Shown: positions 1 through 64,000 of the stretch, piece by piece
Numbering within the stretch: the stretch's first letter is position 1
Layout of the letters: each line of letters begins with the position of its first letter
Source: Faecalibacterium longum CLA-AA-H243
Lineage (GTDB): Bacteria > Bacillota > Clostridia > Oscillospirales > Ruminococcaceae
Assembly: GCF_020687245.1 (NCBI RefSeq)
Contig: NZ_JAJEQG010000007.1
Span: forward strand, 1 to 64,000
Direction: 5' to 3'
Length of the DNA: 64,000 nt
Translations under genes and position numbers: made by a program
The notes under the pieces: model-generated
Told to the model about the DNA's origin: nothing
The model's database searches: none
Seen by the model: only the letters and a program-made list of their open reading frames with translations

Positions 1-119
1 ATAAGATGTCCCATTGTTTTAAACAAGTAAGACCCCTTGAAGACTACAAGGTCGATAGGCACGATGTGTAAGTGGAGTGATCCATTCAGCAAGCGTGTAC
101 TAATAGGTCGAGGGCTTGA
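1..119 (+). rRNA. 23S ribosomal RNA, 3' end (partial)
   Basis: The window opens inside the last helices of a 23S rRNA. The stretch with 'tcgataggcacgatgtgtaag' character and 'gtactaataggtcgagggc' matches the universally conserved 3' terminal region of large-subunit rRNA. The gene starts before the window. The 3' boundary is placed by similarity and may be off by a few bases. Confidence 0.93.
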
Positions 120-245
120 CCACAATTCGCTTGAGACTCTTAGAGTCAACGAAAAAATGTAAGCAGTGATTATTCAGTTTTGAAGGCACGTCCTTCATCG
201 CAAGACAGCATAGAGAGTCTTGGAAAACAGCATCTGTTGCGAAAC

Positions 246-288
246 GCAATCCAGCTGTTGTTGCCAACGATTTGAAAAGCTGGATTGC
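246..288 (+). other. rRNA spacer stem, likely processing stalk
   Basis: The spacer between 23S and 5S (120-340) holds no tRNA. It contains a perfect 11-bp inverted repeat (GCAATCCAGCT at 246-256 and AGCTGGATTGC at 278-288) that would fold in the precursor transcript. A role in rRNA processing is inferred from location only. Confidence 0.5.
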
Positions 289-340
289 AGAGAAATACTA
301 GACAAAGTAAATCTGAAATGATATACTTAGCTAGTCATAT

Positions 341-457
341 GGTCGGTGACGATGACGGTGAGGTTCCACCTGTTCCCATTCCGAACACAGTAGTTAAGCT
401 CACTCGTGCCCAAGATAGTTAGCTGGAAACGGCTTGTGAAAATAGGTAGCCGCCGAC
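341..457 (+). rRNA. rrf: 5S ribosomal RNA
   Basis: About 117 bases with the conserved 5S core 'ccattccgaacacag' and 'gttaagc', and pairing ends (gtcggtgac near 342 with the 'gccgac' end near 456). It lies 220 bases after the 23S 3' end, in the usual 23S-5S order. Ends are accurate to a few bases. Confidence 0.95.
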
Positions 458-497
458 TCATAGTTGTCAGGATGAAGAAACCGCATCTTGACAATAT

Positions 498-573
498 GCA
501 CCTCTAGCTCAGTTGGTAGAGCAACTGACTCTTAATCAGTGGGCCCAGGGTTCGAGTCCCTGGAGGTGCACCA
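498..573 (+). tRNA. tRNA-Lys (anticodon CTT)
   Basis: Full cloverleaf: acceptor GCACCTC pairs with GAGGTGC, then discriminator A and encoded CCA. The D arm has 'agctcagttggtagagc', the anticodon stem ACTGA/TCAGT encloses loop CTCTTAA (anticodon CTT), and the T arm has 'ggttcgagtcc'. It follows the 5S gene closely and is probably co-transcribed with the rRNA operon. Confidence 0.97.
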
Positions 574-580
574 CAACAAT

Positions 581-626
581 AAAATCCGAACTTTTTTCCA
601 ATAGGAGAAGGGTTCGGATTTTTTGT
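581..626 (+). terminator. Intrinsic terminator of rRNA-tRNA operon
   Basis: Stem AAATCCGAAC (582-591) pairs with GTTCGGATTT (612-621) and is followed by a T-rich tail, right after the CCA end of tRNA-Lys. Confidence 0.85.
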
Positions 627-670
627 TTTATCTCGCATCTGATACCACATCGCAAAAATCTATTGATTGG

Positions 671-1012
671 TGCGACTCTGAATCTTAGGGAAACAGAAGA
701 ATAGAACTTTTTTGAAAATTATGCTATAATGAAAACGTATCACCCTTTTTATACGACAACAGCATCGGCCTGCATACTAAAATATGCTGTGTTGAGATGC
801 ACTTTTTCCTGGGCTGCGACAAAAATCAGGAGGAGGGATCTTGCGACTCTGAATCTTAGGGAAACAGAAGAATAGAACTTTTTTGAAAATTATGCTATAA
901 TGAAAACGTATCACCCTTTTTATACGACAACAGCATCGGCCTGCATACTAAAATATGCTGTGTTGAGATGCACTTTTTCCTGGGCTGCGACAAAAATCAG
1001 GAGGAGGGATCT
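671..1012. repeat. Perfect 171-bp tandem duplication
   Basis: Bases 671-841 are repeated without a visible mismatch at 842-1012. The unit holds a promoter (extended -10), a 5' untranslated stretch and the GGAGGAGG ribosome-binding site of the following RpiR-family gene. The start codon lies just past the second copy, so copy 1 is a headless promoter/leader that runs into copy 2. The lack of divergence suggests a very recent event, or an assembly error. Confidence 0.95.
873..901 (+). promoter_or_regulatory. Extended -10 promoter of rpiR-type gene (duplicated)
   Basis: TGCTATAAT (893-901) is a consensus extended -10. The hexamer 17 bp upstream (TAGAAC, 873-878) is a weak -35. The same promoter exists 171 bp upstream (702-730) in the first copy of the duplication, so two start sites probably feed the gene. 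Confidence 0.75.
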
Positions 1013-1015
1013 GCC

Positions 1016-1939
1016 GTGAATCTTCTGACCCAGATCAACCAGTTGGAACATCTGACCAGCAATGAAAAAAGTTTGTGTGATTACATCCGGAATCACCCGA
1101 TGGAGTGTCTGTCCAAAACGCCGCAGCAGCTGGCCGGAGATCTGTATCTTTCTACATCTACGGTCTACCGGCTGCTGAAGAAGCTGGATCTGAAAGGATA
1201 CAGCGACTTTAAGGTGGCTCTTTGGACGGTGGTGCATCAGAAATCGGAAAGCGCGGTGCAGGACATCAATTTTCCTATTGAGGCAGAGGCAACACCGGAC
1301 GAAATACTGCTCCATTTGAAAGAGGTTTACGAGTACACGATCTCGGACACGCTGGAACTGGCAGATCCCTACGCGATGGCACAGGTGGCAGAAGCGATGG
1401 AACGTGCAGAGCGCATTGATATCTACACATCGGCGGGTAATTTCTGCATGGCAGATAATTTCCGGTTTCAGATGCAGGAGATCAATGTGCCGGTGGAGGT
1501 GCCGCACGAGGCTTATATGCAGAAACTGGCGGCGGCCAATTCGAACCCGAAGCATTTTTCCATCGTCATCTCCTTTGGGGGGCGCAGCTCTACGGTGGGC
1601 CAGATCTGTCGGCTGCTCAGGCAGCAGCACTCGCCCATTGCGCTTATCACATCCACCGATAAGACTCCGCTGTGCGGCTATGCAGATCATCTGCTGTATC
1701 TCTCATCCAACGAAGACCATTATCAGAAGATTTCGGCCTTTTCTACCCGGACGTCGCTGATGTATCTTCTGGATTCGCTCTATGCGTTCTACTTCAAACG
1801 GCATTACAAGGAAAATGTCCGGAAAAAGCTGAGCGCTTATGAGCGGCTCCATGCGGCGGACGTTGCCGATGCGGAGGAAAAAGTTGCGAAATGGAAGAAC
1901 GAAATGGAAAAATCAAAATATGGCATAGATGACCAGTAA
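1016..1939 (+). CDS. RpiR/MurR-family transcriptional regulator (HTH + SIS)
   Basis: 307 residues. The N-terminal winged-helix HTH spans about residues 10-75, with the recognition-helix segment 'LSTSTVYRLLKKLDLKGYSD'. A SIS sugar-phosphate-binding domain covers about 110-240 ('IDIYTSAGNF', 'VISFGGRSST'). This is the classic architecture of sugar-phosphate-sensing RpiR regulators. I chose GTG 1016 because GGAGGAGGG lies 7 bases upstream; an in-frame ATG at 968 has no ribosome-binding site. The gene faces the two GH1 genes and probably controls them and the PTS gene, sensing a phospho-sugar. The gene sits directly behind the 171-bp promoter duplication. Confidence 0.9.
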   Translation: MNLLTQINQLEHLTSNEKSLCDYIRNHPMECLSKTPQQLAGDLYLSTSTVYRLLKKLDLKGYSDFKVALWTVVHQKSESAVQDINFPIEAEATPDEILLHLKEVYEYTISDTLELADPYAMAQVAEAMERAERIDIYTSAGNFCMADNFRFQMQEINVPVEVPHEAYMQKLAAANSNPKHFSIVISFGGRSSTVGQICRLLRQQHSPIALITSTDKTPLCGYADHLLYLSSNEDHYQKISAFSTRTSLMYLLDSLYAFYFKRHYKENVRKKLSAYERLHAADVADAEEKVAKWKNEMEKSKYGIDDQ

Positions 1940-1956
1940 TTTTGCAAAAACGATTC

Positions 1957-2001
1957 AAAAACCGTGCATTGTGTTGAACAATGCGCGGTTTTTTCTATAA
2001 T
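1957..2001 (+). promoter_or_regulatory. Promoter with overlapping hairpin/operator candidate
   Basis: TTGAAC (1974-1979), a 16-bp spacer and TATAAT (1996-2001) form a strong promoter for the GH1 genes. The -35 lies in the loop of a long dyad (AAAACCG.GCATTGT ... ACAATGC.CGGTTTT, 1957-1994) that ends in a T run. The dyad could terminate the regulator's transcript, act as a repressor site, or both. Confidence 0.7.
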
Positions 2002-2052
2002 AGAAACAACAAAGAGCAAAAAGCTCAAAATGAAACAGATTGGAGGAAAAAT

Positions 2053-3465
2053 ATGAACGGAAAAGTGAACAAAAGTTTTTTGTGGGGTACGGCCAGCGCA
2101 GCATACCAATGTGAGGGCGGCTGGAACGAGGGTGGAAAAGGAGAGAGCAACTGGGATCAGTTCTGTCACGGCCCCAAAAACACCAAGGGATTTACCGGCG
2201 ATGTGGCGGCAGATTTTTACCACCGCTACAAGGAGGACATTCGGCTGCTGAAAGAGGGTGGACACAACACCCTGCGCTTTTCCATTGCCTGGACCCGCAT
2301 TCTGCCCACCCGGGACGGCCCGGTGAATATGGAAGGAGTCGCCTTTTATAAGGATGTGCTCAAGACCTGCAAAGAGAGCGGTATCGTACCCAACGTGACA
2401 CTGCTCCATTACGACATTCCGGCATGGCTGGAGGACATTGGCGGATTTCAGAATCCGATCTTCTCGGATGAATTCGCCAAGTATGCAAAGGTCTGCTTCG
2501 AGCAGTTCGGCGAGGAGATTTCCTTCTATGTCACGATCAATGAGGCGACCCATAATGGCTGCTGTTCCTACCTGACCGGTAACTATCCTCCCAACAAGCA
2601 CGATGTGCAGGCACTGGTGCAGGTGTCCTATAACTTCATGGTGGCAAACGCCAAGGCGATCCGGGAGTTCCGGAAGATGGGCTTCAAAAACAGCCAGATC
2701 GGCATCGTGCATACCACGAACACGGTCCAGATCCTGAAGGATACGCCGGAATACCGCATCGCCCAGCGCCGGGGCGACTTGTTCAAGAATAAGTGGGTCA
2801 CCGACCCTGCGATTCTGGGGCATTTCCCTGCAGACCTCAAGCCTCTGCTACTGGAAAGTGGCATCGACCTCTCCTTCGTCAAGGACGAAGACCTTGAGAT
2901 CATCAAGAACAATACGGTGGACTTCCTGGGCCAGAACTGCTATACACGCGCTCTGGTAAAGCCCTACGAATCCGGTGAGACCAACTACTACCCCAACAAT
3001 GTGGGCGCAGGCCAGAAGAGCACCGAAGGCTATGTTGTCAAGGGCTGGTTCCAGACCGACGTGGACCCCAACACCCCGAAGAATGCGTGGAGCCGCGAGA
3101 TCTACCCGAAGACCGTGTACGATATGCTCATGGGCATCAAGAAGGATTACGGTGACATTCCGGTGTATATCACGGAGAATGGACACGCGCTGTATGAACA
3201 CCCGGACGAGAACGGCTGCGTCAACGACGACGAGCGCATCGAGTTTATCCAGTCCTATCTGGAGTGGCTCATCAAGGCCCAGAACGAAGGCTGCAATGTC
3301 AAGGGCTATTATGCATGGTCTACGACCGACTGCTATTCCTGGATCAACGGCTATGATAAGCGCTACGGCCTGATCTATGTGGACTATGAGAACGGACTGA
3401 AGCGCATCCCCAAGAAGAGCTATTACTGGTATAAGCAGTACATCAAGGATCACACCGAGGAATAA
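2053..3465 (+). CDS. GH1 6-phospho-beta-glycosidase (first copy)
   Basis: 470 residues, normal GH1 length. N-terminal signature FLWGTASAAYQCEGG, acid/base Glu164 in VTINEATH and nucleophile Glu375 in YITENGH. The C-terminal loop SWINGYDKRYG supplies Ser429, Lys436 and Tyr438 with the spacing of the phosphate-binding triad of 6-phospho enzymes; non-phospho GH1 enzymes carry Glu at the Ser position. The Trp after the Ser resembles 6-phospho-beta-galactosidases (LacG) more than BglA types, so the natural sugar could be galacto- or gluco-configured. The acid/base motif is NEA where most relatives have NEP. Start ATG 2053 follows TGGAGG. It forms an operon with the next GH1 gene (12-bp gap). Cytoplasmic; acts after PTS uptake. 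Confidence 0.88.
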   Translation: MNGKVNKSFLWGTASAAYQCEGGWNEGGKGESNWDQFCHGPKNTKGFTGDVAADFYHRYKEDIRLLKEGGHNTLRFSIAWTRILPTRDGPVNMEGVAFYKDVLKTCKESGIVPNVTLLHYDIPAWLEDIGGFQNPIFSDEFAKYAKVCFEQFGEEISFYVTINEATHNGCCSYLTGNYPPNKHDVQALVQVSYNFMVANAKAIREFRKMGFKNSQIGIVHTTNTVQILKDTPEYRIAQRRGDLFKNKWVTDPAILGHFPADLKPLLLESGIDLSFVKDEDLEIIKNNTVDFLGQNCYTRALVKPYESGETNYYPNNVGAGQKSTEGYVVKGWFQTDVDPNTPKNAWSREIYPKTVYDMLMGIKKDYGDIPVYITENGHALYEHPDENGCVNDDERIEFIQSYLEWLIKAQNEGCNVKGYYAWSTTDCYSWINGYDKRYGLIYVDYENGLKRIPKKSYYWYKQYIKDHTEE

Positions 3466-3477
3466 GGAGACAGAACG

Positions 3478-4896
3478 ATGAGTGAAAAATTTCTGTGGGG
3501 TTCCGCTACGGCGGCCTATCAGTGCGAGGGTGGATGGAACGAGGACGGCAAAGGCCCCAGCGTCTGGGATACATTCTGCCACTCGCCGGCCAACACCACC
3601 GGCATCACGGGCGACGTTTCCTGTGATTTTTACCATCACTATGCCGAGGACATCCGGATGATGGCGGAAAGCGGCCAGAATACCTTCCGCTTTTCGATCA
3701 GCTGGCCGCGCATCGTCCCGAAGGAAGACCGCGTTGTCAATGAAGCGGGCCTTGCATTCTATGACCGGGTGCTGGATGAGTGCGAGAAGTACGGTATCGT
3801 ACCCAATGTGACGCTGGTACACTACGACCTGCCGGAGTATATCGGCCAGAAAGGCGGATGGTGCTACGAGGGCATCGCCGACGAGTTTGCGTACTATGCA
3901 GCCGTGGTGTTCCAGCACTATGGGGAGCGCATCCCGCTCTATGTTACCATCAACGAGCCGAATCACAACGCCTACTGTGATTACTGCGTGGGCAACTATC
4001 CCCCGAACCACAAGAACGACCTGCAGAGCTATGCCCACTGTCTGTACAATATGGATGTCTGTAATGCCAAAGCCATCCGGGAGTTCCGGGAGATGGGCTT
4101 CAAGAACAGCCAGATCGGCATCGTGCAGGGCTGCGGCCCCGCCACGTCCCTGCAGGATACGCCGGAATACCGAGAGGCTGTGAAGTATTGCGATTACTTC
4201 TGCAATTTTGGCATTCTTGACCCGGCCATCAAGGGATATTTTGAGCCGGAGCTGCTGGAAGCAGTCAAGGCAAGAGGGATCGACCTCTCCTTTATGAAGG
4301 ACGAAGACCTCGAGATCATCAAAAACAATACGGTGGATTTCCTGGGCCAGAATATCTACAGCCGCCTGATCGTCAAGCCCAACGAATCCGGCATCACCGC
4401 CTTTACCGTGAACAATGCGGGCAACAACGACGGCACCGGCAAGACAGCCCGGGAGACGCGCGCCATTGCAGGCTGGTTCGAGTCGGATCGCGATACCGAT
4501 ACCAGGCTGAACAAATGGGGACGCGAGATCTACCCCAAATGCGCCTACAATACCCTGATGCTGCGCAAGGAGCGGTACGGCAATATCCCCATCTACGTCA
4601 CCGAAAACGGCCACGGCTGCTACGATGTGCCGGACGAAAACGGCTATGTGGAGGACGACGACCGGATCGCGTTCCTCAACGATTACATCGGCTGGATCCT
4701 CAAGGCCAAGGAGGACGGCGTGAACGTGAAGGGCTATTACTGCTGGTCTACGATGGATCTGTATTCGTGGATCAACGGCTACAAAAAACGGTATGGCCTT
4801 GTGCGGGTAGACTATGAGGACGGCCTGCTGCGCCGCATCCCCAAAAAGAGCTATTACTGGTACAGGGATTTCATCGCGGAACATAAGGACGTGTGA
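3478..4896 (+). CDS. GH1 6-phospho-beta-glycosidase (second copy)
   Basis: 472 residues and clearly paralogous to the preceding gene along its whole length. FLWGSATAAYQCEGG opens the barrel, acid/base Glu160 sits in VTINEPNH (canonical NEP), and nucleophile Glu376 in YVTENGHG. Ser430, Lys437 and Tyr439 in SWINGYKKRYG form the phosphate-binding triad. The two copies probably arose by tandem duplication and differ most in the aglycone side and the loop around residues 300-340. The stop codon overlaps the start of the downstream carrier gene, so translation is likely coupled. Expected to hydrolyse a 6-phospho-beta-glycoside in the cytoplasm; sugar and aglycone are not decided by the sequence. 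Confidence 0.88.
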   Translation: MSEKFLWGSATAAYQCEGGWNEDGKGPSVWDTFCHSPANTTGITGDVSCDFYHHYAEDIRMMAESGQNTFRFSISWPRIVPKEDRVVNEAGLAFYDRVLDECEKYGIVPNVTLVHYDLPEYIGQKGGWCYEGIADEFAYYAAVVFQHYGERIPLYVTINEPNHNAYCDYCVGNYPPNHKNDLQSYAHCLYNMDVCNAKAIREFREMGFKNSQIGIVQGCGPATSLQDTPEYREAVKYCDYFCNFGILDPAIKGYFEPELLEAVKARGIDLSFMKDEDLEIIKNNTVDFLGQNIYSRLIVKPNESGITAFTVNNAGNNDGTGKTARETRAIAGWFESDRDTDTRLNKWGREIYPKCAYNTLMLRKERYGNIPIYVTENGHGCYDVPDENGYVEDDDRIAFLNDYIGWILKAKEDGVNVKGYYCWSTMDLYSWINGYKKRYGLVRVDYEDGLLRRIPKKSYYWYRDFIAEHKDV

Positions 4897-5825
4897 TCGG
4901 GATGGACGGCATTGTATTGCTGCAGGCGGAGTGTAAGATCCTGCTGTTGTTCGGCCTGGGAATGTTGCTGAAAAAGCTGCAGCTCACAAATGCGGAGGCA
5001 GACCAGTTCCTCTCGGATCTGTTGATGAACGTCCTGATGCCGATGAATATCTTTGTCTCGTTTTACCAGTCCATGTCGCTAGAGGAGCTTTCCACCTGCG
5101 GGTGGCTGGTACCCGCAGGTGCGCTGGTGATGGCCGTAGTGATGCTCTGCGCCCGGCTCATCCCGGCCTCCGTGCCGCTGGCCCGGCGGAGGATCACGGA
5201 GTATTGTATGCTCATCTCGAATGGCTCGATGGTGGGCATCCCGCTGGTGGAGTCGATGTACGGACCCACGGGCGTGTTCTACGCTAATATGTTCATGGTG
5301 TCCACCCGCATCCTCTCCAATATTTCGGGCCAGTACTATTTTGATACATCTAGCCACGGCAACGGGGTAAAACAAGGGCTGAAAAACTTTGTGCGCAACC
5401 CCCTGAACATCAGCATGGCACTGGGCTTTCTCCTCAACCTTCTGAAAGTTCCGGTGGCGGTACCCGTCATGGGGATGTGCAGCAGCCTGGCAGCCTGCAT
5501 GAGTCCGATGGCAATGATCCTCGTGGGTTCCACGCTGTTGGATACCTTCCGCACGGTATCTCTGTCCCAGATTTTTTCCGGCCAGGTGTTTGGCGTCAGC
5601 CTGTTCCGGCTACTGGCTTCTCCTTATATCACGCTGGCGGCCTGCCGTTTGCTGGGGGTGCAGGGAGTGCAGTGTGCGGCGGCGGTGCTCATCAATGCAG
5701 CGCCTGTTGTGAACACCGCTACGATCTACTGCCAGAAATACCACGGCGACATGGGCTTTACCAATGCGTGTGTGTTTGTTTCTGCAATGTTGTCTTTTGT
5801 GACATTCTGGCTGATCCGTTTCTGA
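4893..5825 (+). CDS. AEC (auxin efflux carrier) family permease
   Basis: 310 residues, almost wholly hydrophobic, with about ten membrane spans in two halves. Features of the bacterial AEC/MEC family include the early 'VLMPMNIFVSF' and the middle 'NGSMVGIPLVESMYG' segment, which resembles the conserved N-G-x-G-x-P region. Members export or exchange organic acids (for example malate). GTG 4893 overlaps the upstream TGA (GTGA); an ATG at 4902 is an alternative start. Placement after two phospho-glycosidases suggests handling of the released aglycone or an acid product, which is an inference. Confidence 0.83.
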   Translation: MIGMDGIVLLQAECKILLLFGLGMLLKKLQLTNAEADQFLSDLLMNVLMPMNIFVSFYQSMSLEELSTCGWLVPAGALVMAVVMLCARLIPASVPLARRRITEYCMLISNGSMVGIPLVESMYGPTGVFYANMFMVSTRILSNISGQYYFDTSSHGNGVKQGLKNFVRNPLNISMALGFLLNLLKVPVAVPVMGMCSSLAACMSPMAMILVGSTLLDTFRTVSLSQIFSGQVFGVSLFRLLASPYITLAACRLLGVQGVQCAAAVLINAAPVVNTATIYCQKYHGDMGFTNACVFVSAMLSFVTFWLIRF

Positions 5826-6184
5826 AAAGGTGCGGCAGCGAAAAGCGCACAGCACAGATGATTTTGTGAAAAAATGGAAAAATCGAAGCGGAAAATAAGG
5901 CCCCAAAATGTGACCTTGTGTCCGGATAATTGCCAGAACTGACAAAACGAACGAATAAAAACATACAATGCGACGAAAATGAACAAACTGACTATAAAAA
6001 CGTGAACAAATTGTTGACAAAGCGAAGAACTTGGAATATAATACAACAAAAGAGAACAGAACGAGAACAAAAATGAACAAATTGGAAGCGAGGTGGAGGA
6101 GCACAAAGAAGCCGTCCCGTAAAATTCTTTCGGAAACGAGTGGAATGAGACGTTCTGCTTGAAAACTTTGCAGGAGGTAAACCC
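5826..6184 (+). promoter_or_regulatory. AT-rich regulatory region upstream of PTS gene
   Basis: No gene is visible in these 359 bases. The octamer TGAACAAA occurs three times (5980, 6003, 6074), flanking and abutting the promoter at 6014. A similar TTGAACAATG lies in the GH1 promoter at 1974. The 5' leader after the promoter is about 135 bases with no strong terminator hairpin, and no ribonucleic antiterminator (RAT) sequence was recognised. Confidence 0.5.
6014..6042 (+). promoter_or_regulatory. Consensus sigma-A promoter of PTS/M81 operon
   Basis: TTGACA (6014-6019), a 17-bp spacer and TATAAT (6037-6042). It is a perfect consensus match, so the operon is likely held down by a repressor. 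Confidence 0.85.
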
Positions 6185-7585
6185 ATGGGTAAATTTGACG
6201 AAATGTCCAAATATATTCTGGACAATATCGGTGGTGTGGGCAACATCACCAACGTCACGCATTGTGCAACACGTCTGCGCATCGAAGTGGCAAAGCCTAG
6301 CCTGGTGGATGTGGAGGCTTTGAAGAAAGCTCCCGAGCAGGCAGGCCTTGTGGAGAAGGGTCGTCAATATCAGATCATCATTGGACCCAAGGTCAACGAT
6401 GCCTACAATGAGTTCCTGGCCGTCTCCGGCTGGAAAGAGGGCATGAACGCAGGCGTGGAGATCGAGGATTCCAACGCAAACCAGCCCCATAATGCAAAGT
6501 GGGTCATGGATAAGATCGCGGGCTTCATGGCTCCCGTCTTTATGCCGATCGTCCCGGCCATGATCGTGGGCGGCATGATCCTGGCAATCGCCCGCGTCGG
6601 CATCAACTACTTCGGTCTGGATACCAGCACCGGCACGGTGAACATCTGCATGGCACTGTTCCAGGCAGGCTTCACCTACTTCCCCATCTGGGTCGGCATC
6701 TTCATGTGCAAGCAGCTGAAAATGCCTGAGATCTACGGCGGCTTCTTAGGCGCTGTTCTGGTCTGTGACCGTATCAACAATGTTGAAGGCCTGAGCTTCC
6801 TCGGCATCCCCGTGCCGCAGGTCTCCTACGGCTCCACCGTCTTCCCCGTGATGCTGGGCGTCTTCTTCATGTACTTCGTGTACAAGTTCGTCAAGAAGAT
6901 CATGCCGGAAGTCATCACCTTCTTCATGACCCCGCTGGTCACCATGATCATTGTGGTCCCTGTGGAACTGATCGTCCTTGGACCTCTGGGTACTGAGCTG
7001 AGCAATGGTGTCGCCGCTGTGTGTATGTTCCTCTCCAACACGATCGGATTCCTGCTGCAGCCCCTGCTGGCCGCTCTGTATCCCTACATGGTCATGTTCG
7101 GCATCGACAAGGGCATCGGCCCCATGTCCATCGCCTTCATCGCAGACCAGGGCTATGACGTCATCTTCGGCAACATGGGCTTTATCTCCAATCTGGCAGT
7201 CGGTGCTGCCACCCTTGGCATCGCAACTTCTCTCAAGGGTTCCGACAATGCCGCAAAGAAGGGCCTGTACGGCTCCTTCGGCCTGACCGCTCTGTGCGGC
7301 GTTACCGAGCCTGCATTCTACGGCGCACTGATCTCCACCCCCGCTGCTCTGAAGGGTACTGCCTGCGGCGCTGTGGTCGGCGGCCTGATCGCCGGTATCA
7401 CTGGGCTGAAGAAGTTCGTCCAGATCGGCTGCCCCGGCCTGATGACCTTCATCATGTACATCGACGAGAACGGCGGTATGCATCATGTGATCATCGCAGT
7501 CATCGTTGCAGCCGCTACCATTGTAACCTCCTTTATCGCAACCCGCTTCTTCCTGAGCAGAGACGCCAAGAAAAATGTAAAGTAA
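6185..7585 (+). CDS. PTS EIIBC, glucose/beta-glucoside superfamily
   Basis: 466 residues. The EIIB domain comes first (about 1-80) with phosphorylatable Cys27 in THCATRLR, a motif of the glucose/sucrose/beta-glucoside branch. The EIIC domain follows (about 105-460) with many membrane spans. No EIIA is fused; a free-standing EIIA of the right family lies 10 kb downstream at 17248. Start ATG 6185 follows GGAGG. The protein would import and 6-phosphorylate a sugar or glycoside at the membrane, feeding the GH1 enzymes upstream. It has its own consensus promoter and is probably co-regulated with them. Confidence 0.9.
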   Translation: MGKFDEMSKYILDNIGGVGNITNVTHCATRLRIEVAKPSLVDVEALKKAPEQAGLVEKGRQYQIIIGPKVNDAYNEFLAVSGWKEGMNAGVEIEDSNANQPHNAKWVMDKIAGFMAPVFMPIVPAMIVGGMILAIARVGINYFGLDTSTGTVNICMALFQAGFTYFPIWVGIFMCKQLKMPEIYGGFLGAVLVCDRINNVEGLSFLGIPVPQVSYGSTVFPVMLGVFFMYFVYKFVKKIMPEVITFFMTPLVTMIIVVPVELIVLGPLGTELSNGVAAVCMFLSNTIGFLLQPLLAALYPYMVMFGIDKGIGPMSIAFIADQGYDVIFGNMGFISNLAVGAATLGIATSLKGSDNAAKKGLYGSFGLTALCGVTEPAFYGALISTPAALKGTACGAVVGGLIAGITGLKKFVQIGCPGLMTFIMYIDENGGMHHVIIAVIVAAATIVTSFIATRFFLSRDAKKNVK

Positions 7586-7594
7586 ATTAAACGG

Positions 7595-7631
7595 GTAGTC
7601 CCTGCTCTGGAGAGGTTCGGGCAGGGACTAC
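7595..7631 (+). terminator. Hairpin after PTS gene, partial terminator
   Basis: GTAGTCCCTGC (7595-7605) pairs with GCAGGGACTAC (7621-7631), followed by TGTTTATT. The weak T tail suggests partial termination or transcript stabilisation between the PTS gene and the M81 genes. Confidence 0.6.
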
Positions 7632-7654
7632 TGTTTATTATGAGGTAAATGAAG

Positions 7655-9103
7655 ATGAAAGTGTTGATCGGCGAGTTTATCACGGAGTCCAACGAAAATA
7701 TTCCCCGCAAAAATGAGATCACGGCCTATGACATCGCATTTGGCGAGGAATGTGTGCGCAAGATGCACGTCGGCGATATTTTTGCACAGGCGGGCATCGA
7801 GGTGATCCCCGCAGTCTACGCGGTGTCCGGAGCCTCCGGCGTCATCAAGCGTCACACCTTTGACTACATCGAGGCCTGCTTTATCCGGACGGTGGAAGAG
7901 CACCTGAACGAGATCGACGGTATTTATATGATGCTGCATGGTGCCAGCGAGGTGGAAGGCCTCGGCTCCGGCGAGCACCATATCCTGGCAGAGGTCCGCA
8001 AGCGGGTCGGCCCCTATGTGCCGATCTACGTTGCTTGCGACCCTCACGGCAACCTGTGCAAGGAATATGTGGAGAGTGCACAGGTGGTGCGCAGCTATCG
8101 TGAGTCGCCCCATACCGACAGCATCCAGACCCGGCGGATCGTGGCTGGGATGCTCTGCGAAGCGTTGAAAAAACGTGAAAACATCCACGCTGTATATCGC
8201 AAGCTGCCCCTGATCCTGGGCGGCGAGCAAAGCGTCTCGGCAGACGAGCCGGTGAAGAGTATCAACCAGTACATGGACGAGATGGAAAAGGACCCCCGCA
8301 TCTGCAGCGCCAGCTGGCACGTCGGCTATATCCGCCACGATACCCCTGTGGCGGGCTGCGGCATCGTGGTGACTCCAGCCACTGCCGCCGATCAGGAGTA
8401 CGCAGAGCAGGCTGCCGACGCGCTGGCAGCCTATGTGTGGGACAAGCGCCATGAGTTCCACTATACCGGCCTGACCGCCGAACCGGACAAGGCGCTGGAG
8501 ATGGCGATGGCCCAGGAGAAGGGTCCCGTCTTCATCACCGATTCCGGCGACAACGTCACCAGCGGCGCCACCGGTTGGAACACCTACATCCTGCGGCAGG
8601 TGCTGGCGCTGAAGGATACGGATAAGACCTTTCTCTTCGCATCCATCTGCGACCCGCAGTGCTGCCGGGGCCTTATGGAAGCGGAGATCGGCGAGGAGCG
8701 GCATATCACGCTGGGCGTCGGCCACGACGAGCTGAGCGCACCGGTGGAACTGGATGTGACCGTGAAGAGCAAGGGAGAGATCGTCCGCTCCGGAACGACC
8801 GGCTCCACGATCATGAAAGTGTTCGGCCACTGCGTTACCGCTCATGTAAAGGAAACGGGCATCGACATCGTGGTGGCAGACAGCGAGAAGACCTTCTCGG
8901 CCAAGATCATTTACGACCGCGCCCATGTGGACTGGAACGACTACGACATCACGGTGGTCAAACAGGGCTATATCTTCCCGGAGCTGAAAGAAGCCGCAGC
9001 CTTCTATGTGATGTCTCTCACGGGCGGCGCGACACCCCAGAACACCAAAAAGCTGCAGTTCAAGCGCATCCAGCGCCCGATGTACCCCATCGACGAGATC
9101 TGA
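7655..9103 (+). CDS. M81 family (MlrC-like) metallopeptidase, copy 1
   Basis: 482 residues, the full size of the MlrC/DUF1485 family. Conserved family motifs are LHGASEVE, CDPHGN and YRESPHTD; the Asp/His of DPHGN and the His of SPHTD are the expected zinc ligands by analogy with MlrC. The C-terminal MlrC domain has DSGDNVTSGA. MlrC hydrolyses linearised microcystin, but most family members have unknown amide substrates. I prefer ATG 7655 over 7649 because GAGG then sits 9 bases away and the N-terminus matches the paralogs. It is first of three tandem copies behind the PTS gene. Probably cytoplasmic, with no signal peptide. Confidence 0.86.
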   Translation: MKVLIGEFITESNENIPRKNEITAYDIAFGEECVRKMHVGDIFAQAGIEVIPAVYAVSGASGVIKRHTFDYIEACFIRTVEEHLNEIDGIYMMLHGASEVEGLGSGEHHILAEVRKRVGPYVPIYVACDPHGNLCKEYVESAQVVRSYRESPHTDSIQTRRIVAGMLCEALKKRENIHAVYRKLPLILGGEQSVSADEPVKSINQYMDEMEKDPRICSASWHVGYIRHDTPVAGCGIVVTPATAADQEYAEQAADALAAYVWDKRHEFHYTGLTAEPDKALEMAMAQEKGPVFITDSGDNVTSGATGWNTYILRQVLALKDTDKTFLFASICDPQCCRGLMEAEIGEERHITLGVGHDELSAPVELDVTVKSKGEIVRSGTTGSTIMKVFGHCVTAHVKETGIDIVVADSEKTFSAKIIYDRAHVDWNDYDITVVKQGYIFPELKEAAAFYVMSLTGGATPQNTKKLQFKRIQRPMYPIDEI

Positions 9104-9119
9104 ACAAGGAGATCAGAGA

Positions 9120-10554
9120 ATGAAAGTTCTTGTTGGTTATTTTACGACAGAGTCCCAAATGTGCCTCTGAAAAACGACATCACCAATTATGTGATCACAG
9201 TTGGTGAGGACTGCATCTACAAGATGCAGGTGGAGGACATTTTTGCCGATGCCGGCATCGAAGTGATCCCCTCGATCTATGCGACAGCCGGTGCCTCTGG
9301 TGTCATCCAAAAGGAGACGTTCGATTATATCGAGGCCTGCTTCCTCCGCGCAGTGCGGGAACATCAGGCCGAGCTGGACGGCATCTATCTCCATCTCCAC
9401 GGTGCCAGCGAGGTAGAGGAGATCGGCTCCGGCGAGCGCCATATCCTGGCGGCGATTCGCCAGATCGTCGGGCCGCATCTGCCCATCGCGGTCTGCTGCG
9501 ACCCCCACGGCAACCTGTGCAGGGAGTATGTGGAGAGCACCCAGATCATCCGCAGCTACCGTGAGTCGCCTCATACCGACAGTCTGGATACTATGTGCAA
9601 GGTGGCCTCCATGCTCTGTGAGCTGGTGAAGGCCTGGGAGAACATCCATGCGGTGTACCGCAAGCTGCCCCTGATCCTGGGCGGTGAGCAGAGCGTCTCG
9701 ACGGACGAGCCGGTGAAGAGTATCAACCAGTACATGGATGAGTTGGAAAAAGATCCCCGTATCCGCAGCGCCAGCTGGCACGTCGATTATATCGCCACGA
9801 TACCCCTGTGGCGGGCTGCGGCATCGTGGCCGTACCCCAGACGGCGGCAGATCAGGAGTATGCGCAGGAGATCGCCGACAAGGTGGCGGCCTATGTGTGG
9901 GACAAGCGCCATGAGTTTCATTATACCGGCCTGACCGCTGCCCCGGACAAAGCGCTGGAAATGGCGCTGGCGTTTGAGGGCAAGCCGGCATTCATCACCG
10001 ACTCGGGCGATAACGTCACCAGTGGAGCGCAGGGCTGGAACACCTACATCCTGCGGCAGGTCCTGGCGGTAGAAAAACTGAACAAAAAGTTCCTCTTTGC
10101 CGACATCCATGACGATGATGCCTGCTACAAGCTTTCGGCTCTGGAGAACGGCGCAGAGACGGAACTCCGGCTGGGCGTCGAGCGGGACGAGATGAGCCGC
10201 AGTGTTTTTCTGAACGTGAAGATCAAGTGCAGAGGCAAGCTGGACGGCTTCATGTTCCGCAAAAACGGCAGCTACGGCGAGGCCATCGTAGTCTCGGTGC
10301 AGGGGGCGCCCATCGACATCGTGGTGGCAAACTCCAAGCAGACAATGGTGGAGCTGCACCAGTTCCGCGGTGTGAGCGTCTCGGTGGACGACTACGACGT
10401 GGTGGCCGTCAAGCAGGGCTACATCTTCCCGGAGCTGAAAGAAGCCGGAAAGTTCTGCGTGATGTCCCTGACAAACGGCGCAACGCCGCAGGATACCCGG
10501 ATTATCCCCTTTAAAAAGATCATGCGCCCCATGTTCCCCATCGACAACATTTGA
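9120..10554 (+). pseudogene. M81 family metallopeptidase, copy 2, two frameshifts
   Basis: The reading starts well (AAGGAG, then ATG 9120, MKVLVGYFTTES) but hits a stop at 9168 because about four bases are missing relative to copy 1. Translation resumes in a second frame (9161-about 9792), carrying LHGASEVEE, CDPHGN and YRESPHTD. It shifts again near 9793, where copy 1 has 'atatccgcc' and this copy 'atatcgcc', a single lost C. The third frame runs to 10554 with DSGDNVTSGA. Both lesions are -1 type. All motifs survive, so the decay is recent or the lesions are sequencing errors. If real, no full-length enzyme is made. Confidence 0.85.
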
Positions 10555-10593
10555 AAAGATCCAACGGCTCTTCTGCCGGGAAAGGAACACGAT

Positions 10594-12042
10594 ATGAGAA
10601 TTTTGATTGGCGGCTTTGTGGCCGAGTGCAATGCTTATGTGGATAAGCCCATGATGCTGGAAGACTTCTCCATCACCCGCGGCGATGCAGTGGCGGATAT
10701 CCTGTACGTCCGTGAGCCGGCAGCCGAGTGCGGCGTGGAGCTGGTCCCCAGCCTGATGGCCTACGGCGGAGGCGGCGGCCGTGTGGACGGCGCAGCCTTT
10801 GAGTACATCCTTACACAGTTCAAGAACGCAGTCAAGGAGCATCTGCACGACATCGACGGTATGTTCTTCTTCTTCCACGGTGCTTCTTCGGTCATCGATC
10901 TGGAGGGCGACTCCGGCGACCATGCTCTGGTGCGGGAGATCCGCAAGATCACCGGGCCTTATATGCCGCTGGCAATGGTTATGGACACCCACGGAAACCT
11001 TTCGCAGGAGCAGGCCGATAACTGTAATATCATCCGCACCTTCCGCCACAGCCCCCATACCGACCGCAAAGATGCTCATCAGGTGGTGTTCCGCGCGCTG
11101 GTGGACCTGCTGAAGGACCGCCGCGAGATCCACCCCATCTACAAAAAGGTGCCGATCCTGCTGGGCGGCGAGCGCTGTGTCTCCACGGACGAGCCGCTGG
11201 TGTCTATCAATAAGCTGCTGAACGAGATCGAGGCCGACCCCCGCATCCTGACCTGCTCTTACCATATCGGCTACCTGCGCCACGACAGCGCAAAGTGCGG
11301 CGCTGCCGTTATGGTCACGCCGAACCGCCCCGAGGATAAGGAGTACGCCGAGCAGAAGGCCCAGGAGATCTACGATTTTGTCTGGGCGCGCCACCGCGAG
11401 TTCCACTTTACCGGTTATGCCGCCGACCCGGACGAGGCCCTGGAGGCCATGATGAAGGTAGAGGGCGGCCCGGTGTTCCTGACCGACTCCGGCGATAACG
11501 TGACCGCCGGCGCACAGGGCATGAATACCTATGTCCTGCGCCAGCTGCTGGCTCTGAAAGACTATAAGGATAAGAACATCATCGTGGCAGGCATCAACGA
11601 CAAGCCCCTGCTGGACAATGTGCTTTCTACAAAAAAGATGGGCGAGCATATAGAGTTCGAACTTGGTACGGCCAAAACGGAGCTGTCGGCCAAAGTGGCG
11701 CTGTCCGGTGCGATCCTCTCCTTCGGCGACCTGCATCACCACTACCACAACGAGGCCGTGGTGGGTAGCTGTTGCACCATCAAGCTGGACGACCGCCCGA
11801 TCACCATCATCGTGGAGAATTTCCCGGTCTCCTTTGCCGAGAAGTATCAGTACGACTGCGCCAATGTGGATATGACGCGGTATAACTTCTTTGTCGTCAA
11901 ACAGGGCTACCTCTATCCCGAACTGAAAGGACAGGCCAAGAGCTATGTGATGTCGCTGACGGACGGCACCACCATGCAGCGTACGGAACGTCTTACCTAC
12001 AAGACGGTGCAGCGCCCCATCTGGCCTCTGGATAATATCTGA
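10594..12042 (+). CDS. M81 family (MlrC-like) metallopeptidase, copy 3
   Basis: 482 residues with the same two-domain build as copy 1. Motifs are FFHGASSV, MDTHGN (in place of CDPHGN), RHSPHTD and DSGDNVTAGA, so the predicted metal-binding Asp, His and His are kept. It is more divergent from copies 1 and 2 than they are from each other, so it is the older paralog and may act on a different amide bond. ATG 10594 follows GAAAGGAA. Its stop overlaps the start of the AbrB-type gene by one base (TGATG), so the two are translationally coupled. Confidence 0.86.
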   Translation: MRILIGGFVAECNAYVDKPMMLEDFSITRGDAVADILYVREPAAECGVELVPSLMAYGGGGGRVDGAAFEYILTQFKNAVKEHLHDIDGMFFFFHGASSVIDLEGDSGDHALVREIRKITGPYMPLAMVMDTHGNLSQEQADNCNIIRTFRHSPHTDRKDAHQVVFRALVDLLKDRREIHPIYKKVPILLGGERCVSTDEPLVSINKLLNEIEADPRILTCSYHIGYLRHDSAKCGAAVMVTPNRPEDKEYAEQKAQEIYDFVWARHREFHFTGYAADPDEALEAMMKVEGGPVFLTDSGDNVTAGAQGMNTYVLRQLLALKDYKDKNIIVAGINDKPLLDNVLSTKKMGEHIEFELGTAKTELSAKVALSGAILSFGDLHHHYHNEAVVGSCCTIKLDDRPITIIVENFPVSFAEKYQYDCANVDMTRYNFFVVKQGYLYPELKGQAKSYVMSLTDGTTMQRTERLTYKTVQRPIWPLDNI

Positions 12043-13112
12043 TGCTGAAGATCTGTCTTACCCTTGCCGTGGCGTGGATCGGCTTCCAGACGGCAAAAAA
12101 ATTCCACCTGCCTGCGCCTGCCATGATCGGCAGTATGCTGGCGGTGGGATTGACCAACATCATCTGGGATTACGCCTACCTGCCCACATGGGTGCGAATC
12201 TCTGCGCAGGCGATCTCGGGCGGATTCATCGGGATGCAGATCACCAAAAAGGATGTGCGGAACGCAAAGTATCTGCTCAAGCCTTTCTTCCTGCTGGTGC
12301 TCATGCTCACGGCCAACACATTCGTCACGGGCGTCGTGGTGCATAAGATTGCGGGCATTGACTATGTCACGGCGCTGCTCGGCTCTGTGGCCGGCGGTGT
12401 GACTGACATCTCCATGCTGAGCATCGATCTTGGCGGCGATACCCCCATCGTGGCGCTGATGCAGACGCTGCGCCTGGTGGGCGTACTGCTGTTCTTCCCG
12501 TACTGGATCCGGTTCTTCACCCGAAACGAAGGCGATGCCGAAGAGGATGTGCGCCTTGTTACCGGCACGCTGGAAATGGGCGAGACCTGGCTGGACAGGC
12601 TCATCTATGGCCGGAACCGGAAGCTGGCGTTCACGATGATCGTTTGTCTGGCAGCCGGATTTGCGGGATATGCCAGCGGTGTGCCGGCAGGTGTTATGGT
12701 ATTTGCGATCGTTGTGATCGTGCTGCTGAATATCACTACCTCGGCCTGCTATGTGCCGCTGACCATAAAAACGGTGGCGCAGCTGCTGGCGGGCGCGGTA
12801 GTGGGCTGCAGCATCCATCCCTCGGCGCTGGCTCTGCTGAACGGTGGTACGGTGATTGCTCTGCTGATCCTGATGGCCAACTACTGGCTGGTTAACCTGA
12901 TCTACAGCACGATATGCAAAAAGAAGGGGATGCTGGATCTGAAGTCTGCCATGCTGGCCTCTGCCCCCGGCGGCGCTACGGATATGTCGCTGATTGCGGC
13001 CGATTTGAACGCCGACCTGACAAAGATCGCGCTGATTCAGGTACTGCGGGCCATCTACGCCGTGACGTTTATGCCGATGGTGATCGTGCTGTTTGCGAAC
13101 TGGGTTCGTTGA
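12042..13112 (+). CDS. AbrB-family membrane protein (putative transporter)
   Basis: 356 residues with an internal duplication: two halves of about five spans, each carrying a GAT/GVTD-type turn ('VAGGVTDISMLS' near residue 120 and 'APGGATDMSLIA' near 310). This is the signature of the AbrB duplication family, membrane proteins named after an ammonia mono-oxygenase-linked locus and of unproven function. Start ATG overlaps the stop of the M81 gene before it. A role in moving a substrate or product of the M81 enzymes is inferred from this coupling only. Confidence 0.82.
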   Translation: MLKICLTLAVAWIGFQTAKKFHLPAPAMIGSMLAVGLTNIIWDYAYLPTWVRISAQAISGGFIGMQITKKDVRNAKYLLKPFFLLVLMLTANTFVTGVVVHKIAGIDYVTALLGSVAGGVTDISMLSIDLGGDTPIVALMQTLRLVGVLLFFPYWIRFFTRNEGDAEEDVRLVTGTLEMGETWLDRLIYGRNRKLAFTMIVCLAAGFAGYASGVPAGVMVFAIVVIVLLNITTSACYVPLTIKTVAQLLAGAVVGCSIHPSALALLNGGTVIALLILMANYWLVNLIYSTICKKKGMLDLKSAMLASAPGGATDMSLIAADLNADLTKIALIQVLRAIYAVTFMPMVIVLFANWVR

Positions 13113-13187
13113 CAAAGTGATAGGAATGACCTATATTTGAAATGAACCTGTTTTGGAAATGAAAACCAGAAAAAAGGAAAAATAGCT

Positions 13188-14582
13188 ATGAAAAATTATG
13201 TGGTAAAGCTGAAACCGGTGCCGGAGCCTCGGAAGGACTGTTCGCTTATCCCGGTTGCGCTGACCGACGAGACGCTGGAAGAGCGTAGGCAGAAGATCCT
13301 TTCCCGGATGCGTGCGGAGGGTCTGGAGCGGCTGGTGGTCTACAGTGATGTGGAGCACGGCGGAAACTTTGAATATCTGGTGGGCTACTACACTCGGTTT
13401 GAAGAGGGACTGTTGGTGATCCGGGCCGACGGGACGATGAGCCTTGTGCTGGGCAACGAAAACCTGAACAAGGCCGGAAAGGCGCGTGTGCAGGCTGCTG
13501 CCGTACACGTCCCCGTGTTCTCGCTACCCAACCAGCCCTGTGAAACGCCCAAAACGCTGCGGGAGCAGCTTGCGGCAGCTGGTCTGGAAGCGGGCAGACG
13601 CACCGGTGTGGCCGGGTGGAAGCTGTTCACCAGCCCCTATGAGGATGTGGGGCAGATGTATGATCTGCCGGCCTTTATCATGGACGCCCTGCGGGATGTG
13701 GTGGGTGCCGAATACCTGACCCCGGCAGGCGGGCTGTTCATCGGCGAGAATGGCGCCCGCGTGACGAACAACGCCAACGAGATCGCGCATTACGAGTTCG
13801 CGGCTGCGCTGGCCTCGGACTGCATCCTGGACGCGATGGATGCGCTGGACGAGGGTGTGCCGGAGATGGTACTGGGCGACAAGCTCAACCGCTATGGCCA
13901 GCACAACAGCGTGGTGACCATTGCAGCCAGCGGCCCGCGCTTTTTGAAAGGCAATATGTATCCCACCGACAATGTCGTAAAGGTGGGCGACTCCATCTCC
14001 CTGACGGTGGGTTACCGCGGCGGCCTGTCCAGCCGGGCAGGCTTTGCCGTACACAATGCGTCGGAGATGCCCGACGGCCAGCAGGATTATCTGGAACGGG
14101 TGGCCGCGCCTTACTTCAACGCTTATGCCCGCTGGCTGGAACAGCTGCACGTCGGCATGGAAGGCGGCGCTCTGTATGAGCTGGTGGAGCAGGTGCTCCC
14201 CCGCGAGAAATACGGCTGGGGTCTGTGTCCGGGCCATCTGACGGCAGAGGAAGAATGGCTCTGCTCGCCGGTGCGAAAGGACTCGAAGGAACTGCTGCAA
14301 AGCGGCATGATGCTGCAGATCGATATTATCCCCTCGGTCCCGGGCTATGGCGGGACCAGCGCGGAGAGCACGGTGGCTCTGGCCGATGCGGCTCTGAGGG
14401 AAGAGCTCCACAGCCAGTACCCCGCCATGTGGGAGCGGATGCAGGAGCGCCGCGCCTATCTGAAGGATGTACTGGGCATTGAGATCCCCGAAGATGTCCT
14501 CCCCATGTGCTCCACCGTCGCCTATCTTCGCCCCTATCTGCTGGATCACAGCGGTGCCCTGACCTGGGAGCCGACGGTCTGA
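13188..14582 (+). CDS. M24-fold peptidase-like protein lacking metal ligands
   Basis: 464 residues: a creatinase/prolidase N-terminal domain (about 30-190) followed by a pita-bread M24 domain (about 200-440). In active metallo-aminopeptidases the first two ligands are Asp in a D-x-G...SD pattern; here that region reads SLTVGYRGGLSSRAG with no Asp. The His region is PGHLTAEEEW and the later Glu motif is also altered. It therefore looks metal-independent, like creatinase, or catalytically dead. ATG 13188 follows AAAGGA. Last gene of the PTS-M81-AbrB run; probably acts on a small amide or amidino compound, not a peptide, but this is not established. Confidence 0.78.
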   Translation: MKNYVVKLKPVPEPRKDCSLIPVALTDETLEERRQKILSRMRAEGLERLVVYSDVEHGGNFEYLVGYYTRFEEGLLVIRADGTMSLVLGNENLNKAGKARVQAAAVHVPVFSLPNQPCETPKTLREQLAAAGLEAGRRTGVAGWKLFTSPYEDVGQMYDLPAFIMDALRDVVGAEYLTPAGGLFIGENGARVTNNANEIAHYEFAAALASDCILDAMDALDEGVPEMVLGDKLNRYGQHNSVVTIAASGPRFLKGNMYPTDNVVKVGDSISLTVGYRGGLSSRAGFAVHNASEMPDGQQDYLERVAAPYFNAYARWLEQLHVGMEGGALYELVEQVLPREKYGWGLCPGHLTAEEEWLCSPVRKDSKELLQSGMMLQIDIIPSVPGYGGTSAESTVALADAALREELHSQYPAMWERMQERRAYLKDVLGIEIPEDVLPMCSTVAYLRPYLLDHSGALTWEPTV

Positions 14583-14631
14583 ACAGGTCTGGCACCTGCT
14601 CCGCCGGGAACGGTACGCGAGCCGGGAAGGC

Positions 14632-15390
14632 TCAGGCTACCACGATGCGGATGCCTGCGCTGGTATAGCGTTCCAGCACGGCGGGGGAGATGCCGGAATC
14701 GGTAACGATGAGGTCGGCATCCTGCAGGGGGGCGATGCTGAAGTAGTAGGCAGAATCGAACTTGGAACTGTCGGCCATGCAGATGACCTGTCGCGCCTTT
14801 TTGACTAACGTGCGCTTGGTGGTGCCGTCGGCAATGTGGGGGACAGAGAAGCCGCCGTTTAGGTCGATACCCTCGACACCCAAAAACAGGGTGTCGATCT
14901 GGAACTGGGAGATGAATTCGTCTGTCAGGCTACCAATAAAGGCCAGAGAATCGCTCCGGTACTCGCCGGGACACATGATGACGTGCAGGTTTGTGTCGGA
15001 GAGCTGATCCATTGCCAGCAAGGAATGGGTCATGATGAGAACATTCTCTTTGCCTTTCAGCAGAGGGGCCAGGCAGCTGACAGTAGTGCCGGCGTCCAGG
15101 TAAACAGAGTCACCACCGTGAACATATTCCAGGCATTTTTTGGCGATGCGCATCTTTTCGGTCATCTGGTTCTCATTCTTCATCGCCATGTTGAACTCGA
15201 ACAGGGAGCCGCTGTTCAAGGTGGCACCGCCATGCTGCACGGTGATCAGGCCGCTTTTGGCCAGAGCGTTCAAGTCGCGCCGGATCGTCATGGCTGACAC
15301 GGCAAGTTCAGCGGCAAGCTCATTTGTGTCAACATAGTTTTCTTTTTGAAGCTTCTGGATGATATGTTGTTTACGGCCGATGGCGTTCAT
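14632..15390 (-). CDS. DeoR-family transcriptional regulator
   Basis: 252 residues. The N-terminal DeoR HTH (about 5-58) has 'LAVSAMTIRRDLNALAKSG', and the C-terminal sensor domain (about 75-235) has 'VYLDAGTTVSCLAPLL' and the ISOCOT-fold 'TLFLGVEGID'. DeoR proteins usually bind a phosphorylated sugar. I chose the ATG at 15390, preceded by CGAGG; a GTG three codons upstream is possible. It is convergent with the M24 gene and divergent from the YoaK-like gene, with an operator-like palindrome over its own promoter. Possible targets are the neighbouring GH1 remnant/EIIA genes or the PTS operon. Confidence 0.88.
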   Translation of the reverse strand: MNAIGRKQHIIQKLQKENYVDTNELAAELAVSAMTIRRDLNALAKSGLITVQHGGATLNSGSLFEFNMAMKNENQMTEKMRIAKKCLEYVHGGDSVYLDAGTTVSCLAPLLKGKENVLIMTHSLLAMDQLSDTNLHVIMCPGEYRSDSLAFIGSLTDEFISQFQIDTLFLGVEGIDLNGGFSVPHIADGTTKRTLVKKARQVICMADSSKFDSAYYFSIAPLQDADLIVTDSGISPAVLERYTSAGIRIVVA

Positions 15391-15445
15391 GCAAAGCACC
15401 TCGTTTTAATGGAAAGCAAAGTCGAATATGAAAAAATATGGTAAT

Positions 15446-15485
15446 TGATACATTTTTATTGTATCAGAAAAACAGCAAAACTCAA
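15446..15485 (-). promoter_or_regulatory. deoR-type promoter with palindromic operator
   Basis: On the minus strand TTGAGT (15485-15480), 16 bp and TACAAT (15463-15458) make a promoter. TGATACA-N7-TGTATCA (15446-15466) is a perfect 7-bp inverted repeat covering the -10, well placed for autoregulation and for control of the divergent gene. Confidence 0.6.
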
Positions 15486-15552
15486 GACGAAACCATGTGC
15501 CATTCGACATATTACAGAAAAAATGCAACAAAAGGACAGACAAAAACGGACG

Positions 15553-16230
15553 ATGGAGACGCTGCAAAAATACAGGGAAGAAATACTGCATTATCTGATG
15601 ACTTTTATGGGTGGATTTATGGGGCTTTACGCGATCTGCGCTCATGGAAGCTACGGCTCAGCCCAGACCGGAAACCTGATGGACCTGCTCATCGATGTCT
15701 CGGATGGGAACGGATTCAGCGCGGCAGCGCGCATCGGCGCGTTTCTGATCTTCAGCAGCGGCATCGCAGCCGCGTGGCTGCTGCATGAATTCTGTACGCT
15801 GCCCATGCGGGAGCTGTGCATCGTGGTGGACGCGGCGGCGCTGATGCTTTCGGCCAGGCTGCCGGAAGAAGTATTCGCTTTTTTCAGGGTCTACCCGCTC
15901 TTTTTTGCTACCAGCTTCCAGTGGGGCAGCTTCAACCATGTGGGCCAGTACCCCAGCGCGACGTTGTTCCTGACCGAAAATCTGAAAAACTGCGTCACCC
16001 GCTGGCTGAGATATTTCTTCTACAGGGATGTGCAGGACCTGACAGGTGCACGCATCTATACGCTGACGATCGCAAACTATCTTCTGGGCGGCAGTCTTGG
16101 CTGTGCCGCCGTGAATATCCACGGCGCAGCCGGAGTTTGCTGGGCTTTTGCGCCGCTGGCTGTGGCAGCGCTGGTGCTCTGGCAGGAGCGCTGCGCCCAG
16201 CAGGAAGCAGAAGAACCCTCTGAAGCCTAA
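15553..16230 (+). CDS. YoaK/DUF1275-family membrane protein
   Basis: About 225 residues with six predicted membrane spans. The first span region 'MTFMGGFMGLYAI' leads into 'GSAQTGNLMDLLI', the family hallmark (a T-G-N motif after span 1). A later span contains 'SFQWGSFNHVGQYPSATLFLTENL'-type family sequence. Function of the family is unknown. The start is uncertain: ATG 15553 and ATG 15523 are both in frame and neither has a convincing ribosome-binding site at normal spacing. It is divergent from the DeoR regulator and upstream of the broken GH1 gene by 20 bases. Confidence 0.78.
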   Translation: METLQKYREEILHYLMTFMGGFMGLYAICAHGSYGSAQTGNLMDLLIDVSDGNGFSAAARIGAFLIFSSGIAAAWLLHEFCTLPMRELCIVVDAAALMLSARLPEEVFAFFRVYPLFFATSFQWGSFNHVGQYPSATLFLTENLKNCVTRWLRYFFYRDVQDLTGARIYTLTIANYLLGGSLGCAAVNIHGAAGVCWAFAPLAVAALVLWQERCAQQEAEEPSEA

Positions 16231-16250
16231 AAAGAACGGAGAACGAGATC

Positions 16251-17095
<845 letters not shown>

Positions 17096-17247
17096 AACAG
17101 AAAAAGGAAATGAAGAAGGAAGATTGATTTTTTCGTGGCAGGAATGGTATTTTGATATATCAGCAGGCGCTTGAAGAAAACGCAGGCTGTGCGAGATATT
17201 TCTGCACCTGCCCGGATCAATAATGATTGGAAAGAAGGCGTATCAAC

Positions 17248-17766
17248 ATGGGATTTTTCAACAAGCTGTTCGGCAGAAAAGCTGAGCAGCAGGAAGCAAA
17301 AGTAGAGTTCATCATCCAGAACAGGACGATCCTGGCTCCGATCAGCGGCAAAGTGCTGGCGCAGGCCGACATCCCCGACGAAACGTTTGCGCAGGGGATC
17401 CTCGGCCCGGGATGCGGGATCGAACCTTCCGAAAAAACGGTCTACGCGCCGTTCGATGGTGTTGTAAGCCAGGTGCCTTCGACGCTGCATGCGGTAGGCC
17501 TGACCAGCGACGACGGGATCGAACTCCTGATCCATGTTGGCATGGACACGGTTGAGATGCAGGGCAAAGGGTTCAAAGGTCTGGTCAAGGAGGGCGAGGC
17601 CGTCAAGGCCGGTACGCCGCTGCTGACCATCGATCTGAGGGCCATCAAAGCCGCAGGCTATCCCGCCACGACGGCGGTCATCGTGACCAACAGCGATGAG
17701 CTGGGCGAGCTGAAAATGCTTGCAGAGGGCAGTGTGTCAGCTGGTACGCCGCTGATCAAATTCTGA
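17248..17766 (+). CDS. PTS EIIA, glucose family
   Basis: 172 residues. His96 in ELLIHVGMDTV is the phosphorylated histidine, and His81 in STLHAVGL, 15 residues earlier, is its usual partner. The beta-sandwich motif 'APISGKV' and 'YAPFDGVVS' are also typical of the Crr/EIIA-Glc family. A short N-terminal extension with basic residues may be an amphipathic anchor. ATG 17248 follows GAAGG. The protein is the likely phosphodonor for the EIIBC at 6185, which lacks its own EIIA, and also a possible global carbon-signalling protein. It is separated from the EIIBC by the M81 cluster and a dead GH1. Confidence 0.92.
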   Translation: MGFFNKLFGRKAEQQEAKVEFIIQNRTILAPISGKVLAQADIPDETFAQGILGPGCGIEPSEKTVYAPFDGVVSQVPSTLHAVGLTSDDGIELLIHVGMDTVEMQGKGFKGLVKEGEAVKAGTPLLTIDLRAIKAAGYPATTAVIVTNSDELGELKMLAEGSVSAGTPLIKF

Positions 17767-17780
17767 TAACGAATCGAAAA

Positions 17781-18320
17781 GGGGCTGTTGCAAAATAGTC
17801 CCAACAAAAAAATGAGATGGACTTCCCCGAAAGGGGTTGCCTATCTCATTTTTTGTTGTAAGCTGAGACTGTCATGAACCAGATACAACAAAAACAGTAT
17901 ACAGGAAAGGGCGGCATATATCAACAGCTGACCCTTCCAATAAGCGAAAATATTTTAATAGATGAACATGAACCGGTATATGTAGCCACCGCCCAGCTTG
18001 AGGAACTGGATTACAGGAAATGGTATCAGGCGTATTCTTCGAAAGGAAGAAAATCGGCAGCAGAACCCCGGATCATGGTCAAGCTATTGGTGTACGGCTA
18101 TATGTGCGGCATTTATTCTACCCGAAAGCTGGAGCTTGCGTGCTGCAAGAATATCGATTTCATCTCACGGGGCAGCCCGTTACAGCCCCAGAACGCGCTG
18201 CACGAAGGGCCGGAGCGAGTGGATGAACTCTTCATCCGAAAGCTCTGTCTGATGTTCCAGCTTCCAGACACAGAGATGATGGAAAAATTTTCAAAAAAGT
18301 TGCAGATTGTGCAGGAAAAA
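17781..18320. mobile_element. IS1182-type insertion sequence remnant
   Basis: GGGGCTGTTGCAAAATAG at 17781 is typical of the ends of IS1182-group elements. A long hairpin and the start of a transposase follow. No second matching end is present, and the downstream boundary (about 18320) is judged only by where transposase similarity ends. The element lies between the EIIA gene and the efflux operon and may have helped rearrange this region. Confidence 0.72.
17802..17858 (+). terminator. Strong hairpin at IS end, terminator-like
   Basis: CAACAAAAAAATGAGAT pairs with ATCTCATTTTTTGTTG, with an inner ccccgaaagggg stem. It would stop transcription coming from the EIIA gene; such shields against read-through are common just inside IS ends. 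Confidence 0.7.
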
Positions 18321-18374
18321 TTTCTTGTAGTCCGTTTTGTTAGGTGGTATCATTATAACGGTTTGCGCCGCTAA
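17874..18374 (+). pseudogene. Truncated IS1182-family transposase
   Basis: 166 codons against about 450-550 for a complete IS1182-type transposase. The N-terminal DUF772-like region is recognisable ('YVATAQLEELDY', 'AAEPRIMVKLLVYGYMCGIYSTRKLE'). After about residue 105 the sequence is scrambled, and the last 20 codons seem to lie outside the element. The DDE catalytic domain is absent, so the product cannot transpose. Confidence 0.8.
18325..18353 (+). promoter_or_regulatory. Promoter of efflux operon
   Basis: TTGTAG (18325-18330), 17 bp, TATCAT (18348-18353). It sits at the edge of the IS remnant and about 145 bases before the adaptor gene. Confidence 0.55.
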
Positions 18375-18496
18375 CCCGGGGCAGCATCTCGCAGACAGGT
18401 CATTTTTGGAGGACGCTGTGGGGGAAAGCGCAGAACGAATGAAAACAGGCAGAAAGAACTTTTCTTTTTCATGAAACACAGGAGGTCAGGCTTTTC

Positions 18497-20143
18497 ATGC
18501 TAGGTTTCAACAAGAAGACACAGGACGCCTCTCCGCAGGAGAATACCGGCGGAGAAAATAAGGTGTTCCACTTTATCAAGACCCACAAAAAGCGCTGCAT
18601 CGCGGTGGTCGCAGCCGCAGCGGTGCTGGTGGCGGTCATCGTGCCGCGCAAGAGCCGCAGTGCGTCGGCAGACCTTGCCTACACGCAGGAGAAGCTGGGA
18701 CGCCGCGACATCGTGAATGTCTACGACGGCAGCGGCACCATCAACGCCGCCGATTCCTACACCGTCAAGTCCCTCGTCACCGGCACGGTGCTCACCGCCG
18801 ATTTTGAGCTGGGCGACAGCATCGAGAAGGGCGATATTCTTTACACCATCGACATTTCGGATGTGGAAAACAACCTCGCGAGCGCACAGCTCTCGGTGGA
18901 GCAGGCACAGCGCAATTACGATGACATTGCGGATATGCAGAACGTCCGCACCAAGATCAGCGGCGAGGTCAGCTCCTTTGCAGTCGCCGCAGGCGACGCC
19001 GTGCAGGCTGGTCAGACTGTGGCCACCATCCGCGACACCTCCGTGATGCTGCTGGCCGTGGATTTCCCTGCCGCAGAGGCCCAGAGCTTTGTCGCCGGTC
19101 AGGCCGCACAGGTCATGCCGGACACCACTTTTGAGACGCTGAACGGCACCATCCGCTCCGTTTCCGGTGCAGACCCTGCCGGCGACGCCAGCCTGATGAC
19201 CTGCACTGTCACCATCGCTGTTCCCAACGCGGGCAGCCTGACCACCGCACAGGCCGCTGTGGCACAGGTGAACGGCGTCAGCTCCCTCAACTCTGCACAC
19301 TTTACTTACCAGCGTGAGGAGACTGTCGTGGCAGCTGCCTCTGGTACCGTGTCTGAACTCTGCGTCAAGGAGGGCAGCACCGTCCGTCAGAATGACGTCA
19401 TCCTCCGCATCACCGGCAAAGATCTGGACAAGCAGACCAAAAACGCCGCTGACAGCCTGCGCGCTGCCGAGCTGCAGATGTCTTCTGCCGAGAAGACCAT
19501 CAGCCACTATACCATCGACGCCCCAATCAGCGGCACCATCGTGGATAAGAAGGTCAAGGCCGGCGACAAGCTCAGCGCCAACGACACCGCCATGCAGAAC
19601 CTCTGCACCATCTACGATATGAGCTATCTGGAAATGAAGCTCAACGTGGACGAGCTGAAGATCCGCTCCCTCGAGGTCGGCCAGGAGGTGGACATCACCG
19701 CCGACGCCGTCCCGGGTGAGACTTACAAGGGCGTCATCAGCAGTATCCTCGTGGCAGGCACTACCGCCAACGGCTCCACCAGCTACCCCGTCACCGTCCG
19801 CATCGACGACATGGGCGAGCTGCTGCCCGGAATGAACGCCACTGCGAAGATCACCACCGCCAGCGTCAAGAATGTTCTGGCCCTGCCCAACGCCGCCCTC
19901 GTCCGGGGCAGCTATGTGCTGGTGACCAAAGATTCGCCCAGCGCTGCCAATGCTGAGACTTCAATGACCGCTCCCGACGGCTACGTCTACGTCAAGGTGA
20001 CCACCGGCATCAGCGATGACGATTACATCGAAGTGAAGAGCGGCCTGCAGGAGGGCGATACCATCGCTTACGACAACTCCAGCGTCAGTGCGACCGACTT
20101 CTACAGCAACATGATGGCCTCCGCCGAAGGAGATGACGAATGA
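18497..20143 (+). CDS. MacA/HlyD-type efflux adaptor protein
   Basis: 548 residues. A basic N-terminus and one membrane span ('CIAVVAAAAVLVAVIV', about 35-50) anchor it, followed by an extracellular adaptor with two biotinyl-lipoyl-like parts, one near 75-120 ('GTVLTADFELGDSIEKGD') and a second pair near 150-180 and 270-365, and beta-barrel and membrane-proximal domains to the end. It is longer than typical MacA (about 370) because of the additional lipoyl-like module. Start ATG 18497 follows AGGAGG. Its stop overlaps the ATPase start (ATGA). In a Gram-positive it would link the MacB-type permease to the wall space, probably exporting a peptide or antibiotic; the substrate is unknown. Confidence 0.88.
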   Translation: MLGFNKKTQDASPQENTGGENKVFHFIKTHKKRCIAVVAAAAVLVAVIVPRKSRSASADLAYTQEKLGRRDIVNVYDGSGTINAADSYTVKSLVTGTVLTADFELGDSIEKGDILYTIDISDVENNLASAQLSVEQAQRNYDDIADMQNVRTKISGEVSSFAVAAGDAVQAGQTVATIRDTSVMLLAVDFPAAEAQSFVAGQAAQVMPDTTFETLNGTIRSVSGADPAGDASLMTCTVTIAVPNAGSLTTAQAAVAQVNGVSSLNSAHFTYQREETVVAAASGTVSELCVKEGSTVRQNDVILRITGKDLDKQTKNAADSLRAAELQMSSAEKTISHYTIDAPISGTIVDKKVKAGDKLSANDTAMQNLCTIYDMSYLEMKLNVDELKIRSLEVGQEVDITADAVPGETYKGVISSILVAGTTANGSTSYPVTVRIDDMGELLPGMNATAKITTASVKNVLALPNAALVRGSYVLVTKDSPSAANAETSMTAPDGYVYVKVTTGISDDDYIEVKSGLQEGDTIAYDNSSVSATDFYSNMMASAEGDDE

Positions 20144-20898
20144 GCACGCTGATAGAATTTGATGGGGTCTGCAAGTATTACCAGATGGGCGACACCCTCG
20201 TAAAGGCCGCCGACCACGTCTCTTTCAAAATCAACAAAGGCGAGTTCGTGGCCATCGTCGGCCAGTCCGGTTCTGGTAAATCCACTTGTATGAACATCAT
20301 CGGCTGTCTGGACGTGCCTACCGAAGGCACTTATCTGCTGGACGGCAAGGATGTCGGCAAGATGAGCCGCCGTGAGCTGGCAAACATCCGGAACGAGAAG
20401 CTGGGCTTCATCTTCCAGCAGTACAACCTGCTGCCGAAGCTGACGCTTTTGGAGAATGTGGAAGTTCCCCTTGTGTATGCGGGCATCCCCGCCGCACAGC
20501 GCCACGCGACGGCAAAGGCTGCCCTTGAGCGGGTGGGTCTGGGCAATAAGCTCAAAAACCTGCCCAACCAGCTTTCCGGCGGTCAGCAGCAGCGTGTGTC
20601 CATTGCCCGTGCGCTGGCCCGCGGCCCGGCGGTCATCCTGGCCGACGAGCCGACCGGTGCATTGGACTCCCACACCAGCCGCGAAGTTCTGGGAATGCTG
20701 CAGGATCTGCACAAGCAGGGCAATACGGTCGTCCTCATCACCCACGACAACTCCATTGCTGTGCAGGCCGAGCGCATCATCCGCCTCGAAGATGGCCGCG
20801 TCGTCTACGATGGCGATGCCCACGCACCCGAGGCAGTCGTTCAGCCGAACTTCATGATGGCAGAACCGAAAGCCGGAGAGGAGGGGACGCAGGCATGA
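20140..20898 (+). CDS. MacB-type ABC transporter ATP-binding protein
   Basis: 252 residues. Walker A GQSGSGKS (41-48), Q-loop FQQYNLLPKLTLLENV, signature LSGGQQQRVSIARAL, Walker B VILADEPTGALD and H-loop LITHD are all intact. The 'EPTGALD' and 'LLPKLTLLENVEVPL' wording places it in the LolD/MacB group. It overlaps the genes on both sides by four bases, so adaptor, ATPase and permease are made together. It powers the adjacent permease at the cytoplasmic face. Confidence 0.95.
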   Translation: MSTLIEFDGVCKYYQMGDTLVKAADHVSFKINKGEFVAIVGQSGSGKSTCMNIIGCLDVPTEGTYLLDGKDVGKMSRRELANIRNEKLGFIFQQYNLLPKLTLLENVEVPLVYAGIPAAQRHATAKAALERVGLGNKLKNLPNQLSGGQQQRVSIARALARGPAVILADEPTGALDSHTSREVLGMLQDLHKQGNTVVLITHDNSIAVQAERIIRLEDGRVVYDGDAHAPEAVVQPNFMMAEPKAGEEGTQA

Positions 20899-22094
20899 TA
20901 AAGGAGACCTTCAAACAGGCCGTCCAGAACGTCTTGAGCAACAAAGTCCGCACCTTCCTCACCATGCTGGGCATCATCATCGGCGTCATGGCCGTCATCG
21001 TCATCGTCGGCCTCGGCAACGGCATGACCAACATGATGCAGGACTTCTACTCCGACATGGGCAGCGATATTCTGAGCGTCAACGTCATGACCGCCAGCAC
21101 CCGCTCAGTGGAAGTGGACGATGTGTACAGGATCATCAATGAAAAGCCCGAGTATTATAAGGGCCTTTCGCCTATTGCCAGTGTCGGCGACACGCTGCGG
21201 GTGGCGGGCGAGAAGTACCGCCGCACCTACATCAGCGGCGTCAACGAAGATTACATGACCATCAACAACTACAAGGTGGCCAAGGGCCGCGGCATCCAGT
21301 ACGCCGATTTGATAGACAACAAGAATGTCTGTGTCATCGGCGACTATGTGGACCGTAAGATCTTCGGCGGCAACGGTCTCGGCAGCACCCTCAAGGTAGG
21401 CGCCAGCGAGTACCGCATCGTGGGCGTGCTGGAAGGCCGCTCCAAACCCGCCTCTCAGTACGAGGGCGGCAACGACGACATTGTTCTCGTTCCCTATACC
21501 ACCCTGATGAGCGTCAACAACACCAGCAGTGTCAGCCAGTACTATGTGGTCCTGCAGGACGCGGACCACTCGGATGAGGCACAGGAGTTTTTGCAGTCGC
21601 GGCTCAAGAAGCTGGTCAGCAAGGACGACTATGTCTACGTCATGAGCCTGAGTGCAGCCATGAAGCAGATGTCCTCCATGATCAACGTCATGGTGGGCGT
21701 CCTGACGGCCATTGCAGGCATCTCGCTGCTGGTCGGCGGCATCGGCATCATGAACATCATGCTGGTGTCCGTCACCGAACGCACCCGTGAGATCGGTATC
21801 CGCAAGGCACTGGGCGCACAGGAGAGCACCATCCTGACCCAGTTCGTCGTGGAGGCCGGCGTCACGTCGGCGCTGGGCGGCTGCCTCGGCATCGTGCTGG
21901 GCTACGTCGTGTCGGCCATTATCAACCAGATCCTTCCGTATATCCTGACGGATATTACCCTGAATGTCACCCCCTCGGCGGACGCAGCAGCCATCGCCGT
22001 GGGCATCTCCTGCGGCATCGGTGTCCTGTTCGGCTTCCTGCCGGCCCGCCGTGCCGCCAGCCTGAACCCCATCGAAGCGCTCAGATATGATTAA
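20895..22094 (+). CDS. MacB-type ABC transporter permease (FtsX fold)
   Basis: 399 residues. One N-terminal span ('TFLTMLGIIIGVMAVIVIVGLG'-like, about 17-40), a large extracellular MacB core domain (about 45-270), then three spans (about 275-390) with the typical 'LLVGGIGIMNIMLVSVTERTRE' block and 'IGIRKALGA'. The C-terminal 'PARRAASLNPIEALRYD' is nearly invariant in the family. It acts as a mechanotransmitter moving substrate outside the membrane. Start overlaps the ATPase stop (ATGA). Confidence 0.95.
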   Translation: MIKETFKQAVQNVLSNKVRTFLTMLGIIIGVMAVIVIVGLGNGMTNMMQDFYSDMGSDILSVNVMTASTRSVEVDDVYRIINEKPEYYKGLSPIASVGDTLRVAGEKYRRTYISGVNEDYMTINNYKVAKGRGIQYADLIDNKNVCVIGDYVDRKIFGGNGLGSTLKVGASEYRIVGVLEGRSKPASQYEGGNDDIVLVPYTTLMSVNNTSSVSQYYVVLQDADHSDEAQEFLQSRLKKLVSKDDYVYVMSLSAAMKQMSSMINVMVGVLTAIAGISLLVGGIGIMNIMLVSVTERTREIGIRKALGAQESTILTQFVVEAGVTSALGGCLGIVLGYVVSAIINQILPYILTDITLNVTPSADAAAIAVGISCGIGVLFGFLPARRAASLNPIEALRYD

Positions 22095-22104
22095 GGAGTT
22101 TACC

Positions 22105-24246
22105 ATGAAAAAACGATTCCTCGCATTCCTGCTGGCTGTCTGCGTGGCTGTTTCCATGCTGGTGCTGCCCGCTTCTGCGGTCGGCTCCAACGCGGCAGTC
22201 CAGACGGCGACGGCACTGGGCGGTCTGACCGCCGAGCAGGCCGGTTCTCTGGGTGCGCCCCTCACTCGTGGGCAGGCGGCCCGCCTCCTCACCGCATTCT
22301 CTGCTTACCGCGATACCACCACGGCACAGGGCCGCACCGGCCGCCTCTACAGCGATGTAGACAGCGACTCTCCCTATGCGGTCTACATCCGCACTGCCGT
22401 CCAGAACGGCTGGATGACCGGCTACTCCGACGGCAGCTTCCGTCCGGACAACACCGTCACGCTGGAAGAAGCCTGCACCATGGCGCTGCGCCTGCTGGGC
22501 TATGATGTGGCAAAGCTGGGTGGTACCTTCCCCACAGCTCAGCTCAGCAAGGCCAGCGCGCTGGGCCTGCGCAATGAGATCAATGCCCGTCAGGGCGAGA
22601 CTCTGACCCTCGAGCAGGGTACCATGCTCTTCTACAACGCCCTCACCGCTATGAACGGCAGCGGTCAGGTCTACGCTTCCACCCTTGGCTTTGCCGTGAG
22701 CAACGGCCAGGTGGACATCTCTTCTGTCCTGCTGGACAACGTCAAGGGTCCCTTTGTGGCAGATGCTTCCACCGTCCTGCCTTTCGCCCCGGCGGCCATC
22801 TACCGCAACGACGAAGTCACCACCTCAGCGGCCCTCTCTCCCTATGATGTCTATTATTATAACGAGAGCGCCCGCACCGTCTGGCTCTACAACAAGCGCG
22901 CCGCAGGCCGCGTGACGGCTGTCTCGCCCTCGGCCAGCGCTCCGACCTCTGTGACCGTGGCCGGCGTCACCTACGCTATCGCTTCGCCCTCTGTGGCCTA
23001 CCAGCTGTCCTCCCTGTCCGGCGGCGGCGTGGGTCAGGTGGTCACTCTGCTGCTGGGCATGAATGATGCAGCTGTCTCCGTCCTCACCGGCGACGCGGCA
23101 GACGCTGTGTTCTACGGCGTGGTCCAGTCCTCATCCCGCACCCTCGTGGAGACGAACAGCGCTGAGGTGCAGCAGGCTGTCTCGGTCATGTGTACCGACG
23201 GCACCGCCCGCACCGTCAATGTGGACAATAAGCTCAATTTCCCGGCCGGCAAGCTGGTGGAGATCAGCGTGGACGGTGACGGCGAAAGCGTCCAGTCCAT
23301 CTCGTCCCGCTCGACCAGCGGCACCGTCAGCGCCGACGGCACCGCGCTGGGCGACACCCCGTTTGCAGACAACGTGCAGATCATTGATACGACGTCGGAG
23401 GGTGTGGCTGGGGCAGTTCGCCCCAGCCGCCTATCGGGGGTAACTCTGAGTGAAAGCGACGTCCGCTACTACACCACCAATTCCGCAGGCCAGATCGACC
23501 GGGTCATCCTCGACGATGTGACCGGTGACCTGTGGGAGTACGCTGCGCTGGATTCTGTCCGCCGCCTGACGGACGAAGCCGCCAAGAAGATTGACAAAAA
23601 AATCAGCGACAAGGCACAGGACGCCGCAAGAGAGGCCGCAGGCCTCCCCGCTGCGACCACCACCAAGGTGGACAAGACCGATGAGGAGACCTTCCAGGAT
23701 GTGAAGAACATCCTTGTCCCCAGCACCAGCGATGTGCTCTACGGCCTCATCGACGGCAGTGTCGTCAGCTCTACCTGGAACACCCTTACCGGCAAGACGG
23801 ACCAGCTGTTCAGCTATGTGCTCCGCCGTACCGGCGACAGCGTGGGCGGTACGCTGGGCGACTTCCTCAACTATCTGGGCGAGGGTGCGACCTACGTCTG
23901 CTACTCCGGCGGCAAACAGGTGGCCTACAGCACCGCCACCAAGTACCCCGTTATCGCAGGCGGCATCGCCATCGGCCGCTCTGCTGACGGCAAGGCCATC
24001 AACCGGATGCTCCAGCTCTCGCCGGTAGTCATCGATAAGCTGGGCGCAGCTTCGGTCATGAGCGGCGACAAGCGCTATGAGACCGCCGACGATATGCAGG
24101 TGTATCTGTGGTCGAACGGCCAGTATTTCGCGACCTCGCTGCCCAAGATCAACACCGAGGATTATAAGCTCATCGGCTGGTACGACAACTTCGGCTGCTC
24201 CGGCGGCAGGAAGATCCGTATCCTTGTGGCCGTCAAGACGAACTGA
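22105..24246 (+). CDS. SLH-domain secreted protein of efflux operon
   Basis: 713 residues. Signal peptide: KKR, then 'FLAFLLAVCVAVSMLVL', with a likely cut after ASA. Two S-layer-homology repeats follow (about 35-170; 'YIRTAVQNGWMTGYSDGSF' and 'PDNTVTLEEACTMALRLLGYD' are classic), so the protein should attach to the cell wall. The remainder (about 200-713) is rich in Ser, Thr, Asp and Ala with repeated beta-strand character; I do not recognise a catalytic domain. ATG 22105 has AAGGAG upstream inside the end of the permease gene, so it belongs to the operon. It may form an outer wall component of the efflux system, which is inferred from context. Confidence 0.85.
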   Translation: MKKRFLAFLLAVCVAVSMLVLPASAVGSNAAVQTATALGGLTAEQAGSLGAPLTRGQAARLLTAFSAYRDTTTAQGRTGRLYSDVDSDSPYAVYIRTAVQNGWMTGYSDGSFRPDNTVTLEEACTMALRLLGYDVAKLGGTFPTAQLSKASALGLRNEINARQGETLTLEQGTMLFYNALTAMNGSGQVYASTLGFAVSNGQVDISSVLLDNVKGPFVADASTVLPFAPAAIYRNDEVTTSAALSPYDVYYYNESARTVWLYNKRAAGRVTAVSPSASAPTSVTVAGVTYAIASPSVAYQLSSLSGGGVGQVVTLLLGMNDAAVSVLTGDAADAVFYGVVQSSSRTLVETNSAEVQQAVSVMCTDGTARTVNVDNKLNFPAGKLVEISVDGDGESVQSISSRSTSGTVSADGTALGDTPFADNVQIIDTTSEGVAGAVRPSRLSGVTLSESDVRYYTTNSAGQIDRVILDDVTGDLWEYAALDSVRRLTDEAAKKIDKKISDKAQDAAREAAGLPAATTTKVDKTDEETFQDVKNILVPSTSDVLYGLIDGSVVSSTWNTLTGKTDQLFSYVLRRTGDSVGGTLGDFLNYLGEGATYVCYSGGKQVAYSTATKYPVIAGGIAIGRSADGKAINRMLQLSPVVIDKLGAASVMSGDKRYETADDMQVYLWSNGQYFATSLPKINTEDYKLIGWYDNFGCSGGRKIRILVAVKTN

Positions 24247-24267
24247 GCCTGAAATTTTCCAATCACA

Positions 24268-24309
24268 GAACAGCAGCCTCGCGGAAGATGAAGCGGGGCT
24301 GCTGTTTTA
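24268..24309 (+). terminator. Terminator of efflux operon
   Basis: AACAGCAGCC pairs with GGGCTGCTGTT across an A/G-rich loop, followed by TTTATT. Confidence 0.75.
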
Positions 24310-24384
24310 TTCTCCTATTTGCCACACGCCCTATTTCGTGTTACAATAAAAACTAGAAAAATTGCGGAAAAAGGAGGTGCGGCA

Positions 24385-25095
24385 ATGATACGCATTGCTC
24401 TGGTCGAGGACGAGGCAGAGGTGCGGGCGCAGCTTCAGGGCTATGTGCAGCGGCACACCCGGCAGTACGGCACCGAGTTCGCGGTGACGGAGTTCGCTGA
24501 CGGCATGGAGCTGCTGGATGATTACCGCCCGGTGTACGACATCCTGTTTCTGGACGTGGAGATGAAGCATCTGGACGGCATGGAGACGGCCCGGCGAGTG
24601 CGGGAGCTGGACAAGGATGTTATCATTGTTTTCATCACGAATATGGCGCAGTACGCCATCGGCGGGTACGCCGTGGGCGCACTGGACTATGTGCTCAAGC
24701 CGGTGCCTTATTTTGCGTTTTCGCAGCAGCTGCGCAAGGCCGAAGAACAGCTGCGCCGCCGCGCACGGCATTATCTGGCCCTGCCGGTGGAGGGCGGGAT
24801 GCGGCGGCTGGATTCGTCCCTCATCTATTATCTGGAAAGCGAGGGACACCGCGTCCATTTTTATACCGAAGAGGGCGATTTCGTGGCGGCAGGCACCCTG
24901 AAAGCCTTTGAGGAAAAGCTGGCCGAGCGGCCCTTTGCCCGCTGCAACAGCGGCTACCTTGTCAATCTGGCACAGGTGAAGAGCGTGCAGCAGGGGATGG
25001 TGCAGGTGGGACCCTACGAATTGCAGGTCAGCCGCCCCCGGCGGAAAGCCTTCCTCGCGGCGCTGGCCGACCACATCGGGGGTGAGGGTGCATGA
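24385..25095 (+). CDS. LytTR-family response regulator (AgrA-like)
   Basis: 236 residues. Receiver domain about 1-120 with acidic pair ED near residue 10, phospho-acceptor Asp57 in LFLDVEMKHLDG, and Lys in DYVLKPVPY. The LytTR DNA-binding domain covers about 135-230 with 'YYLESEGHRVHFYTEEGDF' and 'FARCNSGYLVNLAQV'. ATG 24385 follows AAGGAGGTG at ideal spacing. Its stop overlaps the kinase start (ATGA). LytTR regulators control secreted peptides, toxins or cell-wall functions; the adjacent efflux/SLH operon is a likely target, but no LytTR direct repeat was confirmed there. Confidence 0.93.
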   Translation: MIRIALVEDEAEVRAQLQGYVQRHTRQYGTEFAVTEFADGMELLDDYRPVYDILFLDVEMKHLDGMETARRVRELDKDVIIVFITNMAQYAIGGYAVGALDYVLKPVPYFAFSQQLRKAEEQLRRRARHYLALPVEGGMRRLDSSLIYYLESEGHRVHFYTEEGDFVAAGTLKAFEEKLAERPFARCNSGYLVNLAQVKSVQQGMVQVGPYELQVSRPRRKAFLAALADHIGGEGA

Positions 25096-26372
25096 CGGCA
25101 CTGCCCAACATCCCGCGCCTGTATACGGCGCTGGCCGAGTGTCTGGCCGTGGGCATCTACGCCCTGCCGCTGGGCATCCGCTTCGGCAAAACGGCCACCA
25201 TCGCTGCCAGTGCGGCATGGGCGCTGGCCCTGAGTGCTTTTTTGCAGGCCACGGGCAGAGTTCCGCTGGCGTGGTGGATCCCCTGCATGGCGGCAGCTGT
25301 GGGGATACAGTATTTATACCTCTGGGTCACCCGCACCATCTCCCTGCTGGAAGCGGGCTATGTCTGCGCCCGGGCCTTCGTTCTGGCAGAGCTGGCGGCC
25401 AGCGCCGAGTGGCAGCTGCACTGCTTCCTCTGGCCTCAGCGCAGCGGGGCCGACGGCCTGTCACTGCTGCTTCTGGTGGTGGTCTATGGCGGCGTTTTCG
25501 GCTGCATCTGGGTGCTGGAGCATAAGCACAAAAGTCCCAAGGGCCATATCGTCATCAGCGGAAAAGCGGGCCTCGTGGCCGTCGTCATGGCGGCGATGGT
25601 CTTCGCGGTGAGCAACCTGCTGTTCTTGGGTGACCGCGAGGTGGATATGAGCGTCTACTACATCCGCACGCTGGTGGACATCTGCGGCGTGCTCATCCTG
25701 ACGGTTCAGCACGAGCAGCTGCGGGAGGCGGCGCTCCACAGTGAGCTTGCCGCCATGGACGAGGTGCTCCACCGCCAGTACGAGCAGTACAAGCGGAGCA
25801 AAGAGGGCATCCGGCTCATCAACAGCCGCTATCACGAGCTGAAGATTCAAATCGCGGACATCCGCGCCGAGCGCGACCGGGCCAAGCAGGACGCGGCTCT
25901 GGCCCGGATGGAGAGCGGCATCCGGCAGTATGAAGCCGAGAACAAGACTGGCAACCCGGTATTGGATACCCTATTGACCGCCAAAAGCATGGACTGCCAG
26001 CAGCGCGGCATCAACATGACCAGCGTGGCCGACGGCAGCCAGCTGGGCTTTCTGAGCACGCGGGAGCTGTGTACCCTCGTAGGCGCGCCGCTGGACAACG
26101 CCATCGAGAGCGTGCTGGCCGAGCCTGACCCCGAAAAGCGTCTGCTGCGGGTGGCCATCTATAACCAGAGCGGCTGCGTGATGCTCCGCTTCGAGAACTA
26201 CTGCGCCCAGCCTGTGGAGCTGGGCGCGGACGGTCTGCCCGTCCACAACGCCCACGGCGGCTATGACTTACAGGGCGTGCGTGCGGCCGCCCAGCACCAC
26301 GACGGCACCATGACTCTTCATTGGGCCGACGGCTGGTTCACCCTGCGGATCCTGCTGCCTGTCCCATCGTGA
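25092..26372 (+). CDS. GHKL-domain sensor histidine kinase (AgrC-like)
   Basis: 426 residues. The N-terminal half (about 1-210) has six membrane spans. A coiled coil (about 215-285) carries the phospho-acceptor candidate His248 in SRYHELKIQI, matching the Y-H-x-L-K pattern of the AgrC group. The GHKL ATPase domain (about 290-426) has N-box GAPLDNAIES and a G-box around 'AHGGYDLQGVRAA'. It pairs with the LytTR regulator just upstream. The multi-span sensor suggests a peptide or membrane-stress signal; the ligand is unknown. Confidence 0.92.
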   Translation: MTALPNIPRLYTALAECLAVGIYALPLGIRFGKTATIAASAAWALALSAFLQATGRVPLAWWIPCMAAAVGIQYLYLWVTRTISLLEAGYVCARAFVLAELAASAEWQLHCFLWPQRSGADGLSLLLLVVVYGGVFGCIWVLEHKHKSPKGHIVISGKAGLVAVVMAAMVFAVSNLLFLGDREVDMSVYYIRTLVDICGVLILTVQHEQLREAALHSELAAMDEVLHRQYEQYKRSKEGIRLINSRYHELKIQIADIRAERDRAKQDAALARMESGIRQYEAENKTGNPVLDTLLTAKSMDCQQRGINMTSVADGSQLGFLSTRELCTLVGAPLDNAIESVLAEPDPEKRLLRVAIYNQSGCVMLRFENYCAQPVELGADGLPVHNAHGGYDLQGVRAAAQHHDGTMTLHWADGWFTLRILLPVPS

Positions 26373-26374
26373 GA

Positions 26375-26414
26375 AACGTCTCTGTCATCGCACAGCGATG
26401 ACAGAGACGTTTTG
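26375..26414 (+). terminator. Terminator of two-component operon
   Basis: AACGTCTCTGTCATCG pairs perfectly with CGATGACAGAGACGTT across CACAG, followed by TT. Confidence 0.85.
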
Positions 26415-26526
26415 CTATTCTGCACAATAAAACTGTTCTCGAAATTGTGGATTAGCACAATAAAATTTGAAACCAAATTGAAACTTCTGCAAAATATGCC
26501 TCCAAAATGACAGATTGTGAAGATGT

Positions 26527-26556
26527 TTGTGAATTTTCTTTGAATCCATTTATAAT
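26527..26556 (+). promoter_or_regulatory. Promoter of GH3 operon
   Basis: TTGTGA (26527-26532), 18 bp, TATAAT (26551-26556), about 60 bases before the ATG at 26620, which has AAGGAGGAAG as ribosome-binding site. Confidence 0.7.
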
Positions 26557-26619
26557 AGTGGCAATGCTCCGGGAGCTGTACCCGGAAAATATGGATTCAG
26601 AATAAGGAGGAAGAAAATT

Positions 26620-29568
26620 ATGTTGTCCATCAATATGGATGATGTAATGCAGGTAGTTTCGAATATTCAGAACTATCTGATTGCATTCGGCGTCGTCCTC
26701 GTACTCGCGCTCCTCGTGATGTTCGCGGTGCGGAAGATGCCCAAAGCGAAAAAGAAGATGATTCGTGCGCAGTCCGGCCTCGCCATTCTGCTGGCGCTGG
26801 CGATTGTCGTCAACCTCATCTGCACCGGCCCCATGTCCACCATGCTGGATCTGGTCTCCGGCGAAGGTTCCATCAGTGAGGAGACTTCCGCAGAGGCCAC
26901 CGAGCTGGTCAATGAGATCACCCAGGAAGGCATCGTTCTGGCTCAGAACGACGACAACATCCTGCCTGTGGCTTCCGGTTCCAAGCTGAACGTCTTCGGC
27001 TGGGCTTCCACCAGCCCCTGCTACGGCGGCACCGGTTCCGGCGCTCTGAACGACGCTTACCCTGTCACCGACCTGCTCACCGGTCTGCATGATGCAGGCA
27101 TCGAGACCAACGACGAGCTGAGCAAGTTCTACACCGATTACTGCTCCACCCGCCCCAGCGTCGGCATGGCACAGCAGGACTGGACCCTGCCCGAGCCGAA
27201 TGTCAGCCTGTACACCGACGAGATGATGGCAAACGCCAAGGCATACTCTGACACCGCCATGGTCGTCATCACCCGCGTCGGCGGTGAGGGCGCAGACCTT
27301 CCCACCGATATGTCTGCTGTCGTGGACGGCAGCTGGGTCCGCCGTGTGGCAGATTACCGTGGTTCTCAGCGCGGCGCCGGCTACTACAACGGCACTTACG
27401 ATGACAGCCTGAACGAGGGCAATGACTGGGATAAGGGCGACCACTTCCTGCAGCTGTCCAACCGCGAGGAAGAGCTCATCGACCTCGTCACTTCCAACTT
27501 CGACAACGTCGTCGTCGTTTACAACGGCGCAAACGCTTTCGAGATGGACTGGGTCAAGAACTACCCCCAGATCAAGGGCGTCCTGCTCTGCCCTGGCACC
27601 GGCCAGTCCGGCTTTGAGGGCTTTGGCCGCGTGGTCGCCGGTGAGGTCAATCCCTCCGGCCGTACCGCTGACACCTATGCTGCTGACCTGACCGCTTCTC
27701 CGTGGTGGAACAACTTCGGTGACTTCAAGTACACCAACGCCACCGAGCTGGATTCCGATTCCAGCTTCTTCGACCCCGCAGGCGCTACTGCATCCTTCGT
27801 CAACTACGCTGAGGGCATCTATGTCGGCTACAAGTTCTATGAGACTGCTGCCGATGAAGGCCTCATCGACTACGACAAGGAAGTTGTCTATCCCTTTGGC
27901 TACGGCCTGAGCTACACCACCTTCACCCAGAAGATGAGCGACATCACCAGCGACGGCAGCAGCCTGAAGTTCTCTGTCACCGTCACCAATACCGGCTCTG
28001 CTGCCGGCAAGGATGTCGTGGAGATCTATAATGATCCTCCGTACACCAACGGCGGCATTGAGAAGGCCTCCGCAAACCTGCTGGACTTCGCCAAGACCAG
28101 CGAGCTTGCCCCCGGCGAGAGCGAGACCATCGACTTCACCATCCCGGTCGAGGATCTGGCTTCCTACGATTACAAGAACAACGGCTGCTATGTGCTGGAG
28201 GCTGGCGGTTACATCATCAGCACCAACTCTGACTCCCACAATGTTCTGGATTCCAAGACCTACACTGTTGCTTCCGACATCGTTTACAACGAGTCCAACA
28301 AGCGCGAGAGCGACGCTGTTGCAGCGACCAATCAGTTCGATTTCGCAGAGGGCGAGATCACCTATCTGTCCCGTGCGGACGGTTTTGCAAACTATGCTGA
28401 GGCCACTGCCGCTCCTGCTGATTACAACATGAGCGATGAGGTCAAGGCTGTCTTCGACAACGCACACACCTACACTGAGGTCAACTACGAGAAGGACGAT
28501 GACCCCAACGCAGAGGACATCACCACCGGCGCAAAGAACGGCCTCAAGCTGGCTGACCTGCGCGGCGTGGATTACAACGATTCCAAGTGGGATGACCTGC
28601 TGGATGAGATGAGCATCGACGACCTGCAGCAGACCATCGGCTTCGGCGGCTATCAGACTGCAGCTGTGGACAGCATCGGCAAGGTGCGCACCAACGACTG
28701 TGACGGCCCTGCGTCCATCAACAACAACTTCACCGGCGTCGGCTCTGTCGGTTTCCCGGCTGCTACCCTCATCGGCATGACTTGGAGCAAAGATCTGGCA
28801 CACGACTTCGGCGACAGCATCGGCAAGATGGCCAACGAGATGAACACGTCCGGCTGGTATGGCCCGGCAATGAACATCCACCGCACCGCTTTTGCAGGCC
28901 GTAACTTCGAGTACTACTCGGAGGACGGTGTCCTGTCCGGTGCTATGGCCGCAAACGCCATCGCAGGCGCACAGGAGCACGGCGTCTACGCTTACATGAA
29001 GCACTTCGCCCTGAACGATCAGGAAGGCAACCGTACTTCTATGCTGGCTACCTGGTCCAACGAGCAGGCTATCCGCGAGATCTACCTCAAGCCCTTCGAG
29101 ATGTCTGTCAAGGATGCTGACTGCCACGCTGTCATGTCTTCCTTCAACTACATCGGCAGCCGCTGGGCTGGCGGCTGCAAGGAGCTGCTGCAGAACGTCC
29201 TGCGCGGTGAGTGGGGCTTCCTCGGCTTCGTCGAGACCGACTACTTCGGTGTCTACGGCTACATGACCGCTGATCAGGGCGTCCGCAACGGCAGCGATCT
29301 GATGCTCTGCACCACCGGCAATGACTTCAACAAGATGACTGTTCTGACCAACAGCAGCAAGCAGGCAATGCGCACCTCTGCCAAGAACATCCTCTACACT
29401 GTGGTCAACAGCCGCGCTTATGAGGCTGAGAACCTGAACCCCGGCATGGCAAAGTGGAAGGTCATCATGATCGGTGCTGACGTCGTGGCCGCGCTGCTCA
29501 TCGTTGGCCTGGAGTACACCGCCATCAAGAACTACAAGAAGCGCAAGGAAGAGGAAGAAGAAGTCTAA
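26620..29568 (+). CDS. Membrane-anchored, domain-permuted GH3 beta-glucosidase
   Basis: 982 residues. Two spans at the N-terminus (about 20-37 and 50-70) and one near the C-terminus (about 945-965), followed by a charged tail ending in a run of Glu. Domain order is reversed relative to most GH3: the alpha/beta GH3-C domain comes first (about 90-360, 'PGTGQSGFEGFGRVVAGE'), then a fibronectin-III-like domain (about 430-540), then the TIM-barrel GH3-N (about 660-935). Nucleophile candidate is Asp874 in GFVETDYFGV; 'KHFALNDQE' and 'GRNFEYYSED' are standard barrel motifs. Expected to release terminal beta-linked sugars at the outer membrane face. A similar permutation is known in Ruminococcus beta-glucosidase; the double membrane anchoring is unusual. 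Confidence 0.88.
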   Translation: MLSINMDDVMQVVSNIQNYLIAFGVVLVLALLVMFAVRKMPKAKKKMIRAQSGLAILLALAIVVNLICTGPMSTMLDLVSGEGSISEETSAEATELVNEITQEGIVLAQNDDNILPVASGSKLNVFGWASTSPCYGGTGSGALNDAYPVTDLLTGLHDAGIETNDELSKFYTDYCSTRPSVGMAQQDWTLPEPNVSLYTDEMMANAKAYSDTAMVVITRVGGEGADLPTDMSAVVDGSWVRRVADYRGSQRGAGYYNGTYDDSLNEGNDWDKGDHFLQLSNREEELIDLVTSNFDNVVVVYNGANAFEMDWVKNYPQIKGVLLCPGTGQSGFEGFGRVVAGEVNPSGRTADTYAADLTASPWWNNFGDFKYTNATELDSDSSFFDPAGATASFVNYAEGIYVGYKFYETAADEGLIDYDKEVVYPFGYGLSYTTFTQKMSDITSDGSSLKFSVTVTNTGSAAGKDVVEIYNDPPYTNGGIEKASANLLDFAKTSELAPGESETIDFTIPVEDLASYDYKNNGCYVLEAGGYIISTNSDSHNVLDSKTYTVASDIVYNESNKRESDAVAATNQFDFAEGEITYLSRADGFANYAEATAAPADYNMSDEVKAVFDNAHTYTEVNYEKDDDPNAEDITTGAKNGLKLADLRGVDYNDSKWDDLLDEMSIDDLQQTIGFGGYQTAAVDSIGKVRTNDCDGPASINNNFTGVGSVGFPAATLIGMTWSKDLAHDFGDSIGKMANEMNTSGWYGPAMNIHRTAFAGRNFEYYSEDGVLSGAMAANAIAGAQEHGVYAYMKHFALNDQEGNRTSMLATWSNEQAIREIYLKPFEMSVKDADCHAVMSSFNYIGSRWAGGCKELLQNVLRGEWGFLGFVETDYFGVYGYMTADQGVRNGSDLMLCTTGNDFNKMTVLTNSSKQAMRTSAKNILYTVVNSRAYEAENLNPGMAKWKVIMIGADVVAALLIVGLEYTAIKNYKKRKEEEEEV

Positions 29569-29608
29569 ACCGGACCCTCTCTCCATGCAGCACCTGAACT
29601 GAACCAAC

Positions 29609-29645
29609 GGCAAAGGCCCGCTGCACCAGACAGCGGGCCTTTGCC
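29609..29645 (+). terminator. Strong hairpin between the GH3 genes
   Basis: GGCAAAGGCCCGCTG (29609-29623) pairs perfectly with CAGCGGGCCTTTGCC (29631-29645). There is no T tail, so it may cause pausing or protect mRNA ends without full termination. Confidence 0.55.
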
Positions 29646-29673
29646 CTGCTCAGGATAAAATGAGGAAAATGCG

Positions 29674-32097
29674 ATGAAGCATACCGACATCATCCAGAAA
29701 CTGAACTTAGAGCAAAAATGCGCTCTGCTCTCGGGCGAGACTGTCTTTACCACCCGCGCTCTGCCGGGCAAGGGCATCCCGGCCATCACCCTTTCGGACG
29801 GCCCCAACGGTGTCCGCAAGCAGGCCGGCGCCGCCGACCATCTGGGCCTCAACCCCAGCGTTCCGGCAACCTGTTTCCCGACCTCTTCCGCCACTGCGTG
29901 CAGCTGGGATGAGAAGCTGGGCGAAGCCGTGGGCGAGGCACTGGGCGAGGAAGCCGCTGCACAGGAAGTGGCTGTCCTGCTCGGCCCTGGCCTGAACATC
30001 CAGCGCAGCCCCCTTTGCGGCCGCGACTTCGAGTATTTCTCGGAAGACCCCATCCTCGCGGGCAGGATGGCCGCTGCCTATGTGCGCGGCATCCAGAAAA
30101 ACGGCATCTCTGCCTGCCCCAAGCACTTTGCGGTCAACAGTCAGGAGTTGCGCCGCATGGCCAGCGACTCGGTGCTCGATGAGCGCACCCTGCGGGAGCT
30201 GTATCTGACCGGTTTCGAGATCGTGGTGAAAGAGGCAAAGCCCAAGACCATCATGACCTCCTACAACCTCATCAACGGCACCTATGCCAACGAGAATGCC
30301 CACCTGCTGCAGGACATTCTGCGGAAGGACTGGGGCTTCGACGGGGCCGTCGTCACCGACTGGGGCGGCTCCAATGACCACGCCCTCGGCGTGAAGAACG
30401 GCTCCACCCTCGAAATGCCCTGTCCCGGCGGCGACTCCATCCGGGAGCTGATGAAGGCCGTACAGGACGGCAAAATTTCCGAGGCCGACGTGGACGCCCG
30501 CCTCGACGAGATGCTGGAACTGGTGTTCTCCACCCACGCTGCGGTGGAAAAAGCGCCCCGCACCTTCGACGCTGCCGCGCACCATAAGCTTGCCCGCCGC
30601 GCGGCCGCAGAGAGCATCGTCCTGCTCAGGAACGAGGGCGGCATCCTGCCGCTCAAGCCCAATGAGAAGCTGGCCGTCATCGGCGACTTTGCCGAGACGC
30701 CCCGCTATCAGGGCGCAGGCTCCAGCGCCGTCAACGCCCTGCAGGTGGACACCCTGCTGGACAGCATCAAGGCCGACGGCAGCGGCATCACCTTCGTGGG
30801 CTATGCCTCCGGTTTCGAGCGTCAGGGTGCAGCTGACGCCGAGAAGCTGGAAGAGGCTGTGGCCCTCGCAAAGAAGGCGGACACCGTTCTGCTCTGCCTC
30901 GGCCTCGATGAGCTGCGAGAGAGCGAAGGCCTCGACCGCGCCGACATGAAGCTGGCCGAGAATCAGCAGCAACTTCTGGCCGCTGTGGCTGCCGTCAACC
31001 CGAACGTCGTCGTTCTGCTGAGCGCCGGTGCACCGATAGAGACGCCGTGGGTCGGCCAGTGCAGGGCACTGGTCTACGGCGCACTGGGCGGACAGGCAGG
31101 TGCAGGCGCGGCCGCAGACATCCTCACCGGCAAGCTCTGCCCCTGCGGCAAGCTGTCCCAGACCTGGGCGCAGGCTTACGACGACACCCCCGCCAAGGCG
31201 AACTTCGGCGGTGAGGGCCGGAACGTGGAGTACCGCGAGGGCCTGTATGTGGGCTACCGGTACTATCAGACCGCCGGTGTGCCGGTGGCGTTCCCCTTCG
31301 GCTACGGCCTGAGCTACACCACCTTCGAGTACAGTGATTTGAAGGCAGACGAGAAGGGTGTGACCCTCACCGTCACCAACACTGGCAGCTGTGCCGGCGC
31401 CGAGATCGTCCAGCTCTACGTCGCAAAGCAGGACGCAAAAATCTTCCGTCCGGTGCAGGAGCTGAAGGGCTTTGCAAAGGTCTTCCTCGCCCCCGGCGAG
31501 AGCAGGGCGGTGAGCATCGCTCTGGACGACAAGGCGTTCCGCTACTGGAACGTCAAGACTGACCGCTGGGAAGTCGAAGGCGGAAGCTATCAGCTCCGCG
31601 TGGGTGCATCCAGCGCAGACATCCGCCTGACGGCGGAAGTCTCCGTCAAGGGGACCAACGCTCCCGACCCCTACGAAGGTCTCGACCTGCTCCACTACGT
31701 CTCCGGTCAGATCACCTATGTGACCGACGCCGAGTTCGAGGCTCTGCTGGGCCACCCTGTGCCGGAGGATGTCGTCCGCATCGACCGGAACATGACGCTG
31801 GGCGAGATGGACCATGGCCGCAGTCCGCTGGGCTGGGTGGCACAGAAGGTGCTGCGCTACCGTCTGGACAGCAGCTTTGCAAAAGGCACCCCCGACCTGA
31901 ACACCGTGTTCCAGTATAATATGCCGCTGCGCGCGCTGGCCAAGATGACCAACGGCATGGTGAGCATGGGCATGGTAGACGGCCTCGTCTGGGAGCTGAA
32001 AGGCTTCTGGCTCGTGGGCATCCTTCGGGTCAGCTATGAGTTCGTCAAGAATCTCATCCTGAACAGCCAGATGGAAAACCGGCTCAAAAACAGCTGA
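29674..32097 (+). CDS. GH3 beta-glucosidase, canonical order
   Basis: 807 residues without a signal peptide, so cytoplasmic. TIM barrel about 1-290 with 'ITLSDGPNGVR', 'GRDFEYFSEDP', 'CPKHFAVNSQE' and nucleophile Asp229 in VVTDWGGS. The GH3-C domain is about 305-540, and the fibronectin-III-like domain about 560-650 ('FPFGYGLSYTTFEY' leads into it). A C-terminal extension of about 140 residues ends in a hydrophobic helix region. It follows the membrane GH3 in one transcription unit, so the pair could split oligoglucosides outside and inside the cell. Confidence 0.9.
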   Translation: MKHTDIIQKLNLEQKCALLSGETVFTTRALPGKGIPAITLSDGPNGVRKQAGAADHLGLNPSVPATCFPTSSATACSWDEKLGEAVGEALGEEAAAQEVAVLLGPGLNIQRSPLCGRDFEYFSEDPILAGRMAAAYVRGIQKNGISACPKHFAVNSQELRRMASDSVLDERTLRELYLTGFEIVVKEAKPKTIMTSYNLINGTYANENAHLLQDILRKDWGFDGAVVTDWGGSNDHALGVKNGSTLEMPCPGGDSIRELMKAVQDGKISEADVDARLDEMLELVFSTHAAVEKAPRTFDAAAHHKLARRAAAESIVLLRNEGGILPLKPNEKLAVIGDFAETPRYQGAGSSAVNALQVDTLLDSIKADGSGITFVGYASGFERQGAADAEKLEEAVALAKKADTVLLCLGLDELRESEGLDRADMKLAENQQQLLAAVAAVNPNVVVLLSAGAPIETPWVGQCRALVYGALGGQAGAGAAADILTGKLCPCGKLSQTWAQAYDDTPAKANFGGEGRNVEYREGLYVGYRYYQTAGVPVAFPFGYGLSYTTFEYSDLKADEKGVTLTVTNTGSCAGAEIVQLYVAKQDAKIFRPVQELKGFAKVFLAPGESRAVSIALDDKAFRYWNVKTDRWEVEGGSYQLRVGASSADIRLTAEVSVKGTNAPDPYEGLDLLHYVSGQITYVTDAEFEALLGHPVPEDVVRIDRNMTLGEMDHGRSPLGWVAQKVLRYRLDSSFAKGTPDLNTVFQYNMPLRALAKMTNGMVSMGMVDGLVWELKGFWLVGILRVSYEFVKNLILNSQMENRLKNS

Positions 32098-32110
32098 AAG
32101 GAATAAGGTC

Positions 32111-32662
32111 ATGAATTTCTGGAATAACTTTGCCGCAAAGCATCCGGCTGCGGCCAAATGGGTGCGGGAGGGCGGACTGTTCGTCATCGTGTCCAACCTC
32201 ATCACCGTGTTCAAATATCTGCTTCTGCAGTTCCTGCCCAAGGCGTTTGCAAGCCTGCCGGTGGTGGACTTCGGCTGGCCGGGCATCGACATCACCCTGT
32301 TCGGCGAGACCTTCAAGTGGAACATCCTCGGCTACGACGCCGCCCACGGCGGCCTGCCCTACTTCTGCGCCTACATGGTGGCCATGGTCATCGGCGAGTG
32401 CATCAATTTTCCCATCCAGCGCAACTTTGTCTTCCGCAGCAAGGGCAACCTCGCCAAGCAGATCGGCTGGTATCTGCTGGCCTTCTGCCTCATCACCTGC
32501 ATCGTCAACTCCATCAACTGCATCTGGGTGGCTGTGGCCGGTCTGCTGGTGCCTGATTTCATCTACAACATCGGCACCACGGTGCTCAACGGCGGCATTT
32601 CGATGGTCATCTTCTTCTTCGTGAACAAGATCATCTTCCCCGAAGGCGAAGCCGCAAAATAA
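32111..32662 (+). CDS. GtrA-like membrane protein
   Basis: 183 residues with four spans, as in GtrA flippase-like proteins. The family's motif before span 3 is present as INFPIQRNFVFRSK (the usual pattern is N-F-x-x-x-R-x-x-V-F). GtrA members help flip lipid-linked sugars or act in teichoic-acid and O-antigen glucosylation. The start lies 13 bases after the GH3 stop with AAGGAATAAGG upstream, so it is the third gene of the GH3 operon. Why a GtrA protein goes with beta-glucosidases is unclear; cell-envelope glycan turnover is a possible link. Confidence 0.83.
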   Translation: MNFWNNFAAKHPAAAKWVREGGLFVIVSNLITVFKYLLLQFLPKAFASLPVVDFGWPGIDITLFGETFKWNILGYDAAHGGLPYFCAYMVAMVIGECINFPIQRNFVFRSKGNLAKQIGWYLLAFCLITCIVNSINCIWVAVAGLLVPDFIYNIGTTVLNGGISMVIFFFVNKIIFPEGEAAK

Positions 32663-32701
32663 TCTGTCATCTTCTTTATTTTCATCATTTTCTTCATCCG
32701 A

Positions 32702-32740
32702 GCCAACAGGCCGTCCTCTTCCAGAGGACGGCCTGTTGGC
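32702..32740. repeat. Perfect 18-bp inverted repeat
   Basis: GCCAACAGGCCGTCCTCT and its exact complement flank a 3-base loop. No T run follows on either strand. It lies between the GtrA gene and the putP promoter and may end the GH3 operon transcript. Confidence 0.65.
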
Positions 32741-32809
32741 ATATTGAGTGGTTTTGGACGCTGCAAAGGACGAAATTTCGGTCATAGGGTAAGAATCTGC
32801 CCAAGGGTC

Positions 32810-32839
32810 TTGCACTTTGATGCTTTACTGTGGTAAAAT
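32810..32839 (+). promoter_or_regulatory. Promoter of putP-like gene
   Basis: TTGCAC (32810-32815), 18 bp, TAAAAT (32834-32839), about 50 bases before ATG 32889. Confidence 0.6.
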
Positions 32840-32888
32840 CATGCCATGCTTTTATCATAGAGGAAAAAGCACCAAAGGGGGAACGTGT

Positions 32889-34406
32889 ATGAGTGAGATC
32901 TGTATCATCGTCACCATCGTCGTCTATCTTGCGGCCATGCTGCTGGTGGGTTTCGCCTATAGCAAGACCAACAACGACAGCGCCGACTTCTACCTCGGCG
33001 GCCGGAAGATGGGGCCGCTGGTCACGGCCATGAGCGCCGAGGCCAGCGATATGTCCAGCTGGCTGCTGATGGGGATGCCGGGTCTGGCCTATCTGACAGG
33101 CATTGCCTCGCCGGGCTGGACGGCCATCGGCCTTGCGCTGGGTACCTGGCTCAACTGGCTCATCGTGGCCCGGCGGCTCCGCCGCTATTCGGCCAACCTC
33201 GACGCCATCACGGTACCGCAGTTCTTGTCGCTTCGCTTCCATGACCAGCGCAACCTGCTGAACGCTCTGGGCGCGGTCATCATCATCGTCTTTTTCGTGC
33301 CGTATACGGCCTCGGGCTTTGCGGCCTGCGGCAAGCTGTTCCACAGCCTCTTCGGCGTAGATTACATGGCAGCAATGCTGGTGTCGGCCCTCGTCATCGT
33401 GGGCTATACCATTCTGGGCGGCTTCCGCGCCGTCACCACCACCGACCTTATCCAGTCGATGGTCATGTCGCTGGCCCTCATCGCGGTGCTGGGCTACGGC
33501 ATCGTTGTGGCAGGCGGCTGGGGTGCTGTGGTGGAGAACGCCCAGAGCCTTTCCGGCTACCTGACCATGACGGCCAGCCACGACGCTGTGACCGGCGGGG
33601 CCACGTCCTACAGCCTGCTGGACATCGTCTCCACCATGGCGTGGGGCCTCGGCTACTTCGGTATGCCCCACATCCTGCTCCGCTTCATGGCCATCGAGGA
33701 CGAGAAGAAGCTGGTGCTCAGCCGCCGCATTGCCACCGTCTGGGTGGTCATCGCCATGGCGGCGTCCATCGTCATCGGCATGGTGGGCCTCGGCATGACC
33801 AGGGTTGGTGCGCTGGAATTCCTCAGCGGCTCGTCCAGTGAGACCCTTATCGTCCGCATCGCCAGCCTCATCAGCCAGCACGGTGTGCTGGCGGCAGTCC
33901 TCGCCGGACTCATCCTTGCAGGCATCCTGGCGGCTACGATGTCCACGGCGGACAGCCAGATGCTGGCCGCTGCGTCCAGCGTGTCCCAGAACATTTTGCA
34001 GGAGTTCGGCCACCTCAAACTGAGCGAGAAGCAGAGCCTCTTCGCAGCCCGCCTGACCATCATCTGTGTCAGCGTGGTGGGCGTGGTGCTGGCCCGCGAC
34101 CCGGATTCCAGCGTTTTTGGCATCGTCAGCTTTGCGTGGGCCGGTTTCGGCGGCTCCTTCGGCGCTGTCGTCCTCTGCGCCCTGTTCTGGAAGCGCTGCA
34201 ACTGGCAGGGCGCGCTGGCCGGTATGCTCTGCGGCGGCCTGATGGTCTTCGTCTGGAAGTACATTGTCAGCCCGCTGGGCGGCGTCTTCGGCATCTATGA
34301 GCTTCTGCCCGCCTTCCTCGTCTCGCTGGCCGTCTGCGTGGTGGTCAGCCTCGTGACCCCGGCTCCCACGGAGGATATTCTGGCCGAGTTCGACGCGGCA
34401 AAATAA
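32889..34406 (+). CDS. putP: Sodium/proline-type symporter (SSS family)
   Basis: 505 residues with about 13 spans, matching PutP in length. Typical elements are 'SADFYLGGRKMGPLVTAMS', 'EASDMSSWLLMGMPG' (sodium and proline site of PutP, Ser-rich) and 'GILAATMSTADSQMLAAAS' near residue 340. I chose ATG 32889, preceded by AAAGGGGGA, over an upstream in-frame ATG that lacks a site. Proline is the most likely substrate, but other SSS members take pantothenate or sugars; the motifs fit PutP best. Monocistronic, with its own promoter and a bidirectional terminator. Confidence 0.9.
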   Translation: MSEICIIVTIVVYLAAMLLVGFAYSKTNNDSADFYLGGRKMGPLVTAMSAEASDMSSWLLMGMPGLAYLTGIASPGWTAIGLALGTWLNWLIVARRLRRYSANLDAITVPQFLSLRFHDQRNLLNALGAVIIIVFFVPYTASGFAACGKLFHSLFGVDYMAAMLVSALVIVGYTILGGFRAVTTTDLIQSMVMSLALIAVLGYGIVVAGGWGAVVENAQSLSGYLTMTASHDAVTGGATSYSLLDIVSTMAWGLGYFGMPHILLRFMAIEDEKKLVLSRRIATVWVVIAMAASIVIGMVGLGMTRVGALEFLSGSSSETLIVRIASLISQHGVLAAVLAGLILAGILAATMSTADSQMLAAASSVSQNILQEFGHLKLSEKQSLFAARLTIICVSVVGVVLARDPDSSVFGIVSFAWAGFGGSFGAVVLCALFWKRCNWQGALAGMLCGGLMVFVWKYIVSPLGGVFGIYELLPAFLVSLAVCVVVSLVTPAPTEDILAEFDAAK

Positions 34407-34420
34407 CCGGTAAAAACAAG

Positions 34421-34460
34421 AGGAGGGCCTGTGCTGAAACCCGGCACAGGCTCTCCTTTT
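34421..34460. terminator. Bidirectional terminator
   Basis: AGGAGGGCCTGTGC pairs with GCACAGGCTCTCCT (one bulge). T runs follow on the plus strand (CTTTT) and the minus strand (TTGTTTTT), serving the convergent putP-like and ABC genes. Confidence 0.8.
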
Positions 34461-36084
34461 ATGCTTGTGTGACGCTTCCGTGTTCCACCCGGTATACCTT
34501 GTCAAACTGTTTCATGAACGCCCCCGAGACGTCGTGGGTGATGGCGACCACCATGCAGGGGAGAGCGAGGAGCTTTTCCATGACCTGACCGCTGGTGTCG
34601 GGGTCGAGGCTGGCAGTAATTTCATCGGCAATGATGAGGTCATACCGGCGGAGCACCAGCCGTGCGATGCCGATGCGCTGGCGCTGCCCGCCGGAGAGGT
34701 TCTTGCCGTTCTCGCTGATGAGGGTGTCGAGGCCGTCGGGCAGGGTGCTTACCCAGTCGGAAAGGCCCGCCGTCTCCACGGCGTGGGTCAGCTGCTCTTC
34801 GGGGAAATCCTCACCCAGGCAGATGTTGCTGCGGAGGGTGTCGTTGAAGAGATAGGTGGTCTGGGCGATGTAGCCCACCCGCTGGTAGAGGCTCTGACGG
34901 TCGATGCCGCGCAACTGCTGGCCGTTGAAGAGGATGCTGCCGGTATAGTCTGGGTAGTACTGGAACAGCAGCTTTGCCAGTGTAGACTTGCCGCAGCCGC
35001 TCTCGCCCACGAGAACGGCCTTTTCCTGCCCGGAAACGGTCAGCCGGACACCGCTCAGCACCGGCGCGGCAGCACCCGGATAAGTAAAGCCGGTGTCTTG
35101 GCACTCGATGTGCTCAAGCCTGCCGATGGGCTGACCTTTGGGCGTTTCTTCCGGGCCGGACATGGCGTCTTCTAACCGCTGGCGGATACCTTTGGAGGAC
35201 CTGACCTTGGCCCAGCACTGAGCGATCTGGCTGCAGGGCGTGATGACGAAATTCGCCATGCTGGCGGCGGTGGAGACGGTGCCGATCGTCAGACGGCCAT
35301 CAAAGGCGAGGAACAGGCCCACCAGCATGACGATGGGGAAGATGAGGTTGCTGATGAGAGAGGTATTGACCACCATTGCATTGAGGCTCTGCTGATAGCC
35401 CAGCTCGCTGGTGCGGGCCTGCCGAGCCGCGTCCCGGTGGCGGGCGGCGTAGGCGTCCTCCCGCAGAAAGCCCCGGATGACCTCAAACCCGCCCAGAAGC
35501 TCTTTGAGCTGTTGGGTGTAGACCGCCATCTGGAGCGAGAAGGCGTCGCGGGCGGCTTTGAGCCGCTCGTTCATCTTGCGGGGCAGCACCAGCGGCGGCA
35601 CGGTCACGAGCAAAATCGCCGCCAGCATCACCGGGCTGATGTAGAGGTACATTCCCAGAGCGCAGAGCATGATGCCGCCCCAGAACACGATATTGAAGAT
35701 GGACATATAATAGTCGTCGTAGAGGGTGCGCAGGTCGGTAGTCAGCAGGGAGAGATAGGCTGCGTCGCCCTCCCGCTGATATTGGGACACCGGGCGGCGC
35801 AGCACCCGCTCCATGACCTGTCCCCGTACCTGCTCCACGGCACCGCAGGCGAGTTTTGTAAAGGAGCGGCGGCTCAGCCGTTCGAAAAACCAGCTGGTGA
35901 AGGTGATGAGGAACACCAGCCCCATATAGCCCAGCGCCTCCTGCTTGCTCTTGGAGTCGATGAGCCACTTGAGCTGGAAGCTTTTCAGCGGCGCGAAAAA
36001 GGATACCACCGCCGTAAAGAGCACAAAGACGATGAGCTTCGCCCAGTGGTGCTTGAAGTAGTCGTTGACTGTCTGATTATTCAT
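34459..36084 (-). CDS. ABC exporter, fused membrane and ATPase domains
   Basis: 541 residues: a six-span exporter domain (about 10-310) then an ATPase domain (about 325-541). Walker A GESGCGKST, signature LSGGQRQRIGIARLV, Walker B LIIADEITASLD; the catalytic Glu follows the Walker B Asp as D-E. 'ITHD' near the end is the H-loop. I chose ATG 36084, which has AAGGGG upstream; a TTG two codons earlier is possible. It stands alone on the minus strand, so it probably works as a homodimer. Substrate (lipid, drug or peptide) cannot be told; no peptidase C39 domain is present. Confidence 0.88.
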   Translation of the reverse strand: MNNQTVNDYFKHHWAKLIVFVLFTAVVSFFAPLKSFQLKWLIDSKSKQEALGYMGLVFLITFTSWFFERLSRRSFTKLACGAVEQVRGQVMERVLRRPVSQYQREGDAAYLSLLTTDLRTLYDDYYMSIFNIVFWGGIMLCALGMYLYISPVMLAAILLVTVPPLVLPRKMNERLKAARDAFSLQMAVYTQQLKELLGGFEVIRGFLREDAYAARHRDAARQARTSELGYQQSLNAMVVNTSLISNLIFPIVMLVGLFLAFDGRLTIGTVSTAASMANFVITPCSQIAQCWAKVRSSKGIRQRLEDAMSGPEETPKGQPIGRLEHIECQDTGFTYPGAAAPVLSGVRLTVSGQEKAVLVGESGCGKSTLAKLLFQYYPDYTGSILFNGQQLRGIDRQSLYQRVGYIAQTTYLFNDTLRSNICLGEDFPEEQLTHAVETAGLSDWVSTLPDGLDTLISENGKNLSGGQRQRIGIARLVLRRYDLIIADEITASLDPDTSGQVMEKLLALPCMVVAITHDVSGAFMKQFDKVYRVEHGSVTQA

Positions 36085-36195
36085 AAGCAATACCCCTTAT
36101 ATGTCCCGAAAGGCTTCCTGCCGCGGTGCAGAATTTGGACTAAGTATAACATGGTTCCGCAAAAAAAAAATAGGTTTCGCCATTTTTTCGGGACA

Positions 36196-36230
36196 TAAAA
36201 ATCCCCCTGCCCGGTGTGGACAGGGGGATA
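36196..36230 (-). terminator. Terminator of pckA
   Basis: On the minus strand ATCCCCCTG pairs with CAGGGGGAT, followed by TTTTTA, 31 bases after the pckA stop. Confidence 0.85.
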
Positions 36231-36260
36231 AAAGCTCTTTATGTAAGAGGTGCTGTCAGC

Positions 36261-37865
36261 TTACAGCTGGGGGCCGGCGGAGACCAGAGCCTTGCCGTGC
36301 TCGTTGCCCTCGTACTTTGCGAAGTTCTTGATGAAGCGGCCAGCCAGATCCTTGGCCTTCTCTTCCCACTGAGCGGCATCTGCGTAGGTGTCGCGGGGGT
36401 CGAGGATAGCGGGGTCAACGCCGGGCAGAGCAGTGGGGACCTCGAAATCGAAGTAGGGGATCTTCTTGGTGGGAGCCTCGTTGATGGCACCGCTCAGGAT
36501 AGCGTCGATGATGCCGCGGGTATCCTTGATGGAGATGCGCTTGCCGGTGCCGTTCCAGCCGGTGTTGACCAGATAAGCCTTGGCGCCGCTCTTCTGCATC
36601 TTCTTGACCAGCTCCTCAGCGTACTTGGTGGGGTGCAGCTCCAGGAAGGCCTGACCGAAGCAGGCGGAGAAGGTGGGGGTGGGCTCGGTGATGCCGCGCT
36701 CGGTGCCGGCCAGCTTTGCGGTAAAGCCGGACAGGAAGTAGTACTGGGTCTGCTCCGGGGTCAGGATGGAGACCGGGGGCAGGACGCCGAATGCATCAGC
36801 AGACAGGAAGATGACATTCTTGGCTGCGGGTGCAGAAGAGATGGGGCGGACGATGTTCTGGATGTGGTCGATGGGGTAGGAGACGCGGGTGTTCTCGGTC
36901 ACGCTCTTGTCGGCGAAATCGATGTGGCCCTCAGCGTCCAGAGTGACGTTCTCCAGCAGAGCGTTGCGCTTGATGGCGTTGTAGATGTCGGGCTCAGAGT
37001 CCTTGTCCAGGTTGATGACCTTTGCGTAGCAGCCGCCCTCGAAGTTGAAGACGCCGTTGTCGTCCCAGCCGTGCTCGTCATCGCCGATGAGCAGACGCTT
37101 CGGGTCGGTGGACAGGGTGGTCTTGCCGGTGCCGGACAGACCGAAGAAGATGGCAGTGTTCTTGCCCTCCTTATCGGTGTTGGCAGAGCAGTGCATGGAA
37201 GCGATGCCCTTCAGCGGCAGGAAGTAGTTCATCATGGAGAACATACCCTTCTTCATCTCGCCGCCATACCAGGTGTTGACGATGACCTGCTCCTTGCTGG
37301 TGATGTTGAACAGCACAGCAGTCTCAGAGTTCAGGCCCAGCTCCTTGTAGTTCTCGACCTTAGCCTTGGAAGCGTTGTAGACAACGAAATCAGGCTCGAA
37401 GTTTGCCAGCTCCTCAGCGGTGGGCTTGATGAACATATTGGTGACGAAATGTGCCTGCCAGGCCACTTCCATGATGAAGCGGACGGCCATGCGGGTGTCC
37501 TTGTTGGCGCCGCAGAAAGCATCCACGACGTACAGGCGCTTGTTGGAGAGCTCCTTCTTGGCGATCTCCTTCACAGCTTCCCAGGCTTCCTGAGAAGCGG
37601 GGTGGTTGTCGTTCTTGTACTCGTCGCTGGTCCACCACACGGTGTCCTTGGAGTTCTCGTCCATGACGATGAACTTATCCTTGGGGGAGCGGCCGGTGTA
37701 GATACCGGTCATGACGTTGACAGCGCCCAGCTCGCTGACCTGGCCCTTCTCGTAGCCTTCCAGTTCGGGCTTGGTCTCCTCCTCGAACAGCTGCTCGTAA
37801 GAGGGATTGTACACGATCTCGGTCGTGCCGGTGATACCATACTTGCTCAGATCCAACTTTGCCAT
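36261..37865 (-). CDS. pckA: Phosphoenolpyruvate carboxykinase (ATP)
   Basis: 534 residues, full length for the ATP-dependent enzyme. P-loop GLSGTGKTT, the upstream '[11 protein letters not shown]' substrate loop, '[18 protein letters not shown]' with the metal-binding Lys/His region, and '[12 protein letters not shown]' kinase-2 motif are all present. It interconverts oxaloacetate plus ATP with PEP, CO2 and ADP. In gut fermenters it usually runs towards oxaloacetate or balances PEP for the PTS. ATG 37865 has AGAGG upstream. Monocistronic, with a consensus promoter at 37990-38017 and a terminator. Confidence 0.97.
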
Positions 37866-38357
37866 GATACTTATACCTCTTCTTTCGTTCAGGTCATCGT
37901 CCAGACACCAGCGGTAAGCTGCCCTCAGCCAAAAGGACACCGCAAAAGGACGACGAAAAGAAATACAGATGCGTATTCTCCTGTATATCATTATACATAA
38001 ATTGGGGCCGAAATCAACCGGCGGGGCGGTTTTCTTCGGGTAAAAGCAACAAATCTTATTAAGAATCTGGGGTATTTGAGACGGTTTCGTAAAAAATCTT
38101 GGCCCGTTTGCCTGCACAAATTAAAGATTTTATGCCAAAAACAAATCTTTGATAAAATTTTATCGATTTGGGATACAAGGAGCGGAAATCAGGAGAGAAG
38201 AGGCTGCAATTTTGGGCCGCGAAAAAACGTATTATAAGTAGAGACACAAAATATTTGTGGATATTTTGCGATTTATCTGGAAAAAACGCACGACTTATGA
38301 TATACTGAGCCAGTCTGACCCGCGGCCATGAGCCGCCAGCATGGAGAAACAACGACG
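37866..38357. promoter_or_regulatory. Divergent AT-rich intergenic region with two promoters
   Basis: No gene is seen in these 492 bases. Minus strand: TTGATT (38017-38012), 16 bp, TATAAT (37995-37990) for pckA, with a leader of about 120 bases. Plus strand: extended -10 TGATATACT ending at 38306, with a poor -35 (38278), for the downstream gene. The centre (38080-38280) is rich in A/T runs with short imperfect dyads around AAAGATTT/AAATCTTT (38123-38156). Confidence 0.65.
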
Positions 38358-38981
38358 ATGAAGACGCTTTACATATTTCTTACCCGCTCCGGCACCCTGC
38401 TCTCGAACCTCGTGTACAGCCTGACCGGTGCGCAGTACACTCACATCTCCCTCGCCTTCGACGAGGACCTGAGTACCCTCTACAGCTCTACCCGCAAGAA
38501 TGGTTATACCATGTTCCCCGCAGGTCCCAGCCGGGAGTACCTGAACCGGGGCGTGTTCCTCATGCGGGAGAACATCCCCTGCGCCCTCTACGCGCTGGAA
38601 GTGACGGACGAAGCCTACACCCGCGCCAAGCGCCGCACTCAACACATGATGCACCACGGTGAGCTCTACCGCTTCAATTCGCTGGGTCTGCTGCTCTGTT
38701 GGATGCATATCCGCTGGCAGCGCCGTCGGCATTACTTCTGCTCCCAGTTCGTCAGTGAGGTGCTCCAGAAGAGCGGTGCGCTGGAGCTGCCAAAGCCCAG
38801 CACCCTCATGCACCCCAGCGATTACGCCGAGCTGCCCGAGCTGCGCTGCCTCTACCGCGGTACGCTGGCCGGCCTGCCCCAGCGCCAGAGCATGGAGCTG
38901 GGCGAGGTGGAGAGCGTCATGGGCCTTTACCTGAACGTCCTTCTGGGGGCCGTGAAGGGCAGAGCACGTCGGCTGTTCTGA
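38358..38981 (+). CDS. Permuted papain-like (YiiX/DUF830-type) protein
   Basis: 207 residues. His29 in YTHISLAFD and Cys128 in HYFCSQFVSEVL have the order His then Cys seen in circularly permuted NlpC/P60-like amidases (YiiX, LRAT group). A hydrophobic C-terminal tail and basic 'KGRARRLF' end follow. Such proteins cleave amide or ester bonds in lipids or wall peptides, but this subfamily is uncharacterised. ATG 38358 has GGAG about 11 bases upstream. Single gene with its own extended -10 promoter, followed by the tRNA cluster. Confidence 0.7.
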   Translation: MKTLYIFLTRSGTLLSNLVYSLTGAQYTHISLAFDEDLSTLYSSTRKNGYTMFPAGPSREYLNRGVFLMRENIPCALYALEVTDEAYTRAKRRTQHMMHHGELYRFNSLGLLLCWMHIRWQRRRHYFCSQFVSEVLQKSGALELPKPSTLMHPSDYAELPELRCLYRGTLAGLPQRQSMELGEVESVMGLYLNVLLGAVKGRARRLF

Positions 38982-39019
38982 TTTTTTCGAAATTTTTGCC
39001 GAAAAATTGAAAATGCCTG

Positions 39020-39048
39020 TTGACAAAGGGGGTGCGCTGTGCTAAAAT
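39020..39048 (+). promoter_or_regulatory. Promoter of tRNA-Glu/tRNA-Asn unit
   Basis: TTGACA (39020-39025), 17 bp, TAAAAT (39043-39048), about 38 bases before tRNA-Glu. Confidence 0.8.
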
Positions 39049-39086
39049 AATCGAGTCGGGAACAACACCCGATGCAATGGTAGTAT

Positions 39087-39161
39087 GGCCCGTTGGTCAA
39101 GCGGTTAAGACAGAGGCCTCTCACGCCTTTAACATCGGTTCGATTCCGGTACGGGTCACCA
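39087..39161 (+). tRNA. tRNA-Glu (anticodon CTC)
   Basis: Acceptor GGCCCGT pairs with ACGGGTC (one G-T), then A and encoded CCA. The anticodon stem GAGGC/GCCTT encloses CTCTCAC, giving anticodon CTC. T arm has 'cggttcgattccgg'. Confidence 0.96.
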
Positions 39162-39200
39162 TTTTAGTAGTAAAACGGCTTTGCGCCGTTTTATATAGAT

Positions 39201-39277
39201 GCCTCTTTAGCTCAGTCGGTTAGAGCACCTGACTGTTAATCAGGGTGTCGCCTGTTCGAGTCAGGCAAGAGGCGCCA
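39201..39277 (+). tRNA. tRNA-Asn (anticodon GTT)
   Basis: Acceptor GCCTCTT pairs with AAGAGGC, then G and encoded CCA. Anticodon stem CCTGA/TCAGG encloses CTGTTAA, giving GTT. It is 39 bases after tRNA-Glu and shares its transcript. Confidence 0.96.
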
Positions 39278-39279
39278 GT

Positions 39280-39318
39280 AAAGCGATGGAAGTTTTCCAT
39301 CGCTTTTTCTTTTTTATC
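39280..39318 (+). terminator. Terminator of tRNA unit
   Basis: AAAGCGATGGAA pairs perfectly with TTCCATCGCTTT across GTT, then a long T run. Confidence 0.92.
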
Positions 39319-39377
39319 CGTTCCGGTGCGGCTTTTGTTGACAGGGAAAGCGGCGGGGGATATACTTATAAAAAATG

Positions 39378-39509
39378 AACCTCTCAGGCCGCCTGCGGCG
39401 TCCAGCTCTCCGGACAGGAGAGCCCTTGGCAAAACCGAAAACTTACCCTTTTCGCCAGAGCCTCCCCTATTAGGGGAGGTGGCACAGCGTCAGCTGTGAC
39501 GGAGAGGTT
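39378..39509. repeat. MITE-like intergenic repeat
   Basis: About 132 bases bounded by AACCTCTC and GAGAGGTT. Inside are a stem CTCTCCGGACAGGAGAG, a stem CCTCCCCTATTAGGGGAGG and a dyad CAGCGTCAGCTGTGACG. The build is typical of small non-coding repeats scattered between genes in this group of Firmicutes. Only one copy is in the window, so the repeat nature rests on its structure. Confidence 0.6.
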
Positions 39510-39544
39510 GAGGAAAAATGCGCCTGATGAAAAAGGAGAAAAGT

Positions 39545-40606
39545 ATGAAACAGATCATTCTGACGGGCGACCGCCCGACGGGCCGGCTCCATGTCGGCCA
39601 CTATGTCGGCTCTCTGAAGGAGCGTGTCCGGCTGCAGAACTCGGGCAAGTTCGACGAGATCTATATCATGATCGCTGACGCACAGGCCCTCACCGACAAC
39701 GCCGACAATCCGGAGAAGGTGCGCCAGAACGTCCTGCAGGTCGCTCTGGACTATCTGGCCGTGGGCATCGACCCCGCCAAGGCACACATCTTCATCCAGT
39801 CCATGGTGCCGGAGCTGACCGAGCTGAGCTTCTATTATATGAACCTCGTCACCGTCTCCCGCCTGCAGCGCAACCCCACCGTCAAGGCCGAGATCCAGCA
39901 GAAGAACTTCGAGTCCAGTATCCCGGTGGGCTTCTTCACTTACCCCATCAGCCAGGCTGCGGACATCACCGCCTTCAAGGCCACTACCGTCCCCGCAGGC
40001 GAGGACCAGCGCCCTATGATCGAGCAGTGCTGCGAGATCGTCCATAAGTTCAACGCCGTCTACGGTGAGACTCTGGTGGAGCCGGAGATCGTTCTGCCCC
40101 AGAACAGCGCCTGCCTGCGCCTGCCCGGCACCGACGGCAAGGCCAAGATGAGCAAGAGCCTCGGCAACTGCATCTACCTCTCCGACGAGCCTGAGGACAT
40201 CAAGAAGAAGATCATGTCCATGTACACCGACCCGAACCACCTGCGCGTGCAGGACCCCGGCAAGGTGGAGGGCAACCCCGTCTTCGTCTATCTGGATGCA
40301 TTCAGCCGCCCGGAGCACTTTGCCGAGTTCCTGCCCGAGTACCAGAACCTCGACGAGCTGAAGGCACACTATCAGCGCGGCGGTCTGGGCGACGTGAAGG
40401 TGAAGAAGTTCCTGAACAGCGTCATGCAGGCTGAGCTGGAGCCCATCCGCAACCGCCGCAAGGAGTGGGAGCAGCGCCTGCCCGAGGTCGTGGAAATTCT
40501 GAAGGAAGGCAGCGCCGTGGCCGAAAAGACCGCCGCCGCCACCCTCGCCGAAGTGCGCAAGTCCATGAAAATCGATTACTTCACGGATGATAATCTGCTG
40601 AAATAA
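39545..40606 (+). CDS. trpS: Tryptophanyl-tRNA synthetase
   Basis: 353 residues. Class I HIGH-type motif in [11 protein letters not shown] near the N-terminus and KMSKS-loop KMSKSLGN. '[11 protein letters not shown]' and '[10 protein letters not shown]' fit bacterial TrpRS. It charges tRNA-Trp. I chose ATG 39545, preceded by AAGGAG; an in-frame ATG nine codons earlier lacks a site. The gene starts 36 bases after the MITE-like repeat, which may supply or alter its 5' leader. No T-box is seen upstream. Confidence 0.95.
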
Positions 40607-40619
40607 CAAGACGTAAATA

Positions 40620-40655
40620 AAAATCCCCTCTGCCAGACGGCGGAGGGGATTTTTT
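40620..40655. terminator. Terminator between trpS and thrS
   Basis: AAATCCCCTC pairs with GAGGGGATTT, with T run on the plus strand and A/T-rich sequence on the other side, serving two convergent genes. Confidence 0.85.
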
Positions 40656-40672
40656 GTATCTTACGTTACAGC

Positions 40673-42457
40673 TTACAGGCTGCGGTTCTTGATCTCGGAA
40701 GTGACCTTTGCGATGAACTCATCCACTTCCATCGTGGTGGTCTCGCCCTTGCGGTCACGGACGGAGACGTTGCCGGCCTCGGCTTCCTTGGCGCCCAGGA
40801 CCAGCATATAAGGCACGCGGTCCACCTGCTGTGCAGCGCGGATCTTGTAGCCGATCTTCTGGTTGTCGTCGTCCAGAGCCACACGGACACCGGCCTCCAC
40901 CAGCTTCTCGGTGATGGCCTCGGAATACTCGAGGGTCTTCTCGGAGACGGGCAGAACCTTGACCTGAACAGGAGCCAGCCAGGTGGGGAACTTGCCCTTG
41001 GTCTCCTCGATGAGGTAGGCCATGAAGCGGTCGAGAGAACCCAGAATTGCACGGTGCAGGACAACAGGGGTCTTCTCGGTGCCGTCCTTGTCCACATAGG
41101 TCAGGTGGAACTTTGCGGGCAGGCAGAAGTCCAGCTGGCAGGTGGACAGGGTGTACTCAGCGCCGACAGCGGGCTTGACGTTGACGTCCAGCTTGGGGCC
41201 GTAGAAAGCAGCCTCGCCGATCTCCTCGGTGAAGTGGATGCCCAGCTCAGTCAGGACCTCGCGCAGAGCGTTCTCAGCGTGGTTCCACATCGCGTCGTCG
41301 TCGTGATACTTCTTCTTATCGGCGGGGTCACGCAGGGACAGAACGCAGCGGTAGTCGGTGATGTTGAAATCCTTGTAGGTCTCGAAGATGAGGTTGCAGA
41401 CATCAGCGACTTCGCTCTTGATCTGCTCCGGAGTGCAGAACAGGTGAGCGTCGTTCTGGCAGAAGTGACGGCCGCGCTCGATGCCCTTCAGGGTGCCGGA
41501 GGACTCATAGCGGAAGTCGTGTGCGATCTCGCCGATGCGCATGGGCAGGTCGCGGTAGGAGTGGGGACGGTTTGCGTAGATCATCATGTGATGGGGGCAG
41601 TTCATCGGGCGCAGGACGTAGCTCTCGCCCTCCATCTCCATGGCGGGGAACATATTCTCGCGGTAGTGATCCCAGTGGCCGGAAGTCTTGTACAGATTCA
41701 CGGTGCCGATGCAGGGAGTCATGACGTGCAGGTAGCCGCGGGCGCGCTCCTTCTCCTTGATATAGTTCTCCAGCTCCTGCCAGACAGTGTAGCCTGCGGG
41801 CAGGAACATGGGCAGACCGCGGCCAACCAGGTCGTCGGTCATGAACAGGCCCATCTCCTTGCCGATCTTGCGGTGGTCGCGCTCACGGGCCTCCTGCTGC
41901 TCCTTCTCCCAGGCGTCCAGCTCCTCCTGATTGTGGAAAGCCACGCCGTTGATACGGGTCAGCATCTTGTTCTCTTTGTCGTTCTTCCAGTATGCACCGG
42001 ACTGCTGGGTGATCTTGAAGGCCTTCAGAGCCTTGGTGTAGGTCAGGTGAGGTCCGATGCACATATCGACGTACTCGCCCTGCTGGAAGAAGCTGAACTC
42101 GGTCTCGTCGGCCAGGTCAGCCATGTGCTCGACCTTATAGTTCTCGTGGCGCTCTTCCATCAGCTTGACGGCCTCTGCGCGGGGCAGGATGAAGGGCTTG
42201 ATGGCCAGATTCTCTTTGGTGATCTTGCGCATCTCCTTCTCGATGTTGGCCAGGTCCTCGTCGGTCAGCTTGGTGTCGCCGAGGTCAACGTCGTAGTAGA
42301 AGCCGTTCTCGGTGGCGGGGCCGAAGGCGAAGTCAGCCTCCGGGTAGAGGCGCTTGATGGCCTGAGCCATAACGTGGGCTGCGGTGTGACGGATGACGTG
42401 CAGTTCCTGGTCCTGCGGGCACTCGTCCACATGACCGTCCTTATAGATGATCTTCAT
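40673..42457 (-). CDS. thrS: Threonyl-tRNA synthetase (short N-terminus)
   Basis: 594 residues against about 640 for the E. coli enzyme. The start MKIIYKDGHVDEC leads within 20 residues into the editing domain ('IRHTAAHVMAQAI', the H-x-x-x-H motif), so the N-terminal TGS domain is missing. The class II catalytic core ('PMNCPHHMMIY', 'RYESSGTLKGIERGRHFCQNDAH') and the anticodon-binding domain ('VKVLPVSEKTLEYSEAI') are complete. ATG 42457 follows AAGGAG. Expression is controlled by the T-box leader upstream. Charges tRNA-Thr and edits mischarged Ser. Confidence 0.95.
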   Translation of the reverse strand: MKIIYKDGHVDECPQDQELHVIRHTAAHVMAQAIKRLYPEADFAFGPATENGFYYDVDLGDTKLTDEDLANIEKEMRKITKENLAIKPFILPRAEAVKLMEERHENYKVEHMADLADETEFSFFQQGEYVDMCIGPHLTYTKALKAFKITQQSGAYWKNDKENKMLTRINGVAFHNQEELDAWEKEQQEARERDHRKIGKEMGLFMTDDLVGRGLPMFLPAGYTVWQELENYIKEKERARGYLHVMTPCIGTVNLYKTSGHWDHYRENMFPAMEMEGESYVLRPMNCPHHMMIYANRPHSYRDLPMRIGEIAHDFRYESSGTLKGIERGRHFCQNDAHLFCTPEQIKSEVADVCNLIFETYKDFNITDYRCVLSLRDPADKKKYHDDDAMWNHAENALREVLTELGIHFTEEIGEAAFYGPKLDVNVKPAVGAEYTLSTCQLDFCLPAKFHLTYVDKDGTEKTPVVLHRAILGSLDRFMAYLIEETKGKFPTWLAPVQVKVLPVSEKTLEYSEAITEKLVEAGVRVALDDDNQKIGYKIRAAQQVDRVPYMLVLGAKEAEAGNVSVRDRKGETTTMEVDEFIAKVTSEIKNRSL

Positions 42458-42479
42458 GGTGTTACTCCTTCTTGACATG

Positions 42480-42831
42480 AAAAATGCGTTTGGTATAACA
42501 AAAAAAGACGCTTCACCCCGCATTTGCTTTACGGGATGAAGCGCCTTTGAAAGATCCAACTGCGTTCCACGGTTCCACCCGAATTGCGTGCTGCTGCACG
42601 CCACTCGCTGTGCTGTAACGGGCGCACCCGGCAGAGGTTCTCCTCTGCACTCTGCGGTGGTAGAAGTCCGGCACATGGCAGGCTGCTTGCAGCGCGTCCT
42701 TCCGGACGGCAGCCCTCTCTGCGGCATGGAGAACGGGACTTCGGTTTGTCCGCATCATCGTTTTGGGACATTTGATTTTGACGCACCGGCGGCAGAAAAC
42801 CTGCGCACACTGCGCATCACAGGATGAAACT
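42480..42831 (-). promoter_or_regulatory. T-box riboswitch leader of thrS
   Basis: Read on the minus strand, the T-box core GGGTGGAACCGTGG (42580-42567) precedes a terminator hairpin GGCGCTTCATCCCG ... CGGGGTGAAGCGTC plus a T run (42545-42500). Upstream sequence folds into a long stem I; an ACC triplet in 'cttctaccaccgc' (near 42660) is a reasonable Thr specifier but is not proven. Uncharged tRNA-Thr would disrupt the terminator and turn thrS on. Confidence 0.9.
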
Positions 42832-42838
42832 ACAGATG

Positions 42839-42867
42839 ATTGTAGCACGAGAAACGGAAAAAATCAA
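42839..42867 (-). promoter_or_regulatory. Promoter of thrS T-box leader
   Basis: Minus strand: TTGATT (42867-42862), 17 bp, TACAAT (42844-42839). Confidence 0.8.
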
Positions 42868-42895
42868 GGGCTGTGCGCTGGAAAATGAAAGAGGA

Positions 42896-44164
42896 TCAGT
42901 GGTGCAGCCGCTTCCCCCAGCTCTCCGTATACTCCGACAGCAGCTTCTCCGTCACAAAGAGCTGACTGCTGTAGAGGCCGTGGGTGCCGGAGAGCATATA
43001 ACAGACGCCGCAGCCCAGCGCGATCAGCTCCAGCCCCACGCCGCCGAACAGCTCATAGGCCAGCAGGATGGAGGGGATGAGGGTGTTCGTCGCGCCGCAG
43101 AACACCGAAACGAGGCCCACGGCGGCGGAGAACCCGGCGGGCAGGCCCAGCAGCGGGCCGAATGCACAGCCGAAGGTCGCACCGATGTAGAAGCTGGGGA
43201 CGACCTCGCCGCCCTTGAAGCCCGCCGAGAGGGTCAGGGCGGTCAGCAGTATCTTGCAGATAAAGTCCCACGGCAGGGCCTGCCCCTGCTCCACGGCGGC
43301 AGTGATGACGCCCATGCCCGCGCCGTTGTAGCGGCCCACGCCCATCAGGTAGGAGAGGGCCACCACGGCAACACCGCCCACGACGGCGCGCACCCAGGGG
43401 TTTGGCAGGCGGCGGGGCATCTCGTGCTCCATGGTGTGGAGAAGCCAGCAGAATGTCCGGGCCACCAGCGCACAGGCAACACCCAGCACAGCCACCAGCA
43501 GAGTAGAATCAATGGAAAGCGCCGGTGCGGTCAGCTCAAAATGGGTAGGAGAGATGCCGCAGGCCAGCGAGACGCCATAGGCGATGAGGGCAGCGGCGAA
43601 GCCGGGGACAAAGGCCACCGAGAACGCGAGGCCCACGTCCTCCACCATGATGCCGAAGAGGGTCGCCGACAGCGGCGTGCCGAACAGTGCCGAGAAGAAC
43701 GCCGCCATGCCGCAGGCCGTGGCCGTGCGGCGGTCGTGGTCGGAGAAGCGGAAGAGCTTTGCGATGTTGTAGCCGATGCTTCCGCCCATCTGCAAAGCCG
43801 CGCCCTCGCGTCCGGCCGAGCCGCCGCAGAGGTGGGTGAGCACCGTGCCAAAGAAGATGGCCGGCACCAGCAGCGGGCTGACGCTCTCGCCGCTGTGGAC
43901 GGCGCGGATGACGTTGTTCGTCCCCATCCCTTCGCAGCCCGTTATCTTATAAAGTGCCACGATGGCAAGACCTGCCACCGGCAGAAGCCAGAGCAGCCAG
44001 ATGTGCTCGGCCCGCCACTCGGTGACATGCTCCACGGCCAGGTGGAACGCTGTGCCGACGGCACCGCAGACGAGGCCGGTGGGAACGGCCAACAGCAGCC
44101 AGCGGGCCAGGATGGCCGCGACGGCCCGGAAGGAATAAAGCTCCCTTTTCAAAAATTCTTTCAT
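42896..44164 (-). CDS. CLC-type channel/antiporter, possible fluoride type
   Basis: 422 residues with the CLC fold of about 10-12 helices. The gating Glu is in GGSAGREGAALQMGG (usual GREGP; here GREGA). The selectivity-filter segment that reads GSGIP in chloride transporters is GMGTNN here, with Met where Ser normally binds chloride. That replacement is a feature of the fluoride/proton antiporter branch, so fluoride export is likely. No fluoride riboswitch was recognised in the short leader. ATG 44164 follows GGAGTG; promoter at 44200-44228. Monocistronic on the minus strand. Confidence 0.82.
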   Translation of the reverse strand: MKEFLKRELYSFRAVAAILARWLLLAVPTGLVCGAVGTAFHLAVEHVTEWRAEHIWLLWLLPVAGLAIVALYKITGCEGMGTNNVIRAVHSGESVSPLLVPAIFFGTVLTHLCGGSAGREGAALQMGGSIGYNIAKLFRFSDHDRRTATACGMAAFFSALFGTPLSATLFGIMVEDVGLAFSVAFVPGFAAALIAYGVSLACGISPTHFELTAPALSIDSTLLVAVLGVACALVARTFCWLLHTMEHEMPRRLPNPWVRAVVGGVAVVALSYLMGVGRYNGAGMGVITAAVEQGQALPWDFICKILLTALTLSAGFKGGEVVPSFYIGATFGCAFGPLLGLPAGFSAAVGLVSVFCGATNTLIPSILLAYELFGGVGLELIALGCGVCYMLSGTHGLYSSQLFVTEKLLSEYTESWGKRLHH

Positions 44165-44199
44165 GATAGCACTCCTGTGTTTTTTATATCCTGCCCACA

Positions 44200-44228
44200 A
44201 AGATAGCACGACGGACGGGCGCTGTCAA
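44200..44228 (-). promoter_or_regulatory. Promoter of CLC gene
   Basis: Minus strand: TTGACA (44228-44223), 17 bp, TATCTT (44205-44200) with an extended TG. It leaves a leader of only about 30 bases. Confidence 0.7.
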
Positions 44229-44235
44229 GAAACGC

Positions 44236-44273
44236 CAAAGCCCCGCTCCCTTGTGTGAAGGAGCGGGGCTTTG
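44236..44273 (-). terminator. Terminator after amt
   Basis: AAAGCCCCGCTCC pairs with GGAGCGGGGCTTT. The T content downstream on the minus strand is modest (TTTGGCGTTT). Confidence 0.7.
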
Positions 44274-44363
44274 AGCTGTGTTTGGAATTATCAGAAAAAA
44301 GGAAAAAGGAGAACAATATATCCACGCCGTCTCGGCGGGATAGCGATGAAATCAGGGGGACGC

Positions 44364-46106
44364 TTACTCCACGTCCTGCAGGGCGGCAAAGTCCTCTTCG
44401 CCGGTGCGGATCTTGACCACGCGGGTCACGTTGTAGACGAAGATCTTGCCGTCGCCGATGTGGCCGGTGTAAAGGGCCTTCTTGGAGGCCTCCACCACGG
44501 AATCGACCGAGATCTTGGAGACGATGACCTCGACCTTGATCTTCGGCAGGAGGGTGCTGTCCACAGGCACACCACGGTATTTTTCAGTGGTGCCTTTCTG
44601 GATGCCGCAGCCCATGACCTGCGTGACCGTCATGCCGGTGACGCCCAGATCGTTGAGGGCGCTCTTGAGCTGGTCGAACTTGGAAAGCTTTGCAATGATG
44701 GACACTTTGTGCATCCCGGTGTCGTAGATGCCGTCGTGGATGACAGCAGGCTCACGCACCACAGGCACAGCGGCGTCCATCTGCTTTGCAGAAGCTTTGG
44801 AAGCGTCGTCCTCGCCGAGGTCGGTGTTCTCGTTGGGGACCATGGCGGCAGAGTTTGCATCGGAGATGGCGAAACCGGCGTAAGCGGAAGCCAGACCGTG
44901 CTCGTGGATGTCCAGACCGTCGATCTCCACCTCAGCGGGAACGCGGAGACCGATGGCCTTGTCGATGACTTTGAAGATGACGAACATGACGGCCAGAACA
45001 TAGGCGTCCACCACGATGAGGCCCAGAAGCTGGATGCCCAGCTGGCTCAGACCGCCGCCGTAGAACAGGCCCTTACCGACACCGTTGCCGCCGTCGGAGA
45101 AGAGGCCCACGGCAATGGTACCCCAGACGCCGTTTGCAAAGTGGACGGAGACAGCGCCCACGGGGTCATCGATCTTCGCAATGTTATCGAAGAACTCGAC
45201 GCTCAGCACCACGAGGATGCCGGCGACGAAGCCGATGATGAAAGCACCAAAGGGCGAAACGGTGTCACAGCCTGCGGTGATGGCCACCAGACCAGCCAGA
45301 GAGCCGTTGAGCGTCATGGAGACGTCGGGCTTGCCGTAGCGCTTCCAGGTAAAGAGCATGGTCACGCAGGTAGAAACTGCTGCCGCAAGGTTGGTGTTGA
45401 AGCAGACCAGACCGGTCAGAGTCATGGTCTCATCGGTGGAAAGGCTCAGGGAAGAGCCGCCGTTGAAGCCGAACCAGCAGAACCAGAGGATGAACACGCC
45501 CAGCGCACCGGCGGTCAGGTTGTGGCCGGGGATGGCGTGGGGCTTGCCGTCCTTGTCGTACTTGCCGATGCGGGGACCCAGCAGGGCCGCGCCCAGCATG
45601 GCGATGATGCCGCCGACGTTGTGGACTGCTGCAGAACCGGCAAAGTCGTGGAAGCCCATGCTCTGGAGCCAGCCGCCGCCCCACATCCAGTGGCCGCAGA
45701 TGGGGTAGACCACCAGCGAAATGGCTGCGGAGTAGACGCAGTAGGCTTTGAAGTTGGTGCGCTCGGCCATGGAGCCGGAGACGATGGTGGCTGCCGTTGC
45801 GCAGAAGACAGTCTGGAACACGATGTACACCCACAGCGGGATGTCGAGGCCCAGATGAGAATAATCACCCTGAATGAAAGGGTCGAACCCGCCGATGAGA
45901 GCGCCGGTGCCGCCGAACATCAGGCCGAAGCCGATGAGCCAGTAGCAGGGCGTGCCGATACAAAAATCCATCATGTTTTTCATGAGGATATTGCCGGTGT
46001 TCTTGGCGCGGGTGAAGCCTGCCTCGCAGAGCGCGAAGCCGGCCTGCATGAAGTAGACGAGGAACGCTCCTACGAGCGTCCAACAGGTGTTGACGGAGCT
46101 GAACAT
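44364..46106 (-). CDS. amt: Ammonium transporter fused to a PII-like domain
   Basis: 580 residues. Amt domain about 1-410 with eleven spans; 'QAGFALCEAG', the twin-His region ('DFAGSAAVHNVGG' and 'GAVSVHFANGVWG') and 'FWFGFNGGS'-like segment mark the pore. A linker of about 60 residues leads to a GlnK/PII domain (about 470-580) with 'KVSIIAKLSKFDQLKSAL' and the T-loop 'GIQKGTTEKYRGVPVD'. The usual uridylylated Tyr at T-loop position 51 is absent, so control would be by ATP/ADP/2-oxoglutarate binding alone. The fused PII probably gates its own transporter. ATG 46106 follows GGGGAGG. A long structured leader lies upstream. Confidence 0.93.
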   Translation of the reverse strand: MFSSVNTCWTLVGAFLVYFMQAGFALCEAGFTRAKNTGNILMKNMMDFCIGTPCYWLIGFGLMFGGTGALIGGFDPFIQGDYSHLGLDIPLWVYIVFQTVFCATAATIVSGSMAERTNFKAYCVYSAAISLVVYPICGHWMWGGGWLQSMGFHDFAGSAAVHNVGGIIAMLGAALLGPRIGKYDKDGKPHAIPGHNLTAGALGVFILWFCWFGFNGGSSLSLSTDETMTLTGLVCFNTNLAAAVSTCVTMLFTWKRYGKPDVSMTLNGSLAGLVAITAGCDTVSPFGAFIIGFVAGILVVLSVEFFDNIAKIDDPVGAVSVHFANGVWGTIAVGLFSDGGNGVGKGLFYGGGLSQLGIQLLGLIVVDAYVLAVMFVIFKVIDKAIGLRVPAEVEIDGLDIHEHGLASAYAGFAISDANSAAMVPNENTDLGEDDASKASAKQMDAAVPVVREPAVIHDGIYDTGMHKVSIIAKLSKFDQLKSALNDLGVTGMTVTQVMGCGIQKGTTEKYRGVPVDSTLLPKIKVEVIVSKISVDSVVEASKKALYTGHIGDGKIFVYNVTRVVKIRTGEEDFAALQDVE

Positions 46107-46352
46107 GACGCAGATACCTCCCCAATGATCTGGCTGCCGGGTGCCAGCCCGGCGGCGCGTACACTCCGGCTGCTGCACCCCTCTATCTGCGCAGCAGCGC
46201 GGAAAATCCGGAAAAGGAAGCCCTCTATTTCTCCCTTGGCCGCAGGGGATACACTTCCCCCGGAAACACAAAAGGCGCTGGCGGATCTTTCATCCGTCAG
46301 CGCCTTTGCTTTCGATGGCAAGAGTATAAGGCGGTTTGGTCAAAGTGTCAAG
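46107..46352 (-). promoter_or_regulatory. amt promoter and structured leader with early hairpin
   Basis: Minus strand: TTGACA (46351-46346), 17 bp, TATACT (46328-46323), a near-perfect promoter. Within about 12 bases of the predicted start the RNA forms GGCGCTGACGGAT/ATCCGCCAGCGCC followed by TTTTG (46305-46270), a terminator-like stem. A further 165 bases with a CCGGG/CCCGG-type stem near 46140 follow before the ATG. It looks like an attenuator responding to nitrogen, but no known glutamine-riboswitch sequence was matched. Confidence 0.6.
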
Positions 46353-46420
46353 AGCTGGATGCTATTTTTGACGTTCTGCACAAACCGGAAAAGATTGGGC
46401 AAAGAAAACTTTGGCAGGCA

Positions 46421-46789
46421 TCATTTTTCCCCCTTGTGGTCTGCCCGCATTTCGACATGGAGCAGCAGGCTCATCAGAGCGCGCAGCGCGAAAGTCGCCG
46501 CCAGCGGGATGACTGACTCGAGGTTCTGCAGAAGGAAGGTCTTGGCGATCTCTGCCGACATGAGAAATTCCAATGCCGTCGTCAGGCCGGTGCTCATTTC
46601 GTGGTGGAAGTCGTACCGGTCGTGGAAAAAGGTCGTCCGCACATAGTGGTAGGTGGCCTTGACAAGGCTCGTCACGATGATGAACAGGCCGATGACCTCC
46701 GCCAGCCCCGCGATGAGGGGGACTGCCGATTCCAGAAAGCCCTCCAGCAGGTGGGCGATGTTCTCGTTCAGGTGATACAGGGCCGTCAT
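46421..46789 (-). CDS. DUF1622-like small membrane protein
   Basis: 122 residues with about three spans. 'AEVIGLFIIVTSLVKATYHYVR' and 'GLTTALEFLMSAEIAKTFL' match the DUF1622 pattern of a span, a loop with R/H residues and a conserved L-E-F-x-x-x-x-E/D. Function unknown. I chose ATG 46789; a TTG at 46807 overlaps the upstream isomerase stop (TTGA) and is a real alternative. It is the third gene of the isomerase/reductase unit on the minus strand, or merely follows it. Confidence 0.72.
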   Translation of the reverse strand: MTALYHLNENIAHLLEGFLESAVPLIAGLAEVIGLFIIVTSLVKATYHYVRTTFFHDRYDFHHEMSTGLTTALEFLMSAEIAKTFLLQNLESVIPLAATFALRALMSLLLHVEMRADHKGEK

Positions 46790-46803
46790 GCTCTGGTCAC
46801 CGC

Positions 46804-47442
46804 TCAAGCCAGCAGGCTCTTGATATAAGCGGCCAGCTCCTCGTCCTTGCAGGAGGCGAAGAACAGCTCGCTGAACTTCTCACCGGCGATGGCACCCTTC
46901 AGCAGGTCCTGATCGATGCTCTTGAGGCACTCGATGAGGGGCTTGAAGGTGGCGGCGCGGACGCCGTCGAGGATCTTCTTGTTGCGCTGCTCGGGCTCGA
47001 CGCGCTCCTTGGGGTAGCCCTGACCGTGGCCGAAGCCGAACAGCTTCTCAAAGCAGTACTCGAGGTTCAGCTCACCGCCCCAGCCGAAGCCCTTAGCGAA
47101 AGGCATGGCCACGGCGTTGCCGTCGTTGACGTGGGCGAAGGTGTAGGCGTCCACGGGGTCCTCCACATGGCCGCAGATGACGCCGGGAAAGCTGTTCAGG
47201 GCCAGCATGGCGCCCTCGCCGGTGCCGCAGCCGGTGATGACGTAGTCGGCAGCGCCGCTGTTGAGCAGGATGGCGGCGAGGATGCCGCACTGCACATAGG
47301 TCAGCTGTGCGGCGTCATCGGCAGCGTACATGCCGTAGTTGACCACCTCGTGGCCCATCGGCTCTACGACCTTCTTCAGAGCGGCCTCGATGATGCCGTT
47401 CTTTGCGGCCTGACTGTTCTCGTTGATAAGTGCGATCTTCAT
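46804..47442 (-). CDS. RpiB/LacAB-family sugar isomerase, DhuI-like
   Basis: 212 residues, longer than RpiB (about 150) and close to the DhuI type. The N-terminus KIALINENSQAAKNGII, 'LTYVQCGILAAILLN', 'TGCGTGEGAMLALNSFPGV' and 'EPEQRNKKIL' fit the RpiB/LacA/LacB fold with an additional C-terminal region. In streptococci such a protein (DhuI) isomerises 4-deoxy-L-threo-5-hexosulose-uronate made from unsaturated uronates, partnered by an SDR reductase (DhuD). An SDR gene lies just upstream here, supporting that role. Start ATG 47442 follows GGAGGAC. An extended -10 (TGCTACACT) about 50 bases upstream suggests its own promoter as well. Confidence 0.82.
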   Translation of the reverse strand: MKIALINENSQAAKNGIIEAALKKVVEPMGHEVVNYGMYAADDAAQLTYVQCGILAAILLNSGAADYVITGCGTGEGAMLALNSFPGVICGHVEDPVDAYTFAHVNDGNAVAMPFAKGFGWGGELNLEYCFEKLFGFGHGQGYPKERVEPEQRNKKILDGVRAATFKPLIECLKSIDQDLLKGAIAGEKFSELFFASCKDEELAAYIKSLLA

Positions 47443-47511
47443 GGGAAAGTCCTCCTGTTTTTATTATTATGACCAGTGTAGCAGATTCCGGAAAAAAAGT
47501 CGATATGGGAA

Positions 47512-47562
47512 ACAAAAGAGCGCCGTGCCCGGCACCCGGAAGGCAGCGGACACGGCGCAAAA
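47512..47562 (-). terminator. Terminator between SDR and isomerase genes
   Basis: Minus strand GCGCCGTG pairs with CACGGCGC across an internal CCGGG/CCCGG-rich loop, then TCTTTTG. It gives at least partial termination after the SDR gene. Confidence 0.7.
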
Positions 47563-47582
47563 AATGCCGGATATGGAAAAAC

Positions 47583-48392
47583 TTACTGCGGCTGCTTGCC
47601 GATGTAAGCCAGGATGCCGCCGTCAACGTACAGGATGAGGCCGTTGACGAAGTCGGAAGCGGCAGAAGCCAGGAAGACAGCGGGTCCGCCCAGATCCTCA
47701 GCCTCGCCCCAGCGGCCTGCGGGGGTCTTGGCGACGATGAAGCTGTCGAAGGGATGACGGCTGCCGTCGGGCTGACGCTCGCGCAGAGGTGCGGTCTGCG
47801 GGGTAGCGATGTAGCCGGGTCCGATGCCGTTGCACTGGATGTTGTACTCGCCGTACTCGGAGGCGATGTTCTTGGTCAGCATCTTCAGGCCGCCCTTGGC
47901 AGCAGCGTAGGCGGAGACGGTCTCACGGCCAAGCTCGCTCATCATGGAGCAGATGTTGATGATCTTGCCGCCGCCCTGAGCGATCATGTCGGGGATGACA
48001 GCCTTGGCGACGATGAACGGAGCGTTCAGGTCAACATCGATGACCTGACGGAACTGAGCAGCGGTCATCTCGGTCATGGGGATGCGCTTGATGATGCCGG
48101 CGTTGTTGACCAGAATGTTGATATGGCCGACTTCCTCGGTGATCTTTGCGACCATAGCGTTCACGGCGTCCTCATCGGTGACGTCGCAGACATAGCCGTG
48201 AGCCTTGATGCCAGCTTCTTCATAAGCGGCGAGACCCTTATCGACCAGCTCCTGCTTGATGTCGTTGAAGACGATAGTAGCGCCGTTTGCGGCCATTGCC
48301 TTTGCGATAGCCATGCCGATGCCGTAAGATGCGCCGGTGATGAGCGCGACCTTGCCGGTCAGGTCAAAGGATTTGGGAGTACACTGTGCCAT
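47583..48392 (-). CDS. SDR reductase, DhuD/KduD or gluconate-5-dehydrogenase type
   Basis: 269 residues. Rossmann motif TGASYGIGMAIA, NNAG at 'ILVNNAGIIKR', catalytic Ser ('CSMMSEL') and YAAAKGG with Tyr and Lys. 'PGYIATPQTAPLRE' and 'DGGILAYIG' are typical of the KduD/IdnO group. With the DhuI-like isomerase next door, reduction of a deoxy-diketo-uronate to 2-keto-3-deoxygluconate is the likeliest job; gluconate 5-dehydrogenase is the alternative. ATG 48392 follows TTGGAGGAC. A GntR-type operator overlaps its promoter, as expected for uronate genes. Confidence 0.87.
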   Translation of the reverse strand: MAQCTPKSFDLTGKVALITGASYGIGMAIAKAMAANGATIVFNDIKQELVDKGLAAYEEAGIKAHGYVCDVTDEDAVNAMVAKITEEVGHINILVNNAGIIKRIPMTEMTAAQFRQVIDVDLNAPFIVAKAVIPDMIAQGGGKIINICSMMSELGRETVSAYAAAKGGLKMLTKNIASEYGEYNIQCNGIGPGYIATPQTAPLRERQPDGSRHPFDSFIVAKTPAGRWGEAEDLGGPAVFLASAASDFVNGLILYVDGGILAYIGKQPQ

Positions 48393-48507
48393 AATTAAGT
48401 CCTCCAATCAGAATTTTGCTTTGCGGGGTGCTGCGCTGCCGGACTATATCTGTAGTCAAACTGCCGCCACGGGAAGCAGCAATTTGGACTGTCCGGCCCT
48501 GCGCCCT

Positions 48508-48546
48508 CTTGTATACTAGAGTAGCATTCTTTATTCCGACTGTCAA
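48508..48546 (-). promoter_or_regulatory. Promoter with GntR-like operator
   Basis: Minus strand: TTGACA (48546-48541), 17 bp, TACTCT (48523-48518). CTTGTATACTAG (48508-48519) is a near-palindrome around GTATAC, resembling sites of the FadR/UxuR branch of GntR repressors, and sits at the transcription start. No GntR gene is in the window. Confidence 0.6.
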
Positions 48547-48665
48547 GGTGTTTTCTTAGCACAATTACTGCAAATTTTTTCTTATTTTGCTGCGTTTTCG
48601 TGAAATCGTCATAAAAACGGACTCTGCAAAGGCCGGGATTGCTGCTTGTTGCACACAATGGCCTT

Positions 48666-49439
48666 TCAGCCCAGTTTTTTCTTCTGCTGGTGGGCCATGA
48701 TGGGCATGAGGATGGCCATCGGCATGAACCGCTGGGCCGTCGTTGCCGCCCGCATGAGGGCCGATGGGACGATGATGGTCTTGTGGCGGAGCATCCCCCG
48801 CATGGCCTCCTCCACGCAGAGTTCCGGGCTGATGCCCCGCAGTGCGAACACCACATCGGCCCGCTCGTTGAACTCGGTGTCCACCGGGCCGGGGCAGAGG
48901 GCGCAGACGTAGACCGGGCTGTGCTGCTCCCGCAGTTCTTCGGCCACGCCCCGGGTCAGGCTGACAACATACGCTTTGGTGGCGTAGTAGCCCGCCATAT
49001 AGGGTCCGCCCGGCAGCAGCCCGGCGGAGGACGCCACGTTGAGCACGGTGCCGAAGCCCTGAGCCTCCATCTTTTTCACGGCGAACTTGAACAGCTGGTG
49101 CATGGCCAGCACATTGACCTTCGCCATGGAGAGCTCTTTCTCGCCGCTGGTCTCAAGAAAGCTGCCGCAGACGCCGAAGCCGGCGTTGTTGATGAAAATA
49201 TCGATGCGCTCGTCAGTCAGCGCCTCGCAGAGACGGGCGCACTCGCTCTCCTGCTCCAAATCAGCAGGCAGGATGCGGCAGAAGGTGCTGTGCTTCGCGG
49301 TGAGCTCTGCAGCCAGAGCTTCGAGACGGTCGGTGCGGCGGGCGGTGAGGATGAGCCGGAAGCCGAGGCGGGCATACCGGCGGGCAAACTCCCGGCCAAT
49401 GCCGGAAGAAGCTCCGGTTATCCATACAGTTTTGGACAT
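48666..49439 (-). CDS. SDR family oxidoreductase (DltE-like)
   Basis: 257 residues. TGASSGIGREFARRYA at the N-terminus, 'INNAGFGVCGSFLE', catalytic 'YYATKAYV' with Tyr and Lys, and 'CPGPVDTEFNERA'. The C-terminal segment is hydrophobic ('MPMAILMPIMAHQQKKK'), suggesting membrane association as in the DltE/YqjQ-like subgroup. The oxidised substrate is unknown; fatty or sterol-type carbonyls are possible. Three bases separate it from the upstream aldo-keto reductase stop, so both are in one operon. ATG 49439 follows GGAGTAA. Confidence 0.85.
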   Translation of the reverse strand: MSKTVWITGASSGIGREFARRYARLGFRLILTARRTDRLEALAAELTAKHSTFCRILPADLEQESECARLCEALTDERIDIFINNAGFGVCGSFLETSGEKELSMAKVNVLAMHQLFKFAVKKMEAQGFGTVLNVASSAGLLPGGPYMAGYYATKAYVVSLTRGVAEELREQHSPVYVCALCPGPVDTEFNERADVVFALRGISPELCVEEAMRGMLRHKTIIVPSALMRAATTAQRFMPMAILMPIMAHQQKKKLG

Positions 49440-49442
49440 AAA

Positions 49443-50444
<1,002 letters not shown>

Positions 50445-50515
50445 GGCGGGAAACTTCCTTTCGTTCAGTTTACCCCATTGTAGCACGGAAAAACGGCAGA
50501 ATCCACATAAAAGTG

Positions 50516-50548
50516 CAGCGCCCCGGCATCTTTGCTGCCGGGGCGCTG
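50516..50548 (-). terminator. Terminator of 50583 membrane protein gene
   Basis: CAGCGCCCCGGCA pairs with TGCCGGGGCGCTG across a short loop. On the minus strand CACTTTTATG follows. Confidence 0.7.
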
Positions 50549-50582
50549 TGAGAAAAAAGAAGAAAAGACGAGAAGCTCAGAT

Positions 50583-51113
50583 TCAGGCGTCAGCCTTGAC
50601 GTCGTTCTTGATGCTCCGGGCGGCCAGATAACGGGCCGGCTTCATGAGCAGCACGCAGCCGCCGTTGAAGACCAGAGAGCCGACGATGTACACCCCGAAG
50701 AAGAGAGGCAGATTCGCTGCAAAAGCTGCGCTGTCGATGCAGGCGACGGTCAGGTAGGCAAAGCCCACATTGTTCAGCACCTTGGGGGCGTAGGGGTGCA
50801 GGATGATGAGGAGGAAGAGCACCACGCCCAGCGGCAGCAGCAGGCCCAGCATCCCGCCCAGAACAGGCGTCAGCGCACCGATGGCCAGCATCGCCAGCAC
50901 CGTGAGCACCATGCCCACGAGGCCGCCCAGCTCCACGCTGACAAAGCGGTCTTTGATGTCGCCCTCCATCGTAAAGAGCATGATGTTGCTCAAAAAGACG
51001 AGCCAGCTGTATTCAAACTCGATGGCGTGGAAAAAGGCGTTAGCGATCAGGATCCACACCACCATCATCAGGCGAAAGTAGAGCAGGAAACGCTTGGTCA
51101 CAGTTTCGTTCAT
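50583..51113 (-). CDS. Integral membrane protein, unknown function
   Basis: 176 residues with five to six predicted spans ('YFRLMMVVWILIANAFF' first, 'LGGLVGMVLTVLAMLAIGAL', 'LGLLLPLGVVLFLLIIL' and others). Acidic 'MEGDIKDRF' and 'HPYAPKVLNNVGFAY' loops are the only distinctive hydrophilic parts. I do not recognise the family. I chose ATG 51113; a TTG at 51194 would add 27 residues but has no ribosome-binding site. Monocistronic with a consensus promoter and a terminator. Confidence 0.75.
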   Translation of the reverse strand: MNETVTKRFLLYFRLMMVVWILIANAFFHAIEFEYSWLVFLSNIMLFTMEGDIKDRFVSVELGGLVGMVLTVLAMLAIGALTPVLGGMLGLLLPLGVVLFLLIILHPYAPKVLNNVGFAYLTVACIDSAAFAANLPLFFGVYIVGSLVFNGGCVLLMKPARYLAARSIKNDVKADA

Positions 51114-51231
51114 GGAAAAACTCACTTTCCAGAAGCTGCTTTCATAAGCGGAGTGCAATGCTTGTGAAAACGGCTTCTTGACTTCGGCCTGCAAAAGCGG
51201 CTGGCCGGTCGTTTTTGTGTCGGATGAAGTT

Positions 51232-51260
51232 ATTATACTCTATCTGGAAGCAAAAGGCAA
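51232..51260 (-). promoter_or_regulatory. Promoter of 50583 membrane protein gene
   Basis: Minus strand: TTGCCT (51260-51255), 17 bp, TATAAT (51237-51232). The leader is about 110 bases. Confidence 0.75.
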
Positions 51261-51318
51261 TATTTACTTGCCAATATATGCAATAAAAACTTGTCAAGTT
51301 TCAAAAAACAGCTTCGTC

Positions 51319-51347
51319 TTGTTGCCCGGCGTGGTTTGGAGTATAAT
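51319..51347 (+). promoter_or_regulatory. Promoter of nucleotidyltransferase gene
   Basis: TTGTTG (51319-51324), 17 bp, TATAAT (51342-51347), about 40 bases before ATG 51392. Divergent from the 51232 promoter. Confidence 0.75.
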
Positions 51348-51391
51348 AAAACCGTAAAAGAGAAACACCCTTTTCAAGGAGGAGATAAAAC

Positions 51392-52312
51392 ATGAACAAA
51401 CCGGTCCTGGTGGTCATGGCTGCCGGCATGGGCAGCCGCTACGGCGGCATGAAGCAGATCGACCCGGTGGGTCCCTGCGGTCAGGTCATCGTGGATTATT
51501 CCCTGTACGACGCCCGCCGCGCAGGCTTCGAGACGGTCATCTTCGTCATCAAGCACGAGATCGAGGAGGCTTTCAAAGCTGCCATCGGCGACCGCGTGTC
51601 CAGGGTGATGGACGTGAAGTACGCCTTCCAGCAGCTGGATGAGCTGCCCGAGGGCTACACCATCCCCGAGGGCCGCGTGAAGCCCTGGGGTACCTGCCAC
51701 GCGGTGCTGGCCGCAAAGCCCTACATCCACGGCCCCTTCGCCGTCATCAATGCCGACGACTACTACGGCCCTGAGGCGTTCAAGGTCATCTACGATTACC
51801 TCTCCACTCACACCGACGGCGAGGTCTACGACTACTGTATGGTGAGCTACCTGCTCAAGAACACCGTTTCCGAAAATGGCAGCGTCGCCCGCGGCGTCTG
51901 CGCTCTCAACGAGGACAGCACCCTCCACAGCGTCACCGAGCGCACCCGCATCGAGACCTATGAGGGCGGCATCCACTACACCGAGGACGGCGGCGAGAGC
52001 TGGACGGACCTGCCCGGCGAGACGCCCGTGAGCATGAACCTCTGGGGCTTCGGCGAGAGCTTCGTGAAGGAAGCCGACCGGCGCTTTGCCCGCTGGCTGG
52101 ACGAGAATCTGGAAAAGAACCCGCTCAAGTGCGAGTATTTCCTGCCGCTGGTGGTCAGTGAGCTCATCGGCGAAAAGAAAGCCGCCGTCAAGGTGCTGCG
52201 CAGCACCGATAAGTGGTATGGCGTCACCTACCGCGAGGATAAACCCGTGGTGGTGGAAGCCATCGCCAAAAAGACGGCCGACGGCCTTTACCCGGAAAAT
52301 CTCTGGGCTTAA
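51392..52312 (+). CDS. NTP_transferase-type nucleotidyltransferase
   Basis: 306 residues. The N-terminal VVMAAGMGSRYGGMKQ is the G-x-G-x-R nucleotide loop of sugar-phosphate nucleotidyltransferases, and 'AVINADDYYG' supplies the metal-binding Asp pair. There is no left-handed beta-helix at the C-terminus, unlike GlmU or GlgC. ATG 51392 follows AAGGAGGAG. Substrate unknown; relatives in Firmicutes are annotated only as nucleotidyltransferases, and a nucleotide-sugar or choline-phosphate activation role is possible. Single gene. Confidence 0.83.
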   Translation: MNKPVLVVMAAGMGSRYGGMKQIDPVGPCGQVIVDYSLYDARRAGFETVIFVIKHEIEEAFKAAIGDRVSRVMDVKYAFQQLDELPEGYTIPEGRVKPWGTCHAVLAAKPYIHGPFAVINADDYYGPEAFKVIYDYLSTHTDGEVYDYCMVSYLLKNTVSENGSVARGVCALNEDSTLHSVTERTRIETYEGGIHYTEDGGESWTDLPGETPVSMNLWGFGESFVKEADRRFARWLDENLEKNPLKCEYFLPLVVSELIGEKKAAVKVLRSTDKWYGVTYREDKPVVVEAIAKKTADGLYPENLWA

Positions 52313-52320
52313 TCTGCATA

Positions 52321-52361
52321 AAAAAATACGGCTGGGACAGCGTCCCAGCCGTATTTTTTTA
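52321..52361. terminator. Bidirectional terminator
   Basis: AAATACGGCTGGGAC pairs perfectly with GTCCCAGCCGTATTT across AGC, flanked by A and T runs, between two convergent genes. Confidence 0.92.
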
Positions 52362-52364
52362 TCT

Positions 52365-53441
52365 TTACTGGATGCCGAATCCGTTGAAGGAGTCGGGATA
52401 TTCGTCCTCGAGCTGCTCGAGCAGGCTGCTGAGGGAGCGGTTGCTCTGACCGTGCTTCAGCTTGGGGTAGGCGCGGAGCATACGGCCCTTGCCCAGCAGA
52501 TGGGTGCCGCGGCGGGTGCGGGCCTGCATGACCTGCGCACGGGCTGCCAGCTCTTCCTTGAGCTGTTCCAGCTGCAGGAATGCGGTGGTCTGCTCGGCTT
52601 TGCCCTGCGCGGCCAGCTTGACGGCCTTGGCCGCTTCGGCGGCGTTGAGGCGGGCAGTCTGGGAGGCGCGGCGTGCGGCCTCCATGGCCTCATCGGCGCG
52701 GGTGCGCATGGTGGAAGCGGCCTCACGGGGCGACAGCTTGTCGTAGCTGTCCCGGGCCTCGGCGGCGGCCAGCTTGAGCTGCAGGCGGCTCTCGTCCATC
52801 TTCTGGTCCATGTCCAGTGCGGTGGTGCCAAGGATCTCGGTCATGGCGTCGCTGACAGCATGCATACTGTCGGCCACCTTCTCGAGAGCGTCCAGCTCCC
52901 GGGCGAGGTCGGAGGCGGCGATGGCGGTTGCCACCACGTCAGCGGCATACACCGCGTAAAGCAGACACATCAGCACAAAGCCCACCAGCGGCGGAATGAT
53001 GTTCACCAGCGCGGCAATGGTGGGATGGATGACCTTGACCATCACCATGGCACCCACGCCCCACATCAGCGAGAACTCAAGGCAGACATAGCCGCCGATG
53101 TTGAAGGGTTTGTCGGTATAGTCCCACCAGCGGGTGCGGTAGAGCTTATACAGCGCCCATCCGCCCACCAGCTCCAAGGCACTGGGCAGGATGACGCCGC
53201 CGAGATACAGCAGCAACAGGTCATCTTCCAGCGGTGTGAGGAAGAAGAGCACCAGTATCATGCCGAAGCCGTAGATAGGGCAGACCGGGCCGTTCAGGAA
53301 GCCCCGGTTCACCAGCTGGCCGGTGGTGGCGGCGGCATACACCACCTCGACGCACCAGCCCAGGCAGGAGTAGATGAGGAAAAACGCAAGGATATGATAA
53401 AGCGAGAAACCGCAGACTGTCGTATTAAGAAAAAACGACAA
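52365..53441 (-). CDS. CmpB-like (PF06541-type) membrane protein with helical tail
   Basis: 358 residues. The first 190 hold six spans with the family's 'FLIYSCLGWCVEVVYA' and 'NRGFLNGPVCPIYGFG' motifs, the latter near-invariant in 'putative ABC-transporter type IV' proteins of Firmicutes. The last 160 residues form a long Ala/Glu/Arg-rich helical tail, probably a cytoplasmic coiled coil. Function of the family is unknown. Start is TTG 53441 with GGAGG seven bases upstream; no ATG fits. Last gene of the alaX-trmB unit. Confidence 0.8.
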   Translation of the reverse strand: MSFFLNTTVCGFSLYHILAFFLIYSCLGWCVEVVYAAATTGQLVNRGFLNGPVCPIYGFGMILVLFFLTPLEDDLLLLYLGGVILPSALELVGGWALYKLYRTRWWDYTDKPFNIGGYVCLEFSLMWGVGAMVMVKVIHPTIAALVNIIPPLVGFVLMCLLYAVYAADVVATAIAASDLARELDALEKVADSMHAVSDAMTEILGTTALDMDQKMDESRLQLKLAAAEARDSYDKLSPREAASTMRTRADEAMEAARRASQTARLNAAEAAKAVKLAAQGKAEQTTAFLQLEQLKEELAARAQVMQARTRRGTHLLGKGRMLRAYPKLKHGQSNRSLSSLLEQLEDEYPDSFNGFGIQ

Positions 53442-53455
53442 GGGGACACCTCCAG

Positions 53456-53635
53456 TCAGTTCTGTTTGCGGACGATCTTATATTCATCGCCCGGCTCAAA
53501 GTAAGGGCAGGCCGAAGTGGTATGGGAGAGATAGCGGGCCATCTCGTCCTCATCCAGTGCGCCGCCCTCGGCGCAGTACCAGCTGCCATATTCGTCCTGC
53601 TGGTTGTTCAGGCAGTATTCACAAGGGTCAGACAT
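53456..53635 (-). CDS. Small Cys-rich protein (DUF6472-like)
   Basis: 59 residues: C-x2-C at the start (PCEYCLNN), a third Cys in WYCAEGG and a fourth in ACPYF, which together could bind a metal such as zinc. The middle is acidic (LDEDEMARY). Its ATG (53635) overlaps the end of trmB by eight bases and its stop is 14 bases before the CmpB-like start, so it is embedded in the operon. Function unknown; the DUF assignment is from the Cys pattern and is tentative. Confidence 0.75.
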   Translation of the reverse strand: MSDPCEYCLNNQQDEYGSWYCAEGGALDEDEMARYLSHTTSACPYFEPGDEYKIVRKQN

Positions 53636-54395
53636 TGCCTTCACCCTCGGCCTTGGCCGAAGCTTCGGCCTCCGCCTGCGCGGCCAGCTTCTTGAGCACC
53701 TTCGGCTCCACCCAGGTCACGGAGTCGTCGCCGGCCTTCTTGCGGGCGATGAGGGCCTTGATCTTAATGCCCATCTCGGTGAACATCCCCTCATGCTCGG
53801 TGCGGATGTTCCACTCCGGCTCGTTCTCGTGGAGGTCGTAAGTCTGCCAGACGATGTCGTAGCCGGAAGCGGGGAAGTAGGTCAGGCTGTCGCGGAACAG
53901 GTCATCGTCGTCGGTCTTGAAGTAGATCTCGCCGCCGTCCTTGAGGAAATCGCGGTACTGGATGAGCTGACGGGGGTAGGTGAGGCGGTGCTTGTTGGAG
54001 GAAGCGTTCTTGCTCCACGGGTTGCAGAAGTTGATGTAGATGCGGCTGACGGTGTCCTCCGGGGTGATGACGCCCTTGATGCGCTCGATGTCGGTGCTCA
54101 TGATCTTGACATTGTCGATGGGGCGGCCTGCCTCGGCGTAAGCGGCTTCGATTTTGCGCTTTGCGAGGATGAGCACCTTGTCGGTGATGTCGATGCCCAG
54201 ATAGTTGTTCTCGGGGTGGGCAGAGGCCAGCTGGGAGATGAAGCCGCCCTTGCCGCAGCCCAGCTCCAGCACGAAAGGCTGCTCCGGGCGGGCATACTGG
54301 CTGTGCCACTTGCCGCCCCAGATAAGGGGCTCGTGGACGTGGAAATCAGCGGCCATCAGTTCGTCGTGGGCGTAGGGCTTGAAACGCATTCTCAT
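53628..54395 (-). CDS. trmB: tRNA (guanine-N7)-methyltransferase
   Basis: 255 residues. SAM-binding 'LELGCGKGGFISQLA', 'YLGIDITDKVL' and the substrate motif 'INFCNPWSKNASSNKHRL' correspond to the TrmB P-W-x-K-x-x-H-x-K-R-R region. 'LKDGGEIYFKTDDD' is also typical. It makes m7G at position 46 of tRNAs. The C-terminus has a 25-residue Ala/Glu tail beyond the usual fold. ATG 54395 has GGAG 11 bases upstream. Operon with the upstream alaX-type gene. Confidence 0.93.
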   Translation of the reverse strand: MRMRFKPYAHDELMAADFHVHEPLIWGGKWHSQYARPEQPFVLELGCGKGGFISQLASAHPENNYLGIDITDKVLILAKRKIEAAYAEAGRPIDNVKIMSTDIERIKGVITPEDTVSRIYINFCNPWSKNASSNKHRLTYPRQLIQYRDFLKDGGEIYFKTDDDDLFRDSLTYFPASGYDIVWQTYDLHENEPEWNIRTEHEGMFTEMGIKIKALIARKKAGDDSVTWVEPKVLKKLAAQAEAEASAKAEGEGNV

Positions 54396-54432
54396 AAGAT
54401 AGTATTCTCCTTGTGACGTGAAAAGTTTGTAC

Positions 54433-55617
54433 TTACAGATTTTTCTTCAAAAATTCCTCTACCTGCTCCGGCGTGGCGGCGCAGCTGCCCTGGCAGATAC
54501 CGGGCTTGCCGCCGCCGCGTCCGTTCAGGGCGGCGTTGAGGGCTTTGGTCAGGGCGCGGACGTCGCCGCCGGTCTGCGCGATGCAGTAGCCGGTGCCCTT
54601 CTCGCTGGGCGTCAGAGCGGCGCAGAGGCCGGTGGTGGCCTCGCTCAGCCGTGCAGCCAGACGGTGCAGGCCGTCCGGGTCGAGGCCGGGAACGGTGCGG
54701 ATGGCCGTTTCGTCGGGGCCAAGCTGTGCGGCCAGTGCATCGAAGAGCTGACTGCACAGGCCGAAGTGGGCGAATTTCAGGGCCGTGTACTCGTCGTACA
54801 CCCGGTGGACCGCCACGGCGGTCTGGTCGGCCTTAGCCGAGAGCAGTGCGCCGATGTCGGCCTGACGGCTCCGCATGGCCTGCGCTTCCCGCAGGGCGCG
54901 TCCGCCGCAGACGACGCTGAGCCGGACACCGCCCTTGTAGTTCTCAGAGGTGAGGATCTTGATTTGTCCCACCTGTCCGGTGGCGGCGGTGTGGGTGCCG
55001 CAGCAGGCGCAGACGTCCGCGCCCGGGATGGTCACGATGCGCACCTGCCCGGCGATCTCTTTTTTGCTGCGGTAGGTCAGCGCCGCCAGCTCTTCAGGGG
55101 TGGGGTAGGTGATGAGCACCGGCACATTCTCCCAGATGATGCGGTTGGCGGCAAGTTCTGCCTCCCGCAGGCCCTCGGCGGAGATGGGGACACTGGTGTC
55201 CATCCGCACGGCGTCGGAGCCGATATGGAAGCCCACGTTCTCCGCCCCGAACATCTGGTGCAGGATGCCGGAGAGGATGTGCTCGCCGGTGTGCTGCTGC
55301 ATCTTGTCGAAGCGCCACTCCCAGTCGATGGTGCCGGTGACGGCGGCACCGGGCTGTGCGGTCTCGGGCAGGGCATCCACCGTGTGCCAGATGATGCCGT
55401 TCGTCTCGTGGACGTCGGTGACATGGAGCACCGTGCCGTCGGCGAGGGTAAGCGTGCCTCTGTCGGCGGGCTGACCGCCCCCTTCGGGGTAGAACACCGT
55501 GCCGTCCAGCGCGATGCGCCCGCCGCCCGTCTTTGCGTCCGCCTCTGCGGCCAGGATGACCCCGGCGGCAGTCTTGCGGAATGCGTCGTTCTCAAAATAT
55601 TTTTCCGTGCGCTGCAT
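54433..55617 (-). CDS. Alanyl-tRNA editing protein (AlaX type, with DHHA1)
   Basis: 394 residues. N-terminal AlaX part (about 1-230) with zinc/editing motifs HTGEH (in QQHTGEHILSG) and CACCGTH; 'GTVFYPEGGGQPADRG' is the glycine-rich motif of AlaRS editing domains. A C-terminal DHHA1-like domain ends in 'GRGGGKPGICQGS'. It removes Ser or Gly from mischarged tRNA-Ala in trans. ATG 55617 follows AGGAGG. It heads the unit alaX-trmB-small Cys protein-CmpB; an extended -10 TGGTATACT lies at 55667-55675 on the minus strand. Confidence 0.9.
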   Translation of the reverse strand: MQRTEKYFENDAFRKTAAGVILAAEADAKTGGGRIALDGTVFYPEGGGQPADRGTLTLADGTVLHVTDVHETNGIIWHTVDALPETAQPGAAVTGTIDWEWRFDKMQQHTGEHILSGILHQMFGAENVGFHIGSDAVRMDTSVPISAEGLREAELAANRIIWENVPVLITYPTPEELAALTYRSKKEIAGQVRIVTIPGADVCACCGTHTAATGQVGQIKILTSENYKGGVRLSVVCGGRALREAQAMRSRQADIGALLSAKADQTAVAVHRVYDEYTALKFAHFGLCSQLFDALAAQLGPDETAIRTVPGLDPDGLHRLAARLSEATTGLCAALTPSEKGTGYCIAQTGGDVRALTKALNAALNGRGGGKPGICQGSCAATPEQVEEFLKKNL

Positions 55618-55766
55618 GGCACGATACCTCCTGTAATAAAAACGATATTATCCCACTATAAAACTAAGTATACCACGTTTTTTGCCTGTGGAAAATAGTC
55701 TTCGCTTATGTTATGATAGGAAACAGCATAAACCCAAACGGAATATAAAGCGAGGAAGGTATCATC

Positions 55767-57344
55767 ATGCGTGAAAGTGGAATCCTGATGCCGGTGTCCA
55801 GCCTGCCCGGCCCCTATGGTATTGGCTGCTTTGGCGCCGAAGCGCTCAAGTTCGTGGATTTTCTGGCCGCTGCTGGCCAGCACATCTGGCAGCTGCTGCC
55901 CCTCAGCCCCACCGGCTACGGCGACAGCCCCTACCAGAGCTGTTCTGCCTTTGCGGGCAACCCCTACTTCATCGACCTCGACGCTCTCAAGGCCGACGGC
56001 CTGCTGACCGCCGCCCAGCTCAAGGCGGAAAAGTGGGGGGATGACCCGCTTTCGGTGGACTACGGCACTCTCTACACCAGCCGCTATAAGGTGCTGCGCA
56101 CCGCCTACGCCGCATGGCGCGAGAAGTACGCCGGTCTCCACGGCTGCGCCCACTACTACCCCGACGACTACTACGCTTTCGCCCTTGCCAACGACAGCTG
56201 GCTGAATGATTACGCCCTCTACATGGCCCTCAAGACCGCCAACGGCATGAAGAGCTGGATTGAGTGGCCCCGGGAGTACCGCCTGCGGGACGCCGCCGCG
56301 CTGGCAAAGTTCGCAGCAGAGCAGGAAGAGGAGATCGGCTTCTGGAAGTTCCTGCAGTACGAGTTTGCCACCCAGTGGAAAAAGGTCAAGGACTACGCCA
56401 ACGCCAAGGGCGTGAAAATTCTGGGCGACATCCCTATCTACGTCTCTGCCGACTCGGTGGATGCATGGGTGGGCGGCGAGCTCTTCGAGCTGGACGCGCA
56501 GGGAGGCTTTGCCCGCGTGGCCGGCTGTCCGCCGGATTACTTCTCCGCAGACGGCCAGCTCTGGGGCAACCCACTGTATAACTGGCCGTATCATAAACAG
56601 ACGGGATACGTCTGGTGGATCCGGCGTGTCCGCCACGCCCTCGGCATCTACGACCTGCTTCGCATCGACCACTTCCGCGGCTTCGACACCTACTGGGCCA
56701 TCCCGGCGGGCAGCCCTACCGCTTGCACCGGCAAGTGGGAGATCGGCCCCCGGATGGACTTGTTCCACGCACTGGAAGCTGCCCTCGGTAAGCTGCCCAT
56801 CATCGCGGAAGATCTGGGCGAGCTGTTCCCCAGCGTCCGCGAGCTGCTGGCCGACAGCACCTTCCCGGGCATGAAAGTTTTGCAGTTCGCTTTCGGCGGC
56901 GGCGACAACGAGTATCTGCCCCACAACTACGTCAAGAACAGCGTGGTCTACCCGGGTACCCACGACAACACCACCCTCACCGACTGGTGGGAGAACGCCG
57001 CCACCGGGAAGGAAAAGGCCAACGCCGCCGCTTATCTCCACCTGACTCCCTGCAAGCCCACCGCGAAGGAAGTGGCCGCCGTCAAGCCGGACGCCGCCCG
57101 CATCGCGCTGCTGCGTGCGGCCCTCGGCTCTGTGGCTGACCGGGCCATCATCCCTATGCCCGACTGGCTGGGTCTGGGCGCAGAGGCCCACCTGAACACC
57201 CCCGGCAAGCTGGGCGGCAACTGGACCTGGCGTGCCGCGGAGGGCTTCGACGCAGAGCCGCTGGCCAGCCGTATCCAGGCTGAGTGCGAGGTCTACTGCC
57301 GCGCCAAGGAGCCGGTCGAAAAAGAGGCAAAAACCTCAATTTGA
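55767..57344 (+). CDS. malQ: 4-alpha-glucanotransferase
   Basis: 525 residues, the normal GH77 size. 'GILMPVSSLPGPYGIG' opens the barrel. The catalytic nucleophile Asp is in LLRIDHFRGFDTYW, the acid/base Glu in IIAEDLGELFP, and the third Asp in YPGTHDNTTLTDWW. It rearranges maltodextrins during glycogen or maltose use. ATG 55767 follows GAGGAAGG. Single gene, divergent from the alaX unit; an extended -10 (TGTTATGAT) is about 50 bases upstream. Confidence 0.96.
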   Translation: MRESGILMPVSSLPGPYGIGCFGAEALKFVDFLAAAGQHIWQLLPLSPTGYGDSPYQSCSAFAGNPYFIDLDALKADGLLTAAQLKAEKWGDDPLSVDYGTLYTSRYKVLRTAYAAWREKYAGLHGCAHYYPDDYYAFALANDSWLNDYALYMALKTANGMKSWIEWPREYRLRDAAALAKFAAEQEEEIGFWKFLQYEFATQWKKVKDYANAKGVKILGDIPIYVSADSVDAWVGGELFELDAQGGFARVAGCPPDYFSADGQLWGNPLYNWPYHKQTGYVWWIRRVRHALGIYDLLRIDHFRGFDTYWAIPAGSPTACTGKWEIGPRMDLFHALEAALGKLPIIAEDLGELFPSVRELLADSTFPGMKVLQFAFGGGDNEYLPHNYVKNSVVYPGTHDNTTLTDWWENAATGKEKANAAAYLHLTPCKPTAKEVAAVKPDAARIALLRAALGSVADRAIIPMPDWLGLGAEAHLNTPGKLGGNWTWRAAEGFDAEPLASRIQAECEVYCRAKEPVEKEAKTSI

Positions 57345-57399
57345 CGGGAATGTAAAAAATCTTTTTGAAAATTGTGCGTTTTGCTGGTAAGCGCCCCGC

Positions 57400-57539
57400 C
57401 ATCGTGGTATAATCGCATGAGACGCAGTCAGATATAAGACTTATTTTCACAGCGATACACTGGCCATGAAAACAGGCTCGGCTGTGAAAAGGCAGAGCAC
57501 CGGGAAGGAAGACCCGGTGTATAAAATGGGGAAAAACGC
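57400..57539 (+). promoter_or_regulatory. Extended -10 promoter and structured 5' leader
   Basis: TGGTATAAT near 57404-57412 is an extended -10. The leader then holds TTTTCACAGC (57444-57453) pairing with GCTGTGAAAA (57481-57490) and CACCGGG (57498-57504) pairing with CCCGGTG (57513-57519), just before GGGGAAAAACGCATG. Two tidy stems with conserved-looking loops upstream of a degenerate GGDEF gene suggest a regulatory RNA. It does not match c-di-GMP class I or II sequences that I know. Confidence 0.55.
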
Positions 57540-58337
57540 ATGAAAAATGAATGGACTGAGCAGGACTTGCGGCAATTCGTCGAAAGTTCGCGGCCTGTGT
57601 TTCAGGATGTGAGCCTGACGCAGGTGGACGAGGACGCCGACCGCTGCTGGCAGGACGACGGCCTGATGGTGGACTACGAGCTGCGCGGCGGTCAGGTGGA
57701 CTGTGTGCTGCGCCGCTGTGTCGTGGCAGACGGCAAGGTGTGGCAGCTGCAGATGACGGCCCCTCTGGCTGGCAATGATCTGCCCGAAGACCGGATGACC
57801 CCGCGGGAGCGGGAGATGTGCCGCGACGACATGAACCACGACTTTGTGACGGGGGTGTTCAACCGCCGCTACTACGAGACGGAATTCTGCACGAAACTCG
57901 ATGAGTGGACCGACTGCCACCGCTGCGCTGCGCTGGCGCTGGTGTCCATCGACGGCGCAGAGAAGCTTTCCGCGCGGGAGAGCGACGCCGTCATGGGCCA
58001 GCTGGTCTGCTTTGTGGCAAACCAGTGGAAAAAGCACTTTGACCAGCCTGCTGAGCGGGTGGTCTGCCGCCTGAGCGATACCCTGTTCGCCATCGGCTGC
58101 GCCGACCGCACCCGCCGTGAGCTGGAAGAGGAGCTGAAAGCCATCTACGCCGAGATGCCCAAGGAGTGTGTGGCCTCGGTGGGCCTGATGCGCCGGGTGC
58201 CGTTCACCCAGTCCATCGGCGTGGCTGGCACCCGCGAGGTGCGCTGTAAGAACTGGGATGCCCTCTATGACCTGTGCGAGAAGCGGCTGGCCGCTGCACA
58301 GACCGCAGGCGGAGACCGCATCTACGACGGCGAATAA
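57540..58337 (+). CDS. Degenerate GGDEF-domain protein
   Basis: 265 residues. The middle and C-terminal part (about 95-260) is a GGDEF fold: 'HDFVTGVFNRRYYE' corresponds to the D-x-L-T-G-x-x-N-R-R entry motif. The GG(D/E)EF loop is replaced by 'LSDTLFAIGC', so it cannot be a diguanylate cyclase. The N-terminal 90 residues are a small alpha/beta domain that I do not recognise. It may be a nucleotide-binding receptor or a regulatory relic. ATG 57540 follows GGGGAAAAA. It is preceded by a structured leader and followed by a terminator overlapping the next gene's leader. Confidence 0.75.
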   Translation: MKNEWTEQDLRQFVESSRPVFQDVSLTQVDEDADRCWQDDGLMVDYELRGGQVDCVLRRCVVADGKVWQLQMTAPLAGNDLPEDRMTPREREMCRDDMNHDFVTGVFNRRYYETEFCTKLDEWTDCHRCAALALVSIDGAEKLSARESDAVMGQLVCFVANQWKKHFDQPAERVVCRLSDTLFAIGCADRTRRELEEELKAIYAEMPKECVASVGLMRRVPFTQSIGVAGTREVRCKNWDALYDLCEKRLAAAQTAGGDRIYDGE

Positions 58338-58346
58338 TGCATAAGA

Positions 58347-58389
58347 GTCCCCCTTTTGAGAGAAACTACCCTCAAAAGGGGGATTTTTG
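58347..58389 (+). terminator. Terminator-like hairpin carrying next gene's RBS
   Basis: TCCCCCTTTTGAG (58348-58360) pairs with CTCAAAAGGGGGA (58371-58383), then TTTTTGT runs into the ATG at 58391. The only ribosome-binding site for that ATG, AAAGGGGG, lies in the 3' arm, so read-through transcripts would be poorly translated. Confidence 0.75.
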
Positions 58390-58390
58390 T

Positions 58391-58831
58391 ATGGAAAACC
58401 AGAAAAACGACAATCTCAATATGCTGGAAGCCATCGTGCAGAACACCGAGATGGGGAAGAATACCCTCGACCAGCTCGTGCCGATGGCGGAGGATGAGCA
58501 GTTCAAGGCGGAGCTTCTGCGCCAGCGCAATATCTACCGCCAGCTCAATCAGGAGGCCCACGCCGCCATCGACGCCTGCGGCGGCTCGGCCCAGGGCCAG
58601 AGCGCTATGGCGAAGCTCAACACCAAGGTGAGCATCGGCATGAAGACCATCACCGACAAATCCACCCGCAACCTCGCCGAGATGCTCACCCAGGGCAGCG
58701 GCATGGGCGTGGTGGACTGCATCAAATCCCAGAAGGACTACCCGGACGCCGCGCCGGGGTCGAAGAGGCTGATGCAGAAGCTGCAGGATTTTGAGGAGGA
58801 TAACAGGCTGAAGCTGGAGCAGTACCTGTAA
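58391..58831 (+). CDS. Small helical protein, unknown function
   Basis: 146 residues, soluble, predicted nearly all alpha-helical in a four-helix pattern. It starts 'MENQKNDNLNMLEAIVQNTEMGKNTLD' in character and contains 'YRQLNQEAHAAIDACGG', reminiscent of ferritin-like DUF2383-type bundles, but no di-iron ligand set is obvious. ATG 58391 is used because AAAGGGGG precedes it. Expression is probably limited by the overlapping hairpin unless a separate promoter exists. Confidence 0.72.
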   Translation: MENQKNDNLNMLEAIVQNTEMGKNTLDQLVPMAEDEQFKAELLRQRNIYRQLNQEAHAAIDACGGSAQGQSAMAKLNTKVSIGMKTITDKSTRNLAEMLTQGSGMGVVDCIKSQKDYPDAAPGSKRLMQKLQDFEEDNRLKLEQYL

Positions 58832-58837
58832 CGGAGC

Positions 58838-59140
58838 TAAGTTCTCTTTTGCGCGCCAAAAGAGAACCAGAAAAGCGCCGCTTTTCCGAGGCGCGGGCAC
58901 GGGAAAGGGGCTGCTCGCCCCTTTCAGACCCCGAAGGGGAAGTCGAAACGGAAAAAAGCTAGCCGCTTCGCTAAGACGGGTTGCGGCTCCCAGCGTCTGC
59001 TTCGCTGCCGCTCGCATCCTGCTGGCCGCTGTCCCAACAGCTCCTCCCTGTTTCCGCCACTGGCGGCGGTCGTCGCTGTTGCGCTTTTTTCTCGCTTCTC
59101 CGATTTGCTGCTTCGCAGCAGATTTTTTAGATGCTGCAAT
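58838..59140. repeat. Multi-hairpin non-coding region
   Basis: About 300 bases without a credible gene. It is a chain of short stems: GTTCTCTTTT/AAAAGAGAAC (58849-58876), GAAAAGCG/CGCTTTTC, GAAAGGGG/CCCCTTTC (58911-58933), and TGCTGCTTCGCAGCA (59107-59121). Such strings of hairpins look like a degenerate interspersed repeat, possibly a merged pair of small mobile repeats. Confidence 0.55.
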
Positions 59141-59142
59141 AG

Positions 59143-59177
59143 AAAAAGCTCCTGCCCGGATGAGGCAGGAGCTTTTC
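59143..59177 (-). terminator. Terminator of mtnN
   Basis: AAAAGCTCCTGCC pairs with GGCAGGAGCTTTT; on the minus strand the stem ends in TTTTTCT. Confidence 0.88.
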
Positions 59178-59187
59178 GCAGCTAAAA

Positions 59188-59871
59188 TTAGAGAGATTCG
59201 ACCATCGCGGCGACGATCTTGGTCGCGGTGGCGACGTACTCGGTGATGCTGAACTTTTTGACCACCAGCACCTCATGGCCGTCCTCGTCGGCGTTATCGC
59301 TCATGGCGCGGAGGATGACGCAAGGCACATCGTTCTTGGCGGCGATCTGACTCACGGCCGCGCCCTCCATCTCCACGCAGTCGGGGGCGCATTTGGCCTC
59401 GATGGCGGCTTTGGTGGCGCTGTCGCCCACGAACATATCGCCGGTGGCGATCTTGCCTGCCAGAGCCTTGACGCCTGCGTCGGCGCAGGCTTTCTCGGCG
59501 GCGGCGATAAGGGCCGGGTCGCCGGTGTACTCCTTCAGGAAAGGCGGATTCTGGCAGATCATATCCAGCTGAGCGTCGTGGTAAAGCACTGTCTTGCCGA
59601 TGACTACGTCGCCAATGCCGATCTTGCTTGTCATGTTGCCTGCGATGCCGGAGAAGATGATCTTCTCAGCACCGAACTTGGTGATGAGCACCTGGGTGGT
59701 GGCAGCGGCGTTGGCCTTGCCCATGCCTGCACAGCAGACGACCACCTGCTTGCCGGCCAGTGTGCCTTTGTGATATTCCACGCCGCCGTAGGGCTCGACC
59801 GTGACATTTTCCAGCCTGGCGCAGAGCTGGTCCACTTCGTCGGGCATTGCGCCCATGATACCTAAAATCAT
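59188..59871 (-). CDS. mtnN: 5'-methylthioadenosine/S-adenosylhomocysteine nucleosidase
   Basis: 227 residues, the usual length. 'GIMGAMPDEV' holds the catalytic Glu near residue 12, 'EMEGAAVSQIA' the ribose-binding Glu, and 'RAMSDNADED' the catalytic Asp. 'FSGIAGNM' is a substrate loop. It cleaves MTA and SAH to adenine, recycling methionine and allowing autoinducer-2 precursor formation if luxS exists elsewhere. The start is nine bases after the ychF stop, so both share an operon. Confidence 0.95.
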   Translation of the reverse strand: MILGIMGAMPDEVDQLCARLENVTVEPYGGVEYHKGTLAGKQVVVCCAGMGKANAAATTQVLITKFGAEKIIFSGIAGNMTSKIGIGDVVIGKTVLYHDAQLDMICQNPPFLKEYTGDPALIAAAEKACADAGVKALAGKIATGDMFVGDSATKAAIEAKCAPDCVEMEGAAVSQIAAKNDVPCVILRAMSDNADEDGHEVLVVKKFSITEYVATATKIVAAMVESL

Positions 59872-59880
59872 AAACTCTCC

Positions 59881-61014
59881 TTACACATTGAACAGGAACT
59901 CGATGACATCGCCGTCCTTCACGACATATTCCTTGCCCTCGGTGCGCTGCAGGCCCTTGGCCTTGACGGCAGCGTAATCGAAATCGTGGGCCTCGAGGTC
60001 GCTGTAGGCGATGACGCTGGCGCGGATGAAGCCGCGCTCAAAGTCGCTGTGGATCTTGCCGGCAGCCTGCGGAGCCTTGGTACCCTTGCGGATGGTCCAG
60101 GCGCGGCACTCCTTCTTGCCGTCGGTCAGGAAGGAGATGAGGCCCAGCAGGTCGTAGCTGGCGGTGATGAGGTTGTCGAGGCCGCTTGCTTCGATCCCCA
60201 TCTCGGCGAGGAAGGCTTTCTTTTCCTCGGGGCTGTAGTCGGCGATGTCCTCCTCGGTCTTGGCGCAGATAGGGATGTAGCGTGCGCCCTCTTCCTTGGC
60301 GCGTGCAGCCACCAGCGGGACGTACTTGTTGTTCTCGATGCCCTCCATCAGGTCGTCCTCGCCCACATTGCAAGCGTAGAGGACGGGCTTTGCACTCAGC
60401 AGGCCCATCTCGTGGAGCACGGTCTGCTGCTCGGCGTCGTTCTCGTCGAAGTCGAAGCTGCGGGCGGGCTTGCCGGATTCCAGATGGGCGGCCAGCTGCT
60501 GCAGCCATGCGGCCTCGGCGGCAGCACCCTTGTTGTTGCCGCTCTTTGCGGCCTTGGCCATGCGGCCTGCGCGGTTCTGGACGACTTCGAGGTCGGAAAG
60601 GATGAGCTCGTAGTCGATGGCGTCGATGTCGGCGATGGGGTCCACGGCCTCGGCCTTGGTCACGTCCTCCACGACATGGATGATGTTGTCGTCGTCGAAG
60701 CAGCGCACGACATGGACGATGGCATCGCACTCGCGGATGTGGCCGAGGAACTTGTTGCCGAGGCCGGCACCCTGGCTTGCGCCCTTGACGAGGCCGGCGA
60801 TGTCCACGAACTCCACGATAGCGGGGGTCTTCTTGTTGGTCTGCCAGATCTCAGCCAGCTTATCCAGCCGCTTGTCCGGCACGGCCACGATGCCGCTGTT
60901 GGGCTCGATGGTGCAGAAGGGGTAGTTTGCAGCCTCCGCGTTCTTGGTGGAGGTGATGGCGTTGAACAGAGTGGACTTGCCGACGTTGGGCAGGCCGACG
61001 ATACCGAGTTTCAT
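59881..61014 (-). CDS. ychF: YchF/Obg-like GTPase/ATPase
   Basis: 377 residues, slightly above the usual 363. P-loop GLPNVGKST, switch regions '[12 protein letters not shown]' and '[17 protein letters not shown]', and a C-terminal TGS domain ('[20 protein letters not shown]'). YchF prefers ATP and binds ribosomes; it is linked to stress tolerance. ATG 61014 follows AAAGGAG. It leads the ychF-mtnN unit from a promoter at 61093-61121 on the minus strand. Confidence 0.96.
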
Positions 61015-61092
61015 TTCAGATTTCTCCTTTTATAGTCATGGATGACAGAGCATTTTACAGAATGACTCCGGGTCATTTTTACATACACATCT

Positions 61093-61121
61093 ATTTTATC
61101 ATGCCTGCGGCGGCTCTTCAA
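61093..61121 (-). promoter_or_regulatory. Promoter of ychF-mtnN
   Basis: Minus strand: TTGAAG (61121-61116), 17 bp, TAAAAT (61098-61093). Confidence 0.75.
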
Positions 61122-61188
61122 GACCTTTCCGGAAGCAGAAGAAGGGGCAGATGGGCGATATGTGATTGATTTTTCACTTTCGAATCGG

Positions 61189-61217
61189 TTGAAAGCGCCT
61201 GCAAACTATGATATAAT
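61189..61217 (+). promoter_or_regulatory. Promoter of 61321 gene cluster
   Basis: TTGAAA (61189-61194), 17 bp, TATAAT (61212-61217) with TG extension, a strong promoter. A leader of about 100 bases precedes ATG 61321. Confidence 0.8.
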
Positions 61218-61320
61218 GCATGGAAGAGCGTGCTTTGAAGGGGAAAGTCTGCCCTTTTGCGCTCGGGAAGCATTGGGATCGTGTAAAATAGAGGGACTAG
61301 ACCCGAGAAAGGAAAACAAA

Positions 61321-61614
61321 ATGAATTATCCTGTCGAATATACTGTGATTGCGGAAAATGAAAAAATCTATATTGAGGGCGGTGCCGATTATTGGGGGCT
61401 GTTCAACTACCTCATCGGTGACTATCTGCGGGACGCAGTCCTGAGTGATACTCGCTCGGCTGTCTGGAGCAGCGCCAAGAAGGGTTCTACTGAGCCGCTG
61501 CAGAACTGGTTCAAGAACTTCAAGAGCATGGGGATCATGGGTATGATCGGCTACATCTATGGTATCTACCACCTGGGCGAGAAGATCGACACTTACCTGA
61601 GCAAGAAGAACTAA
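61321..61614 (+). CDS. Small protein, unknown function
   Basis: 97 residues. N-terminal half is mixed alpha/beta ('YTVIAENEKIYIEGGADYWG'); the C-terminal half has an amphipathic, Gly/Ile/Met-rich stretch ('SMGIMGMIGYIYGIYHLG') that could insert in a membrane or be a helical hairpin. ATG 61321 follows GAAAGGAA. No family is recognised. Its stop overlaps the next ATG by one base, so both are translated together, upstream of a Wzz-type gene. Confidence 0.75.
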   Translation: MNYPVEYTVIAENEKIYIEGGADYWGLFNYLIGDYLRDAVLSDTRSAVWSSAKKGSTEPLQNWFKNFKSMGIMGMIGYIYGIYHLGEKIDTYLSKKN

Positions 61615-62381
61615 TGGCCGCGGAAAAGAGAAAGGTCAAAAAGTGGGGCTGGAAGACTTTGCTGGCACTGCTTGGCCTGGCAGCGGCTGGTGCATTCGGC
61701 TTTTTCAGCATCTTCAATACGGTAAGAGTGACAGCGGCTGAACCCGCCCTCTCGGAGAACGAAGCGAATGAAGCGGCATCTGTCACCATCACAGATGCGG
61801 AACTGGAACAGCTGCTCAGCGGCGAGCTCACGCTGGACAGCCTGACCCGGACCGGTACGGATGAAGCGCCTGCAGCCTCCGAGGCGCAGGGGACCGCCGC
61901 CGGTGAGCAGCCGGCCAGAACGGAGTCTGAGGCGGCAGCGTCCAGCGAGCCGGAAGACTCTGCATCCGGCACGGAGCAGAGCGCAGCCTCGTCGTCCGAG
62001 GCTCCGGCGGAAAAAAAGCAGCAGGAGGCAGCCTGTGAGGCCGAAGTCAAGGCTCTCATCCAGCAGACCTACGCGCTGAAAGCCATTGCAGAAAAGGGAC
62101 TCAATTCCAGCATCTCTGCGGCAAAGGCTGAGTACAAGACGCTGCCCGCAGAGCAGCAGACCAAAACCAAAAAGATCATGATCTGCCTGTCCAAGACAGG
62201 TGAGCTCACCTCGCTGCAGTCGTATTGCGACAAGGAGATGGGCCGCATTGTGAGCCAGCTGCGCACGGTCCTGAAAGAAAATGGACAGAGCACAGAACTG
62301 GCCGATCAGGTCATGAGCACCTACAAAGCCGAAAAGAGCCAGCGCTATGCAGAGCTGAAAAACAAGCTGTATAACGGCTGA
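61614..62381 (+). CDS. Single-span protein with Ser/Ala/Glu-rich linker, unknown
   Basis: 255 residues. A basic N-terminus (AAEKRKVKKWGWK) and one span (about 15-33) are followed by a long low-complexity segment rich in Ala, Glu, Ser and Gly (about 75-140), then a helical C-terminal domain (about 145-255) with two Cys ('EAACEAEVKALIQQ', 'SLQSYCDKEMG') that could form a disulfide outside the cell. This resembles wall-space proteins tethered by a flexible linker. Function unknown; the following gene suggests an envelope-polysaccharide context. Confidence 0.75.
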   Translation: MAAEKRKVKKWGWKTLLALLGLAAAGAFGFFSIFNTVRVTAAEPALSENEANEAASVTITDAELEQLLSGELTLDSLTRTGTDEAPAASEAQGTAAGEQPARTESEAAASSEPEDSASGTEQSAASSSEAPAEKKQQEAACEAEVKALIQQTYALKAIAEKGLNSSISAAKAEYKTLPAEQQTKTKKIMICLSKTGELTSLQSYCDKEMGRIVSQLRTVLKENGQSTELADQVMSTYKAEKSQRYAELKNKLYNG

Positions 62382-62440
62382 CTGTTCTGAAAGAGCAAGG
62401 AAGGCTGAAAAGCAGAAGCACAGGAGAGGAATCACAAAGT

Positions 62441-63928
62441 ATGGACAATTACAAGGCAGAAAATCAGGAGCAGGAGATCGATCTGGTCTCGCTGTTCTTT
62501 GCGGTCGCCCATAGGTACAAGCAGATGGCCGCCGCAGCGGTGATCTGCGCCGTGCTGTTCGGCGGCTTCAGCGTGGTGAAGGGAATGCTGAACCAGCGCG
62601 CCATCGATGAGGCCATCGCCAACGGCGAGGAAGTCCCCCGCACCAGCGCAGAGCAGCAGTACGAAGAGGACATGGTCGAGTACCGTGAGGCCCAGACGAA
62701 GCACGACACGGATGTCACCAGCTATAAGCAGCAGTTGAACCAGAACGAGGCGGATCAGGTGCGCGCCCAGTTCGACATCGACAATGCACAGGAGTATATC
62801 GACAAGTCGGTGCGCCAGAAGCTCGACCCGTACAATGTCTATACCTCGGAGACCCGCTTCTATATCACCACCGATTATAAGATCATGCCTGGTATGGACT
62901 ACCAGAACCCGGACTACACCAGCGCCGTCCTCAGTGCTTACAACAGCCTGCTGACCAGCCATGAGTCCATCATCACCATTGCGGACCAGTTCAGCATGGA
63001 AGAACGCTATATGCGTGAACTTATCAGTGTTTCTGTGGACAACGATACCCGTCTGCTGACCATCACGACTTATGGTGAAGATGCTGATGAGGCGGGCCGC
63101 ATCATGGATTTGATGCTCAAGCGGATGGAGGCAGTCCGCGAAAACATCGAGACGACCGTGGGCGGCCATAATACCAAGCAGGTCTCCCGCAGTGACAGCA
63201 CCACTGTGCTGACCTGGCTGCGCGACAGCCAGCAGGATACCCGTGATAACATGATCAGCCTGCAGAACAATCTGACAGACCTGCAGAACAATCATGAGCT
63301 GCTGGAAAAGAGCATCGAGACTGCAGATCAGGACCTCGCCGCACAGGAAAAGCCCGAGGAGCCCAAGCAGAGCAGCGGTGCCAAGAAGTTCGTTCTTACC
63401 GGCTTCCTGCTGGGCATCGTGGCTGTGACAGGCGTGGCAGTCGTCCGCTTCCTGATGGAGGACAAGGTCTGTGTCAGCGAGGACCTCCAGAGCAGCTGCG
63501 GCGTGGGCGTGCTGGGTACGCTGGCCAACGCAGCGTCCAAGTCCGCCAAGGGCATGGATGCCTCTCTCAACAAGATGGAGAAGCGGCCGGACGGCAGTGC
63601 CGATGCTGAGATGACCCGCCTCATCGCGGCGACCATCCGCAACCGTGTGCCGGAGGCTGAGAACATCCTGCTGACCGGCGACATTGCCGGGGATCAGCTG
63701 ACTGCTCTGGGCGAGGCTCTGAAGGCTTCCGGCGAGCTGGACGGCAAGAATATCCTTGTTTCCGGCAGTATCCTGCAGTCTTCGGCAACGGTCTCTGAGG
63801 CTGCCAAAGTGGATGTCGTTGTCCTTGCAGCAGACTGCGCTGTTTCTACTCACGCTTCGCTCCGCGCACAGAAGGCAAAGCTCGAGAGCTTCGGCAAGAA
63901 GGTCCTCGGCTGCGTTCTGTACGCATAA
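62441..63928 (+). CDS. Wzz/CpsC-type chain-length and export protein
   Basis: 495 residues. Two spans bracket an extracellular helical domain: about 28-50 ('MAAAAVICAVLFGGFSVV') and about 315-335 ('FVLTGFLLGIVAVTGVAVV'). 'EIDLVSLFFAVAHRYK' at the N-terminus is the usual Wzz start. The cytoplasmic tail (about 340-495) has a Rossmann-like, kinase-associated character but lacks Walker motifs, so it is a pseudo-BY-kinase domain or a partner for a separate tyrosine kinase. ATG 62441 follows GGAGAGGAATC. Expected to set polysaccharide chain length. Confidence 0.82.
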   Translation: MDNYKAENQEQEIDLVSLFFAVAHRYKQMAAAAVICAVLFGGFSVVKGMLNQRAIDEAIANGEEVPRTSAEQQYEEDMVEYREAQTKHDTDVTSYKQQLNQNEADQVRAQFDIDNAQEYIDKSVRQKLDPYNVYTSETRFYITTDYKIMPGMDYQNPDYTSAVLSAYNSLLTSHESIITIADQFSMEERYMRELISVSVDNDTRLLTITTYGEDADEAGRIMDLMLKRMEAVRENIETTVGGHNTKQVSRSDSTTVLTWLRDSQQDTRDNMISLQNNLTDLQNNHELLEKSIETADQDLAAQEKPEEPKQSSGAKKFVLTGFLLGIVAVTGVAVVRFLMEDKVCVSEDLQSSCGVGVLGTLANAASKSAKGMDASLNKMEKRPDGSADAEMTRLIAATIRNRVPEAENILLTGDIAGDQLTALGEALKASGELDGKNILVSGSILQSSATVSEAAKVDVVVLAADCAVSTHASLRAQKAKLESFGKKVLGCVLYA

Positions 63929-63941
63929 TTACCAGTATATC

Positions 63942-63979
63942 AAAACGAGGGATGGCTTCAGAGCCATCCCTCGTTTTTG
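63942..63979 (+). terminator. Terminator after Wzz-type gene
   Basis: AAAACGAGGGATGGCT pairs perfectly with AGCCATCCCTCGTTTT, then TGT. It ends the three-gene unit; nothing further is seen before the window edge. Confidence 0.9.
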
Positions 63980-64000
63980 TATGTATCAGTCTTTCAGCTT

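Follow-up and report, generated by a model that had tools for sequence, protein, structure and literature searches.

Gene content of the locus

We analysed a stretch of DNA of 64,000 nucleotides (the window), which carries a five-gene module made up of a response regulator (RR), a sensor histidine kinase (HK), two GH3 family proteins (A and B) and a small membrane protein of the GtrA family (C). The genes and the features identified within and between them are as follows.

24385..25095, + strand: RR, LytTR response regulator with receiver and LytTR domains (Pfam Response_reg and LytTR); the listed ORF starts at 24319; relatives lie near A in many loci
25092..26372, + strand: HK, GHKL sensor histidine kinase with a GHKL ATPase domain (Pfam HATPase_c_5, 42.8 bits); relatives adjoin RR in module loci
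26489..26518, + strand: tandem repeat of the LytTR type, degenerate, its half-sites 26489-26497 and 26510-26518 separated by a 12-nt spacer
26527..26556, + strand: promoter-like site before A, TTGTGA-18-TATAAT (consensus scan, 10/12)
26620..29568, + strand: A, permuted GH3 of 982 aa with two predicted N-terminal spans and one predicted C-terminal span
26674..26730, + strand: A span 1, residues 19-37 (hydropathy; model helix 6-39)
26779..26835, + strand: A span 2, residues 54-72 (hydropathy; model helix 42-69)
26932..27831, + strand: A GH3-C domain, residues 105-404, with putative acid/base Glu223 (Pfam Glyco_hydro_3_C)
28012..28233, + strand: A Fn3-like domain, residues 465-538 (Pfam)
28750..29262, + strand: A GH3-N domain, residues 711-881, with putative nucleophile Asp874 (Pfam Glyco_hydro_3)
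29455..29511, + strand: A span 3, residues 946-964 (hydropathy; model helix 945-981)
29609..29645, + strand: strong RNA hairpin in the 105-nt gap that separates A and B (folding of the gap, -41.6 kcal/mol, z -4.4)
29674..32097, + strand: B, canonical GH3 of 807 aa, predicted cytosolic (Pfam; D229 and E418)
32111..32662, + strand: C, GtrA-family four-helix membrane protein of 183 aa (Pfam, 28.3 bits; model vs DPMS, Z 11.9)
32285..32320, + strand: C beta-hairpin in the TM1-TM2 loop, residues 59-70 (AlphaFold2 model, pLDDT ~80 there)

The initial annotation had described A, B and C as an operon. This needs correction: A has its own promoter-like site and is followed by a gap of 105 nt with a very stable hairpin before B, while B and C are 13 nt apart. 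The hairpin was absent from the list of terminator-like sites, and no known RNA upstream of A was matched at the Rfam gathering score (24000-33100). Missing from the initial annotation was the two-component pair of RR and HK that lies upstream of A.

An SSF symporter gene at 32817-34406 was considered as a module member and rejected; its product is PutP-like, with a Na_Pro_sym score of 481.2 bits, below the cut-off of 515.5. Among mapped loci it adjoins C only in Faecalibacterium (the window, L001, L002, L099 and L102; L100 and L101, where it also lies beside C, are repeats of L001 and L002).

Protein A is a permuted GH3 with predicted membrane spans at both ends

The open reading frame and Pfam bore out the coordinates of A on the plus strand and the order GH3-C, Fn3-like, GH3-N that had been proposed for it; this order is permuted, and each domain scored above its own Pfam cut-off. 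Domain order, catalytic Asp/Glu and overall fold are shared with the permuted GH3s GlyA1 (PDB 5K6L-O) and the P. barengoltzii beta-glucosidase (5WUG/5WVP), the model of A resembling 5wug and 5k6l-o over near full length with E values of 2e-58 to 5e-61. In contrast to these enzymes, A adds a predicted N-terminal transmembrane hairpin and a C-terminal transmembrane helix. BrGH3A also has the domain order of A, and is described in the available part of its report as lacking a signal peptide (PMC11233000).

Hydropathy recovered the three spans proposed earlier, two of them N-terminal and one C-terminal. Among the best 80 of 89 relatives from genome_contigs, which were found via peptide patterns drawn from A itself so that span conservation among them is biased, both N-terminal spans were kept in all 80 and the C-terminal span in 78, the other two stopping at a contig end. 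In 42/43 aligned A proteins, positive charges were seen in the loop joining TM1 to TM2 and in the C-tail, as expected if the enzyme part is outside, and the predicted topology places the enzyme domains of A in an extracellular position.

The catalytic residues Asp709 and Glu143 of GlyA1 have D874 and E223 as their counterparts in A. Among the matches listed, E223 was present in 81/81 A proteins and D874 in 79/81, the remaining two being truncated; both residues were present in 43/43 aligned A proteins of the two-plus-one type. The catalytic residues of A are thus intact at the sequence level. In the -1 subsite, the GlyA1 residues Asp532, Arg597, Lys630 and His631 were kept in 43/43 A proteins, and at the position of Arg641 there was an Arg in 35/43 and a gap in eight. 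At the position of Tyr677, 35 of the 43 proteins have Phe and eight have Trp, and Trp710 was retained in just two, with mostly Tyr in its place. As these sugar contacts are changed, the specificity of GlyA1 is not transferable to A; judging by the alignment, the changes are a difference of pocket, not of family.

Partner proteins B and C

Six loci that repeat other genomes (L100, L101, L111-L114) were excluded from the counts of B, of operators and of gene linkage, and B proteins scoring below 700 bits were excluded from the counts of B. The suggestion that A is partnered by a cytoplasmic GH3 was upheld, in that a hydrophobic N-terminal segment was absent from 70/70 module B proteins above 700 bits, and B is predicted to be cytosolic. 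D229 and E418 were present in the same 70/70 proteins, and the catalytic residues of B, like those of A, are intact at the sequence level. Residues 6-661 of B align with canonical GH3 beta-glucosidases (7MS2 and 8J9F), but B has about 145 extra C-terminal residues, which are partly conserved among module B proteins.

The GtrA flippase-like assignment of C agreed with its Pfam match (GtrA_DPMS_TM, PF04138; 28.3 bits, cut-off 26.1), a cut-off that 4 of the 11 module GtrA proteins from ten genomes fall under. Using VIA-align, the model of C was matched to three chains of the DPMS transmembrane domain with Z scores of 11.9, 11.8 and 11.2, the next row scoring 4.2. A VIA-align Z below about 13 can reflect a common helical-bundle arrangement, and it is the gap between the DPMS chains and the following rows that leads us to the fold assignment. 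The DPMS chains also came out on top in Foldseek, at E > 1; the assignment is based on VIA-align and not on Foldseek. No sequence relatives of C were found in the PDB at E values up to 1. As modelled, C has the GtrA/DPMS fold.

Members of the GtrA/DPMS family, such as GtcA, are thought to flip polyprenyl-phosphate sugars, according to the available text of PMC7389260. C shares their four-helix fold and passes the Pfam cut-off of the family, but its gene partner is a hydrolase and not a glycosyltransferase, and it adds a conserved TM1-TM2 loop with a predicted beta-hairpin. This loop is conserved in the main C subtype and missing in the C22 subtype. In the same available text, R95 and N132 of GtcA are required for glycosylation of both LTA and WTA, and K121 for that of LTA (PMC7389260). 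In C these residues seem to be replaced by T129 (R95), T155 (K121) and I166 (N132), a mapping made indirectly, by transferring the GtcA numbering through residue spacing onto GtcA-like proteins of the same genomes. Arg at the position of R95 is also absent from other GtrA subgroups of these genomes.

No glycosyltransferase was detected by Pfam among the six window genes scanned, and ten annotated representatives of recurrent neighbour families included one GT2, from a lineage in which A lacks a GtrA neighbour. The six scanned window genes do not show the arrangement of three-component transmembrane glycosylation systems (GtrA, a polyprenyl-phosphate glycosyltransferase and a GT-C transferase).

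Conservation of the module and linkage of A to GtrA

The initial annotation had called for a survey of GtrA co-occurrence with permuted GH3s, and had named loss of the spans from homologs, or a GtrA gene not kept beside them, as outcomes that would speak against it. The spans were retained as described above. Among 103 non-redundant A genes, 71 had GtrA alongside, 15 had none and 17 were too near a contig end; GtrA thus adjoins 71 of the 86 A genes with enough flank, and 68 of those 71 also have B. At this frequency the association of A with GtrA is not chance. The slot beside A is filled by three diverged GtrA subtypes, in 54, 9 and 8 of the 71 cases.

Ten A-bearing genomes gave 30 GtrA matches, 11 inside the module and 19 outside it. 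As a control, 19/19 of the outside genes had no relative of A, B, RR or HK within 1.5 kb; the in-module genes neighboured B in ten cases and RR in one. In the genome surveys, minus the six repeats, A was found with GtrA in 16 cases (the window included) and without it in five, two being undeterminable, and all five GtrA-less genes were diverged A paralogues with 48-52% identity to A. The distances of A and C co-varied (r 0.47, Mantel p 0.001); as both track the species, we do not take this as evidence.

Arranged as either RR-HK-A-B-C or RR-HK-B-C-A, the module occurs in Faecalibacterium, Butyrivibrio and other Lachnospiraceae and also in records of Oscillospiraceae/Ruminococcaceae; Faecalibacterium and Butyrivibrio are genera important for gut and rumen health. 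At one locus (L123), a 791-aa protein that resembles GH2 by eye takes the place of the cytosolic GH3, alongside RR, HK, a GtrA and a diverged A. Of the 15 A genes without GtrA, 12 were also without a two-component system within 9 kb, and in one such lineage the neighbour representatives were an aldose 1-epimerase and a lactate permease, which suggests that A can work without C.

Two-component pair and operator-like repeats

RR and HK were found within 9 kb of 50/86 A genes, and also near single-span A paralogues lacking B or C, including the C33 copy in the window genome (L093). The two-component pair therefore shows a recurrent link to A by gene neighbourhood.

LytTR-type tandem repeats scoring at least 15/16 were present before 21/100 A genes compared with 1/1101 other genes (Fisher p 5e-23, relatedness ignored). 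The A-upstream repeats comprised 18 distinct sequences, mostly from Butyrivibrio/Lachnospiraceae. These counts come from a stricter rerun without duplicate loci; a looser scan (both strands, spacer 11-13, duplicate loci included) gave 25/122 for A, 6/80 for B and 7/1151 for other genes. The remaining 79/100 A genes, that of the window included, fell below 15/16. The window repeat was seen by alignment with clearer repeats of other Faecalibacterium; the best scan score upstream of A there was 12/16, at a place other than the aligned repeat.

Part of this picture is already known, as GH3 permutation has been published and the pairing of LytTR with a secreted GH3 was noted in Butyrivibrio in 2010. 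In the available text on B. proteoclasticus B316, PULs 7, 21 and 33 have a LytTR regulator near a secreted, C-terminally TM-anchored GH3, as in the module (PMC2914790), and these loci are very probably of the same type as the module, compared by description only. That available description makes no mention of an N-terminal TM hairpin, a permutation, a GtrA partner or an operator. Bgl3A of B. proteoclasticus, reported in the accessible part of its source to have a signal peptide and a C-terminal TM helix (PMC5217386), is perhaps a relative of A, again by description only. Bifidobacterial GtrA and GH3 genes are named in separate lists in the available portion of PMC11418510. In the open-licence literature searched, we found no description of a GtrA-GH3 link or of a double-tethered GH3.

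Proposed function of the module

We read the locus as a signal-controlled, two-sided beta-glycoside-processing module, a reading to which we give slightly less than even weight. HK would sense an extracellular cue and RR would switch on A, and with it B-C. A would then cut off the terminal beta-linked sugars of a substrate held near the outer surface of the membrane. C would provide a membrane step in which the substrate or product, probably amphiphilic or lipid-linked, changes sides, and B would complete hydrolysis in the cytosol. Control of A by the two-component system is likely, and it is equally likely that A is an active ecto-beta-glycosidase. That B acts on the substrate of A, or on a related one, seems to us evenly balanced, and the suggestion that C translocates this substrate is a tentative one. 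None of the five module genes encodes a transporter that belongs to a known class of sugar uptake system.

The initial annotation had favoured turnover of glycolipids or envelope glucans over simple cellobiose use. With the spans kept and GtrA beside most A genes, a role at the membrane is plausible, but turnover is less well matched by a module that has no glycosyltransferase or lipid enzyme among its five genes, by the 15/86 A genes without GtrA and by the description of LytTR/GH3 pairs within PULs of B. proteoclasticus (PMC2914790); glycolipid turnover is possible. In one such scheme A would trim glucosylated lipids or polyprenyl-linked sugars outside, C would flip them and B would cleave inside, for example in carrier-lipid recycling, and we regard this as rather unlikely. 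We know of no cleavage of glycosyl phosphates by large GH3 enzymes, and the residues needed in GtcA seem replaced in C by the indirect mapping given above. On the other side, the double tether would hold A at the bilayer and the modelled fold of C is that of the presumed flippase family. Enzymes of B. subtilis do free undecaprenyl phosphate from lipid-linked sugars, but these resemble other enzyme classes, according to the available text (PMC11898649).

We are about equally doubtful that the module serves the ordinary, regulated consumption of oligosaccharides from plants or the host, with A as a cell-anchored beta-glucosidase or xylosidase, B as a cytosolic one and GtrA as a loosely linked passenger. 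The LytTR/secreted-GH3 pairs in the B. proteoclasticus PULs and, in one lineage, the aldose epimerase next to A (one representative) are consistent with it, as is the cleavage of cello- and xylo-oligosaccharides, gentiobiose and sophorose by the permuted GlyA1 (PMC5104943). However, with GtrA in 71/86 A loci and its slot refilled by diverged subtypes, GtrA is unlike a passenger. A mainly signalling role, in which A would make or remove a ligand of the neighbouring kinase (for example by deglycosylating a signal) with regulation beyond the cluster as the output, would fit the RR-HK pairs near A and its single-span paralogues and a GGDEF gene inserted in 17/80 loci (best 80 of 89; identity from one representative), but is highly improbable, the operator-like repeats standing before A itself, as is usual for the target gene of a regulator.

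Little is understood of GtrA proteins, membrane proteins of the bacterial envelope that are usually discussed with glycosyltransferases, and a conserved lineage tied to hydrolases on either side of the membrane gives a handle on their cargo and direction. The module also points to the probable regulator, the promoter and the targets of an uncharacterised two-component system. A bolder version, which we consider improbable, is that this GtrA lineage is a dedicated hydrolase partner that moves a lipid-linked or amphiphilic beta-glycoside between a membrane-tethered ecto-GH3 and a GH3 (or GH2) of the cytosol, as part of a degradative pathway under sensor control in gut Clostridia; if so, GtrA-family proteins would not only be flippases for glycan synthesis.

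The permuted GH3 lies in a conserved gene cluster

The gene cluster around A, the permuted GH3 of the window, is real and conserved. On the + strand, a LytTR response regulator (RR) and a GHKL kinase (HK) precede A, B and C, which are followed by a PutP-like symporter. The features of the A-B-C part are:

26620-29568, + strand: A, permuted GH3 of 982 aa
29609-29645: very stable hairpin without a T tract, between A and B
29674-32097, + strand: B, standard GH3, predicted to be cytosolic
32111-32662, + strand: C, GtrA-family membrane protein

The hairpin is possibly an mRNA processing or stabilising element. Among the genomes compared, those closest to the window were Faecalibacterium: A was 92% identical to its relative in one same-genus genome and 88% to that of F. 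prausnitzii APC923/61-1. A 719-aa protein with a signal-like start is encoded at 22087-24246, and its N-terminal part resembles SLH repeats by eye.

Conservation was scored on 103 non-redundant A genes, each with at least 900 bits to the window protein, and GtrA genes were counted as neighbors when they shared the strand of A and lay no more than 5.5 kb away. GtrA was found alongside 71/103 A genes (68 also with B) and was lacking at 15, with 17 set aside near contig ends. For 50 of the 86 A genes with enough flank, RR and HK relatives were located at most 9 kb away, and the module order was either RR-HK-A-B-C or RR-HK-B-C-A. The 71 neighboring GtrA genes fell into three subtypes (54, 9, and 8), with identities to C as low as ~21%: one slot is occupied by different, diverged GtrA proteins. 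As a control, 30 GtrA matches from ten genomes that carry A were checked for neighbors within 1.5 kb. Eleven were inside the module (B beside 10, RR beside one); none of the 19 outside it had a relative of A, B, RR or HK that close. Matches to C itself occurred in 8/382 genomes of a class sample, seven of which carried an A with two N-terminal spans and one C-terminal span at the same place; the eighth (G452) had no more than a fragment of C at the end of a contig, plus a single-span A paralog at another location.

In 17 loci of the best 80 of 89 A relatives, found through peptide patterns from A itself, a GGDEF gene was inserted between HK and A (Butyrivibrio where labelled), hinting at cyclic-di-GMP involvement. 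The inserted gene encodes a membrane protein of ~376 aa, for example in the Butyrivibrio loci L008, L012, and L017.

The module is accessory, in gut and rumen Clostridia. Full-length A was present in 7/148 genomes of a family sample and 8/31 of a genus sample (two of the eight via split or contig-cut matches), and matches at 1e-90 were found in 10/391 genomes of the class sample and 4/398 of a phylum sample. A truncated A-type GH3 on a contig of a Treponema-labelled bin (L075) may reflect transfer or a binning error.

A is predicted to be an extracellular enzyme anchored at both ends

A has the domain order GH3 C-terminal domain, Fn3-like, N-terminal domain, with hydropathy spans at 19-37, 54-72, and 946-964. 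Both N-terminal spans were kept in all of the best 80 of the 89 pattern-derived relatives and the C-terminal span in 78, the remaining two stopping at contig ends. Across 43 aligned A proteins, mean Lys+Arg counts were 5.35 in the TM1-TM2 loop and 4.86 in the C-tail, and 0.56-1.12 in the segments expected outside; 42/43 obeyed the positive-inside rule. By this distribution, the N-terminus and the enzyme are probably outside, and the TM1-TM2 loop and C-tail inside. The structure model of A (mean pLDDT 90.5, pTM 0.91) was closest to the permuted GH3s 5wug, 5wvp, and 5k6l-o.

Active-site residues were mapped by alignment with the published permuted GH3 GlyA1, using residues named in PMC5104943. 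The nucleophile D874 and acid/base E223 of A, and the counterparts of the GlyA1 -1 subsite Asp532, Arg597, Lys630, and His631, were conserved in 43/43 sequences. Arg641 was retained in 35/43, with gaps in 8. At the position of the stacking Trp710, Tyr predominated (33 sequences), followed by Phe (4), Asn (3), Trp (2), and Ala (1), and the Tyr677 position was occupied by Phe (35) or Trp (8). Judged from these residues, A should be an active glycosidase with changed or narrowed specificity. Residues 6-661 of B align with the beta-glucosidases 8j9f and 7ms2, and all 70 module B proteins scoring above 700 bits had the catalytic Asp and Glu and no N-terminal hydrophobic segment.

C resembles the GtrA/DPMS fold

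C passed the Pfam GtrA cut-off only narrowly. Its model (mean pLDDT 82) comprises four long helices, with a beta-hairpin in the loop that joins TM1 and TM2, a loop highly conserved within the main subtype. The top Foldseek match was dolichyl-phosphate-mannose synthase, without significance; VIA-align gave Z scores of 11.9, 11.8, and 11.2 to three chains of that enzyme and 4.2 to the next match, values of a size that calls for caution with helical bundles. The gap in Z, together with the Pfam match, supports a predicted GtrA/DPMS fold for C. When C was aligned with 19 further GtrA proteins from the same genomes, counterparts of GtcA R95, K121, and N132 (residue data from PMC7389260) were seemingly missing from it. 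The comparison is indirect, as GtcA itself was not among the aligned proteins and residue spacing served to place its numbering. The Arg was also missing from some other GtrA subgroups.

Candidate LytTR sites precede A

A promoter-like site (26527-26556) precedes A. Upstream of A relatives we found tandem half-sites with a 12-nt spacer that fit the LytTR consensus. By one fixed rule, repeats scoring at least 15 of 16 preceded 21/100 A genes vs 1/1101 other genes of the same loci. In some B-first loci (L015, L042, and L115) a repeat precedes B. A related repeat occurs in the window and other aligned Faecalibacterium; that of the window is degenerate, scores 12 of 16 and would not be called. The LytTR regulator may bind these candidate repeats. 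LytTR sites are described with 12-bp spacing and a location upstream of -35 in PMC6193735.

Relation to previous work and proposed role

Permuted GH3 topology was already published (PMC5104943, PMC11233000). In the 2010 B. proteoclasticus genome paper (PMC2914790), each of that genome's three LytTR regulators is placed near a secreted GH3 that carries a TM helix at its C-terminus, so the LytTR/anchored-GH3 pairing is not new. Within the excerpts of open-licence PMC papers searched, neither a GtrA partner for this enzyme nor its N-terminal hairpin or operator was described. The initial annotation, which reported a membrane-spanning permuted GH3 with a GH3 and GtrA, was sound. Its suggestion of a glycolipid is possible as one of the candidate substrates. 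We tentatively favor a sensed, two-sided module for beta-glycoside processing, with the GtrA protein as a putative membrane step.

Variant loci and paralogs

The window genome encodes a second permuted GH3 (L093, 7218-10217 of G000:C33) with a single span at each end, its own RR-HK pair ~2.3 kb upstream, and neither B nor GtrA. Single-span paralogs of this type occur next to RR-HK in L086, L109, L107, and L110, the last two of which have B and C there too. A variant cluster (L123, 3849-12151 of G398:C11) contains a diverged A, two proteins of 136 and 791 aa, the larger of which resembles GH2 by eye, GtrA, RR, and HK. In a lineage with solo A (L034, L039, L043, L049, L067, and similar loci), an aldose 1-epimerase-like gene and a lactate permease adjoin A, and GT2, CDP-alcohol phosphatidyltransferase and IspD-type nucleotidyltransferase-like genes lie farther out, the last assigned by eye and the other four each from one annotated representative. 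Diverged A and B relatives are adjacent in a more distant genome (L120, G801:C12), where the search reported two internal stop codons in the A match, although the site has an open frame of 923 aa.
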